NCBI GenBank assembly: GCA_036397855.1
Contig: DASWID010000105.1
Coordinates: 1 to 44,021, forward strand
Reading direction: 5' to 3'
DNA from: Thermodesulfobacteriota bacterium
GTDB taxonomy: Bacteria; Desulfobacterota_D; UBA1144; Nemesobacterales; CSP1-2
Length of the DNA stretch: 44,021 bases
The notes under the pieces are model-generated. The model had not been told where the DNA came from. It ran no database searches and saw only the letters and a program-made list of their open reading frames with translations. Positions 1 through 44,021 of this stretch are shown here, in pieces (the first letter of the stretch is position 1; each line of letters opens with the position of its first letter). A program made the position numbers and the translations under genes.

Positions 1-228
1 TACGATTTTCATCAGTTCTGCTACAGGCAGCGGTGGCTCTTCACCGTTAGATCTCCTCGGTATTATCTCAGTGATTATGGCTTCTGCTGCTACTTGTTTG
101 GAGGCTTCCCAAAGGGCATAGCCTATCTTTCTCAAGGGTTCATCGGTTATAACGAGTACATTCTCATCTTGTTTTATTGCCATACAATCTCTGGCAGCAA
201 TTAAAGCTGCGGTTCTCATTCTGTCCAT
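1..228 (-). CDS. Aminopeptidase, M29/AmpS-like (N-terminal part only)
   Basis: The gene runs off the left edge of the window; 76 codons are visible from an ATG at 228. The translation begins MDRMRTAALIAARDCMAI and continues with ENVLVITDEPLRKIGYALWE and AIITEIIPRRSNGEEPP. This layout resembles the N-terminus of the leucyl aminopeptidase/AmpS (COG2309, peptidase M29) group, which are cytoplasmic metallopeptidases removing N-terminal residues. The metal ligands of that family lie further C-terminal, outside the window, so function rests on N-terminal resemblance only. It is transcribed away from the window, with no neighbouring gene on the same strand within 560 bases. Confidence 0.55.
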   Translation of the reverse strand, partial: MDRMRTAALIAARDCMAIKQDENVLVITDEPLRKIGYALWEASKQVAAEAIITEIIPRRSNGEEPPLPVAELMKIV

Positions 229-493
229 TAGATTTCAGCCCTCCGGAATAGGATTTCGATCTTTATATTTTCTTAAGTCTCGGATTGTTCAGCAACCATT
301 CTAACCCTCACAGATCTTAAATAAATTTTAAACACAATGAGTAATGATTGAAATATCCCAGGTGCTACCACCGATTGAAAGTCGGCAGGAGTTAACCATA
401 CCAAATAGAAAACGTTTGCCCTTGCATTCTTGACCATAAGCTAAAAAGTACCAAACATTTGGCATTATGGCTCCTTTCTTGCCAACCAACAGT

Positions 494-522
494 TTGCATT
501 TGGTTGTATAATTTCAATTAGA
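494..522 (+). repeat. 29-bp direct repeat, copy 1
   Basis: The sequence starts TTGCATTTGGTTGTATAATT. It matches 673-701 at 26 of 29 positions; the three differences are all transitions. Confidence 0.6.
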
Positions 523-606
523 TGGGCAACATTTGTAAATCTTGTACCGATTACAACTCTGCCAGATTCAGAGAGGTAACAGATTTGGAAAATTATTTTT
601 ATTAAA

Positions 607-671
607 CGGGACAGGAATGTCCCGCCTATCCTTTGTTAGGGCAAGCGATAGCCGGGGTTTTCCAACCCCGG
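607..671 (+). repeat. Two-hairpin dispersed repeat, copy A
   Basis: Left hairpin: CGGGACAGGAATGTCCCG. Right hairpin: CCGGGGTTTTCCAACCCCGG. They are joined by about 30 bases starting CCTATC and ending GATAG. The same arrangement recurs at 23815-23891, so this is a mobile-type intergenic palindrome rather than a local terminator. Confidence 0.7.
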
Positions 672-672
672 A

Positions 673-701
673 TTGCATTTGATTGTACAATTTCAATCAG
701 A
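673..701 (+). repeat. 29-bp direct repeat, copy 2
   Basis: Second copy of the repeat at 494-522 (TTGCATTTGATTGTACAATT and following). It directly abuts the right hairpin of the element at 607-671. Confidence 0.6.
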
Positions 702-738
702 AGATCAAGACTTTTAATAGAAATAGACTTTCATAAAC

Positions 739-758
739 GATCCTAATATCGTAGGATC
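739..758 (-). terminator. Possible terminator of the sigma factor gene
   Basis: A perfect 7-bp stem (GATCCTA/TAGGATC) with a 6-base loop lies 38 bases beyond the sigma factor stop codon on the minus strand. The U-tract after it is poor, so termination is only a suggestion. Confidence 0.3.
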
Positions 759-795
759 ATCTTCGCTGAATGACCTAGCAGATTGATGATTCAAA

Positions 796-1974
796 TTAGA
801 TAAAACCCTTAAGTAGTATCCCTATTTCACCCTGCCTGATCTTTTTCATAGAACGTCTCTCAATTTGCCTAATGCTCTCCCTGGTTAAACCAAAATATGC
901 CCCGATTTCTTCTAGCGTGAAACCTTCTTCATAACCGATTCCAAATCTCATCCTTAGAACCTCTTGTTCCCTCGTTTCAAGTTTTGAAAGGGCTTCCGAT
1001 ATTTTTGATTTCAAAATACTTTTTTCCAATACTATATCTGTCCTTGGTCGATCGTCAGTCATATAAATCTTCTTCGAACCACTATTATCTTCGAGGGTTG
1101 AAGCTGAAGTATCAATCGAAACAACACTCGTTTGAGTTAATTTAGCTATTTTTTTTAGTCTACTAATGCTAATTCCGGCTTCTTTTGCGATATCTTCAAT
1201 TGCTGGCCGTTCACCTTTTTCTTCCCTGAGCTTGATCATGGATTTCTTAACTTTATTAGCCCTCTCAAGCACACGAACCGGTACTCTTACAATTCTAGTC
1301 TGATCAAGCAATGCTCTAGATATACATTGGAAAATCCACCAAGACGCATAAGTCGAGAATCTGAATCCCTTTGATGGATCATACATTTTGACTGCCTTAA
1401 TTAACCCGATGTTACCCTCCTGTATGAGGTCAGCGAGCGGAAGTCCTCTACCCATGAACTTTATTGCCATGCTCACGACTAGCCTTAGATTGGCTTTAAT
1501 GAATCTATGATTGAAATCATTTGCTTTCTTTGAACAAGCTATCATCAATGCTGAAAGCCTTCGTATCCTTTTTGAAGAGTTTGAAATTTTATCCCTTTTA
1601 TCATCAATCCAAGAGATCTGTTTATCCTTTCTTAAAGGCACGTTAACTCTACGATCACGTCTATCTTCCAAATCGGATATTGATTTATGAAGAATTGTTT
1701 TTAACTCTTTCGCCTTTTTTTCGTATATCTTCATCTTCACTGAAATCCGAAGTTCTTCAACCGCATTGAAAAGAGGCTCAGCACCAACCTCCCTAAAATA
1801 TGTCTGGAGAATCCTTGTATTTTCTTCACTCCTAAACTTGCTATCTCCAATCCTGGAGTCTTTGCTGTGACTCATGTCATCTATTGTTGAGTCCTGTTTA
1901 TTCGTGCTGAATTTATCTGAAACGTCTCTTGTTGAAGATACTGATCGAAGCCATTTGTCTTTTTCATTAGACAT
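796..1974 (-). CDS. RNA polymerase sigma factor, sigma-70 family (RpoD/RpoS type)
   Basis: This protein directs RNA polymerase to promoters. Numbered from the ATG at 1974 (392 aa), region 1.2 is near residues 52-85 (LQTYFREVGAEPLFNAVEEL). Region 2 is about 152-230 (NLRLVVSMAIKFMGRGLPLA, DLIQEGNIGLIKAV), region 3 follows, and region 4.2 lies near 350-380 with a helix-turn-helix ending TRESIRQIE. Region 1.1 is absent, so this may be an alternative group 1/2 sigma rather than the housekeeping one. I chose 1974 because AAAAGG precedes it by 8 bases; the frame stays open to 2040 but no ribosome site is seen there. In region 2.4 the usual WWIRQ reads WWIFQ, so a normally conserved Arg is Phe. The gene stands alone. 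Confidence 0.9.
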   Translation of the reverse strand: MSNEKDKWLRSVSSTRDVSDKFSTNKQDSTIDDMSHSKDSRIGDSKFRSEENTRILQTYFREVGAEPLFNAVEELRISVKMKIYEKKAKELKTILHKSISDLEDRRDRRVNVPLRKDKQISWIDDKRDKISNSSKRIRRLSALMIACSKKANDFNHRFIKANLRLVVSMAIKFMGRGLPLADLIQEGNIGLIKAVKMYDPSKGFRFSTYASWWIFQCISRALLDQTRIVRVPVRVLERANKVKKSMIKLREEKGERPAIEDIAKEAGISISRLKKIAKLTQTSVVSIDTSASTLEDNSGSKKIYMTDDRPRTDIVLEKSILKSKISEALSKLETREQEVLRMRFGIGYEEGFTLEEIGAYFGLTRESIRQIERRSMKKIRQGEIGILLKGFI

Positions 1975-2321
1975 TCGTTTATACCTTTTTACCCTATAAA
2001 CGCAATGAATGTGCCAAATGATTTCATTCTTATAACTCATTGAAATTATTGAGCTACTTTTGATTGTAAATGATGCATATTAGCAATTTTTGGCAGCTTT
2101 CAGATAGTTTTTGACAAAAGTTGTCAGGAGGCTGTATCAACGATTTAAAAACTAATTAATTGGTAAATTGTATAATTGCAGAGTAGTTACAACCATTTTT
2201 GCGTGGTAAAAAACTAATATTAATTATTCATAAATCTATCTCCGTGCGAACAATCGATTGACAATACGAGGATTTATTGTATTAATATTAAGTCGTTTAA
2301 TAACATCGCGGAGGGCTGGTA
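1975..2321. other. Divergent promoter region, no gene
   Basis: AT-rich 347-base spacer between the leftward sigma gene and the rightward zinc-ribbon gene. It contains the inverted repeat TGACAA-AAG-TTGTCA (2112-2126), about 140 bases before the sigma start, which could be an operator. It also holds a candidate promoter for the + gene at 2258-2285. No coding signal is seen. Confidence 0.5.
2258..2285 (+). promoter_or_regulatory. Candidate sigma-70 promoter for the zinc-ribbon gene
   Basis: Perfect -35 TTGACA at 2258-2263, 16-base spacer, weak -10 TATTAA at 2280-2285. It lies 37 bases before the start codon at 2322. Confidence 0.4.
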
Positions 2322-2522
2322 ATGTCAGTTAAGAGAATTTGCTGGGATTGTCCTGACACCCCTGTAAGAGAATGGAGTATCCTCTCTGAATCAAGAGCAA
2401 GGGAAGGGCATTTGATTAATATAAGCTGTCCGAATTGCAAAAAGGAATCAAGAATATTTGGATGGATGGTAGGTTGTGATTGTGATTCCTGTAAGACCCA
2501 AGTCATAGGTGCAGCCAAATAG
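2322..2522 (+). CDS. Small Cys-rich zinc-ribbon-like protein
   Basis: A 66-aa protein with seven cysteines: C8 and C11 (CWDC), C36 and C39 (CPNC), then C52, C54 and C57 (CDCDSC). Paired CxxC knuckles suggest one or two structural zinc sites; I do not recognise the family. The start is firm: GGAGGG precedes the ATG with about 6 bases of spacing. The gene stands alone, with a candidate promoter at 2258-2285. Function is unknown; a nucleic-acid- or protein-binding role is only a guess from the fold type. Confidence 0.75.
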   Translation: MSVKRICWDCPDTPVREWSILSESRAREGHLINISCPNCKKESRIFGWMVGCDCDSCKTQVIGAAK

Positions 2523-2696
2523 AAATCGATTCATTAACATTTAACAAGGATAAATATAGATCTCAATTTAATCTAAAATTGTAGAGTCTATTTTAATACA
2601 GGTTTAAATTTACAAAATACTTTTTACTTTTGTCGGTGAACAAAAACCAAAATCAATACGTAGGTACACTGACTCAGGTCCAACTAGATAATTTAG

Positions 2697-3641
2697 ATGA
2701 AAGTGCTTTTAACAGGAGGTGCTGGTTTTATTGGTTCCTGGGTAGCAGAGGCTCTTATAGCCGACGGAAACGAAGTTTTTATCATAGATGACCTCTCCAC
2801 TGGCAACATTGAAAACATCCCAAAAGATGCAAACTTTGTCGAGGCCGATATAAAAGATCGTGAGCCGCTCGAAAAAATATTTGAGGATTTTAAACCAGAA
2901 GTAGTTAATCATCATGCCGCTCAAATAAATGTCAGGAACTCTGTAGAAGATCCAAATTTCGATGCGCAAGTGAATATACTCGGCACGATAAATCTATTAG
3001 AGCTATCGATAAAACACGAAATAAAGAAATTCATGTTTGCATCGACTGGTGGAGCCATCTACGGAGAGCCTAAGGTCATCCCATGCATAGAAGACACGCT
3101 TCCAGCACCTATTTCTCCGTATGGAGTTTCGAAATTCGCAGTCGAACAATATCTAAATTACTATAAAGCAGTCCACGGCCTTTCTCACGTCGTTCTGAGA
3201 TATTCTAACGTATATGGTCCTAAGCAAAATCCACATGGTGAAGCAGGGGTTGTGGCTATTTTCTGTAATCGAATTAAGTATGGTGATCCATGCGAAATTT
3301 TTGGAGACGGAAAGCAAACCAGGGATTATATTTATGTAGAGGATGTTGCCAGGGCAAATATTTTAAGCCTAAATGCTCAAGATGTTATACTCAACATCGG
3401 AACAGCAATTGAAACATCTGTTAATGATATCGTAAGCACATTGAAAAGAGTCACAAACAGAGATGTACAAGTTGTATATACCCCTCGCCGGAGCGGAGAA
3501 GTAGATAGAATTGCCCTCGAAATCAAGCGAGCAGAGGAATTCCTGGGATGGACTCCGCATATAAACTTAGAAGACGGCCTTTACCAAACATGGGAATGGT
3601 TCAGTAGTGAACAGGCCGGCTATACGACCTTGAATAAGTAA
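2697..3641 (+). CDS. NAD-dependent sugar epimerase (UDP-glucose 4-epimerase, GalE-like)
   Basis: A 314-aa extended short-chain dehydrogenase/reductase, probably interconverting nucleotide sugars such as UDP-glucose and UDP-galactose. Visible hallmarks are the N-terminal Rossmann motif TGGAGFIGS (residues 6-14) for NAD, DDLSTG after strand 2, catalytic S116/T117 in STGGAIYGEP, and the YxxxK pair Y142/K146 in SPYGVSK. C-terminal substrate motifs RYSNVYGPKQ and GDGKQTRDYIYVEDVARA are also typical. Length fits the family. Exact substrate cannot be told, and the RBS is weak. The methyltransferase-like gene starts 22 bases downstream and is probably cotranscribed. Confidence 0.9.
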   Translation: MKVLLTGGAGFIGSWVAEALIADGNEVFIIDDLSTGNIENIPKDANFVEADIKDREPLEKIFEDFKPEVVNHHAAQINVRNSVEDPNFDAQVNILGTINLLELSIKHEIKKFMFASTGGAIYGEPKVIPCIEDTLPAPISPYGVSKFAVEQYLNYYKAVHGLSHVVLRYSNVYGPKQNPHGEAGVVAIFCNRIKYGDPCEIFGDGKQTRDYIYVEDVARANILSLNAQDVILNIGTAIETSVNDIVSTLKRVTNRDVQVVYTPRRSGEVDRIALEIKRAEEFLGWTPHINLEDGLYQTWEWFSSEQAGYTTLNK

Positions 3642-3663
3642 TCTAAAGCACTCAAAGGTAAGA

Positions 3664-4650
3664 ATGGATTTCTCTGAACTCAATCGTTTAAGTAGCGGAT
3701 TTAGTGTATCCAGAATTATCCAGGTTGCTGTAAGGATAGGAATATTTGATAAAATTGAAACCCGGGGAAGCACTTCAGAAGAAGTAGCTTCATCGATTGA
3801 TACCAGCCCAAGGGCAACAGAACTATTTTTAAATGCCTTAGTAGCTATAGGATTACTATCAAAGGAATCTGGAAAATATTTCAATACAGAAATCTCACGC
3901 ACATATCTGGTTAAGAACTCCCCCAAATACTTTGGTGGGATGATTATATTCGAACATAATCTATGGGATATGTGGGGCAAACTAGAAGATTCAGTAAGAA
4001 CGGGAATGCCTGGCAGAAAACCTGATATGTTTCAAAATAGGGAAGATGAAACGGAAAAATTTATTTTGGCTATGCACTCACTCGTAAAGGCAAGAGGCGA
4101 CGCCGAAGTCGTAAGCCACCTATTAGACCTTAGATGGGCAAATTCGTTGATTGATATAGGTTCAGGACCGGGGACGTATCCAATTGAGTTTATAAATAAA
4201 TATCCAAAACTCGAGATTACAATATTTGACCTACCAGGAACCCTACGTGTAACAAGGAAAATCCTGGAAGAGGAACATAAGATAGGTCAAATTACCTTAT
4301 TTGAAGGAGATTATAAGAAAAATAGAATACCCGATGGTTTTGATGTGGCATTTCTTTCAAATATCATCCACAGCGAAGACGAAAACACGAATCAAAGTTT
4401 AATGAAAAATATTTATGAAGCATTAAACACTGGAGGACTGCTAGTAATCAAAGATCATATATTAAATGAAGACCTTACAAGCCCCGCTGTAGGAGCTATC
4501 TTTTCTATTACGATGCTCCTAGCGACAAACGGTAGAGACTATTCCTTCAAGCAAGTCTCCACATGGCTGGAAGCCACCGGATTTAATTATATAGAATGGA
4601 AACAATTACCAAAACCTTTAGAATCATCGTTGATCACAGCGCGAAAATAA
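3664..4650 (+). CDS. O-methyltransferase-like protein, SAM-dependent (methyltransferase_2 family)
   Basis: A 328-aa protein with the two-part plan of plant-type and hydroxyneurosporene-type O-methyltransferases. The N-terminal winged-helix dimerisation domain spans about residues 1-100 (VAVRIGIFDKIETRGSTSEE; ALVAIGLLSKESGKY). The Rossmann SAM domain has motif I DIGSGPGTYP at 164-173, TIFDLP at 186-191 and a candidate catalytic base H236 in NIIHSEDENTN. It would move a methyl group from SAM to a small hydroxylated molecule; the substrate is unknown. AAGG precedes the ATG. It follows the epimerase by 22 bases, suggesting joint transcription. Confidence 0.85.
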   Translation: MDFSELNRLSSGFSVSRIIQVAVRIGIFDKIETRGSTSEEVASSIDTSPRATELFLNALVAIGLLSKESGKYFNTEISRTYLVKNSPKYFGGMIIFEHNLWDMWGKLEDSVRTGMPGRKPDMFQNREDETEKFILAMHSLVKARGDAEVVSHLLDLRWANSLIDIGSGPGTYPIEFINKYPKLEITIFDLPGTLRVTRKILEEEHKIGQITLFEGDYKKNRIPDGFDVAFLSNIIHSEDENTNQSLMKNIYEALNTGGLLVIKDHILNEDLTSPAVGAIFSITMLLATNGRDYSFKQVSTWLEATGFNYIEWKQLPKPLESSLITARK

Positions 4651-4727
4651 AACGAAAACACGTTTGTCCCGAAAATAATTGAAGATAATAACTCATATTG
4701 GTATCATAAATTTCATGGAGGTAGACT

Positions 4728-4928
4728 ATGGGTGATAAACCTGAGTTCGGATATGATGTAAGAATTATTGAAAGATATCTGCGTGAAGGGAAAATTACGA
4801 AAAATGAGTACGAAGAGTATCTGAAAAATCTTCCAGATATGGTCGATGAAAGTTGTCCCTTGATCATAGATGATGAACCTACGGGGGAATTAGAAGGTGA
4901 ATCGAATCATAATGAGGAAGAGTCGTAA
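4728..4928 (+). CDS. Small acidic protein of unknown function
   Basis: 66 aa with a strong ribosome site (GGAGG, 6 bases before the ATG). The first half is charged and helical (RIIERYLREGKITKNEYEEY). The second half is very acidic and looks disordered, ending SNHNEEES. No catalytic motif is visible. The stop overlaps the next start as TAATG, so translation of the two small genes is coupled. I do not recognise a named family, though similar short proteins seem to occur in deltaproteobacterial genomes (recollection, not checked). Confidence 0.7.
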   Translation: MGDKPEFGYDVRIIERYLREGKITKNEYEEYLKNLPDMVDESCPLIIDDEPTGELEGESNHNEEES

Positions 4929-5137
4929 TGAATTGGGAATACAAAATAATCTCGGTAGATGAACTGATTTCAGACCATGAAGATCATGACATAGCTGTCT
5001 CAAAGCAGGCGGCTTCATCACGGAGGTCAAAGATAGGAAAAGGTCTTGAACACAATCTAAACCAGCAAGGTGAACTGGGATGGGAGTTAATTACCATTTT
5101 TGGCGAATTTGGAATTTTCAAAAAACCAAAGGTTTAG
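4928..5137 (+). CDS. DUF4177-like small protein
   Basis: 69 aa. The start MNWEYKI and the later LNQQGELGWELITIFGEFGIF fit the DUF4177 pattern (WEYK, then LNxxGxxGWELV, then a hydrophobic end). Function is unknown. Its ATG shares a base with the preceding stop codon (TAATG), so it is translated by coupling with the acidic small protein. It ends two bases before the guaA stop codon on the other strand, leaving no room for a separate terminator. Confidence 0.7.
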   Translation: MNWEYKIISVDELISDHEDHDIAVSKQAASSRRSKIGKGLEHNLNQQGELGWELITIFGEFGIFKKPKV

Positions 5138-5138
5138 A

Positions 5139-6671
5139 TTATTCCCACTCTATGGTGCTTGGAGGTTTGGTTGAAACATCATAGACCACACGGTTTACAC
5201 CCTTCACTTCGTTGATGATACGCACGGATACGGTTTCCAAAACATCATAAGGTATTCGAGCCCAATCAGCAGTCATTCCGTCTACGCTTGTAACGGCCCT
5301 CAAGGCAATTACATTCTCATAAGTTCTTTCATCCCCCATAACTCCCACTGTTTTAATCGGAAGAAAAACGCAAAAAGCCTGCCATATATCATCATATATT
5401 CCCGCTTTCTTTAACTCCTCGATGAATATCGCATCAGACTGTCTAAGATCCCTTATTTTATCCTCGTCCACTTCGCCGATGATTCTAATTGCCAGACCAG
5501 GGCCAGGGAACGGGTGACGGCTGAGAATGTCTGGACGAAGTCCAAGCTCACGACCCACCTCTCTTACCTCATCCTTAAACAGCTCTCTCAATGGTTCAAC
5601 CAGTTCCAGTTTCATTTTTTCAGGAAGACCTCCCACATTATGATGAGATTTAATCTTCGACGAGGGTCCCTTAACGCTGACACTTTCTATGACATCAGGA
5701 TAAAGAGTCCCCTGAGCAAGAAATTCAGCCTTATTAATCTTAGATGCCTCTTCTTCAAAGACCCTTATAAACTCTTCACCGATTATTTTTCTTTTTTCCT
5801 CCGGATCCTCCACACCCCGAAGCTTTCGTAAAAATCTATCTGTCGCATCTACATGAATTACATTAAGCCCCATCTTCCTGTAAACATCTAAAACCTCTGA
5901 TCCTTCGTCGAGTCTCAAGAGTCCCGTATCGACGAAGAAACAGTAAAGTCGGTCCCATACGGCACGTTGCAAGATCAAAGCTGTTACAGACGAATCGACT
6001 CCGCCAGAAATTGCACATACTACGTTAGAATCTCCAACCTTTTCTCTAATTTCTTTTATCGTGTCGTCTGCAAAGGATTTAGGAGTCCAATCGCCATCGC
6101 ACCCCGCGATCTTAAATATAAAATTTGATAGAATCTCTTTCCCATATCCTGTGTGCACGACCTCTGCATGGAATTGAATGCCGAAGATCTTATCTCTATC
6201 ACTTTTTATCGCTGCAATTGGGGAATTGACGCTCGATGCAATAGCGGAAAATCCGGCGGGCAACTCGAGCACTCGGTCGCTGTGAGACATCCAGACAGAG
6301 GTTTTTTGGGGAATACCCGAGAAAATGTCCGCGTAATCGGTTATCTCAACTTCAGACGGTCCAAATTCTCTTCTTTGGGAGCGTTCAACTTTCCCCCCCA
6401 GCAGGTGTACTATTAGTTGCATCCCGTAACATATACCCAGTATGGGGATACCTAATTCAAGTATCTTATGAGTTAAAGAAGGAGAACAATCATCCCATAC
6501 GCTTGCAGGACCACCAGAAAGAATCATTGCCTTGGGTTGAATTTCAATAATTTCGTCTATTGAAATATGGAAAGGCCTGATCTCTGAAAAAACGCCTAAC
6601 TCACGAATTCTTCTTGCTATAAGCTGTGTATACTGAGATCCAAAATCCAGGACTAATACCTTTTCTCTCAT
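5139..6671 (-). CDS. guaA: GMP synthase (glutamine-hydrolysing)
   Basis: Converts XMP to GMP with ATP and glutamine, the last step of guanine nucleotide synthesis in the cytoplasm. The 510-aa length is standard. The N-terminal class I glutamine amidotransferase has nucleophile C81 in GICYGMQ and H168/E170 in QFHAEV. The ATP-pyrophosphatase domain has the P-loop SGGVDSS at 222-228, and the dimerisation domain ends [11 protein letters not shown]. The usual FHPE motif reads FHAE here (P to A); catalytic residues are intact. guaB lies 81 bases upstream on the same strand, so this is a guaB-guaA operon. Confidence 0.97.
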
Positions 6672-6752
6672 ATAAGAACTTTAAGATAATATAGGTTCGA
6701 TCAAAATCTACCTTTTGGTTATGGTTAATTTGCCCTCAAAATAAATTAAGAG

Positions 6753-8219
6753 CTATTCAATCCTATAATTGGGAGCTTCCTTTGTTATAATAACATCGTG
6801 AACATGGCTTTCACGAAGACCGGCACGTGTTACTCTTATAAAGTTAGCAGCTTGCTTAAGCTCCGGGATAGTACGGCAGCCTGTGTATCCCATTCCCGCT
6901 TTCAATCCACCCACAAGTTGAAAGATCACTCCACCAAGCGATCCTCTATACGGAATCCTACCCTCAATACCTTCAGGGACAAGCTTCGCATCAATCATCT
7001 CATCTTGTGCATAACGATCACGACTCCCTTTTTTCATAGCTTCTAGTGAACCCATTCCACGGTAGACCTTGTATGTCCTTCCCTGAAAAAGGACGACCTC
7101 ACCTGGGGCTTCATCCGTACCGGCAAACAGGTTTCCAATCATCACAGAATCTGCCCCAGCCCCAATGGCTTTAGTAATATCACCAGAATATTTTATTCCC
7201 CCATCTGCTATCAGGGGAATACCAGTTTTTGCTGCCACCCCCGCTACATTCTTTATCGCCGATATCTGGGGCATCCCAACGCCAGCAATAACCCTAGTAG
7301 TGCAAATTGACCCCGGACCCACTCCAACCTTAATGGCGTCTGCACCCGCCTTTATCAAAGCCTCAGCACCTTCAGCAGTCCCTACATTTCCAGCAATAAG
7401 TTCTATACCACGGAAATTTTTCTTGCTGGAAACTATGGCATCAATTACCCTGCTTGTATGGGCATGAGCGGTATCAATTACTATAACATCACAGCCCACT
7501 CTCAAGAGTGCCTCAATTCTTGCTTCTCTTTCAGTATTTATTCCGACTGCAGCACCACACCTCAGCCTTCCCATCTTGTCTTTGCACGCTCTCGGGTGCT
7601 TTTCTATCTTTTCAATATCTTTCATTGTAATTAGACCGCGAAGTCTAAATTCATCATTTACAACCGGCAACTTCTCAATTTTATATTTATGAAGTAATTC
7701 CGTCGCCTCCTCCAATGTTGTTCCTTCGTTTACAGTAATTAGTTTTTTCTTTGGAGTCATTAATTTATCGACTCTGTAGTGAAGATTCTTCTCAAACCTA
7801 AGATCCCTATAAGTTATGATGCCTAAAAGTTTTCCGTCCGCACCCGTGACAGGCAGTCCAGTGATGTTATGTCTCAGCATAATATCCAGTGCCTCTTGAA
7901 CACTGTGGTTAGGTCGCACTGTCAATGGATTAACTATCATCCCACTTTCATATTTTTTGACCATTTCAACTTCAGCAGCTTGCGATGTAATATCCAGATT
8001 CCTATGAATAATTCCGATACCCCCTTCCTCAGCCATTGCTATAGCTGTCTTTGCTTCAGTCACTGTATCCATTGCTGCGCTGATAATTGGAATATTAAGA
8101 CTGATCCGGGCAGTAAGATTAGTTGATACTTCTACTTCGTTGGGAAGGACCTCTGAATAGGAAGGAAGCAAAAGAACATCATCAAAGGTTAGCGTTTCCT
8201 CGATCTTGTCCTTTGACAT
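6753..8219 (-). CDS. guaB: IMP dehydrogenase
   Basis: Oxidises IMP to XMP with NAD+, the rate-limiting step to GMP. It is 488 aa, the standard bacterial length. The catalytic TIM barrel is interrupted by two CBS domains (about residues 92-205, with [20 protein letters not shown] and [20 protein letters not shown]). The active-site loop GPGSICTTR has nucleophile C306, and the flap R402-Y403 is present (SRDRYAQ). An AAAGGA ribosome site lies about 10 bases before the ATG. It starts 6 bases after a small basic-protein gene and is followed by guaA, so all three are probably one transcript. Confidence 0.97.
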
Positions 8220-8225
8220 GTTCTA

Positions 8226-8600
8226 TTATCCTTTCTTTTTCTTACGTGACTTTATAATGTTACTCGTTAATTTTTTAGATCGACCCCTAGCTTGCTTTGG
8301 AAGCTTTACAACTTTGGCTATCGGTGCTTGTTTTGCGGGGATTTTAACAATTTCGATAACCTTTTTTCTCATTTCCGGTAGCGTAACTCCGAGCTCAATT
8401 TCAATCTCCTGCTCTTTTTCACCAAGATTGACGAATACTGGGAGTACACCGACGAACGTTGTAGAATCTACTCGTTCAAATCCAAGAGCTTTTAGTAGCT
8501 TTTTGGGCAACACAGGGAACTGTATTACAGCAACATCAGCAGTTTCCTGCGGAAGCAGGCCATCCTGACTCACACTAATCTTTAGCCTTGTCGATTTCAT
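8226..8600 (-). CDS. Unknown basic-tailed protein upstream of guaB
   Basis: 124 aa. The first 80 residues look like a compact beta-rich domain (RLKISVSQDGLLPQETADVA). The last 30 are strongly basic (KQARGRSKKLTSN, ending KSRKKKKG) and could bind nucleic acid. No motif or family is recognised. It lies 6 bases before guaB in the same direction and is probably translated from the same mRNA. The ribosome site is weak. The long in-frame coding, operon position and normal residue composition support a real gene. Confidence 0.6.
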   Translation of the reverse strand: MKSTRLKISVSQDGLLPQETADVAVIQFPVLPKKLLKALGFERVDSTTFVGVLPVFVNLGEKEQEIEIELGVTLPEMRKKVIEIVKIPAKQAPIAKVVKLPKQARGRSKKLTSNIIKSRKKKKG

Positions 8601-8821
8601 CTATCGTTAAAAAAAATTAATTTGATGTCTATATACTGACTTAAAAAACAATAAATCCTTCACGTACCAACCTTTCCTTTTTCCCATTATAAAAATCCTG
8701 GAAAGATAGCCGTCTTTTGTTAATTTGAAAAATCCTAATATAAACCGTTTATTATACTAAAAATATCGGAAAACTTCAATAGCGGTTATAACGTAACGAT
8801 TCAAATATTGAGGCATCATTA
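8601..8821. other. Promoter-bearing gap upstream of the guaBA unit
   Basis: About 220 AT-rich bases between two leftward genes. It must contain the promoter for the guaB operon: a minus-strand TATAAT lies near 8680, but I see no good -35 with it. No gene is visible. Confidence 0.35.
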
Positions 8822-9985
8822 TTAATCTTCCGATGCCGTCTCGAATTCCGACACGTCTATATCATATTTTAATCCCAAGATTCTCTTTTTTGACGGAAAA
8901 ACAATGTAAAAGGGGATTGATTCTCCCGGCATAATTCCATAGTTAAGCCCGGCTAGTCTTCTTGGGTCATTAAAATCTATATCACCGCTTTTTCTCTTTA
9001 GTTTCAATATGATAGCCTCGATCGGAAGGGTCTTAAGCTCATTTTCGGAAAGTGTATTCCCTGCATAAACTGTTTGCTCAGAAACATTCTCTCCAGCACT
9101 CTTAAACTCGCTCTTTATTTTAACGAAATTGACTGCTTTACTAGAATTATTTGTAATCTGACCAGACACTAAGTACACCAGACCATTCCTAGTAGGAACC
9201 CACCTACCGACACTACCCGTGACCACAACATCACTGGAAGCGATCTTTGGAAGTGTAAAAGCAAACTTCGATCGTAAATAATTGCCATAGGCAGAAATCT
9301 TCTCACTCGATATCAACTCAAGACTGATTAATATCGTAAAAACCGCAACAATTATTATCAGTGTAAATAATAGTATGATGATATAATTGAAAGCGCTTTT
9401 TAAGATACCACCCCCAGATTTTTTTTCGGTATAAATTACCCTTTCGGATTGATAGTAAGGTGATACCGGTGTCTCAATATTTGCTTTTGAGAGTTTCTCT
9501 CTGTCTATATCAAGCCTTTGGGAATAAGATTTTCTAACAGGAGAACCCCGTTCATGGTCTATTCCGGTTTCTAAATTGTCAGATTTAGATTCAAGCGATA
9601 CCTCGTCGGAATCATCGAATAATTTCGGATAAGTATATTGCTGAGCCTCTGTTTCACTATCTACTCGCAACTCCCGCCAATTAAAGGTTTTAGAGTAATC
9701 ACCTTTGTAATTAGCATCGAATTGTTTTTCTTTGTCGGCATTACTTTTTAAATCGACGCTTTCTTTCTCATGCCTGACTTTGGTTTCTTTTGTATCATTA
9801 CCCGGCATATCGGAAAAGTCTATTGTTTCTCCCTTATATTCAGCCTCGGATTTCCCTCGATTCAGCTCTCGTTCAAGATAAAAAACCCCACCACAATTCG
9901 AGCAACCAAACCAGATGCCCGAGGCAGTTATCTTTGACTCCTCAAGATTGTATATATTACTACAATAATTGCATCTTACAATCAT
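8822..9985 (-). CDS. MJ0042-type zinc-ribbon membrane protein with DUF3426 domain
   Basis: 387 aa. The N-terminal zinc ribbon has CxxC pairs C5/C8 and C28/C31 (MIVRCNYCSNIY, FGCSNCGGVF), typical of MJ0042/zinc_ribbon_5 modules. A long charged, low-complexity linker (about 40-190) follows, then one membrane helix around 199-222 (YIIILLFTLIIIVAVF). The C-terminal beta domain (LVYLVSGQITNNSSKAVNF, about 245-375) matches DUF3426. The predicted layout is cytoplasmic zinc ribbon, single pass, external domain. The family is common in proteobacteria and its role is unknown. It is a single gene. Confidence 0.85.
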   Translation of the reverse strand: MIVRCNYCSNIYNLEESKITASGIWFGCSNCGGVFYLERELNRGKSEAEYKGETIDFSDMPGNDTKETKVRHEKESVDLKSNADKEKQFDANYKGDYSKTFNWRELRVDSETEAQQYTYPKLFDDSDEVSLESKSDNLETGIDHERGSPVRKSYSQRLDIDREKLSKANIETPVSPYYQSERVIYTEKKSGGGILKSAFNYIIILLFTLIIIVAVFTILISLELISSEKISAYGNYLRSKFAFTLPKIASSDVVVTGSVGRWVPTRNGLVYLVSGQITNNSSKAVNFVKIKSEFKSAGENVSEQTVYAGNTLSENELKTLPIEAIILKLKRKSGDIDFNDPRRLAGLNYGIMPGESIPFYIVFPSKKRILGLKYDIDVSEFETASED

Positions 9986-10187
9986 ATCCGATGATTATCT
10001 AAATTCATTCTCAGGATACTAGCCCTAGCAACTTACGAAGCAGGATTATTTTATAGAAAATTATCGCCTATCTGGACCGATGTCAAGATTAAAGATACCT
10101 TCAATATTATGTTATGAATTTGAGATACTAAAAAGTTAATAAGATAGTCAGAAAATTTGGATAAGGAATTTTTTAATACTCTATAGA

Positions 10188-10228
10188 ATAACACTGCCAG
10201 ATCCGCCCCGGGGCTCCGGCAGTGTTAT
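10188..10228 (-). terminator. Transcription terminator of the ammonium transporter gene
   Basis: An 11-bp perfect stem (ATAACACTGCC/GGCAGTGTTAT) lies 18 bases past the amt stop codon, with GCCCCGGGGC inside the loop extending the structure. An A/T-rich stretch follows on the minus strand. It is the strongest terminator candidate in the window. Confidence 0.7.
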
Positions 10229-10245
10229 CATTATAAGCCTTACCG

Positions 10246-11616
10246 TCAAATAGAATAACTAGTTTCATTATGTTGACTCAAATCCAAACCCAATTGCTCT
10301 TCTTCTTCAGTTACCCTCAGTCCCATAGCAATCCTTAGGATAGAAAGTATAACTAGAGTACCAATAAATACGAAAACCCATGTTGCAACCACAGCGATAA
10401 ACTGAATCCAGAGCTGTTTTGGATTTCCGAAAAACAGACCGTTACTGCCGCTAGGATTAATGGCCACTGAGGCAAATAGGCCAGTAGCCAATGCACCCCA
10501 GGTTCCCCCTATCCCATGAACGCCTACGACATCGAGTGCATCATCATAACCAAGTTTAGTCTTCAGGTTAACTGCGAGGTAACAGAAAACGCCGCCTCCA
10601 ATTCCAATGATGATAGCGGACACAGGACTCACAAACCCTGCTGCAGGAGTGATTGAAACCAGACCAGCTACGGCCCCGGTCGCTGCTCCCAAAACAGTCG
10701 GTCTACCCGTGATTATCCATTCACAAAACATCCAAGTCAGAGCTGCAGAAGCTGTCGCAGTATTAGTCGTCACAAAAGCAAGGGCCGCTAGGCCATCTGA
10801 AGCAAGCGCACTACCGGCATTGAATCCAAACCACCCCACCCAAAGGAGTGAAGCACCGATAATGCTAAACGGTAAATTATGGGGTGTAATAGGTTCATAT
10901 CCATATCCAATCCTTTTACCAAACATTAATGCCGCTACCAATGCTGCCGCCCCAGAACTTATATGCACCACAGTACCCCCCGCAAAGTCCAATGCACCCA
11001 TAGATCCTATCCAACCTCCACCCCAAACCCAGTGAGCGAGAGGATCGTATATAAAAGTTGCCCATAGAAGAATGAAAGCTATAAAGGTACTGAATTTAAC
11101 CCTTTCTGCAAATGCTCCCGTTATTAGAGCAGGTGTGATAATCGCAAATGTCATTTGAAAAAACATGAAAGCGTATTGGGGAATAGTTGAAGCATAGTCA
11201 GGATTTGGATCTGGCCCAACCCCATTTAAACCAAACCAATTAAGGTTACCGACAATAGACCCTAGGTCCGGTCCGAAAGCGAGGCTGTATCCCCAGAGTA
11301 TCCATTGAACACTTATCAAAGCAGCTATGATGAAGCTGTGCATAATGGTGCCCAGGGCATTTTTCGATCTAACAAGCCCGCCATAGAAAAGGAAAAGACC
11401 CGGTATTGTCATCATCAAGACCAGGACCGAGGATGTAAACATCCACGCTGTATCCCCAGTATCGAGCCCAGCAGTTGCTACTTGTGAAATGGCGTCAGGC
11501 TTAACTTCCAAAGGTTCCTGGCCAAAGGACAAAGTCATCGGTAATATGAATGCCACCAAACTAACCAAAGGTAAAACCAATCGTTCGATTGTTATCCTCT
11601 TATTTAACCTTTCCAT
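10246..11616 (-). CDS. amtB: Ammonium channel/transporter (Amt family)
   Basis: Inner-membrane trimeric channel for ammonium uptake. It is 456 aa with a cleavable-looking N-terminal signal (residues about 12-32) and eleven expected membrane helices. Family hallmarks are GAFAERVKFSTF (168-179), D210 and pore H218 in LDFAGGTVVHISSG, GWFGFNAGSAL (261-271) and the second pore histidine H367 in VVGVHGIGGTWG. GGAGG precedes the ATG by 7 bases. A PII gene (glnK) usually accompanies amt genes, but none is adjacent here. A candidate sigma-54 promoter sits about 190 bases upstream, suggesting nitrogen-regulated expression. A terminator follows at 10188-10228. Confidence 0.96.
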   Translation of the reverse strand: MERLNKRITIERLVLPLVSLVAFILPMTLSFGQEPLEVKPDAISQVATAGLDTGDTAWMFTSSVLVLMMTIPGLFLFYGGLVRSKNALGTIMHSFIIAALISVQWILWGYSLAFGPDLGSIVGNLNWFGLNGVGPDPNPDYASTIPQYAFMFFQMTFAIITPALITGAFAERVKFSTFIAFILLWATFIYDPLAHWVWGGGWIGSMGALDFAGGTVVHISSGAAALVAALMFGKRIGYGYEPITPHNLPFSIIGASLLWVGWFGFNAGSALASDGLAALAFVTTNTATASAALTWMFCEWIITGRPTVLGAATGAVAGLVSITPAAGFVSPVSAIIIGIGGGVFCYLAVNLKTKLGYDDALDVVGVHGIGGTWGALATGLFASVAINPSGSNGLFFGNPKQLWIQFIAVVATWVFVFIGTLVILSILRIAMGLRVTEEEEQLGLDLSQHNETSYSI

Positions 11617-11808
11617 TTATGATCCTCCATTACTTAATCGATATTTAGTGGATCCTAGATAATCAGTGAAATATTTGGTACTAAATAGGAAACAATACTT
11701 TGAGGTGATTGAGCTAACACTGATAGAATGATGCTCTGGGCATGAACACTCTTTTATGCAAATATTCATCTCATACCTCTTAGTTTGCACTGCGTTAGAC
11801 TTTCAAAA

Positions 11809-11824
11809 TGCAAAATATATGCCA
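11809..11824 (-). promoter_or_regulatory. Candidate sigma-54 (RpoN) promoter for amtB
   Basis: On the minus strand the bases read TGGCATATATTTTGCA. Against the consensus TGGCAC-N5-TTGCA this matches 10 of 11 fixed positions with exact GG-to-GC spacing; the single change (C to T) is common in real sites. Transcription would start near 11797, giving an untranslated leader of about 180 bases before amtB. I did not find a clear NtrC site further upstream. Confidence 0.5.
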
Positions 11825-12170
11825 GTATTTGAGCCATTCATTTCAAGGCATAAGATGAAAAAAGACCAGGAATATTGCTTAAGGTATAAGCAGATATGCC
11901 CGTTATTTAGGCATGATCATAATGTTAAAAACTCAAATACTCTGAGAAGAATTAATAAATCAATTAATTACCGAAACAAACAGCGTTATATCGCAATTTT
12001 CCTAAAATATTTAAGAACGTATCGAATAGCCTTAGGTAGGTTCAAAATCCTAAGAGGAATAGTTTAGTGTCGACCAATATTTGACCTTCCGACTATATCC
12101 CAGCACCCACAAAAGGTCAGATCGCCACGGTTAAAATTCAGAAAGATCAGGTTTTCACACATAAAGTTGA

Positions 12171-12200
12171 AACGTCCATCAGATTGGCACGATGGATGTT
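12171..12200 (+). repeat. Stem-loop, 10-bp stem
   Basis: AACGTCCATC and GATGGATGTT pair fully (one G-U) around a 10-base loop. There is no upstream + gene for it to terminate. It may be a relic of a lost gene or a regulatory hairpin ahead of the MoxR-VWA gene. Confidence 0.35.
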
Positions 12201-12424
12201 TTAAGCAATTGTAGCTATTACCTCTATTATATAGCTTTATATCATCCTTCGCGGAGACTTTGATTGTAATCTGTTTTTCGTAACTTAATCAAAATTGACG
12301 TTCTTCGTCTCAACCTGTGCACAAATTTTGCATATCAAGCATCTATAATCTAAAGTATATTGAAAATTCTCTTATGCTTATGTAATATTTAAAGGATAAT
12401 TGTTTTGAGAAGGTAAATCATATA

Positions 12425-14533
12425 ATGAAAGATATTAATCCTTTTAAGTTGCTCAAAGAAGAGATGGACAAACTCGTTATAGGACATGAAGATGTCAAAA
12501 TGTCCTTGCTATTAGGTGTCCTATCAAGAGAGCATATATATATCGAAGGTCCCCCTGGCACTGCCAAAACGATGCTTGCCGAAATTATTTCTAAGGCGGC
12601 TCATTTGAAGTTTTTCTTTTACCAGTTGCACAGGGATACAAGGCTTTCGGAACTCGTAGGTGATCTGGTTATTTCAAAAGAGACACTAGATACCGGTGAA
12701 TTGATTAAGCAAAGGATTGTAAAGGGTGGTATTTTAACCTCAGAAATTTGTCTTCTTGATGATATTTCTCGTGCACCAGGCGAGTCGTTAAATGTCTTAC
12801 TAAGAATCCTGAATGAGAGAAAATTCCTGGAAGAGCGTATTCCTCTTCTTACGGCAATTGCTACGAGCAACCCAACTGCTGATGAATATTATAACGAGCC
12901 GCTTGACCCGGCTAATCTAGATCGTTTCGTACTCCAGATAAACGCTCAAGGACTATCTTACGGCAAGAAGTGGAATGAAGCGAAAGAAGTTATAAAGCTA
13001 TATACGGAACATCCATTAGATTATGAAGTGCCGACAAGGGTGTCTAAGGAAGTCTTTGATGAATATTATCAAAGGCTTAATACAGTAGTCATTCCCTCAG
13101 ACGTACAAGATGGACTCGCAAACTTTGTTACAACACTTATCGAAGATTATGGTCTAAATGAATCTAATTCACTGATCTCTGACAGGACATTTTTCGTAAA
13201 ATCGCTCAAGATAATCAGATCCCATGCCCTCATTAATAACAGGGAAACATGCGGTCTGCAAGACCTCATGGCCCTTAAATATATGACGGCATTCCGTCTG
13301 CCTGGGGAAATGTTTAAGAGAATCGAAGAAATCATTGAGGATGTAATTTCAAAAAAAAAAACAACCAAGGATACAACAAGCAAATTAGAACCGCAGACAT
13401 CTGAATTTGATCAGGATCTACCAGGGGATCAACCAAGAAAATCGCCTGACCAAGAACAAAATAAACAAAAAGACCAACTTTCCGAAGCCCGAAAGACATT
13501 CCTCCAAGCCCTAAAAGAGCTGAAAGATAATATTCAGAAGGAAAGCCCTAGCGGTGCCCCTCCTTCGGATCAAAACCTTTCAGATGATGGTAGTGGACAC
13601 GAAAGTGGAATAGAAGACTCGAGTGATGACCGTGTGCTGCCATTTTCAGAAAAGGTTTACGCAAGTAAGTCCCCACGTCCAGGAGATGAAGAAGAATACT
13701 GGATTGGCGGGAAAAAAATCTATTCGAGTGCTGATAATGTCAAGATAATCATGAAAGTTCTTGAGGGCAATATCCAGAGGAGTATGGCATTAGACGCTCC
13801 TCATCCCGGAGGATTACCCAGAAGATGGAAGAAGATGAATTACTTTGAAGAAATGGAAGACGTAGATCTCTTTGAAGGAATTTTCTGGGCTGAACATACA
13901 ACACCGACGCTTCCAAGGGTTCACAAACGAGAAAAGGAAGTCATGGGCGGGGAACTTGCAATTCTCAGGGATGTTAGTACCTCAATGATGGGTGTTTATA
14001 GTGAGTGGTCTTCCTCAGTAGTCCTAGGAGTAATTGAGCTTGCGAGGGTCAAGAAGATGAAGGTTGGTTATATCGAATTTAATCACCGTTCCTACATGTA
14101 CAAGCGAAACTCGAAATTCTTTACAAGAGATTACCACTGGATGATGGACCTCGCCTCGAAGAACGAGTGCTCAGGTAATACAAATTATGAGGATGCATTA
14201 AAGGGGGCCCTCTCCGAATTCAAAGGTAGAGGACTCAGAAATAAGCACATTCTCTTTATAACAGATGGTATTCCCACTTCAGGTGATTGTGAGGTTCCCA
14301 ATGAAAGAGTTAGGGCAAAAAAGCTTGGAGTCTGCATTCACTCTATATTTATAGGTTCTAAGAATTATCCAAAGATACTTGAGAGGATCTCTAGTGAAAC
14401 AAGTGGAACTCAGTTTATCGCATCACGGGAAAGAGACGGTATTATAAGAATAGAAAGAAAAGAAAAGAAATACCTTGCACCTAAGATCGAAAAACAGCAT
14501 ATAGATCCTTTTACTAAGGCGTTTTCCCGATAG
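12425..14533 (+). CDS. MoxR-type AAA+ ATPase fused to a VWA domain
   Basis: 702 aa. Residues 1-300 are a MoxR/RavA-like AAA+ module: Walker A GPPGTAKT (42-49), Walker B LLDDISRA (110-117), sensor-like TSNP (147-150) and the NLDRF arginine motif (164-168). Residues about 310-420 form a charged, disordered linker. Residues about 505-700 are a von Willebrand A domain with an intact metal site (MIDAS): D516-V-S518-T-S520, T586 and D614. MoxR and VWA proteins usually come from neighbouring genes (RavA/ViaA, NorQ/NorD) and act as a chaperone inserting or removing cofactors; here both are one chain, as in magnesium-chelatase ChlD but with an intact ATPase. The substrate is unknown and the flanking genes give no hint. 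Its 3' end overlaps mltG tail to tail by 20 bases. Confidence 0.88.
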   Translation: MKDINPFKLLKEEMDKLVIGHEDVKMSLLLGVLSREHIYIEGPPGTAKTMLAEIISKAAHLKFFFYQLHRDTRLSELVGDLVISKETLDTGELIKQRIVKGGILTSEICLLDDISRAPGESLNVLLRILNERKFLEERIPLLTAIATSNPTADEYYNEPLDPANLDRFVLQINAQGLSYGKKWNEAKEVIKLYTEHPLDYEVPTRVSKEVFDEYYQRLNTVVIPSDVQDGLANFVTTLIEDYGLNESNSLISDRTFFVKSLKIIRSHALINNRETCGLQDLMALKYMTAFRLPGEMFKRIEEIIEDVISKKKTTKDTTSKLEPQTSEFDQDLPGDQPRKSPDQEQNKQKDQLSEARKTFLQALKELKDNIQKESPSGAPPSDQNLSDDGSGHESGIEDSSDDRVLPFSEKVYASKSPRPGDEEEYWIGGKKIYSSADNVKIIMKVLEGNIQRSMALDAPHPGGLPRRWKKMNYFEEMEDVDLFEGIFWAEHTTPTLPRVHKREKEVMGGELAILRDVSTSMMGVYSEWSSSVVLGVIELARVKKMKVGYIEFNHRSYMYKRNSKFFTRDYHWMMDLASKNECSGNTNYEDALKGALSEFKGRGLRNKHILFITDGIPTSGDCEVPNERVRAKKLGVCIHSIFIGSKNYPKILERISSETSGTQFIASRERDGIIRIERKEKKYLAPKIEKQHIDPFTKAFSR

Positions 14534-15536
14534 TTCTCGATCGCTTTTGATATTTGTTCACCGCCTTACGATGATCCCTGTAACTTGTCGAAAATTCGTG
14601 CCTTCCTTCACCCTTTGACACAAAGTACAGATAATTGAAATGGGTCGGATTTAGAGCCGCTTCGAGCGATGCTTTACCTGGGTTTGCTATTGGTCCTGGG
14701 GGAAGACCTGAGATTATATAAGTATTATAGTTTGATGTCGTTTTCAATTTTTCCCTCGTTAGATCTCCATCGAAATTATTACCCAATGCGTATATCACAG
14801 TCGGATCACTTTCTAAACGCATACCGAGCTTCAGGCGATTATGAAATACCTCCGATATCATATTTCTTTCTGATGGCTCTCCTGTTTCCTTCTCGATGAT
14901 TGATGCCAACGTTACTATCTCTTGATCAGTAAGATTGATTTCATCTCTCCGGATCTTAAGAGAATTCCAAATAATTTTAAATCTTGATGTCATCATATTA
15001 ATAAGCTCGTCAGCAGTGACACCCTTCTTGTAATAATAGGTTTCAGGGAAAAGATAACCTTCAAAGCTGCTCAATGGTTTTCCAATAAGTTCTTTCGCAA
15101 GATCAGCTCTTGTGGCCTTCTCAATGAATTCTCTCCTGGAAATGACTCCCTTTGTTTCAAGGAGATCTGCTATCTCATTGATATTAAGTCCTTCAGGGAT
15201 GGTTATTTTTCTTACTATTACATCGCCACGTGCTATTTTTTCGATCACATCTGACATCGATTCTCCTGGGCTAAATTCGTATTCCCCAGCTTGCAACCTA
15301 TTGTGTTTCCCTTTGAACATAACATACAGGATGAAGATCTTATCGCTTTTCACAACTCCACATTTTTCGATCTTAGTTGCGATTTCACGCAGCCCCGTCC
15401 CTCGCGATATTTCAAAGATTACTTTCTTTGTATTGGATGGAACAAAATAGTTAAAATAGACAAAGCATACAGAGGGTATTAATAATACTATTAACGTTAA
15501 GGATATTATGGATAATCTATTCTTCAGAAACTTCAT
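14514..15536 (-). CDS. mltG: Endolytic murein transglycosylase MltG (YceG-like)
   Basis: Cuts nascent glycan strands of peptidoglycan at the inner membrane and so sets chain length. The 340-aa protein has one N-terminal membrane helix (about 8-30), a LysM-like segment (about 37-110) and the catalytic YceG domain. The active-site region is TLASIIEKETGEPSERN (209-225), with the catalytic Glu in EKET, followed by NRLKLGMRLESDPTVIYALG, the family signature. It lies 26 bases after proB on the same strand and is probably cotranscribed. Its last 20 bases overlap the convergent MoxR-VWA gene. Confidence 0.95.
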   Translation of the reverse strand: MKFLKNRLSIISLTLIVLLIPSVCFVYFNYFVPSNTKKVIFEISRGTGLREIATKIEKCGVVKSDKIFILYVMFKGKHNRLQAGEYEFSPGESMSDVIEKIARGDVIVRKITIPEGLNINEIADLLETKGVISRREFIEKATRADLAKELIGKPLSSFEGYLFPETYYYKKGVTADELINMMTSRFKIIWNSLKIRRDEINLTDQEIVTLASIIEKETGEPSERNMISEVFHNRLKLGMRLESDPTVIYALGNNFDGDLTREKLKTTSNYNTYIISGLPPGPIANPGKASLEAALNPTHFNYLYFVSKGEGRHEFSTSYRDHRKAVNKYQKRSRTIGKTP

Positions 15537-15562
15537 TTTGAAGATTCGTCAGGTCAAATCAA

Positions 15563-16711
15563 TTAAGGCTTTTCTTTCAAAATTACAACCAAATCATCCC
15601 TATGAATTATTTCGTCGCCATACTTATATCCGAGTATGCTTTCAATACTGGTTGATTTTGCGCCAACTATTTTTCTTATCTCATCAGAACCGTAACTGGC
15701 AAGTCCCCTCGCAACTTCAAATCCATTTTCATCTATACATCTCACCGATTCACCCAATTCAAAATCACCTTTAACCCCTATTATCCCGGATGGAAGCAGG
15801 CTTTTCCCCAAGGAAGCTATAGCTCTTTTTGCCCCATTGTCTATTATTAAATCTCCCGATGGCTTAAGTGTAAATGCGATCCAATGCTTTCTCCCTCTAA
15901 TCCTCTCATGAGATGGGAGGAAAAGCGTGCCAATCTTCTCTCCCGAAAATATATTCGCCAGTGTAGACGACCTCTTCCCATTTGCTATAATGGTAGGAAC
16001 CCCAAAGGCGGCCGCTGCCTTGGCTGCCTCGATCTTCGTTTTCATGCCTCCGGTTGTTGTCCTTCCAAAAGTCTTACCTGCCATTTTTTGTATTTCTTTG
16101 TCTATTTCATTTATTACGGAAATAAATTCAGCATCTCTGTGATTTCGAGGATCATTTGTATATAGTCCATCAATATTTGTAAGAAGAACGAGAAGATCAG
16201 CCTCTACCAGACTTGTTACAAGTGCTGCAAGATTGTCGTTGTCTCCAAACATAATTTCTTCCACAGCCACTGTATCGTTCTCATTAACAATCGGAATAAT
16301 TCCAATTCTTAGTAGTGTAAGAAGGGTTTTTCTAGCGTTTAAAAATCTCCTCCTGTCAGCAAGCCCATCATGCGTCAGGAGTATTTGGGCAACCCTCTCT
16401 CCAAACTCAGAAAAAGCGCGTTCATAATTCCACATCAAAGCGCTTTGTCCACATGCTGCGATAGCTTGCTTCATTGGAACATCTCTGGCCTTTTCCTTAA
16501 GGCCGAGCTTCTTCATTCCAGAGGCTATTGCCCCAGAAGATACTACAACCGTTTCAATCTTTTTAGATTTTAATTGTGAAATGTCATTAGCAATCTCATA
16601 AAACACAGAATCTTGTAGCTCTCCATTTTCGTCTGTGAGTACACTGCTACCTATCTTTACTACTACCCTTTTTACCTTTGAAATAAGGGGCTTCCTGTCT
16701 AGTCTTTTCAT
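15563..16711 (-). CDS. proB: Glutamate 5-kinase with PUA domain
   Basis: Phosphorylates glutamate, the first step of proline synthesis. At 382 aa it is the long, E. coli-type form: an amino-acid-kinase domain (about 14-265) with VVVKIGSSVLTDENG, VVSSGAIASGMKKLGL and NENDTVAVEEIMFGDNDN, then a C-terminal PUA domain (about 283-360, GDLIIDNGAKRAIASLGKSL). Proline normally inhibits this enzyme allosterically. The usual partners proA or obgE are not next to it in the window; mltG follows directly. Confidence 0.96.
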   Translation of the reverse strand: MKRLDRKPLISKVKRVVVKIGSSVLTDENGELQDSVFYEIANDISQLKSKKIETVVVSSGAIASGMKKLGLKEKARDVPMKQAIAACGQSALMWNYERAFSEFGERVAQILLTHDGLADRRRFLNARKTLLTLLRIGIIPIVNENDTVAVEEIMFGDNDNLAALVTSLVEADLLVLLTNIDGLYTNDPRNHRDAEFISVINEIDKEIQKMAGKTFGRTTTGGMKTKIEAAKAAAAFGVPTIIANGKRSSTLANIFSGEKIGTLFLPSHERIRGRKHWIAFTLKPSGDLIIDNGAKRAIASLGKSLLPSGIIGVKGDFELGESVRCIDENGFEVARGLASYGSDEIRKIVGAKSTSIESILGYKYGDEIIHRDDLVVILKEKP

Positions 16712-16838
16712 AGGAGTTAAATGCCTATTATTCTACCTAAAAAGAGATGAGTAGAGAAAAGAATTGCCTGGAGGTCAAGCTTATTTGCGGTTGGACAAAT
16801 ATATCTACATAAATATTATCTGCGTATTCAATTTCACC

Positions 16839-16863
16839 GTAGGAGAGGCTTCTAGCCTCGATA
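16839..16863 (+). repeat. REP-like palindrome, 5'-GTAG type, upstream of RAYT
   Basis: Starts GTAGGAGAGGCTTCTAGCCT and ends CGATA; the stem is GAGGCT/AGCCTC. It shares the GTAGGAG head and CGATA tail with the elements downstream of the transposase at 17394-17515. Confidence 0.75.
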
Positions 16864-16899
16864 TTATTTAAGCACTATAATTTAATTAGGTTATCAAAA

Positions 16900-17364
16900 A
16901 TGTTTAAATCAACTCCAAAACAAAAATCTATTCGTCAAGGCCGCTCCAGCGAAAACGAACTATTTTACTTCTTCACCGCCGTTACCCATAATCGTACCAA
17001 AATCTTTCTTAACAAAAATGCAGCGGAAATTGTGTTAAATACTCTTAAGTGGCTGGATCAAAAAGAACGAATTAATCTAATAGCCTGTGTAATCATGCCA
17101 GATCACCTTCATTTTATTGCACAGCTTAAAGAAACATCAATTCCTAAGCTTATGCATTCTCTAAAAAGCTATTCCGCCAATGAGATAAATAATGCTTTAG
17201 AAAGAAAAGGGCATGTCTGGCAAAGCCAATATTATGAGAGGGGAATAAGAAATGAGAAATCGTTGATGGATTTGGTGAAGTATTGTTTAGAGAACCCCGT
17301 GAGAAAAGGGCTGGCAGATGACTTCAAAGATTATGCGTTTTGGTATTGTAAATATGAAATTTAG
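16900..17364 (+). CDS. REP-associated tyrosine transposase (RAYT, Y1 superfamily)
   Basis: A 154-aa single-strand DNA transposase-like enzyme of the IS200/IS605 Y1 group. The HUH metal motif is H69-L-H71 in IMPDHLHFIAQL. The candidate catalytic tyrosine is Y111 or Y112 in VWQSQYYERGIRNEKS, and KYCLENPVRKGL is the usual C-terminal motif. RAYTs are single-copy housekeeping-like genes flanked by REP palindromes that they are thought to process. Here one GTAG-headed palindrome lies upstream and at least three downstream, so the pairing is seen directly. The reading frame is intact. The ribosome site is weak. Confidence 0.9.
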   Translation: MFKSTPKQKSIRQGRSSENELFYFFTAVTHNRTKIFLNKNAAEIVLNTLKWLDQKERINLIACVIMPDHLHFIAQLKETSIPKLMHSLKSYSANEINNALERKGHVWQSQYYERGIRNEKSLMDLVKYCLENPVRKGLADDFKDYAFWYCKYEI

Positions 17365-17393
17365 TCATAAATTCTCCTACCTACATATATCAT

Positions 17394-17515
17394 TATCGCG
17401 GCAGGGATGCCGCTCCTACGGTGCGGGAAATCTTTTTTTCTATCGCGCCTGGAAGGCGCTCGTACGAAAAAATTACAAATTCCATATCCCCCTGTAGGAG
17501 GGGCTTCCTTCGATG
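17394..17515. repeat. Cluster of three REP-like palindromes downstream of RAYT
   Basis: 17394-17419 reads TATCGCGGCAGGGATGCCGC then TCCTAC (minus orientation). 17441-17465 reads TATCGCGCCTGGAAGGCGCT then CGTAC (minus orientation). 17494-17515 begins GTAGGAGGGGCTTCCTTCGA (plus orientation, decayed stem). Head-to-tail opposed copies resemble the paired BIME arrangement described for REPs. Confidence 0.75.
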
Positions 17516-17562
17516 AACTCAAGACAGGTCCAGCCTCGAGTATTCTTAAGTGCTGGTTTTTC

Positions 17563-17591
17563 TTGACAATCTTATCACGCCTCGCTATCTT
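17563..17591 (+). promoter_or_regulatory. Sigma-70 promoter of tRNA-Gly
   Basis: Perfect -35 TTGACA (17563-17568), exact 17-base spacer, -10 TATCTT (17586-17591). The expected start point is about 6 bases before the mature tRNA. Confidence 0.65.
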
Positions 17592-17603
17592 TAAAACCTG
17601 AAA

Positions 17604-17680
17604 GCGGGAATAGCTCAGTTGGCTAGAGCGTCTCCTTGCCAAGGAGAAGGTCGCGGGTTCGAATCCCGTTTCCCGCTCCA
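17604..17680 (+). tRNA. tRNA-Gly (anticodon GCC), CCA encoded
   Basis: Full cloverleaf: acceptor GCGGGAA/TTCCCGC, D stem GCTC/GAGC, anticodon stem TCTCC/GGAGA with loop TTGCCAA (anticodon GCC at 17638-17640), T arm GCGGG-TTCGAAT-CCCGT. Discriminator T and CCA are encoded at 17677-17680. Confidence 0.97.
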
Positions 17681-17699
17681 GTAAAAAATTAGACCTGAT

Positions 17700-17776
17700 A
17701 AGCCACAGAGGACACAGAGGCGTATAATTAGAATTTTTATATTTTCTCTCTAAATCCTCCGTGACCTCTGTGGCTT
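17700..17776. repeat. Long inverted repeat covering the 3' end of the GST gene
   Basis: Left arm 17700-17720 (AAGCCACAGAGGACACAGAG plus G) and right arm 17756-17776 (CCTCCGTGACCTCTGTGGCT plus T) pair almost perfectly around a 35-base AT-rich loop. The right arm is followed by TTTT. It may terminate the tRNA transcript. It also encodes the last residues and the stop of the GST gene on the opposite strand. Confidence 0.75.
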
Positions 17777-18387
17777 TTTTCTTCTAATACTATAGATATA
17801 TAACCGGGCTGGGAGCCAATACGTTCACACCAGCTAATTACCGAAGGAAAAGGGGTAAGGCTAACTCCTCCCTCCTCAGCCATATTGACATAGGGAAAAC
17901 ATCCGATATCAGCTAATGAGTAGGAACCAGCCAAGAAATCATTTTTTTTAAGTTGGTCCTCCAAAATTTGAAGGGCTGATTCACCGGCATTTCGGAGAGA
18001 TCTGAGCTCCCCCTCATCACGTTTTTCTTCGGGAACAAATCTCGTCATAAATCTCGCCCTTGCAAGGGATGGATCAATGCTAGTCTTCCCGAAAAAAAGC
18101 CACTGAGAAATAAGGCCAAATCGATCCAACTCTTCTGAATAATATATATTTGGCGAGAACTTCTTTCCGAGATAGAGGAGTATTGCACTCGATTCCCACA
18201 AAATCAAATCCCCGTCTCTGATAACAGGAATCTTTTGGTTGGGATTTAATTTTTTAAAATCTTCTGTCTTATTTTCACCTTTAAAGAAGTCTATTGTAAT
18301 CCGTTCATAGTGAACACCAAGATGACTTAGTAACAATCTTACCTTGTAACAGTTTCCTGACAAAGGATGGTCATATAGACTGATCAT
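17737..18387 (-). CDS. Glutathione S-transferase family protein
   Basis: 216 aa, cytosolic GST fold. The thioredoxin-like N-terminal domain starts MISLYDHPLSGNCYKVRLLL (S10/C13 near the glutathione thiol) and includes NPNQKIPVIRDGDLILWESS, the cis-Pro and glutathione-binding loop. The helical C-terminal domain contains DFLAGSYSLADIGCFPYVNM. It probably conjugates or reduces small electrophiles using glutathione or a similar thiol. It starts 3 bases after the thioesterase stop on the same strand, so they are cotranscribed. The last 13 or so residues (KSHRGHGGFREKI) are encoded inside an inverted repeat, so the natural C-terminus may have been replaced. Confidence 0.9.
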   Translation of the reverse strand: MISLYDHPLSGNCYKVRLLLSHLGVHYERITIDFFKGENKTEDFKKLNPNQKIPVIRDGDLILWESSAILLYLGKKFSPNIYYSEELDRFGLISQWLFFGKTSIDPSLARARFMTRFVPEEKRDEGELRSLRNAGESALQILEDQLKKNDFLAGSYSLADIGCFPYVNMAEEGGVSLTPFPSVISWCERIGSQPGYISIVLEEKSHRGHGGFREKI

Positions 18388-18390
18388 TTT

Positions 18391-18885
18391 TTAGTCCTCA
18401 ATATATCCTTGGAACTTTTCTGTGAACCTTTCTTCACCCATAATCCTATACAACATTTCTCTTTTCGGAATAAAATAAGTTACCCTACTTCTAGTAGCCA
18501 GATTGTTCTGTCCGTCATAAATATTTACCTTCACCGTAACCCTTCTATCCCTTATTTGTTCTATCCGTCCTCTAATCTCGAGAGCTCCTGGATTGTCGAC
18601 TTTTTTGACAAAATCCATTTCGACCCTCATCGTAACCCCAATCTTTTTCAGCTTATCAAACATCGCCCAGAATGCTACCTCATCAACCAGAGCACACTGA
18701 ATTCCTCCATGGAGTATTCCTGGAAAACCTGACAGGTGTTCTTCGAGTCTTAGTTTGGTAAACACTTCCCCCTTTTCATCATCCGCATAAAACTTCATCC
18801 TCAGCCCTAGCTTATTTCTTGGATCACAAGCAAAACAACCATAACCGGGGAAGTCTAGAAAAATGTTCTCAATTTCTCTGACCAT
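18391..18885 (-). CDS. Hotdog-fold thioesterase (PaaI/4HBT-like)
   Basis: 164 aa, single hotdog domain that would hydrolyse an acyl-CoA. The signature LHGGIQCALVDEVAFWA (58-74) contains the HGG turn and the acidic D68/E69 of this family. An N-terminal Cys pair (CFAC, 17-20) followed by NKLGLRMKF is typical of the THEM4-like subgroup. Acyl specificity cannot be inferred. It lies 52 bases after gyrA and 3 bases before the GST gene, forming a likely gyrA-thioesterase-GST readthrough unit. Confidence 0.85.
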   Translation of the reverse strand: MVREIENIFLDFPGYGCFACDPRNKLGLRMKFYADDEKGEVFTKLRLEEHLSGFPGILHGGIQCALVDEVAFWAMFDKLKKIGVTMRVEMDFVKKVDNPGALEIRGRIEQIRDRRVTVKVNIYDGQNNLATRSRVTYFIPKREMLYRIMGEERFTEKFQGYIED

Positions 18886-18937
18886 TAAAAATTTAATTAA
18901 AACGGATTATATGAATTCGGAAAGGCTTCAAAATGAA

Positions 18938-21388
18938 TCATTCCATTTCAATATTCTTATCCTCGGGAGGGACCTTGGCAACAGCCGCAACCTTTTCTTC
19001 TGGCTCGAGGTCGATCAGCCTGAGCCCCTGGGTACCCCTGCCATAAACGCTTATATCCGAGGCTTTCAAGCGAATAATCTTTCCCGCATGTGTGGTTATA
19101 AGTATAATTTGAGTATCACCAGTAACCTGAAACGCGCCTACAACTAGTCCCTTCTTACCGGTTGTTTTTATCGTAATAACCCCCTTTCCCCCGCGCCCAG
19201 TCATCCTGTATTCGGAAACTGATGTCCTCTTCCCATACCCCATCTGGGTTACAGTTAGAATCTGAGCATCTGGATTCTCGATAACCTCAAGGCTAACAAC
19301 TTCGTCATTCCTATCAAGTCTTATGCCTATGACCCCCGTAGCATTTCTCCCCATATCCCTTACCTTTGTCTCACTAAATCTAATAGCTTGTCCATTACGA
19401 GTAGTGAGGAGAATTTCGTTGGTTCCATCAGTCATCCTAGCACCGATTAACTCATCATCCTTAAGAATATTTATGGCCATTATGCCCCCAGCACGAGGGT
19501 TGGAATAGGCCATGAGTTTAGTCTTCTTTACTATCCCATTCTTGGTAGCCATGAGAAGAAACCGAGCTTCTTTAAATTCTCTAACCGGAAGAACAGCAGC
19601 TACATTCTCATTCGCAGAAAGATTTAGCAAATTTACAAGCGCCTTTCCCCTAGCAGTGGGTCCCGCTTCTGGTATTGAGTGAACTTTAAGCCAGTAACAC
19701 CTACCAAGGTTAGTGAAAAAAAGAACGTAGTTGTGTTTTGAAGCCACAAATACATTCTCAATAAAATCAGTCTCCTTGGTGCTCATTCCTGTTTTACCCT
19801 TACCCCCTCTTCTCTGACTTCTGTAAACGCTAAGAGGTGTATTCTTGATATAACCTTCGTGAGTAATTGTGACAACCATATCCTCGTCTGCGATAAGATC
19901 TTCCAAAGAGATCTCTTCAACACTTTCAAGGATCTCGGTTCTTCTGTCATCAGCATAACGTTTTTTAATATCCACCAGTTCATCTACGATTATGATTAGT
20001 ATTAACTGTTCATTTCCTAGAATCTCCTTCAACTCTTTAACGGTCTTTATCAGATCTTTCCTCTCTTCTAAGATCTTCTCTCTCTCAAGGGCGGTAAGCC
20101 TTTGAAGCCTCATTTCAAGTATTGCCTGGGCTTGGTTTTCGGAAAGCTTAAGTCTAATTATCAAGCCTTCTTTAGCCTCAGAAGGGCTTTGAGATTTCCT
20201 TATCAGGCTGATTATTTCATCGAGATTATCGAGTGCTATCTTAAGTCCCTCTAGTATATGAAGCCTTTCTTCAGCCTTGCGTAATTCAAACTGTGTTCGC
20301 CTAGTTACAACCTCTTTTCTGTGTTCAATAAACTGTCCGATTAGGTCTTTTAATGGCAGTACCTTAGGCTGGTTTTTCACAAGCGCAAGCATTATGATTC
20401 CAAAAGACGTATCCATGGGAGTATGTTTATAAAGCTGATTCAATATTACCTCTGCATTCTCCCCTCGTTTAACATCGATTACTACCCTGATTCCTTCCCT
20501 ATCTGATTCATCACGTATGTCTGATATTCCCTTTACTTTTTCGTCTTTGACCAACTCGGCTATACGTTCAACGAGCTTGGCTTTGTTTACCTGATATGGG
20601 ATTTCAGTAACAATAATCAACTCCCTATCGCCTTTTTTCTGCCTCTCAATCACCGCACGAGCCCTGACCCTGATAATTCCTCTACCCGTGGTATAAGCTT
20701 CCCTTATTGGCTCCTTTCCACATATGAAACCGTTAGTAGGAAAGTCCGGTCCAGGAATATGTTTCATCAATTCATTAAGAGAGATATCGGGTTTCTTTAT
20801 CTGTGCTACTATTGCATCGATGAGTTCACCTAAGTTATGTGGCGGAATGTTAGTCGACATACCTACAGCGATCCCGGATGCACCATTTAGCAACAGGTTC
20901 GGTATCTTTGATGGGAGAACGACTGGTTCCGTTGCTCCACCGTCATAGTTGGGAACGAAATCTACCGTTTCTTTGTCCAGGTCATCCAGCATTTCGCTTG
21001 CAATTCTTGCGAGCCTGACCTCTGTATATCTCATTGCTGCTGGAGGATCACCATCGATTGAGCCGAAATTTCCCTGACCATCAACTAATGGATAACGCAT
21101 CGAAAAATCTTGGGCCATTCTCACAAGCGAATCATAAATTGCAGCATCCCCATGGGGATGATATTTACCCATCACGTCACCGACAATTCGTGCAGACTTT
21201 TTGTAAGGTCTATTCCAATGATTCCCCGCCTCATGCATCCCAAAAAGAATGCGCCTGTGAACAGGTTTAAGACCATCTCTAGCATCCGGAAGCGCACGCC
21301 CGATTATGACACTCATCGAATAGCTGAGATACGATTCCTTCATCTCATCTTCAATGTTTACGGGCAATATTTTTGATCCAATGGCCAC
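18938..21388 (-). CDS. gyrA: DNA gyrase subunit A
   Basis: ATP-driven negative supercoiling of DNA as an A2B2 complex; gyrB is not in the window. 816 aa. The breakage-reunion domain has catalytic Y121 in [11 protein letters not shown] and the quinolone region [17 protein letters not shown] (74-90). The C-terminal beta-pinwheel has the GyrA box QRRGGKG (about residue 525), which separates it from ParC. The start is GTG, fixed by an excellent AGGAGGG site 6 bases upstream. The position equal to E. coli Ser83 is Ala (A82); the Asp87 equivalent is kept (D86). Confidence 0.97.
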
Positions 21389-21556
21389 TTATAACCCTCC
21401 TAAATCTTTACGAAAACCTTTATAAAGGATATATTAGTGTTTGGATGGTGTCAAAGAAAATTGGACATTAATTGCAAAACTTAATAGCGAGTCCCTGATA
21501 TTCCAATTTTCTCAGACTTCACTATATGAAATCAGTTAGATCTCACTAAATCGACA

Positions 21557-22366
21557 ATGATTGATATTCATGTACATTTCTTCCCTCCCTCGATATTTCA
21601 AGCAATATGGAGGTACTTTGAAACCCCGGGCCATGGTTTATGGAAAGTTAAATACAAGACGCACGGCAAAAGACTTATTAATACCCTTAAAAGGCACGGA
21701 GTTAAACGTCATACCACTCTTGTGTACGCCCATAAACCTGGCCTAGCGGATTATCTGAACAATTTCATTCATGAATCTGCCCGTCAATCCCCTGAACTCA
21801 TCCCTTTTGGAACCATCTTCGCCGGAGATGGTCGATGTGAAAAGGTGGCAAGAACCATTTTCGAAGATTTTGAGTTTATTGGCATTAAATTGCACCCCTT
21901 CGTCTCAAACGAAGAAGTGGATGATAAACGATTTTCCCCTGTCTATGATATCATGCAGAATATGGGGAAAATACTGGTCACTCATACGGGTTCTGTTCCA
22001 ATATATCAACGAACGGACGGCGCCATTCGTTTAAGAAATATTTTGAATAAATTCCCAAGATTAAAAGTTATTGTTGCACACTGTGGCGCCTTTGAATATG
22101 GCGATTACCATTCGCTGGTAAAGGATTTCGAATTCGTATATTTCGATACAGCTATGAACTGCGTTCACAATAATGTTTTTTCTAATATTTGCCCTGGCCG
22201 GCAATTTTTCATCGAGCACCAGGAAAGGATACTATTCGGCTCAGACTTCCCAAACATACCCTATGAGTATTCATACCAAGTCGAGGCTATTAAGAAATTA
22301 AGTCTTGGTGAATCTGTAGAAAGAAAAATTTTTCACGATAACGCAGTTGGATTGCTTGATTTGTAA
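21557..22366 (+). CDS. Metal-dependent amidohydrolase (amidohydrolase_2 / TatD-like barrel)
   Basis: A 269-aa TIM-barrel hydrolase or decarboxylase. The ligands expected of the superfamily are visible: H5 and H7 (MIDIHVHFF), His in GIKLHPFVSNEE, His in LVTHTGSVPIYQR, His in IVAHCGAFEYGD and the catalytic Asp in LFGSDFPNIPYEYS. This arrangement fits the amidohydrolase_2 family (related to ACMSD and 4-oxalomesaconate enzymes); the substrate is unknown. It is a single gene on +, convergent with the AmrS gene, from which it is separated by a palindromic repeat. Confidence 0.85.
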   Translation: MIDIHVHFFPPSIFQAIWRYFETPGHGLWKVKYKTHGKRLINTLKRHGVKRHTTLVYAHKPGLADYLNNFIHESARQSPELIPFGTIFAGDGRCEKVARTIFEDFEFIGIKLHPFVSNEEVDDKRFSPVYDIMQNMGKILVTHTGSVPIYQRTDGAIRLRNILNKFPRLKVIVAHCGAFEYGDYHSLVKDFEFVYFDTAMNCVHNNVFSNICPGRQFFIEHQERILFGSDFPNIPYEYSYQVEAIKKLSLGESVERKIFHDNAVGLLDL

Positions 22367-22410
22367 AAATATTGATAGCCCATCAAGCAAGACTAGCGGT
22401 CTACCTAACT

Positions 22411-22470
22411 CTGTCATGCCCGAATGCATTTATCGGGCATCCATTTGTCTTGTCCAGATTCCCGCTTAAA
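22411..22470. repeat. Intergenic palindrome of the GTCATNCCCG family
   Basis: ATGCCCGA (22416-22423) and TCGGGCAT (22433-22440) form an 8-bp stem. They are followed by ATTCCCGCTT, the half-site of a second hairpin. The same GTCAT-headed style is seen at 38828-38896. Between convergent genes it could also serve as a bidirectional terminator. Confidence 0.6.
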
Positions 22471-22526
22471 ACCTAGGGAAATAGCAACGCCCTACATTTC
22501 ATATTATGCTGATTTTTCTGATCTTT

Positions 22527-23609
22527 TTACCACCAAATCCCGGGAGTATCGGAAGAGCAACCTGAGCATTTTCCGTCAGAAGTTATATGGTAATTTAAGA
22601 TCTGATATCCGTAACGCTCAACTAAGAGTCTATTGCAATTCGGGCAGTAGGTATTCTCGTAATTTTTTACGTTACCCGGAAGATTCCCAGCATACACAAA
22701 CTTGAGACCGGCTTCATAACCTATCTCAGCAGCACGGATCAAAGCCTCGGCCGAAGTATTATCAGGGTCTGTCATTTTATAGTCCTTATGAAATGCTGTA
22801 ACATGCCAGGGTATATTCGCTGAAACAGAAACAAGGTACTTTGCCGCATCTCTTAATTCCTCTTTTGAGTCGTTGAATCCGGGAACCACCAACGTTACTA
22901 TCTCAATCCAGAAGCCCATATCATATAGTCGTGAAATTGTCTCAAGAACGTTGCTTAGAAGCCCGCCAAGTTTCCTATAGTTTTTATCCTGCATGGACTT
23001 TAGATCCACCTTATAACAGTCAGTAATTGGCCTCAGATATTCCAATGCCTCCATAGTTGCGTTGCCATTTGAAATAAAAGCGGTTCTGAATCCATCTTTC
23101 CTTGCTATTTTAAATACATCAGCCGCCCATTCCGCGGTGATAAGCGGCTCATTGTATGAGCTACCAATTAATCTTGCCTCATATCTTTTTGCAAGTGAGA
23201 CTAACTGCTCTGCTGTTGCTATCATCGGTTCTATTCCAGCCACAGGATCTCTTAAGGCCTGGGAGGTTAGCCAGTTCTGGCAATAACCACAGTGGTAATC
23301 ACATCCCAACATGCCAAATGTTAATGTAGAGGAACCCGGGAGCACGTGAAAGAAGGGTTTTTTCTCCGTTGGATCACACTGAAGGGCAGCTACATAGCCT
23401 TTGGGAACATAAAGCCTTCCGCCCTCATTATATCTGACCTTACAGATCCCCCTCAGGCCATCAAATATCACACACCTGTGACCACAGGCATAACAGAGAA
23501 CCTTATTGTCCTCAAGTTTCTCATATAGTTCACCCTCAGAAGAATACTTATCCAGTGATTCAGCGAGAGAGGTTTTTGCAACGGATTTGTATCTTTTGCT
23601 TTCAGGCAT
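22527..23609 (-). CDS. amrS: Radical SAM enzyme, AmmeMemoRadiSam type (PflA-like, AmrS)
   Basis: 360 aa. The radical-SAM cluster motif is C103-x3-C107-x2-C110 (CDYHCGYCQNW). Upstream Cys-rich segments (C39, C42, C46, C56) and a C-terminal knuckle (CPNCN, then CSGCS) flank it, as in COG1180/AmrS proteins. GSSYNEPLITAEW and CYKVDLKSM are further family motifs. The enzyme would cleave SAM to a 5'-deoxyadenosyl radical; the target is not known for this family. The usual AMMECR1 and MEMO partners are not in this window, either as fusion or as neighbours. Confidence 0.9.
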   Translation of the reverse strand: MPESKRYKSVAKTSLAESLDKYSSEGELYEKLEDNKVLCYACGHRCVIFDGLRGICKVRYNEGGRLYVPKGYVAALQCDPTEKKPFFHVLPGSSTLTFGMLGCDYHCGYCQNWLTSQALRDPVAGIEPMIATAEQLVSLAKRYEARLIGSSYNEPLITAEWAADVFKIARKDGFRTAFISNGNATMEALEYLRPITDCYKVDLKSMQDKNYRKLGGLLSNVLETISRLYDMGFWIEIVTLVVPGFNDSKEELRDAAKYLVSVSANIPWHVTAFHKDYKMTDPDNTSAEALIRAAEIGYEAGLKFVYAGNLPGNVKNYENTYCPNCNRLLVERYGYQILNYHITSDGKCSGCSSDTPGIWW

Positions 23610-23704
23610 GCCGCACGCCCCTAATAAAATATGCTTTATTATTTATTGTACAAAAATTCTATGAAAATGAAATAGACTCTGTGGCCAAGTCCGACATCTG
23701 CCCG

Positions 23705-23728
23705 TCATTCTGAACTTGCTTCAGAATC
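23705..23728. repeat. Hairpin repeat, GTCATTCTGAA type
   Basis: GTCATTCTGAACTTGCTTCA then GAATC: an 8-bp stem with a 5-base loop. It is similar in style to the palindromes at 38937-38995. Confidence 0.6.
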
Positions 23729-23814
23729 TAAATTGAAATCCTGAAATAATCCTTCGATCTCTAAGCTGAGTCGCATCTGGAAGCTCTCCACAAAAGTTCT
23801 GATTGCCCTTCAAT

Positions 23815-23891
23815 GCGGGACATGAATGTCCCGCCTATCGTTGATTTAATTCCTTGTCGATAGTCGATAGGCGGGGTTTTCTAACCCCGAC
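23815..23891 (+). repeat. Two-hairpin dispersed repeat, copy B
   Basis: GCGGGACATGAATGTCCCGC, a linker beginning CTATC and ending GATAG, then GCGGGGTTTTCTAACCCCG. Same order, orientation and linker ends as 607-671. Confidence 0.75.
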
Positions 23892-24076
23892 CAAATCGTG
23901 GCTGGCCTATCTTTGAGTCTCATCTGGGGGAAGTCTTTCGTACGATCAATAGCGTCAATACGAAATTTAAATTTGAAGAGGAAATTGAGGCAATCCCCCT
24001 CACCGAAGTCCGCAGGAGATCGCCACGCTAAGCCTGCACTGAGTTAATCGGAGTGTCCCCGACGACATCTATCTTC

Positions 24077-24447
24077 TTATGTTAAGTGCTTTAAACTAGC
24101 GGCATTCTCCTCCCAATTCTTCCCATCGAATTGCTCTATGGTTATTTTTTTGATACCTGATTGATCCAGGCATCTCACATTCACGCTATTTCCATCTGGA
24201 TTAGACCTCGGGAAATAAAATGGTTTAATGCCACAAGTTTTGCAACCCCTGCCCCTGTATTAAAGGTATAGGTCGTGATGTTGTCCTCACCCCTTAAGAC
24301 CTTAAATCTCGACCTTGGGACATTTAAATGCAAGAAACCTGTCAATCTGCAGATAGAACAGTTGCATTCTTGAGCATATATCTCATCAGGGGCTTCCACT
24401 TCAAAGTGAATAGCACCACAATGACAGCTACCTTTATGGATTTTCAT
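24077..24447 (-). pseudogene. GFA/CENP-V family protein gene, frameshifted
   Basis: GFA-family proteins bind zinc and include putative glutathione-dependent formaldehyde-activating enzymes. The first frame gives MKIHKGSCHCGAIHFEVEAP with C8/C10 and C28/C30/C33 (CNCSIC), and continues sensibly to TYTFNTG near residue 65. It then turns into unrelated residues and stops at 24181. Another frame continues the family: CKTCGIKPFYFPRSNPDGNS, NVRCLD, ending at TAA 24077-24079. The total of 371 bases is not a multiple of three. At the break there is a tandem CAGGGG-CAGGGG, and the text TTGCAAAAC may mark a collapsed direct repeat. It is a recent pseudogene unless an assembly error explains it. Confidence 0.8.
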
Positions 24448-24498
24448 ATTTTAGTAGTTTAATGTAATCTGATTCTATAACAATATACAGGATCTACT

Positions 24499-25158
24499 GT
24501 GAATATAGTCCATTTTACTGTTTTGCTATCGATTGTTTTAGTTCAATCTAATCTAAATGGTTACTGGTGGACCGAGGCAACCATAAATCAGGTAGATAAA
24601 AATCCCATGAATCCGCAAATCAATTACGGAACGAAGCCAATTCAGATTAAACAGATTGTTCTAGAACTTCCAGAGGGGCATAAGCTTGGCAGAATCGAGA
24701 TGGGCGTCTTGTGTATTCCAATGACAGACCTGAAATCAATTGGAGGGAAAGCCAAAGTTTCAGAAAATGATTTCACAGATGTAGTTAAGACCGTCCTTGA
24801 GAATGCAGATTATAATATCATCGATGATACCTCGGTTGATTCACAAACCCGTGTATATGAAGATGAGTTAGTTTTAAAGGGTATTGTTAAGGAATTAAAA
24901 GCGAACTTGTGTTTTCCAAAGAGCGGCTTCAGAAGTTGGAAAATAAGCAAGGGTGAAGCATATGTAAAAATACATTGGCAGATGCATTCTAATACCGATG
25001 ATAAGATTCTATTCGAAAAGATTACAGAAGGATCTGAAAGGTTAACAGAGGCAATAGCATATGGTTCCACTAAAGTAATACGAGCTTCTGTTGCAGTTGC
25101 GACACAAAATTTGATCGCTGATGAAAATTTTAAAATGGTAATAACCAAATTAAATTAA
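24499..25158 (+). CDS. Exported protein of unknown function
   Basis: 219 aa from a GTG with AGG 7 bases upstream. A short hydrophobic N-terminus (VHFTVLLSIVLVQSNLNG) looks like a signal peptide, without a lipobox Cys. The rest is mixed alpha/beta (YEDELVLKGIVKELKANLCF; GSTKVIRASVAVATQNLIAD). It somewhat recalls periplasmic YajG-type proteins, but I cannot assign it. It lies 26 bases before the glycosyltransferase on the same strand, so it probably belongs to the same transcript and to the cell envelope. Confidence 0.7.
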   Translation: MNIVHFTVLLSIVLVQSNLNGYWWTEATINQVDKNPMNPQINYGTKPIQIKQIVLELPEGHKLGRIEMGVLCIPMTDLKSIGGKAKVSENDFTDVVKTVLENADYNIIDDTSVDSQTRVYEDELVLKGIVKELKANLCFPKSGFRSWKISKGEAYVKIHWQMHSNTDDKILFEKITEGSERLTEAIAYGSTKVIRASVAVATQNLIADENFKMVITKLN

Positions 25159-25184
25159 CTGATCGCCTTATTATCTCCATTAAC

Positions 25185-26036
25185 ATGTTACAACCACGGA
25201 CCCCTTTTTTTTCCGTTATCATTCCCACTCATAATCGTCAACACCTCTTCGAGATCGCATTGAAATCCGTTCTAAATCAAACTTACAAAGACTTCGAAAT
25301 TGTTATTGTAGACGATGGTTCGACTGACCAGACAAGCGAAGTGATCAAAAACTTCGATGACACCAGGATCAAATACCTGTATCAAAAAAATCATGGTGTT
25401 TCGCATGCTCGGAATCGTGGTCTTGAAATCTCCAATGGTAAATTTATGGCATTTCTGGACTCCGACGACAGATGGGTCCCTCAAAAACTCCAAAGAGTAA
25501 ATGAACTGATTAATCAACATCCCCACATAAGTATTTTTCACACTGACGAAATTTGGTATAAGGGGGGGAGGTTACTTAATCAAAAGAAAAAACATGAAAA
25601 ACCGTCTGGTTATGTTTACCTAAAGGCAGTGCCATTATGTTGCATTGGTATGTCAACTGCGGTAGTCATGAGAGAAGTCTTTGAAAAAATTGGTTTATTT
25701 GACGAAAGCCTACCAGCATGTGAAGACTACGATTTCTGGTTGAGGGCAACTCATTCGTTTGAGGTTAAGCTTATAAGCGAAAATTTAACCATTAAGGACG
25801 GCGGTAGAACAGATCAATTGTCTTCACAATGGGGATTGGATAAAAACAGAATACGGGCATTGGAGAAGATGTTATCTAGTAACAGTTTAAATGAAGAAGA
25901 ATATAAACTCACCCACGGAGAACTGGTGAAAAAGTGTCAAATTTATGCGCTAGGGGCAGAAAAAAGAGGACGTCTGAAAGAGGCAAACCTTTATAATGGA
26001 CTTGCAAGCAAATACCCCTTCAGAAATGAAGGATAA
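25185..26036 (+). CDS. Glycosyltransferase family 2
   Basis: A 283-aa GT-A fold enzyme that would transfer a sugar from a nucleotide sugar to a growing glycan at the inner face of the membrane. Visible motifs are FSVIIPTHNRQHLFEIALKS, the nucleotide-binding VDDGSTD, the DxD-type metal motif LDSDDRW and the acceptor-side ACEDYDFWLRA with a candidate catalytic ED. No membrane helices are seen. The next gene remnant begins one base after the stop. It is part of a small locus with a methyltransferase and a peptidase. Confidence 0.92.
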   Translation: MLQPRTPFFSVIIPTHNRQHLFEIALKSVLNQTYKDFEIVIVDDGSTDQTSEVIKNFDDTRIKYLYQKNHGVSHARNRGLEISNGKFMAFLDSDDRWVPQKLQRVNELINQHPHISIFHTDEIWYKGGRLLNQKKKHEKPSGYVYLKAVPLCCIGMSTAVVMREVFEKIGLFDESLPACEDYDFWLRATHSFEVKLISENLTIKDGGRTDQLSSQWGLDKNRIRALEKMLSSNSLNEEEYKLTHGELVKKCQIYALGAEKRGRLKEANLYNGLASKYPFRNEG

Positions 26037-26037
26037 A

Positions 26038-26150
26038 ATGAGCGCAATAACGGTAGTGATTTCTCTTATCGGTGGTGGGTTTGATTGCTTGCGCAAGGTA
26101 TGATGTTATTCAATCCTGATAGCCCTAAGAAAGCGGTCAACCTCGATTGA
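26038..26150 (+). pseudogene. Remnant of an internally deleted gene (glycosyltransferase-like start)
   Basis: An ATG at 26038 directly follows the GT2 stop and gives MSAITVVISLIGGGFDCLRK, then V and a stop at 26101. This is a plausible glycosyltransferase beginning. From 26100 another frame reads MMLFNPDSPKKAVNLD and stops at 26150. Its TGA overlaps the ATG of the methyltransferase as TGATG, the usual coupling of adjacent operon genes. The simplest reading is a gene that lost its middle by deletion, leaving its two ends in different frames. Confidence 0.5.
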
Positions 26151-26794
26151 TGCTTCGAATTTTAATTATGTATCACCAACTTCTTTATTCAAACATTGCG
26201 AGATTTTATGACCTATTTTTGTACATGAATAGTTACAAAAGAGCCGTGGATTATTTTGTAGGGCAAATTTCGTTTGATGACAATCAAACTATTAAGTTAT
26301 TAGATGTTGGTGCAGGGACAGGACTCTACACCCTCGCAATCTTGAAGAGAATTCCAAACTCTCGTATAACAGCCATTGACATAAATGAAAACATGGTCAG
26401 GAGATTAAAATCTAACTTGAAAAGCCGATCGTTAACAAACTCGGTTAAAACAATTTTCTCGGATGCAAGATATCCAATACCAGAAATTGAAGGTGATGAA
26501 TATGACCTGATTGTAGCTGGTGGATTATTGGAACATGTCGATCCGGACCTTACAGTTAAAAATCTATGCAGGTATCTCAGGGTCAATGGCCTATTTTTCA
26601 ATTCGCCTGTTAAGAATAACTTTTGGGGCAGGCTTGTCGGTTTAACCATGGGCTTTACGCCGTATGAACACAACGTAAATATAAAATCTTTTATCGACAA
26701 CGGTTTTATCCACTTAAAAAAGATACCTTTGTCAATTAAATATTTTCCAATCAGTTGGGTAAAGGAAGGAGATTTATTCAAAAAGGTTCGATAA
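26150..26794 (+). CDS. Class I SAM-dependent methyltransferase
   Basis: 214 aa from the ATG at 26150; a TTG three bases earlier is possible. The Rossmann SAM site has motif I LLDVGAGTGLYTLAIL and acidic ITAIDINENM, and the post-motif region YDLIVAGGLLEHVDPD contains the usual EHV loop. This fits methyltransferase_11/25-type enzymes acting on small molecules, lipids or sugars. The target is unknown; its place after a glycosyltransferase suggests a cell-surface glycan or lipid. Confidence 0.85.
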   Translation: MLRILIMYHQLLYSNIARFYDLFLYMNSYKRAVDYFVGQISFDDNQTIKLLDVGAGTGLYTLAILKRIPNSRITAIDINENMVRRLKSNLKSRSLTNSVKTIFSDARYPIPEIEGDEYDLIVAGGLLEHVDPDLTVKNLCRYLRVNGLFFNSPVKNNFWGRLVGLTMGFTPYEHNVNIKSFIDNGFIHLKKIPLSIKYFPISWVKEGDLFKKVR

Positions 26795-26861
26795 ATCCAA
26801 AACAGAATTATAGATTAATAATACTTCTTCAATTTGCATTCTAAAAACGGTAAGTAGCAAT

Positions 26862-28187
26862 ATGACTAATCATCCAAATAAGTATGGAAGCATCGGTGTA
26901 GGTATCGTTCCTGAAAAATGTTCTTTATTTAAAAGGCTTGTTGAAATAGAAGATGAAAATCATGATCATTCCAAACGGGCAGGAAGTGAAAACGGGAGGA
27001 AGGCATGTGAGGTTATTTGTAGTGCAATTGATTCTTCAACTATTCTGTCAAGAAATGTACATATCTATTTCGAAAAGTTTGAGTTTGATTCAGTTGAGCC
27101 AGTCCAGGAAAAGGCTAAGATCATTTTCGACAATCAAGGAATGTCGGAAGTGCATCTCTATGATAACACAGGTTATAAGGAGGGGCATTCGGGCGAAGAT
27201 CTGAGTACACAACCGAAAAAGTTGTTGTACGTGAAAAAGAGACTGAACATTTTCGAAAGGAGAAAAGCAAAAGATAAAATAGTTGTATTCGATCTGGCGA
27301 AAATTTCTCCACATCGTACCGAGCAAGTTCGCTCGGCACTAAAGGCGGGAGCAGCCGGTGTATTACTAGTAGCTCAGGGAAATTTAGAAAAAACTGGTAT
27401 TGGCTACCCGTACGCAGGCTTCGCATGTAAAGAATTTCCTGATATACAAAATTTCGAGCATTGTCATATCCCTGTTACAGGAATATTACGTAACCAGTGG
27501 AATGAAATCTCTAGACACAAGATGAATGAAGTGATGATAAACTACAGTTTCAGACAGGAAACGCTGACAGGAGCAAATATAATAGTAGATATAGGCAGAA
27601 AATATAACGATAAAGCACCCGACAAAATTATCGTGTTAGGGGCGCATTATGATAGCTGGGACATTGGCGCCCAAGATAATTGTGGATCAGTTCAAACTCT
27701 ATTTTCTGTTCTAGAGGAATTATATAAACACAAAAATAGTGCTCCTAAACACCAAATAAGGGCAATATTCTGGGATGCTGAAGAGCTGGGATTACTAGGT
27801 TCGCTTTACCACATGTCAAATAGAGAAATCCAAAATCTGGCTCAGAACTACAAGTTTTATTTCAATTTTGAGATGTCCTTGCCAACTACTCTCAAATTCT
27901 TTAACAACTTCTTTCTTTACAATTACTTAAAGCCGGAACCGTTCTTACATTTTAATCGCGTCCATTTTGGCATTTTTAACCTGATTGCTCGTATTCTGGG
28001 ATCGAGGGGATTCCCTTCAGATGTTGAAGTTTTCCTGAAGAATAATATTTTTTCAGCTTCCACTGCATGCCTAAACGATTTTTATCATACCAAACTCGAC
28101 GACGGTAGTAATATACAGTGGAAGCTTTACGATAAGGTGGTTGGATGGATAACTAATTATATAAGAAGGATCGATGCGTCATTATAG
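26862..28187 (+). CDS. M28-family zinc peptidase with PA-like domain
   Basis: 441 aa. The C-terminal two-zinc aminopeptidase domain shows H262 in LGAHYDSWDIGAQDN with bridging D272, the catalytic/ligand pair E307-E308 in WDAEELGLLGS, and a late H409 in DFYHTKLDDG. The fourth ligand position, usually Asp in NxDM, reads NFEM (E337). A PA-type insert lies around 120-235 (VRSALKAGAAGVLLVAQGN). No signal peptide is evident, unlike many M28 enzymes, so it may be cytoplasmic. It is the last gene of the 24499-28187 block. Specificity (aminopeptidase or carboxypeptidase) is open. Confidence 0.88.
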   Translation: MTNHPNKYGSIGVGIVPEKCSLFKRLVEIEDENHDHSKRAGSENGRKACEVICSAIDSSTILSRNVHIYFEKFEFDSVEPVQEKAKIIFDNQGMSEVHLYDNTGYKEGHSGEDLSTQPKKLLYVKKRLNIFERRKAKDKIVVFDLAKISPHRTEQVRSALKAGAAGVLLVAQGNLEKTGIGYPYAGFACKEFPDIQNFEHCHIPVTGILRNQWNEISRHKMNEVMINYSFRQETLTGANIIVDIGRKYNDKAPDKIIVLGAHYDSWDIGAQDNCGSVQTLFSVLEELYKHKNSAPKHQIRAIFWDAEELGLLGSLYHMSNREIQNLAQNYKFYFNFEMSLPTTLKFFNNFFLYNYLKPEPFLHFNRVHFGIFNLIARILGSRGFPSDVEVFLKNNIFSASTACLNDFYHTKLDDGSNIQWKLYDKVVGWITNYIRRIDASL

Positions 28188-28245
28188 AAAAGACGAATAA
28201 CCCTTTAGCAATCTATAGGGAATTCTCTAGTTAAAACTATTTAAC

Positions 28246-28275
28246 TTGACTATGGTGGGAATATTAAGTTAAAAT
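28246..28275 (+). promoter_or_regulatory. Candidate sigma-70 promoter for the nitrite/sulfite reductase
   Basis: -35 TTGACT (28246-28251), 18-base spacer, -10 TAAAAT (28270-28275). It leaves a leader of about 100 bases, which contains a repeated TGTTATAA/TGTTATAATAATG tract. Confidence 0.45.
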
Positions 28276-28384
28276 CGTAACCCGATGGGTCATTAAACGC
28301 ATCTGTCAATATCAAGAGTTAGGATATGAGACAAAATGTTATAATGTTATAATAATGTAATGAATCCTTGAGGTTATCCAAGAG

Positions 28385-30550
28385 ATGCAGGAATCAACAA
28401 AAAAAACAATTAAAGAAATAATTCGGGACCTACCGTCATTAATAAGAGAAGAGCTTGATTATCTCGAGAAGAAGGTTCGTGAATATCAAGCTGGCATGAT
28501 TGGCGAGATTAAATTTCAAAAGATTCGTCTGCAAATGGGAACCTATGCTCAAAGGCAGAATGGCGTCCAAATGCAGAGAATCAAGATACCGTATGGGGGG
28601 CTTACTTCTCATCAACTTAGAAGATTGGCAGACGTGACCGAAAAATACGCCAGCGGGTTCATGCATCTAACCACCAGGCAGGATGTGCAGATTTATTACG
28701 TAAAACTCCCCACAGTTCCAAATATGATGAGGGAGCTTGCTGACGCCGGTATTACAACCCGTGAGGCCTGTGGAAATACCGTAAGAAATGTTACTGCATG
28801 TCATCAATCGGGTATTTCAAGAACAGAGACATTTGATGTTACACCTTATACGGACGCCTTTGTCCAATTCATGTTGAGAAATCCCATCTGTCAGAATATG
28901 GGACGCAAATTTAAGGTAGCCTTCGAGGGTTGTTCCGATAAAGACCATGCCGGTGTCAGAATTCATGACCTCGGATTTCGTGCCAGAGTAAAAGAAATTG
29001 ACGGGGACTTAAAGAGAGGATTTCAGCTTTATGTTGGGGGCGGTTTAGGAGCGTCGCCATCCCTTGGATATCTGTGGAGTGACTTCATACCGGTCGAAGA
29101 AATGCTCCCGCTCTCTGCCTCTATCATACGGATCTTTGACCGTTATGGAGAAAGAAAGGTCCGCATGAAAGCCCGAATGAAGTTTCTCGTAAGGAAGCTG
29201 GGATTTGAGGAGTTTCGAAAGCGTGTTGAAGAAGAAAGAGCTCAACTGAAAGTAGATCAATCATGGAATGATTATCTCAAAAAAATTGATGAACATGAAA
29301 AAGCCCCGGAAAGATTCAAGGACATACCTCCGGCACCGGAGGGAATCGAAAGCGACCCAGGTTATATAAAATGGAAAGAATCTTGCGTAGTACCCCATAG
29401 GGAAGATGGATATAGGATGGTGCACGTAAGAATCAAGGTCGGGGATATAGAATCGGAGAGAGCGCGAACGTTGGCAGACATAACCGAGATATTCTCCGGC
29501 GGGGAAATTCGTATTACGATTCAGCAAAACTTTGTCTTACGCTGGGTACCAGAGGATTGCCTGCCGTCGCTTTATGCTGCCCTCAGGGAGGCAGATTTAA
29601 CCTATCTGGGAGCCGATACCTTTGAGGATATAACTGCTTGCCCAGGCGCAGACACGTGCAGATTGGGTATCACATCAGCCAAAGGATTGGCTGGAAGGCT
29701 AAGCAACGGAATGGCAAATGGTCTTTCGGAATATAAGGAGATGGCGAAGGACTTGAAGATTAAAATATCTGGATGCCCAAACGCCTGTGCACAGCATGTC
29801 TCCGCAAATATTGGTTTTCAGGGCGCGTCGATAAATCATGATGGTAGGACAGTTCCCGCAGAAATGGTTTTTGTAGGAGGCTCACTTATAGGGGATGATA
29901 CTCGGCTTGCCATGCCAATTAAAAAGATTCCTACTCGAAATGCCCCAAAGGTTGTCAAGAAACTGCTTGAGCTATACAAACACCAAAAACAGGGTGACGA
30001 GCACTTTGACCTTGTTATGCAAAGATTAGGCGCTGATCGGATAAAAGTGGAGCTTGATGAATTTACATCTATTCCATCTTTTGAAGAAGACCCCTCGTTC
30101 TATCAGGATTGGGGACATGAGGAAGAAAAGTTCGAAATTCAACAAGGAGTTAAAGGGGAGTGCGCCGGCGCGACTGTTGAGGAAAAGATCCCAACCTTCA
30201 AAGATGCTGAAAAACATCTAGAGAAGGCGCGCGCCTTTTTACACCACGGCGAATTAAAATCATCAATAATAGAATCATACCAGGCATGTTCAGCGACTGC
30301 TCATGTGCCCTTGTACACGAAATTGGTCGACCCATTTACCGATGAGCAAACAATATGGGAGTTTGAGAACATGCTTGTGCGCACAGGAGAAGCAGATAAT
30401 AAATGGATTGACATTGCTGTGCGCCTAAAGGAAAAAATCAGCATGGAACCTACAAAGGAAATCGCCGAAGAGCTGTTAGCTATAGCAGATGATATGCATT
30501 CAGAGTGCCAACAAATCCAGATGAATCTTACTCAGGCTACAAAAAACTAG
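28385..30550 (+). CDS. Siroheme nitrite/sulfite reductase with C-terminal HEPN-like extension
   Basis: Six-electron reduction of nitrite to ammonium or sulfite to sulfide with electrons from ferredoxin or a similar donor. 721 aa. Two ferredoxin-like halves surround the 4Fe-4S/siroheme site: C419-x5-C425 (ACPGADTCRLG) and C464-x3-C468 (GCPNAC). ACGNTVRNVTACHQSG and TTRQDVQIYYV are typical substrate-side segments. After residue 575, DWG...GECAGATVEEKI leads into a helical domain (about 605-715, AEKHLEKARAFLHHGELKSS) that looks HEPN-like and is absent from E. coli CysI and plant NirA. Sequence alone does not settle nitrite against sulfite. It is a single gene. Confidence 0.9.
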   Translation: MQESTKKTIKEIIRDLPSLIREELDYLEKKVREYQAGMIGEIKFQKIRLQMGTYAQRQNGVQMQRIKIPYGGLTSHQLRRLADVTEKYASGFMHLTTRQDVQIYYVKLPTVPNMMRELADAGITTREACGNTVRNVTACHQSGISRTETFDVTPYTDAFVQFMLRNPICQNMGRKFKVAFEGCSDKDHAGVRIHDLGFRARVKEIDGDLKRGFQLYVGGGLGASPSLGYLWSDFIPVEEMLPLSASIIRIFDRYGERKVRMKARMKFLVRKLGFEEFRKRVEEERAQLKVDQSWNDYLKKIDEHEKAPERFKDIPPAPEGIESDPGYIKWKESCVVPHREDGYRMVHVRIKVGDIESERARTLADITEIFSGGEIRITIQQNFVLRWVPEDCLPSLYAALREADLTYLGADTFEDITACPGADTCRLGITSAKGLAGRLSNGMANGLSEYKEMAKDLKIKISGCPNACAQHVSANIGFQGASINHDGRTVPAEMVFVGGSLIGDDTRLAMPIKKIPTRNAPKVVKKLLELYKHQKQGDEHFDLVMQRLGADRIKVELDEFTSIPSFEEDPSFYQDWGHEEEKFEIQQGVKGECAGATVEEKIPTFKDAEKHLEKARAFLHHGELKSSIIESYQACSATAHVPLYTKLVDPFTDEQTIWEFENMLVRTGEADNKWIDIAVRLKEKISMEPTKEIAEELLAIADDMHSECQQIQMNLTQATKN

Positions 30551-30640
30551 CAGGTTCAAAACCCGATAAAAAAATAAATGAATAACCCTGCGGAAAGCTG
30601 CTGGGGTATGGTATTAAAATATACGGTTGCGAGCAATCCT

Positions 30641-30710
30641 GAGCTAGTGCGAAGGGGACAAAGCAATCGCCTGATGAGATTCTTCGCTTCGCTCAGAATG
30701 ACACACCGTA
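30641..30710. repeat. Intergenic repeat fragment with TTCGCTTCGCTCAGAATGAC
   Basis: In the 182-base gap between two convergent genes. GATTCTTCGCTTCGCTCAGA then ATGAC is a small imperfect hairpin. Related words occur at 38789-38807 (ATCCTTCGACGTCGCTCAGG) and near 33401 (CTGAGTTAAGTCGAAGGG). Confidence 0.45.
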
Positions 30711-30732
30711 TCAGATTGCCAGGGAGCCTACA

Positions 30733-33309
30733 TCAGAAAAACGATTCTAGCTTTTCCAATACATCATCAGTTTTCCCGATGATTTTACTACATTCTGGCA
30801 AAGATTCCAAAAAGTATCTACCATAGAACTTGCTAATAATTCTCTTATCTAAAACAAGCACAGCACCCTTGTCCGTACGAGATCTTATGAGTCTCCCAAA
30901 ACCCTGTTTGAATTTTAAAACTGCGACCGGGACGGTGTATTCTAAAAACGGATCTATTCCCTGTCTTTCCATATGTTCAACTCGAGCTTCTATAATCGGA
31001 TCCGTGGGAACCCTGAATGGGAGCCTGGTAATAATAACCAACCTTAGAGCTTCTCCTGGGACATCTACTCCCTCCCAAAAACTATCGGTTGCAAAAAGAA
31101 CAGAATTAACTTCTTTTCTAAAATTATCGAGAAGTCTAGCCCGCGGAAGACTGCCCTGCTTTAATGGAACTAGCCCAAGACTCTCAAGTCGTTTACTTAT
31201 TTCCTTATAAACCAATTCAAGAAGAGAATATGATGTGAAGAGAATAAGGGCATCCCCACCAGATGCTTTAACAGCGTCGAAAATCACGGGCGAGACCTTT
31301 AAAGAGTGTTGAATATCCGTTGGCGCCGGCATATCATTGGGTATCGCGAGCAGAACCTGTTGTTCATAATCAAATGACGAAGGCAATATATGCTCTTTTA
31401 CCCTGTTGTTATCAGTTAAACCAATGCCCGATTTTAGAAAATTAAAATTGCCTCCGACAGCCATCGTAGCAGAAGTCATCACTATCGTATTACAGCTCGA
31501 ATATAGCCTTTCCCTTAAATGTGGCGAAATATCAAGTGGGGAGAGACCGATACCAGAAAGTATTCCCCCTTTTCCCACCCTACCCTCAACCCATCTTATA
31601 TAACCATCATCCTCTCGATTCAGGAATGAATCGATGACTTGGGAGAAGTAATTGACTTTATTGCCGACACCTTTAAATTCTACAAGAATCTTTGCGACAT
31701 CAGTTTCGGCCTCAAACTCCATGAGAACATCTATAAAGTTCCTTATCTCATCGAATAATTCACGAAGCTTTATACTCAGAATAGAAAATTTCTTATGAAT
31801 TTCTTCCCATCCCGCTGTCTCAAATATATCTTCTGTAATTCTTAAATTAATCTCATTTTTGGAACCTTCTTTTGCCTCAACTATCTGAAGTGAAAAATAA
31901 TAAAGCTCATCAAAGGTATTTAATACATGTTCTTCGACCATATCGACCTGTGGCGAAAGTCTTTCTTCTATTCTTCTAAGCACCTTGTTAAGTATTCCTT
32001 TTTTAAAATATTTCCTGAGCCTTGTTGTAAGATTAGCAGTGTAGAAGATCAATCCCTTTATCTCACCGCTACTTCCTTTTCTCTTTAACCTTCTCAACGC
32101 TCTTATAATCCCAAATTTTGTTGCCCTCATTCCAAAATGCGACGTAGCGGCATCTACAATATGATGGGCTTCATCAAATACAATATTTTTATAGGGGGGT
32201 AGGATTCCAGCGTCATTCTCCTCGCTTGCTCCTTTTATTGCTAAATCGGAAAAAACAAGGTGATGATTAGCAACTATAATGTGAGACGATGCAACATCCC
32301 TCCTCGCCTTATAGAAAAAGCAATTCGAGTAGTGAGGACACCTCACACGTAAACAGCTATCACTCTCTGCAGAGACCTTGTCCCAAATACCCTCAGGGGG
32401 GGTAAAATTTAAATCCGATAAAGAACCGTCCTTTGTAACCCTTGACCAATCAAGGATATCGCTAAGGATCTTGATTTCTTCATCTTCAGCAAATTCGAAT
32501 AGTCCCTCTCCAACAGTTTCAGCCCTCAGAAGGCACAGGTAATTACCCATACCTTTTACAAGAGAATGTTTAAAATCCTCATTTAGACTACTGTGAACGA
32601 GTGGGATGTCTTTCTGTGAAAGCTGCTCTTGAAGGTTAATAGTATTGGTGGAGATGACAACCCTCTCGCCATTCAGAAGAGACCAATAGACAGAAGGTAT
32701 CAGATAAGAAAGCGTTTTGCCTGTTCCCGTACCGGCTTCGATTATTGATACGAGGTTCTCATTAAACGCACTTGAGACCGCGCCGAGCATCCTTATTTGT
32801 TCTTCACGCATCTCATAATTAGAACCTAAGCTCTCGGCAACTTTACCCTTCGGCATTAGGAGTTGTTGGATACCCTCAGTCTCTAGGTGCTTTATCTCGA
32901 CTTCCTTGAAACGTTCAACAATGACATAAACCCTCGAGGCATCGTTATTAGCTATATAGAACCCGACACCATGGTTTCCGAAAACAGAGGCCATTTGTAT
33001 ATCTTGATCTGAAGGAGTTAAATTTCCAGAAGGATGATTGTGGATTACGACTTCACCAGATTTAGCAGAATCGACTACTGCGGGAACAGAATAATTATTC
33101 CCACGCGCGATCACTCTCACATTTTCTATGACGTCTCCATCCCCAAAGGAGCCAACAAAAAACACCTCATTTCCATCTGCTTCTTTAATGACCTTTGCAA
33201 ATTCCTTCTTAGCCTTTTTTGAAAAGATATCTAATTTCACAGCAAGAAAATTAACACAACTGAGAGTTTTTCCAAAAAATACAATTATTAGATTCCTAGC
33301 GTTTGACAT
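30733..33309 (-). CDS. DinG/XPD-type DNA helicase with N-terminal RadC-like JAMM domain
   Basis: 858 aa from ATG 33309 (a GTG lies 3 bases earlier). Numbering below counts from that GTG. Residues about 30-140 hold a JAMM metalloprotease-type motif H91-N-H93-PSGNLTP-S101-DQ-D104, as in RadC. Residues about 165-859 are a superfamily 2 iron-sulfur helicase: Walker A AGTGTGKT (193-200), four cluster cysteines C260, C320, C325 and C331, DEAH box 380-383 and motif VI QGFGRLIRS. DinG helicases unwind 5'-overhang or R-loop DNA in repair. The JAMM domain would either cleave a peptide bond or only bind. It is a single gene, convergent with the reductase. The first 25 residues may be too long. Confidence 0.88.
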   Translation of the reverse strand: MSNARNLIIVFFGKTLSCVNFLAVKLDIFSKKAKKEFAKVIKEADGNEVFFVGSFGDGDVIENVRVIARGNNYSVPAVVDSAKSGEVVIHNHPSGNLTPSDQDIQMASVFGNHGVGFYIANNDASRVYVIVERFKEVEIKHLETEGIQQLLMPKGKVAESLGSNYEMREEQIRMLGAVSSAFNENLVSIIEAGTGTGKTLSYLIPSVYWSLLNGERVVISTNTINLQEQLSQKDIPLVHSSLNEDFKHSLVKGMGNYLCLLRAETVGEGLFEFAEDEEIKILSDILDWSRVTKDGSLSDLNFTPPEGIWDKVSAESDSCLRVRCPHYSNCFFYKARRDVASSHIIVANHHLVFSDLAIKGASEENDAGILPPYKNIVFDEAHHIVDAATSHFGMRATKFGIIRALRRLKRKGSSGEIKGLIFYTANLTTRLRKYFKKGILNKVLRRIEERLSPQVDMVEEHVLNTFDELYYFSLQIVEAKEGSKNEINLRITEDIFETAGWEEIHKKFSILSIKLRELFDEIRNFIDVLMEFEAETDVAKILVEFKGVGNKVNYFSQVIDSFLNREDDGYIRWVEGRVGKGGILSGIGLSPLDISPHLRERLYSSCNTIVMTSATMAVGGNFNFLKSGIGLTDNNRVKEHILPSSFDYEQQVLLAIPNDMPAPTDIQHSLKVSPVIFDAVKASGGDALILFTSYSLLELVYKEISKRLESLGLVPLKQGSLPRARLLDNFRKEVNSVLFATDSFWEGVDVPGEALRLVIITRLPFRVPTDPIIEARVEHMERQGIDPFLEYTVPVAVLKFKQGFGRLIRSRTDKGAVLVLDKRIISKFYGRYFLESLPECSKIIGKTDDVLEKLESFF

Positions 33310-33312
33310 CAC

Positions 33313-33606
33313 AAAAATAGACTGGGTTTTCCAACATCGCTAACGGTTAGGTCACGAGTCTTGCTCGTGACAGGCGATTAACCAACCAGCAAGCCTGGCC
33401 TGAGTTAAGTCGAAGGGACTGGTCGGCTACCCGAGTAATTTCGATTTGAAAATTACGCCAGAACGGCTTATCTCGGAATCGTATCGATACCCGATCTAAG
33501 ACTTCGGGTGTGACAGAAAACGGATCTTCAAACCTTCTGGAGAATGCTCTTATCTTTCTCTATGGAAAACGCAGGTAAAAAAGGGTAGTTTATCACTGTG
33601 CACGAT
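33313..33606. other. Gap with hairpin repeat before tRNA-Ser
   Basis: The stem GTCACGAG/CTCGTGAC (33351-33371, loop TCTTG) is framed by GGTTAG and GATTAACC. It is preceded by TGGGTTTTCCAAC, which recalls the right hairpin of the 607-671 repeat. A CTGAGTTAAGTCGAAGGG fragment follows. No gene is seen. Confidence 0.5.
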
Positions 33607-33695
33607 GGAGGGGTGGCCGAGTGGACGAAGGCGCCGGTCTCGAAAACCGGTAGAGCCTTTGTGGGCTCTCGTGGGTTCAAATCCCACCCCCTCCG
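33607..33695 (+). tRNA. tRNA-Ser (anticodon CGA), CCA not encoded
   Basis: Acceptor GGAGGGG/CCCCTCC with discriminator G33695. Anticodon stem CCGGT/ACCGG with loop CTCGAAA (anticodon CGA at 33641-33643). Long variable arm AGAGCC-TTTGT-GGGCTCT, as in serine tRNAs, and T arm GTGGG-TTCAAAT-CCCAC. TTT follows, so CCA must be added enzymatically. Confidence 0.97.
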
Positions 33696-33772
33696 TTTAA
33701 AGCAGTTTGAGATTAGAAATGCAAAAAAAGAGATTCGACCTCCCTTCAAACAGGGTCATTTATTCTCAAACG

Positions 33773-34357
33773 ATGGAGTACATCGAAAAGGAAAAAACCT
33801 TTCTCTTGTTTAAAGGTAACAATTTAGATGCATTCATTGAATCGTCCTCTTATGCCAGCGAGAAGGGCTTTAACCTTATAGGGATAGATATGAAAACACC
33901 CGGACTGAAGGACCACCTCAAATCTCTAAAGAAACATGGGCAAAGAAGGTTTGGAGTGTTTTGTGTCTCATCGAAGAAGGAGGCCAGGATTGCTATTAAT
34001 GCGGGCGCATCGTTTATCTTCTCCACCCATTGTGACAGAGGAATAATAAGAAGATGTAATAGAGAAACTGTGTTTAATTCTATAGGATGTCTCACACCAA
34101 GTGAGTTAGCCGCGGCCAATGAATTTGGAGCAAGAACAATCAGTATTTTCCCATGTAATAAAATGGGCGGCGTGAGCTGGTTCGTATTCCTCAGGGAAAT
34201 ATTTCCAAAGTTAAGATTCATACCAACCGATAAGATGAATCCATCAGAGGCGAGCCGGTATCTAAGGGAAGGAGCCTACGCTGTAGCTCCTATTATTGAT
34301 TTGGAAATTACGAAATATCCTATAGGATTAATAGAAGATTTCAAAACAATTAAGTAG
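33773..34357 (+). CDS. KDPG/KHG aldolase-fold protein without catalytic residues
   Basis: 194 aa from ATG 33773; upstream in-frame starts ATG 33719 and TTG 33707 are less likely because the aldolase fold begins about here. The alignment to Eda is readable by eye: GIDMKTPG, AGASFIFST, LTPSELAAANEFGA, SIFPCNKMGGVSW, FIPTDKMNPSEASRYLREGA. However, the Schiff-base Lys (K133 of E. coli) is Ser in ISIFPC. The Glu45, Arg49 and Thr73 equivalents are Gly, Lys and Cys, and the GG of PTGG is lost. The fold is therefore probably kept but the aldolase reaction is not. It directly follows tRNA-Ser; its function is unknown. Confidence 0.75.
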   Translation: MEYIEKEKTFLLFKGNNLDAFIESSSYASEKGFNLIGIDMKTPGLKDHLKSLKKHGQRRFGVFCVSSKKEARIAINAGASFIFSTHCDRGIIRRCNRETVFNSIGCLTPSELAAANEFGARTISIFPCNKMGGVSWFVFLREIFPKLRFIPTDKMNPSEASRYLREGAYAVAPIIDLEITKYPIGLIEDFKTIK

Positions 34358-34482
34358 CAAAGGTGCCATTACTGGCGAAATATCGGCATCATCATCGAAC
34401 AATCGAATAGGAGCTCATAAAATCAGGAAATGCGCAGAATTATAGGATATAATATCAGCTCAGAGGAGAACCAATTCAAACA

Positions 34483-35067
34483 ATGATACTCAGTTATAGA
34501 AAGATAACTTACGCAATACCCTGTATCTTAATCATATTCCTTGGGACCTTCTTTATAAACTGCTCAAAATCATACGCGACCCGTGAACTCGAGGAGACCA
34601 CTTTGGATATAGCAAGGAGTTCAAATAACATAGTGGTAGCAAAATGCATTTCAACTGAATCAAGGTGGAATGAACAGGGGTCTTTAATATTTACATATGT
34701 AACATTTCAGTTACAGGATACTGTTAAAGGAGATAGTACAGAGGAAAATTTAGCCCTAAGATTTTTAGGTGGCCGCGTCGGGGACACAGTACAGTCTGTA
34801 CCCGATATGCCTGAATTCTCTGAGAATGAAGAAGTAATGCTCTTCCTCGGCCCAAAAAATAAATCTGGCTATCAAACGCTAAGCAGCATTCAAAACGGCG
34901 TGCTTAGGATTCAAACCGACTTAGACACTGGTAATAAATTAATAACAACGCCGACCACTGGTATTCAAATTTATAAGAGAAATACAGATAAATCCATATC
35001 TTCACCCTATGAAAATGGAGTCTTATTGGAAGACTTCAATTATAGTCTCAAGAAGGCAATTGATTGA
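34483..35067 (+). CDS. Secreted or lipid-anchored protein, unknown function
   Basis: 194 aa. The N-terminal signal (about 8-27, IPCILIIFLGTFFINC) has a possible lipobox Cys at FFINC. The mature part is a mixed domain (EETTLDIARSSNNIVVAKCI; SENEEVMLFLGPKNKSGYQT) with no recognised catalytic motif. It lies 30 bases before a matrixin protease and is followed by a second lipoprotein, all in one direction, so it is probably part of a secreted three-gene cassette. It could be a chaperone, inhibitor or substrate of the protease; this is a guess from position. Confidence 0.65.
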   Translation: MILSYRKITYAIPCILIIFLGTFFINCSKSYATRELEETTLDIARSSNNIVVAKCISTESRWNEQGSLIFTYVTFQLQDTVKGDSTEENLALRFLGGRVGDTVQSVPDMPEFSENEEVMLFLGPKNKSGYQTLSSIQNGVLRIQTDLDTGNKLITTPTTGIQIYKRNTDKSISSPYENGVLLEDFNYSLKKAID

Positions 35068-35097
35068 CCAACCTGAAAGCATTGAAAAAGAGCCTCT

Positions 35098-35802
35098 ATG
35101 ACTAAACTAAGAATAGTAACAGCGTCTCTTATAGCCGTGTTTTTTGTGCCATGCATTGTATTTGGTTACCATATACTGAATAACCGAAATTCGTCGGGTA
35201 ATTTCGTATTCCTTAAATGGGGAGGCACAACAGTAAATTTAAGACTAGATCCTGGCACCTTGGGAGGAGGAGATGGAAGAGAAATTGTAGAAGAGGCATG
35301 TGAGACCTGGAACAACGTACCAACCGCGGTTAGCCTCTGTGGAAATTTTTCCACTGTGTCCGAAGACATTACGGTCGAAAATTATGAATCTCTTATATCT
35401 ACTAATGACGGTAATATTGATGTAATCTTTGATGAAACAGGTGAAATCCTAGCTGATCTGGGGTTCTCTCCCAGCTCGACTCTGGGAGTAAGTTCTGTCA
35501 CAAGCAACGTAGCAAACGGTGAAATACAAAATGTGCTTTTAGTTTTAAACGGTAGTTTACAAAGCAGTTCGTCATCGGACCTGCTTTCAACATCAATCCA
35601 CGAGATGGGCCATGGTTGGGGATTGGCCCATATACCAATAGGTGGAATTAACAGTGATAATTTTACTCATGGGCTCGAACCGATCGATCCCGAAGCAATT
35701 CCAACGATGTTTCCGTTTAACATACCGACTAATGATGCACTTGGAAGGACCTTGGAACTTGATGATGAGGTTGGAATATCGGTAAGATACCATTCCAACT
35801 GA
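35098..35802 (+). CDS. Matrixin-type zinc metalloprotease, secreted
   Basis: 234 aa with an N-terminal signal (about 5-23, IVTASLIAVFFVPCIVFG). The metzincin zinc motif is H168-E169-x2-H172-x5-H178 (HEMGHGWGLAH), followed by a probable Met-turn in AIPTMFPF. An upstream WNNVPTAVSL segment is typical of bacterial matrixins. Expected location is outside the cell or in the periplasm. It is the middle gene of the 34483-36381 cassette: 30 bases after the first gene and 27 before the third. Substrate unknown. Confidence 0.88.
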   Translation: MTKLRIVTASLIAVFFVPCIVFGYHILNNRNSSGNFVFLKWGGTTVNLRLDPGTLGGGDGREIVEEACETWNNVPTAVSLCGNFSTVSEDITVENYESLISTNDGNIDVIFDETGEILADLGFSPSSTLGVSSVTSNVANGEIQNVLLVLNGSLQSSSSSDLLSTSIHEMGHGWGLAHIPIGGINSDNFTHGLEPIDPEAIPTMFPFNIPTNDALGRTLELDDEVGISVRYHSN

Positions 35803-35829
35803 TTAAGATATCAATGGAGGTTATTTAAG

Positions 35830-36381
35830 TTGTTATTCAGAACAAATGTCAGATTTGCGATGATTCCATTATTGTTCCTTGCAATAATTTTTACACTTTC
35901 TGGGTCATGCGATGGTGGAGGTGAAGAAAGCGGTGGAGATGGATCAAATCCAGGCCCTGATATGAATCTGACAGAACCTTTATTAAATGGTGCCATACAA
36001 GGAACCGTAACTTCTTCCCGTGGATCTCCGCTAAATGGGGTGCATGTGAGGGCTGTGAAAGTAGACAACACAAACATTCAGATTTCGGCCTTTTCAGGCA
36101 TCGGTCCAAACTTAACTCTTCGAGATGGAGAATTCCGGATAGACGGCGTGCCATCCGGGAACTACAGAATACTCATTGAAAAATTAGACGGACGATCGCT
36201 TGTGTTTCAAGATTTTAGATATAGTGATTTTGTAAAACAAAACTCTCCGTTGATTTCCTTTCCTGACGAGTATTTTAATGGGACCGAAGAATCCTCTGAT
36301 GATGATCTCGAGGATTCCGTGGAGATTATAGTAATTAACGGACAAACTACCGGAGGGATAAATATCATCACAAATGATTGA
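35830..36381 (+). CDS. Lipoprotein with carboxypeptidase-regulatory-like (beta-sandwich) domain
   Basis: 183 aa from a TTG start, fixed by GGAGG 9 bases upstream. The signal ends LSGSCDGGGEESGGDGS, a probable lipobox Cys followed by a Gly/Ser-rich tether. The domain around 53-140 (GAIQGTVTSSRGSPLNGVHV, then GEFRIDGVPSGNYRILIEKL) matches the carboxypeptidase regulatory/SpaA-like fold used in surface proteins. The C-terminus is acidic. It is the third gene of the cassette with the matrixin protease and ends 6 bases before the convergent rnr stop. Confidence 0.8.
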   Translation: MLFRTNVRFAMIPLLFLAIIFTLSGSCDGGGEESGGDGSNPGPDMNLTEPLLNGAIQGTVTSSRGSPLNGVHVRAVKVDNTNIQISAFSGIGPNLTLRDGEFRIDGVPSGNYRILIEKLDGRSLVFQDFRYSDFVKQNSPLISFPDEYFNGTEESSDDDLEDSVEIIVINGQTTGGINIITND

Positions 36382-36387
36382 ACATTG

Positions 36388-38295
36388 CTAGTCAACCAGA
36401 TCTAGCGTGATCCTCCTTCTCTCCACATCAGCGTCATCAACCTTAACCTTCACACTTTGACCTATTTCATACCATCTTCTCTTATGACTCTTAATTTTTT
36501 CTCTGGGCACGAACCCCTCAACGAAAACTTCCTTAAGCTCGACAAAAATCCCAAACGGAAGAACACTCACTACAACACCTTCGAACTCTTTTCCAACGTG
36601 CGTTTTCATCATGTTTGCGCTCTCAAGCTTTATAGCCTCCCTCTCAAGTTCATCAGCATATCTCTCCCGCATCGAACAGTGATTTGAAATCCACTCCAGA
36701 GACTCAGGTGTATATGGAATTCTCCTTCCACTGAGAATACAATCGATAAGCCTATGAACTACCAAATCAGGATAGCGCCTTATCGGAGATGTAAAGTGTG
36801 TATAATGCCTGAGTGCGAGACCAAAATGACCTCTGGTAGCTGTAGAATATAATGCTCGTTTTAAAGACCTCAGGATCAGCATATTTACTGCAATCTCCTC
36901 AGGTCTCCCTTTAGACTCCAAAATTACCCTTTGAATATCTTTAGCCTTAATGTTCCCGTTGATTCGAAGGGAATAGCCGAGTTTTTTCAGGTCATCAGCA
37001 AGCTCCTTCAAAGACATAATATCAGGAATATCATGTATACGATAAATAGAGGGGGTTTTCGAGTTGAATATGTGCATAGCCACACTAGTGTTAGCAGCTA
37101 TCATGAACTCCTCGATTATTCCATGCGCAATGTTCCTTGTAAGCTTTACTACATCAACGGTTCTTCCAAGCTCGTCTCGTATAAGCTCGGGTTCAGGTAT
37201 ATCGAAGTTAAGCTCCCCATTTGAAATTCGCCTTTCCCTAACTCTTTCGTAAAGCTCTTTCATTGATTGGAGACTTTGAACTATCTCTTTTCTTACAGCT
37301 TTCTCAGCCGACCGTTTGTTTAGCAAATCCGAAGCAAACGAGTAGTTTAGCCTTGCATGACTTCGTATTACACTCTTGTAGATCTTGTAATCCGTTATGT
37401 CACCACCGTCGTTGAAATGCATCTCTACGGTCTTAGCAAGTCTGTCTTCGTGGGGAACAAGACTGCACAATTCGTTAGAAAGTTTTTCAGGGAGCATCGG
37501 GATGACCATGTGCGGCATATAAATGCTAGTTCCTCTCTGTAGAGCATCATTGTCAACGCCGCTTCCAAGTCTTACGTAATTAGTAACATCCGCTATGGAT
37601 ACCCAGAGTTTATACCCATTGCTAACGCGTGAAATGCCAACCGCGTCATCGAAATCCTTTGCAGTGTCATTATCAATTGTAAAGATGCAGCAGCCCCTCA
37701 AATCTACCCTTCCCCTCAAATAGTCAGGACTAACTTCAGAAGGAATTTCTTCAGACTCGCGCAACGCTTCCCTTGAAAAACCGTTTGGAAGATTATAATC
37801 TGCCGATAGCCCTTTGTACTCAACATCAAGCTTCCCGGCTTTTCCTAATACTTCAACAATGTTAATTTTTGGAATATTTTCCTCAACTCTTGCTCCCCGA
37901 AGTTCAGCTATAACCAAACTACCACTCCTTATCCCTTTTGCATCACCTAGCCTAACCGCAATCCTCGAACCGTTTGTATTTCTGGCCAATATAATTCCCG
38001 TTTTTCCTGTTCTTATGAACTTTCCAATGATTTTCCCTTGATTTCGAACCCTTACAGGAGAAATCGCTGTTTTCTCCTTTCCACTAGTGGTGAAACCTTC
38101 TGAAAGTGCATATCTGCCCCCTCTTATTCTTAAGATCTTTCCCTCGTTTACCATTTTCCGCAGTACGTTCTTGAACGCCCTCCTACCTTCTTTTTCTACA
38201 CGAAGCCGTTTTGAAATTTCTCGTGCCCTTGAAGGCCTATATGACGGCCTCTTCATAAATTTCTCTATCTCTCGTGGTCCCGGTAGCTTAATCAT
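36388..38295 (-). CDS. rnr: Ribonuclease R (RNase II family)
   Basis: 3'-5' exoribonuclease for structured RNA and mRNA/rRNA decay. 635 aa, shorter than E. coli RNase R (about 810). An N-terminal winged-helix (about 10-65) and cold-shock domains precede the RNB domain, with active-site acidic cluster TIDNDTAKDFDDAV (206-219), where D208, D214, D216 and D217 bind metals. HFTSPIRRYPDLVVHR is the other RNB signature. The C-terminal S1 domain (about 565-635) begins GKEFEGVVVSVLPFGIF. It is a single gene. Confidence 0.95.
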   Translation of the reverse strand: MIKLPGPREIEKFMKRPSYRPSRAREISKRLRVEKEGRRAFKNVLRKMVNEGKILRIRGGRYALSEGFTTSGKEKTAISPVRVRNQGKIIGKFIRTGKTGIILARNTNGSRIAVRLGDAKGIRSGSLVIAELRGARVEENIPKINIVEVLGKAGKLDVEYKGLSADYNLPNGFSREALRESEEIPSEVSPDYLRGRVDLRGCCIFTIDNDTAKDFDDAVGISRVSNGYKLWVSIADVTNYVRLGSGVDNDALQRGTSIYMPHMVIPMLPEKLSNELCSLVPHEDRLAKTVEMHFNDGGDITDYKIYKSVIRSHARLNYSFASDLLNKRSAEKAVRKEIVQSLQSMKELYERVRERRISNGELNFDIPEPELIRDELGRTVDVVKLTRNIAHGIIEEFMIAANTSVAMHIFNSKTPSIYRIHDIPDIMSLKELADDLKKLGYSLRINGNIKAKDIQRVILESKGRPEEIAVNMLILRSLKRALYSTATRGHFGLALRHYTHFTSPIRRYPDLVVHRLIDCILSGRRIPYTPESLEWISNHCSMRERYADELEREAIKLESANMMKTHVGKEFEGVVVSVLPFGIFVELKEVFVEGFVPREKIKSHKRRWYEIGQSVKVKVDDADVERRRITLDLVD

Positions 38296-38712
38296 AGGAT
38301 TTTAATATTTAATGAGATATAGTTTATCTTCAATATTTCTTTATTTTATCAAGACTTGGGAAATAACCAATTCTCTACTTTTATGAAACCTTAGCGAAGA
38401 CTCTTCTCACTGGCATTCTCGGCTATTTTATTATCTGCCATAAGGCAAAATCGTTAATCCATAAACGTCTATATACGAGTTATAGTTAAATGAATGATAA
38501 ATGGCCAAATTACTTTGTCAATCGCTTTTGGTAATATTAAGCGGAAGAAACATTAAAGACTTAAAGTATTAATTTAATGTTTAAACTCATGTCACTGAAA
38601 AGAAATTACATGTATCATGAGATAACTGCATTTCATCGCTGTAAAAACCAGATATTTCGACGACAGAATCCTAAATAGTATTAGCTTCACTTATCTTAAT
38701 GTTCCTTTAGAA

Positions 38713-38782
38713 CTTCTTTGTCTTGATGCTGAATAGATCCTGACCTATCGTCAGGACATGGTTCAGCACAGGTACAAAGAAG
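38713..38782. repeat. 70-bp nested palindrome
   Basis: Outer arms CTTCTTTGT/ACAAAGAAG, middle arms TGCTGAA/TTCAGCA, inner arms TCCTGAC/GTCAGGA around CTATC. Three concentric stems could form a cruciform or one long RNA hairpin. Confidence 0.7.
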
Positions 38783-38825
38783 CAATCCTTCGACGTCGCT
38801 CAGGACTAGGCCGCCCCCCTTGTTG

Positions 38826-38996
38826 TCATTCCCGCGGATTGTTAGCGGGAATCCATGCTTTTACCTCTGGATCCCCGACTACTGATTTCGGGGATGACAG
38901 ACCGACTAAAAAATTTAATTCGACCACAACCCGCTCATCCTGAATTTATTTCAGGATCTAGTGGAAACAAGAGATGCTGAAACAAGTTCAGCATGA
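38826..38996. repeat. Run of four dispersed-type hairpins
   Basis: In order: ATTCCCGC/GCGGGAAT, ATCCCCGA/TCGGGGAT, ATCCTGAA/TTCAGGAT, ATGCTGAA/TTCAGCAT. The stems are 8 bp each and several are headed or tailed by GTCAT or ATGAC. Such GTCATTCCCGC-style palindromes are widely scattered in many bacterial genomes. Confidence 0.65.
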
Positions 38997-39309
38997 CTGA
39001 CTATGACATTCACCCACTTAACGCAATTTTTGGAAGGCCGTTCAAGGCCTTTCAATTCTGAAAAGGATTAATGCAAATAACTCTATTCATGAAATTGTAA
39101 GAATTTTGTCCACGAAATATCTAACATCTACAGCAATGACGGCAGGGTATATGTCATTGCTATGACATGAGAGGCTGATCGTTTAGGTATTGATACCCCG
39201 CCGCTTCCTGCAGCGAGTGTCATTATCATAGATTTGAATTTTGCTAATTTCTCAGATAGTATTCCCCGCTGACAAGTTCCTACTGTCAAAACCGGTTGGA
39301 GGATATTGC

Positions 39310-39489
39310 ATGCTGAAAACAAACATAATCGGGAGTACAATCATAAGTATTATACTACTCGCCATAATTGGTTATGCTTTATATGTTGGCATGTCAATCA
39401 ACTGGAATCTATATGTAAAAATCGGCGCAGTTGTTTTAGTAATATCAGCAATTATCGGTATAGCCGCAGCCGGTGGGGATAAGGCTTAA
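39310..39489 (+). CDS. Small two-helix membrane protein
   Basis: 59 aa with a firm start: GGAGG lies 7 bases before ATG 39310 (the frame extends upstream without a ribosome site). Two hydrophobic helices, about 9-26 (TIISIILLAIIGYALYVG) and 38-54 (IGAVVLVISAIIGIAAA), are joined by a short loop. No family is recognised. It stands alone after the repeat-rich gap. Confidence 0.7.
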   Translation: MLKTNIIGSTIISIILLAIIGYALYVGMSINWNLYVKIGAVVLVISAIIGIAAAGGDKA

Positions 39490-39668
39490 GTATCAATCTC
39501 TTCCAACCCTTAAATTACGATTGATTTATAAGACAAATCTTCTCTTAAATACGCCCATCACGAATGAAAATCTATTATAAGAATGGCGTAGCAAAGATTC
39601 GATTTAAATCCCCAGGAACTAGTTCAATTCCTATGAAAATCAGTGCTTTGTTTAGAGATGCGATAGTC

Positions 39669-40313
39669 CTATGATGCGAGAATTATCTTGCCGGCACTGT
39701 GTGAAGTTTCAATTCTTTGAGGATGAAGCCTGAGAATATTAATAAAATAGCTCCTCGGGTTTGCCTCATTATGTATAAAGAATTCAACTTCTTTAAGAAA
39801 TTCTTGTACAATTTCTCTTCCATAGTCAATGGAAACTCTAGACTTGCTTAACTGTACATTATCTTTATATTCCCTGATGATATTGATTACAACATCCGAT
39901 ACCTCATTTGCAAAAACATTTTCTGATCTGTGATTATAAAGTAAACCCCTCTTCTCCGTATCAAGCGTTTTAAGAACTAGCTCAAGACCTTGAGCTAAAT
40001 CAATGTTTCTAATTCTATTGTTAGAACGGAAAACTCTAACAAAAGCAATTTCTATATCGCTAAAGATCCTAGGATTGGTGTTATACAGCTCCGCTCGCCT
40101 GATAAATGAACCAACACCTTCTTTTCTCAGCCTTTGCCTAGAAACCTTGTCCTGTTGATATTTCTGGCCCCCTGAATAATGTCGACAGTCGAGTGGACAA
40201 TTAATCTCAATGCCTCTCTTCTCTCCACAACATACCGGGCATATGTACCCATTCTTCGCAGGACAATGCCTTTTCCCCTTTCTCTTTTCACAAATTAAGC
40301 ATTTCATATCCAA
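39669..40313 (-). CDS. Cys-rich N-terminal zinc-binding protein, unknown function
   Basis: 214 aa. The first 45 residues hold eight Cys (C5, C8, C17, C25, C28, C29, C39, C43: CLICEKRKGKRHCPAKNG, CPVCCGEKRG, CPLDCRHY). This layout looks like a treble or double zinc-finger module seen at the N-terminus of uncharacterised proteins. The remaining 165 residues are mainly helical (VSDVVINIIREYKDNVQLSK) with no known motif. It starts 14 bases after the B12-binding mutase subunit gene and so belongs to the mutase operon by position. Confidence 0.7.
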   Translation of the reverse strand: MDMKCLICEKRKGKRHCPAKNGYICPVCCGEKRGIEINCPLDCRHYSGGQKYQQDKVSRQRLRKEGVGSFIRRAELYNTNPRIFSDIEIAFVRVFRSNNRIRNIDLAQGLELVLKTLDTEKRGLLYNHRSENVFANEVSDVVINIIREYKDNVQLSKSRVSIDYGREIVQEFLKEVEFFIHNEANPRSYFINILRLHPQRIETSHSAGKIILAS

Positions 40314-40327
40314 AAAATTGATCGCAT

Positions 40328-40738
40328 TTATGGATTCCTAGGTTTTACGTTTTTTCTTACCCAATCAATTATTTTACCAGTTGGTGTGCCCGGTTCGAAT
40401 ATTGCCCTTACACCGTGTTTAATAAGTCCGGGTATATCTCCTTTGGGTATAATACCACCACCAAATACCGCTATATCATCGGCTCCCTTTTCTTTTAACA
40501 ACCTAGTTACCTCGGGAAACAAATAATTATGCGCTCCTGAAAGAATACTTAATCCTATTACATCGACATCTTCCTGAATTGCGGTCTCCACAATCATTTC
40601 AGGCGTATGGTGGAGCCCCGTGTAGATTACTTCAAATCCAGCATCTCTCAGAGCCCTCGCGACTATTTTTGCACCCCTATCATGCCCATCCAACCCCGCC
40701 TTCCCAATTAAGATTCTTATCCTTCTCTCGTCTCCCAT
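40328..40738 (-). CDS. B12-binding small subunit of acyl-CoA mutase
   Basis: 136 aa, a stand-alone cobalamin-binding domain. The base-off/His-on motif D17-G-H19-D-R-G22 supplies the cobalt ligand H19. The supporting loops GLSILSGAH and [14 protein letters not shown] are complete. It pairs with the catalytic subunit encoded at 40889-42556 to make a split mutase. Its length equals that of the known small subunit IcmB of isobutyryl-CoA mutase and is also usual for archaeal-type methylmalonyl-CoA mutase, so the large subunit must decide the substrate. A heptamer repeat separates the two genes. Confidence 0.93.
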
Positions 40739-40792
40739 AACTGTTTCCTCACTGCTCTTCGACGAAGAATGAACACCAATTTACATAAAAAT

Positions 40793-40855
40793 GATGCACG
40801 ATGCATGATACACGATGCAAGATGCATGATACATGATGCACGATGCACGATCCAT
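40793..40855 (+). repeat. Tandem heptanucleotide repeat, nine units
   Basis: Units are exactly 7 bases with the pattern GATNCAN: GATGCAC, GATGCAT, GATACAC, GATGCAA, GATGCAT, GATACAT, GATGCAC, GATGCAC, GATCCAT. It lies between the large and small mutase subunit genes. Two GTATCCT heptamers at 40871-40884 abut the large-subunit stop codon. Confidence 0.85.
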
Positions 40856-40888
40856 GATTATCTTCTTCTTGTATCCTGTATCCTGTAA

Positions 40889-42556
40889 TTAAAAATACCC
40901 CGGATCTCTATAAACGCCATATGCATCCCTGAAGACATCACTAATTTCACCCACAGTCGCGTATTCTCTAACAGCTTGTACTATAAGAGGCATCAAGTTC
41001 TCTCCCTTTTTAGCCGCCCTGCTTATCGCTTTAAGATGTTTTCTCACAGCTCTGTTGTTTCTATATCCCTTAATTGCAGTAAGCCTTTTCCTCTGCTCAT
41101 TTTCAACCTGGTCATCGATGTTCAGCGTTGGGAAGGTGGTTTCGTCATCAACTTTATACTTGTTTACGCCAACTATAACCTTTTGACCACCATCGAGCTG
41201 CTTTTGGTATTTATACGATGCATCAGCAATCTCTCTTTGAGGAAATCCGTTATCGACAGCCTCGATAATTCCGCCTAGTTCATCTATCTTTCGGATGTAC
41301 TCGAGAGACATCTTCTCCATCCGGTTAGTAAGAGATTCAATGACATAGCTCCCACCGAGCGGATCGATTGAATTTACAACTCCGCTTTCTTCGGCGATTA
41401 TCTGCTGGGTTCTAAGAGCAACCGTTACTGCTTCTTCGGTTGGCAGCGCGAGTGTCTCGTCCATGGAATTGGTATGTAAGGACTGCGTTCCGCCAAGTAC
41501 CGCTGCCAAGGCTTGTATCGAAACCCTCACGATGTTGTTCAAAGGCTGTTGAGCCGTAAGACTGCATCCAGCAGTCTGCGCGTGAGTTCTTAGCATCCAA
41601 GATTTTGGATTTTTCGCTCCGAATCGCTCTCTCATGATATAGGCCCAAAGCCTTCGTGCCGCGCGAAATTTAGCAATCTCTTCAAGAAAATCATTATGCA
41701 CGTTGAAAAAGAAAGATAGCTGATGAGCAAACTGGTCAACTTGAAGACCACGCTCGATGCATTCCCTGACATACCCAATCCCATCAGCAAGCGTAAAAGC
41801 AAGTTCCTGCACAGCCGTCGAGCCCGCCTCACGGATATGGTAACCGGAAATAGAAACTGGATGCCATTTAGGAGCATACCTGGAACAAAACTCAATTATA
41901 TCGACTACGATTTTTACAGAAGGCCTTGGCGGACATATCCACTCTCGCTGTGCAATGAACTCCTTTAGCATATCATTCTGAATTGTGCCATCCAACTTAT
42001 CCCATTTAACACCCTGTTTCTCCGCAACAACGAGATACATCGCTAGAATTATACCGGCCGTACAGTTTATGGTCATTGAGGTTGATACCTTATCCAGCCT
42101 TATACCGTCGAATAAAGCTTCCATATCTGCAAGCGACGATACTGAAACACCTTCTCTTCCCACCTCACCGGTTGCCCTTGTATGATCACTGTCGTAACCC
42201 ATAAGAGTCGGCATATCAAAGGCAGTACTGAGTCCAGTTTGACCATGCTTCAATAGAAACTTAAACCTTTTGTTGGTATCTTCTGGAGATCCAAAACCAG
42301 CAAATTGCCGCATCGTCCAGAGCCTTCCCTGATACATGCTGTCGTAAATACCCCTGGTAAAGGGATAAGAGCCTGGATATCCAAGATCATCCAGATAATC
42401 AAATCCATCAAGATCCAGAGGCGTAGCAACTGGAGGCACGTCCATTCCCGAGATTGTAGTAAAATCGGCACTCCTTTTAGCATTTTTTTGATAATTCTTT
42501 TCCCAGGTCTGCTTCCCCTCTTTCATTTTGTGATGTTCCTCGTTATAGTTTGGCAC
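40889..42556 (-). CDS. B12-dependent acyl-CoA mutase, large subunit (isobutyryl-CoA mutase-like)
   Basis: A 555-aa TIM-barrel catalytic subunit of the methylmalonyl-CoA mutase family, without its own B12 domain. [20 protein letters not shown] and [20 protein letters not shown] are family hallmarks. The substrate-selecting residues are F85 (RQFAGFG) and Q203 ([12 protein letters not shown]). Methylmalonyl-CoA mutase has Tyr and Arg there; isobutyryl-CoA mutase (ICM) has Phe80 and Gln198. The spacing of 118 residues is the same. The likely reaction is isobutyryl-CoA to n-butyryl-CoA. Most databases would call it methylmalonyl-CoA mutase. It follows an aldehyde dehydrogenase gene and precedes the B12-binding subunit. 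Confidence 0.92.
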
Positions 42557-42626
42557 TTGTTACCCTCAGATAAAAAATAGTTTGATTAAAATCAGATTCC
42601 CACAATAATCGGCTAAGACTTTAATT

Positions 42627-44021
42627 TCACGAGTAGTTTTTCAAATTTACAACCATGAGTTTCAATTCTGTCATCTCTTCGATCGCATACCGTAAACCTT
42701 CTCTCCCCACGCCAGAATCCTTTACACCTCCATAAGGCATGTTTTCAACCCTGAAACTTGGGTAGTCATTTATAATAACCCCGCCAACTCTTAGCGCATT
42801 AAACGCTTTAAACATCTTTTTCATATCCTTAGTAAACACCCCCGCTTGAAGGCCATACCTTGAATTGTTTACCCAACCCAGGACCTCATCAAAATCTTTA
42901 TATCTCTCTACATGGACCACAGGACCAAATACCTCGTTGCAGCTCAGATTACAGGTAGCGGGGACGTCAGTTAGGACAGTAGGTTCAATCAAACTACCAT
43001 CCCTGTGTGCTCCAGTGAGAAGCTTCGCTCCGCTTTCCACAGCCTCATCAATCCATTTCATTATTCTTTCAGCAGAATCCGTGTCAATGACTGGCCCCAC
43101 ATCGGTATCTTCGAGCATAGGGTCACCGAGTTTAAGCGCTTTAGTAGCAGATATAAACTTATCGAGAAATCGATCAAAAATTTTATCATGCACATACATC
43201 CTTTGAACCGATATACAGCTCTGTCCAGCTTGATAAAATGCCCCCCATGCATTCCGGCTTGCAGCGAAATCTAAGTCTGGGGGGTCTTCATCTATGATAG
43301 TGGCCGCATTTCCCCCCAGCTCAAGCGTAACCTTTTTCTTAGGGAATTTTTTCATGAGCTCCCAGCCGATCTCATCGCTCCCGGTAAAGGAAATCTTCTT
43401 TATCCTTTCATCTTCCATCACCGGTTCGATTTGAGATCCGGGCAGGGTAAGTATATTCAGTAATCCTTCGGGCAGCCCCGCTTCCATAACGACTTCACCT
43501 AGCATGAGAGCAGATAGAGGGGTTTGCGAAGCTGGCTTCAGTATCATGGCATTTCCCGACGCGATTGAAGGAGCAACCTTATGAGCCACCAGGTTGAGGG
43601 GGAAATTAAAGGGAGAAATACCCATGACAACCCCAAGCGGAAATCTACGCGTTAAACCATACATCTCTTCATTTCCAGGAACGATGTCGATTGGTATTAG
43701 ATTACCCTCGGAAAACCTATTGGCTTCTTCAGCAGCAACTGAAAAGGTTGTCATTGCACGACCAACCTCAACCCTGGCTGTTTTTAAGGGCTTGCCTCCT
43801 TCCTCAACTAATGCCCTGGCGAACTCATCCTTTCTTTTCTCAATACCATCCACAATCCTTTTCAGTATGTTGCTTCTTAAATAACTAGGGCTATTCTTGA
43901 ATTTGTCAAATGCCGTTTGAGCCCCGTCCAGCGCCTTTTTTGAGTCCTTTGGTTCGGGGATATTTGTAATTCCTACCACTTCGCCATGATAGGGGCTTTT
44001 CACCTCACGTTTTTTCTGGCT
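42627..44021 (-). CDS. Aldehyde dehydrogenase, NAD(P)-dependent (5' end outside window)
   Basis: At least 464 aa. A GTG occurs at 44003, but the frame stays open to the window edge (SQKKRE before VKSPYHGEVV), and the family normally has such an N-terminal stretch, so the gene starts beyond the window. The catalytic Cys is in YQAGQSCISVQR and the general-base Glu in TLELGGNAA. FNFPLNLVAHKVAPSIASGN and FTGSDEIGWEL line the cofactor site. It resembles GapN/lactaldehyde or phosphonoacetaldehyde-type enzymes. It lies 70 bases before the mutase gene on the same strand and could feed an acyl acid into the same pathway; substrate unknown. Confidence 0.9.
   Translation of the reverse strand, partial: SQKKREVKSPYHGEVVGITNIPEPKDSKKALDGAQTAFDKFKNSPSYLRSNILKRIVDGIEKRKDEFARALVEEGGKPLKTARVEVGRAMTTFSVAAEEANRFSEGNLIPIDIVPGNEEMYGLTRRFPLGVVMGISPFNFPLNLVAHKVAPSIASGNAMILKPASQTPLSALMLGEVVMEAGLPEGLLNILTLPGSQIEPVMEDERIKKISFTGSDEIGWELMKKFPKKKVTLELGGNAATIIDEDPPDLDFAASRNAWGAFYQAGQSCISVQRMYVHDKIFDRFLDKFISATKALKLGDPMLEDTDVGPVIDTDSAERIMKWIDEAVESGAKLLTGAHRDGSLIEPTVLTDVPATCNLSCNEVFGPVVHVERYKDFDEVLGWVNNSRYGLQAGVFTKDMKKMFKAFNALRVGGVIINDYPSFRVENMPYGGVKDSGVGREGLRYAIEEMTELKLMVVNLKNYS

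Follow-up and report, generated by a model that had tools for sequence, protein, structure and literature searches.

A RadC-like JAMM core fused to a DinG-superfamily iron-sulfur helicase in Dadabacteria, and its possible role on protein-blocked DNA

Why should a metallo-hydrolase core of the JAMM type be carried on the same chain as an iron-sulfur helicase, and on what would it act? This question was raised by an open reading frame on the minus strand, positions 30733-33312, of a DNA stretch of 44,021 nucleotides (the window), whose genome is taken as Candidatus Dadabacteria. A first-pass annotation, made from the letters of the DNA, had seen there one frame with a DinG-type helicase behind a RadC-type JAMM domain. 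The frame is indeed uninterrupted, with 859 codons and 0 internal stops, and the features assigned to it and to its surroundings are the following.

30733..33312, minus strand: RadC-like DinG gene, whole open reading frame (859 aa from GTG 33312; likely start GTG 33240)
32893..33240, minus strand: RadC-like JAMM/JAB core domain, residues 25-140 (Pfam RadC; AlphaFold2 pLDDT 94.4; Foldseek top match RadC 2qlc)
33166..33168, minus strand: catalytic Glu E49 of the JAMM site (invariant in 64/64; 38/41 in the profile-chosen set)
33001..33042, minus strand: HNHPSGNLTPSDQD, with the predicted zinc ligands H91, H93 and D104, plus S101 (motif in the sequence; conservation)
30736..32850, minus strand: DinG/YoaA/XPD-type helicase, residues 155-859 (Pfam Helicase_C_2; NCBIfam YoaA best; Foldseek E. 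coli DinG 6fwr)
32716..32736, minus strand: Walker A (motif I) AGTGTGK, residues 193-199 (K199 invariant in 64/64)
32320..32535, minus strand: Fe-S cluster cysteines C260, C320, C325 and C331 (58/64, 62/64, 64/64 and 64/64)
32164..32175, minus strand: DEAH box (motif II), residues 380-383 (sequence; D, E and H invariant in alignment A2)
30880..30906, minus strand: motif VI QGFGRLIRS, residues 803-811 (Q, G, G, R, L and R invariant in alignment A2)
33606..33696, plus strand: tRNA-Ser(CGA), upstream on the opposite strand (fused gene without operon link to its upstream neighbour)

Translation probably starts at GTG 33240 (residue 25), since homology begins near this residue and relatives from genus g11 have a Met there; residues 1-24 of the frame are thus probably untranslated. 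We can practically dismiss the idea that two adjacent genes were read as one or that the helicase is produced from an internal start, since the frame is continuous in Dadabacteria, Geobacterales, Gemmatimonadota and others, cultured strains included, no conserved internal start was found for the helicase part (Met 153 and Met 168 are not kept among relatives) and promoter-like sites at the locus do not exceed the level of shuffled sequences. The latter two observations also speak against a separate start with independent transcription of the helicase, which the first-pass annotation had named as a refutation. That a RadC-like JAMM core and a DinG-superfamily Fe-S helicase are joined in a single polypeptide is supported. 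In two Gemmatimonadota loci (L100, L105) the fused helicase lies within a much longer frame of 1249-1255 codons from stop to stop; the extra length may stem from an additional N-terminal domain or from reading through the GC-rich sequence upstream.

The N-terminal part of the frame carries the motif H91-N-H93-P-S-G-x4-S101-x2-D104, with H91, H93, S101 and D104 exactly where the first-pass annotation had placed them; E49, which completes the set, had escaped it. Pfam RadC matched residues 85-109 above its cut-off (25.5 bits vs 22.1). An AlphaFold2 model of residues 25-142, built with 28 homologues, reached a pLDDT of 94.4 and has the JAB/MPN fold. When this model was compared with the PDB by Foldseek, RadC 2qlc came first (E 7e-5) and AfJAMM 1oi0 next, with Rpn11, BRCC36, PfJAMM1 and AMSH-type proteases among the lower matches. 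A sequence profile of the core also found 2qlc (1.3e-7), and AfJAMM only marginally (0.14, 0.17). JAMM deubiquitinases use long insertions for substrate recognition; the present core is a minimal one of 118 residues without such insertions. Compared with the JAMM/MPN+ motif EXnHS/THX7SXXD, the spacing E-x41-H-N-H-x7-S-x2-D retains all ligands and has N at the S/T position, as RadC does, while JAMM isopeptidases are described as carrying H-S/T-H (PMC300881).

The fused core is RadC-like without being a RadC of the usual kind. Its match to the NCBIfam RadC equivalog, at 23.2 bits, stayed below the cut-off of 180. RadC consists of a JAMM core beside a helix-hairpin-helix (HhH) DNA-binding half. 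The fused protein shares with RadC (UPF0758, PDB 2qlc) the JAB fold, the HNHPSG..PS..D motif and the best structural match. It differs by forming a separate clade and by lacking both the HhH half, as its JAB core begins directly at residue ~25, and the LDHIIVG tail of RadC. The window's own genome encodes in addition a normal two-part RadC (G000:C155, L001), which does have an HhH-type N-terminal half.

The helicase part was matched by the Pfam families DEAD, ResIII and Helicase_C_2 (158.8 bits), and the four cluster cysteines lie behind the JAMM part, as had been noted before. "DinG-type" needs to be qualified, however: the assignment to the DinG superfamily of Fe-S helicases stands, but YoaA was the best NCBIfam match (545.6 bits, cut-off for repair_DEAH_YoaA 680) and outscored the E. 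coli-type DinG, PRK11747 (418.8 bits, cut-off 598), both remaining below their equivalog cut-offs. In a Foldseek search with the full-length AlphaFold2 model (pLDDT 87.7, pTM 0.80), E. coli DinG 6fwr was best (2.2e-40), followed by S. aureus ExoDinG and XPD. The Pfam RadC match above cut-off, the Helicase_C_2 score, the invariance of the JAMM residues in 64/64 homologues and the JAB fold together indicate that the assignment of the two domains is more than chance. A defence-system reading was rejected: PADLOC matched the helicase part only, chiefly with type IV DinG models. NCBIfam Csf4 (CasDinG of type IV CRISPR) scored 99 bits against a cut-off of 400, and no CRISPR-associated genes were found among the neighbours examined.

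In E. coli, YoaA has a partner in HolC, which is a subunit of the clamp loader. We could not detect HolC in any of the 44 relatives' genomes searched, the window's own included, with E. coli and Caulobacter as positive controls, and the fused gene was the only DinG-family match in its own genome.

Cheng 2025 (PMC11981726) gives the name RadC-like DinG to exactly such proteins, which are reported to have conserved putative catalytic E/H/H/D residues, a zinc model, a YoaA-like architecture and no HolC; the structure model there was taken from Desulfuromonas soudanensis. Like them, the window protein is a one-chain fusion with an N-terminal RadC-like domain holding the E, the two H and the D (E49/H91/H93/D104), followed by a MD1-FeS-Arch-MD2 helicase with FeS domain, Walker A and helicase motifs, in a HolC-less genome. 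We are therefore highly confident that the gene product is a RadC-like DinG, i.e. a predicted Fe-S 5'-3' helicase of the DinG/YoaA/XPD superfamily with an N-terminal, catalytically intact RadC-like JAMM metallo-hydrolase core. The fusion is already in print: besides Cheng 2025, Iyer 2017 and an earlier paper cited there mention RadC-DinG/RAD3 fusions (PMC5512222), that is, the same domain pair, whose RadC-like domain was read by these authors as nuclease-like; we found no account of its distribution there. A text search of the literature for the class name returned no paper besides Cheng 2025, the main text of which does not name Dadabacteria and Gemmatimonadota; nor did we find mention there of the degenerate and domain-less lineages described below. 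The class being known, what is new here is the Dadabacteria member, an estimate of its frequency, the single clade, the finding that the fusion is not tied to radC, and the lineages with degenerate sites.

How widespread the domain pair is had been left as a question by the first-pass annotation. It was addressed by searching 387 genomes, 329 of which (G058-G386) lie outside the taxonomic class, with the domain profile, so that members were picked without regard to their ligands. Fused JAMM domains scored at least 65 bits and RadC-level matches at most 44 bits, with a gap between. Outside the class, 41 of the 329 sampled bacterial genomes (~12%), from many phyla, have the fusion, and orthologues occur across the host's own order of Dadabacteria. 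Carriers among the matches listed include Citrifermentans, Geobacter, Geotalea, Oryzomonas, Gemmatimonadota, Sumerlaeota, KSB1, Spirochaetes and a Fusobacteria MAG. In these 41 genomes all high-scoring domains were on frames of at least 651 aa, except two that run off contig ends. E49, H91, N92, H93, P94, S101 and D104 were invariant in the 64 fused homologues collected first, and all five catalytic residues (E/H/H/S/D) were kept in 38 of the 41 outside-class genomes found by profile. The loss of the JAMM ligands in all homologues, which the first-pass annotation had named as a refutation, was not what we saw: nearly all keep them. A phage or mobile origin was rejected, as none of the 19 matching viral contigs has the JAMM part.

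In a tree of 105 JAB domains (79 fused and 26 RadC), all 79 fused JAMMs were split from the 26 RadC by one branch with support 100/100, and Geobacter relatives, Gemmatimonadota and Dadabacteria each cohered. This single, fully supported branch suggests one old fusion event followed by mostly joint inheritance, and on the basis of the tree we rejected the idea that the fused JAMM was recently shuffled in from the radC of its host. The helicase tree, which was built quickly, has long branches and an uncertain root, and only the clustering of the fused forms was used from it (5 changes vs 24.9 in shuffles); given this root and these branches, we do not infer the loss of a JAMM domain from unfused YoaA or ExoDinG. 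Whether carriers keep a separate radC, a check proposed at the outset, received a divided answer: the window's own genome does, but radC was missing by Pfam search in all 14 genomes of genus g11 (G011, G015, G018, G022, G024, G026, G028, G030, G032, G034, G036, G038, G040, G042), which keep the fused gene. Conversely, Dadabacteria family f5 (L033 in G010, L034 in G014) has the helicase without the JAMM domain, and radC elsewhere in the genome. The two are therefore not obligate partners, since either can be lost without the other.

Family f5 also indicates that the JAMM domain is dispensable there, as do two other lineages in which its site has degraded. In G184 and G320, of one genus, the Glu is absent and T replaces S101; in G226 both His are lost and D stands in place of the Glu, although G364, from another genus of the same family, has the whole site. 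The domain itself is kept in all three genomes. These pseudo-JAMM fused helicases (L219, G226:C1:474000-484000; L220, G184:C190:58000-70000; L249, G320:C256:13500-17800) are comparable to the published pseudo-exonuclease DinG.

The gene neighbourhood was of little help in the search for a substrate. With tRNA-Ser on the opposite strand upstream, along with a KDPG-aldolase-like gene, the fused gene stands alone and shares no operon with the gene upstream of it; the downstream sulfite/nitrite-reductase-type gene is convergent. No neighbour families common to different phyla were found, so that an operon partner as a clue to the substrate was dropped; the genes that recurred nearby in Dadabacteria were limited to one of RNase R type and a few with metabolic functions. 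We note in passing that the sulfite/nitrite reductase (window 28385-30550, plus strand) has a C-terminal extension past its reductase domains and that several Dadabacteria have it in the vicinity of the fused gene (cluster 9). A matrixin-like protein with the sequence HEMGHGWGLAH (window 35098-35802, plus strand; Peptidase_M10 21.3 bits, just under the cut-off of 24) adjoins a protein at window 34483-35067 (plus strand), and a similar small gene set is found by Dadabacteria locus L049 (clusters 38-40).

What, then, might the JAMM core do? It is reasonable to suppose that JAMM domain and helicase may share one target. Our tentative reading, to which we give a probability of roughly 0.4, is that the helicase drives into proteins bound to single-stranded DNA and that the JAMM site cleaves them. 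The helicase would load at stalled forks, gaps or R-loops, on their single-stranded DNA, and translocate into obstacles, and the zinc site would hydrolyze the protein stuck on the strand, whether this is crosslinked covalently to the DNA or forms a tight roadblock. DNA targeting, for which RadC has its HhH half, would here fall to the helicase. As these genomes lack HolC and a second detectable DinG-family helicase, the fused protein would take on the general housekeeping duties of YoaA/DinG, with the addition of its own cleaving domain. YoaA assists forks in getting past damage, and ExoDinG moves 5'-3' on single-stranded DNA, as do DinG/YoaA-type helicases. Neither YoaA nor DinG of E. coli, with the same superfamily, Fe-S cysteines and motifs, has a JAMM domain, and YoaA's partner HolC is absent from the host genomes. 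ExoDinG (S. aureus DinG, 8zef/9ii8) likewise bears an extra N-terminal enzyme domain, but of the DnaQ exonuclease type.

Several observations are in line with cleavage of protein: the JAMM domain was always carried by a frame of helicase size, unless a contig end truncated it, its fold is nearest to RadC and then to AfJAMM and other JAMM proteases, characterized archaeal and eukaryotic JAMM relatives are described as peptidases or isopeptidases (PMC11981726, PMC300881), and the conservation of the E/H/H/S/D set favors a catalytic over a purely structural metal, with the Glu, kept in almost all lineages, speaking against a purely structural domain. Others point the other way, namely HNH instead of the HS/TH of known JAMM peptidases, the minimal size of the core and the reported lack of a groove for the ubiquitin tail in RadC-type JABs (PMC5512222); furthermore, our literature search found no published activity for RadC or RadC-like DinG. 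The loss of the domain in family f5, its decay in two other lineages and the lack of a neighbouring gene common to different phyla also count against this reading. A working analogy is provided by FANCJ, an XPD-family Fe-S helicase that loads on single-stranded DNA, meets crosslinked proteins and unfolds them, upon which the zinc metalloprotease SPRTN cuts (PMC12279946). In this eukaryotic case, however, helicase and protease are distinct proteins, SPRTN does not belong to the JAMM enzymes and the protease parts are not homologous. That RadC-like DinG is a one-chain bacterial counterpart, its Fe-S helicase unfolding DNA-crosslinked proteins and feeding them to its own JAMM protease site, appears rather unlikely.

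The main rival, a nuclease role of the JAMM core, we consider rather unlikely too. It draws on S. aureus DinG, with its proven 3'-5' exonuclease at the corresponding slot, and on the exonuclease-DinGs that neighbour the fused forms in our helicase tree, a quick build of uncertain root. We know of no nuclease with a JAMM fold, however. Other DinG subgroups are reported to have nucleases in the equivalent N-terminal slot (PMC11981726), and Iyer proposed RadC-type JABs as possible nucleases on account of this common slot, of their fusions to HhH and to DinG and of the lack of a ubiquitin groove (PMC5512222). The structural comparisons do not favor this: the DALI search of Cheng (PMC11981726) and our Foldseek search both found metalloproteases, not nucleases.

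Less probable still would be a zinc-binding JAMM core whose main task is to recruit the helicase or to regulate it, in place of the YoaA-HolC contact, with catalysis being minor. The absence of HolC would fit, and G184, G320 and G226, by keeping the domain despite degenerate sites, show that it can persist without catalysis, so that a non-catalytic use is possible in such rare lineages. Retention of all five catalytic residues elsewhere, the Glu that is not a ligand included, speaks against such a role. It seems very improbable that the steps in which JAMM and helicase act are unrelated and that the two were joined for co-expression only: radC and the fusion do come and go separately, as genus g11 and family f5 illustrate, but the fusion appears to be a single, very old one, kept in many phyla and almost never split.

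RadC-type JAMM domains are very widespread. With a helicase of known translocation direction attached, the RadC-like DinG would be a tractable reagent for JAMM activity on DNA-bound substrates, and nature offers the controls, namely family f5 without the domain, the lineages with degraded sites and genus g11 without radC. Since the class was already described, the value of the present data lies in a testable question and not in a discovery. If the reading along the lines of FANCJ and SPRTN were true, it would provide the first defined chemistry for RadC-type JAMM domains.
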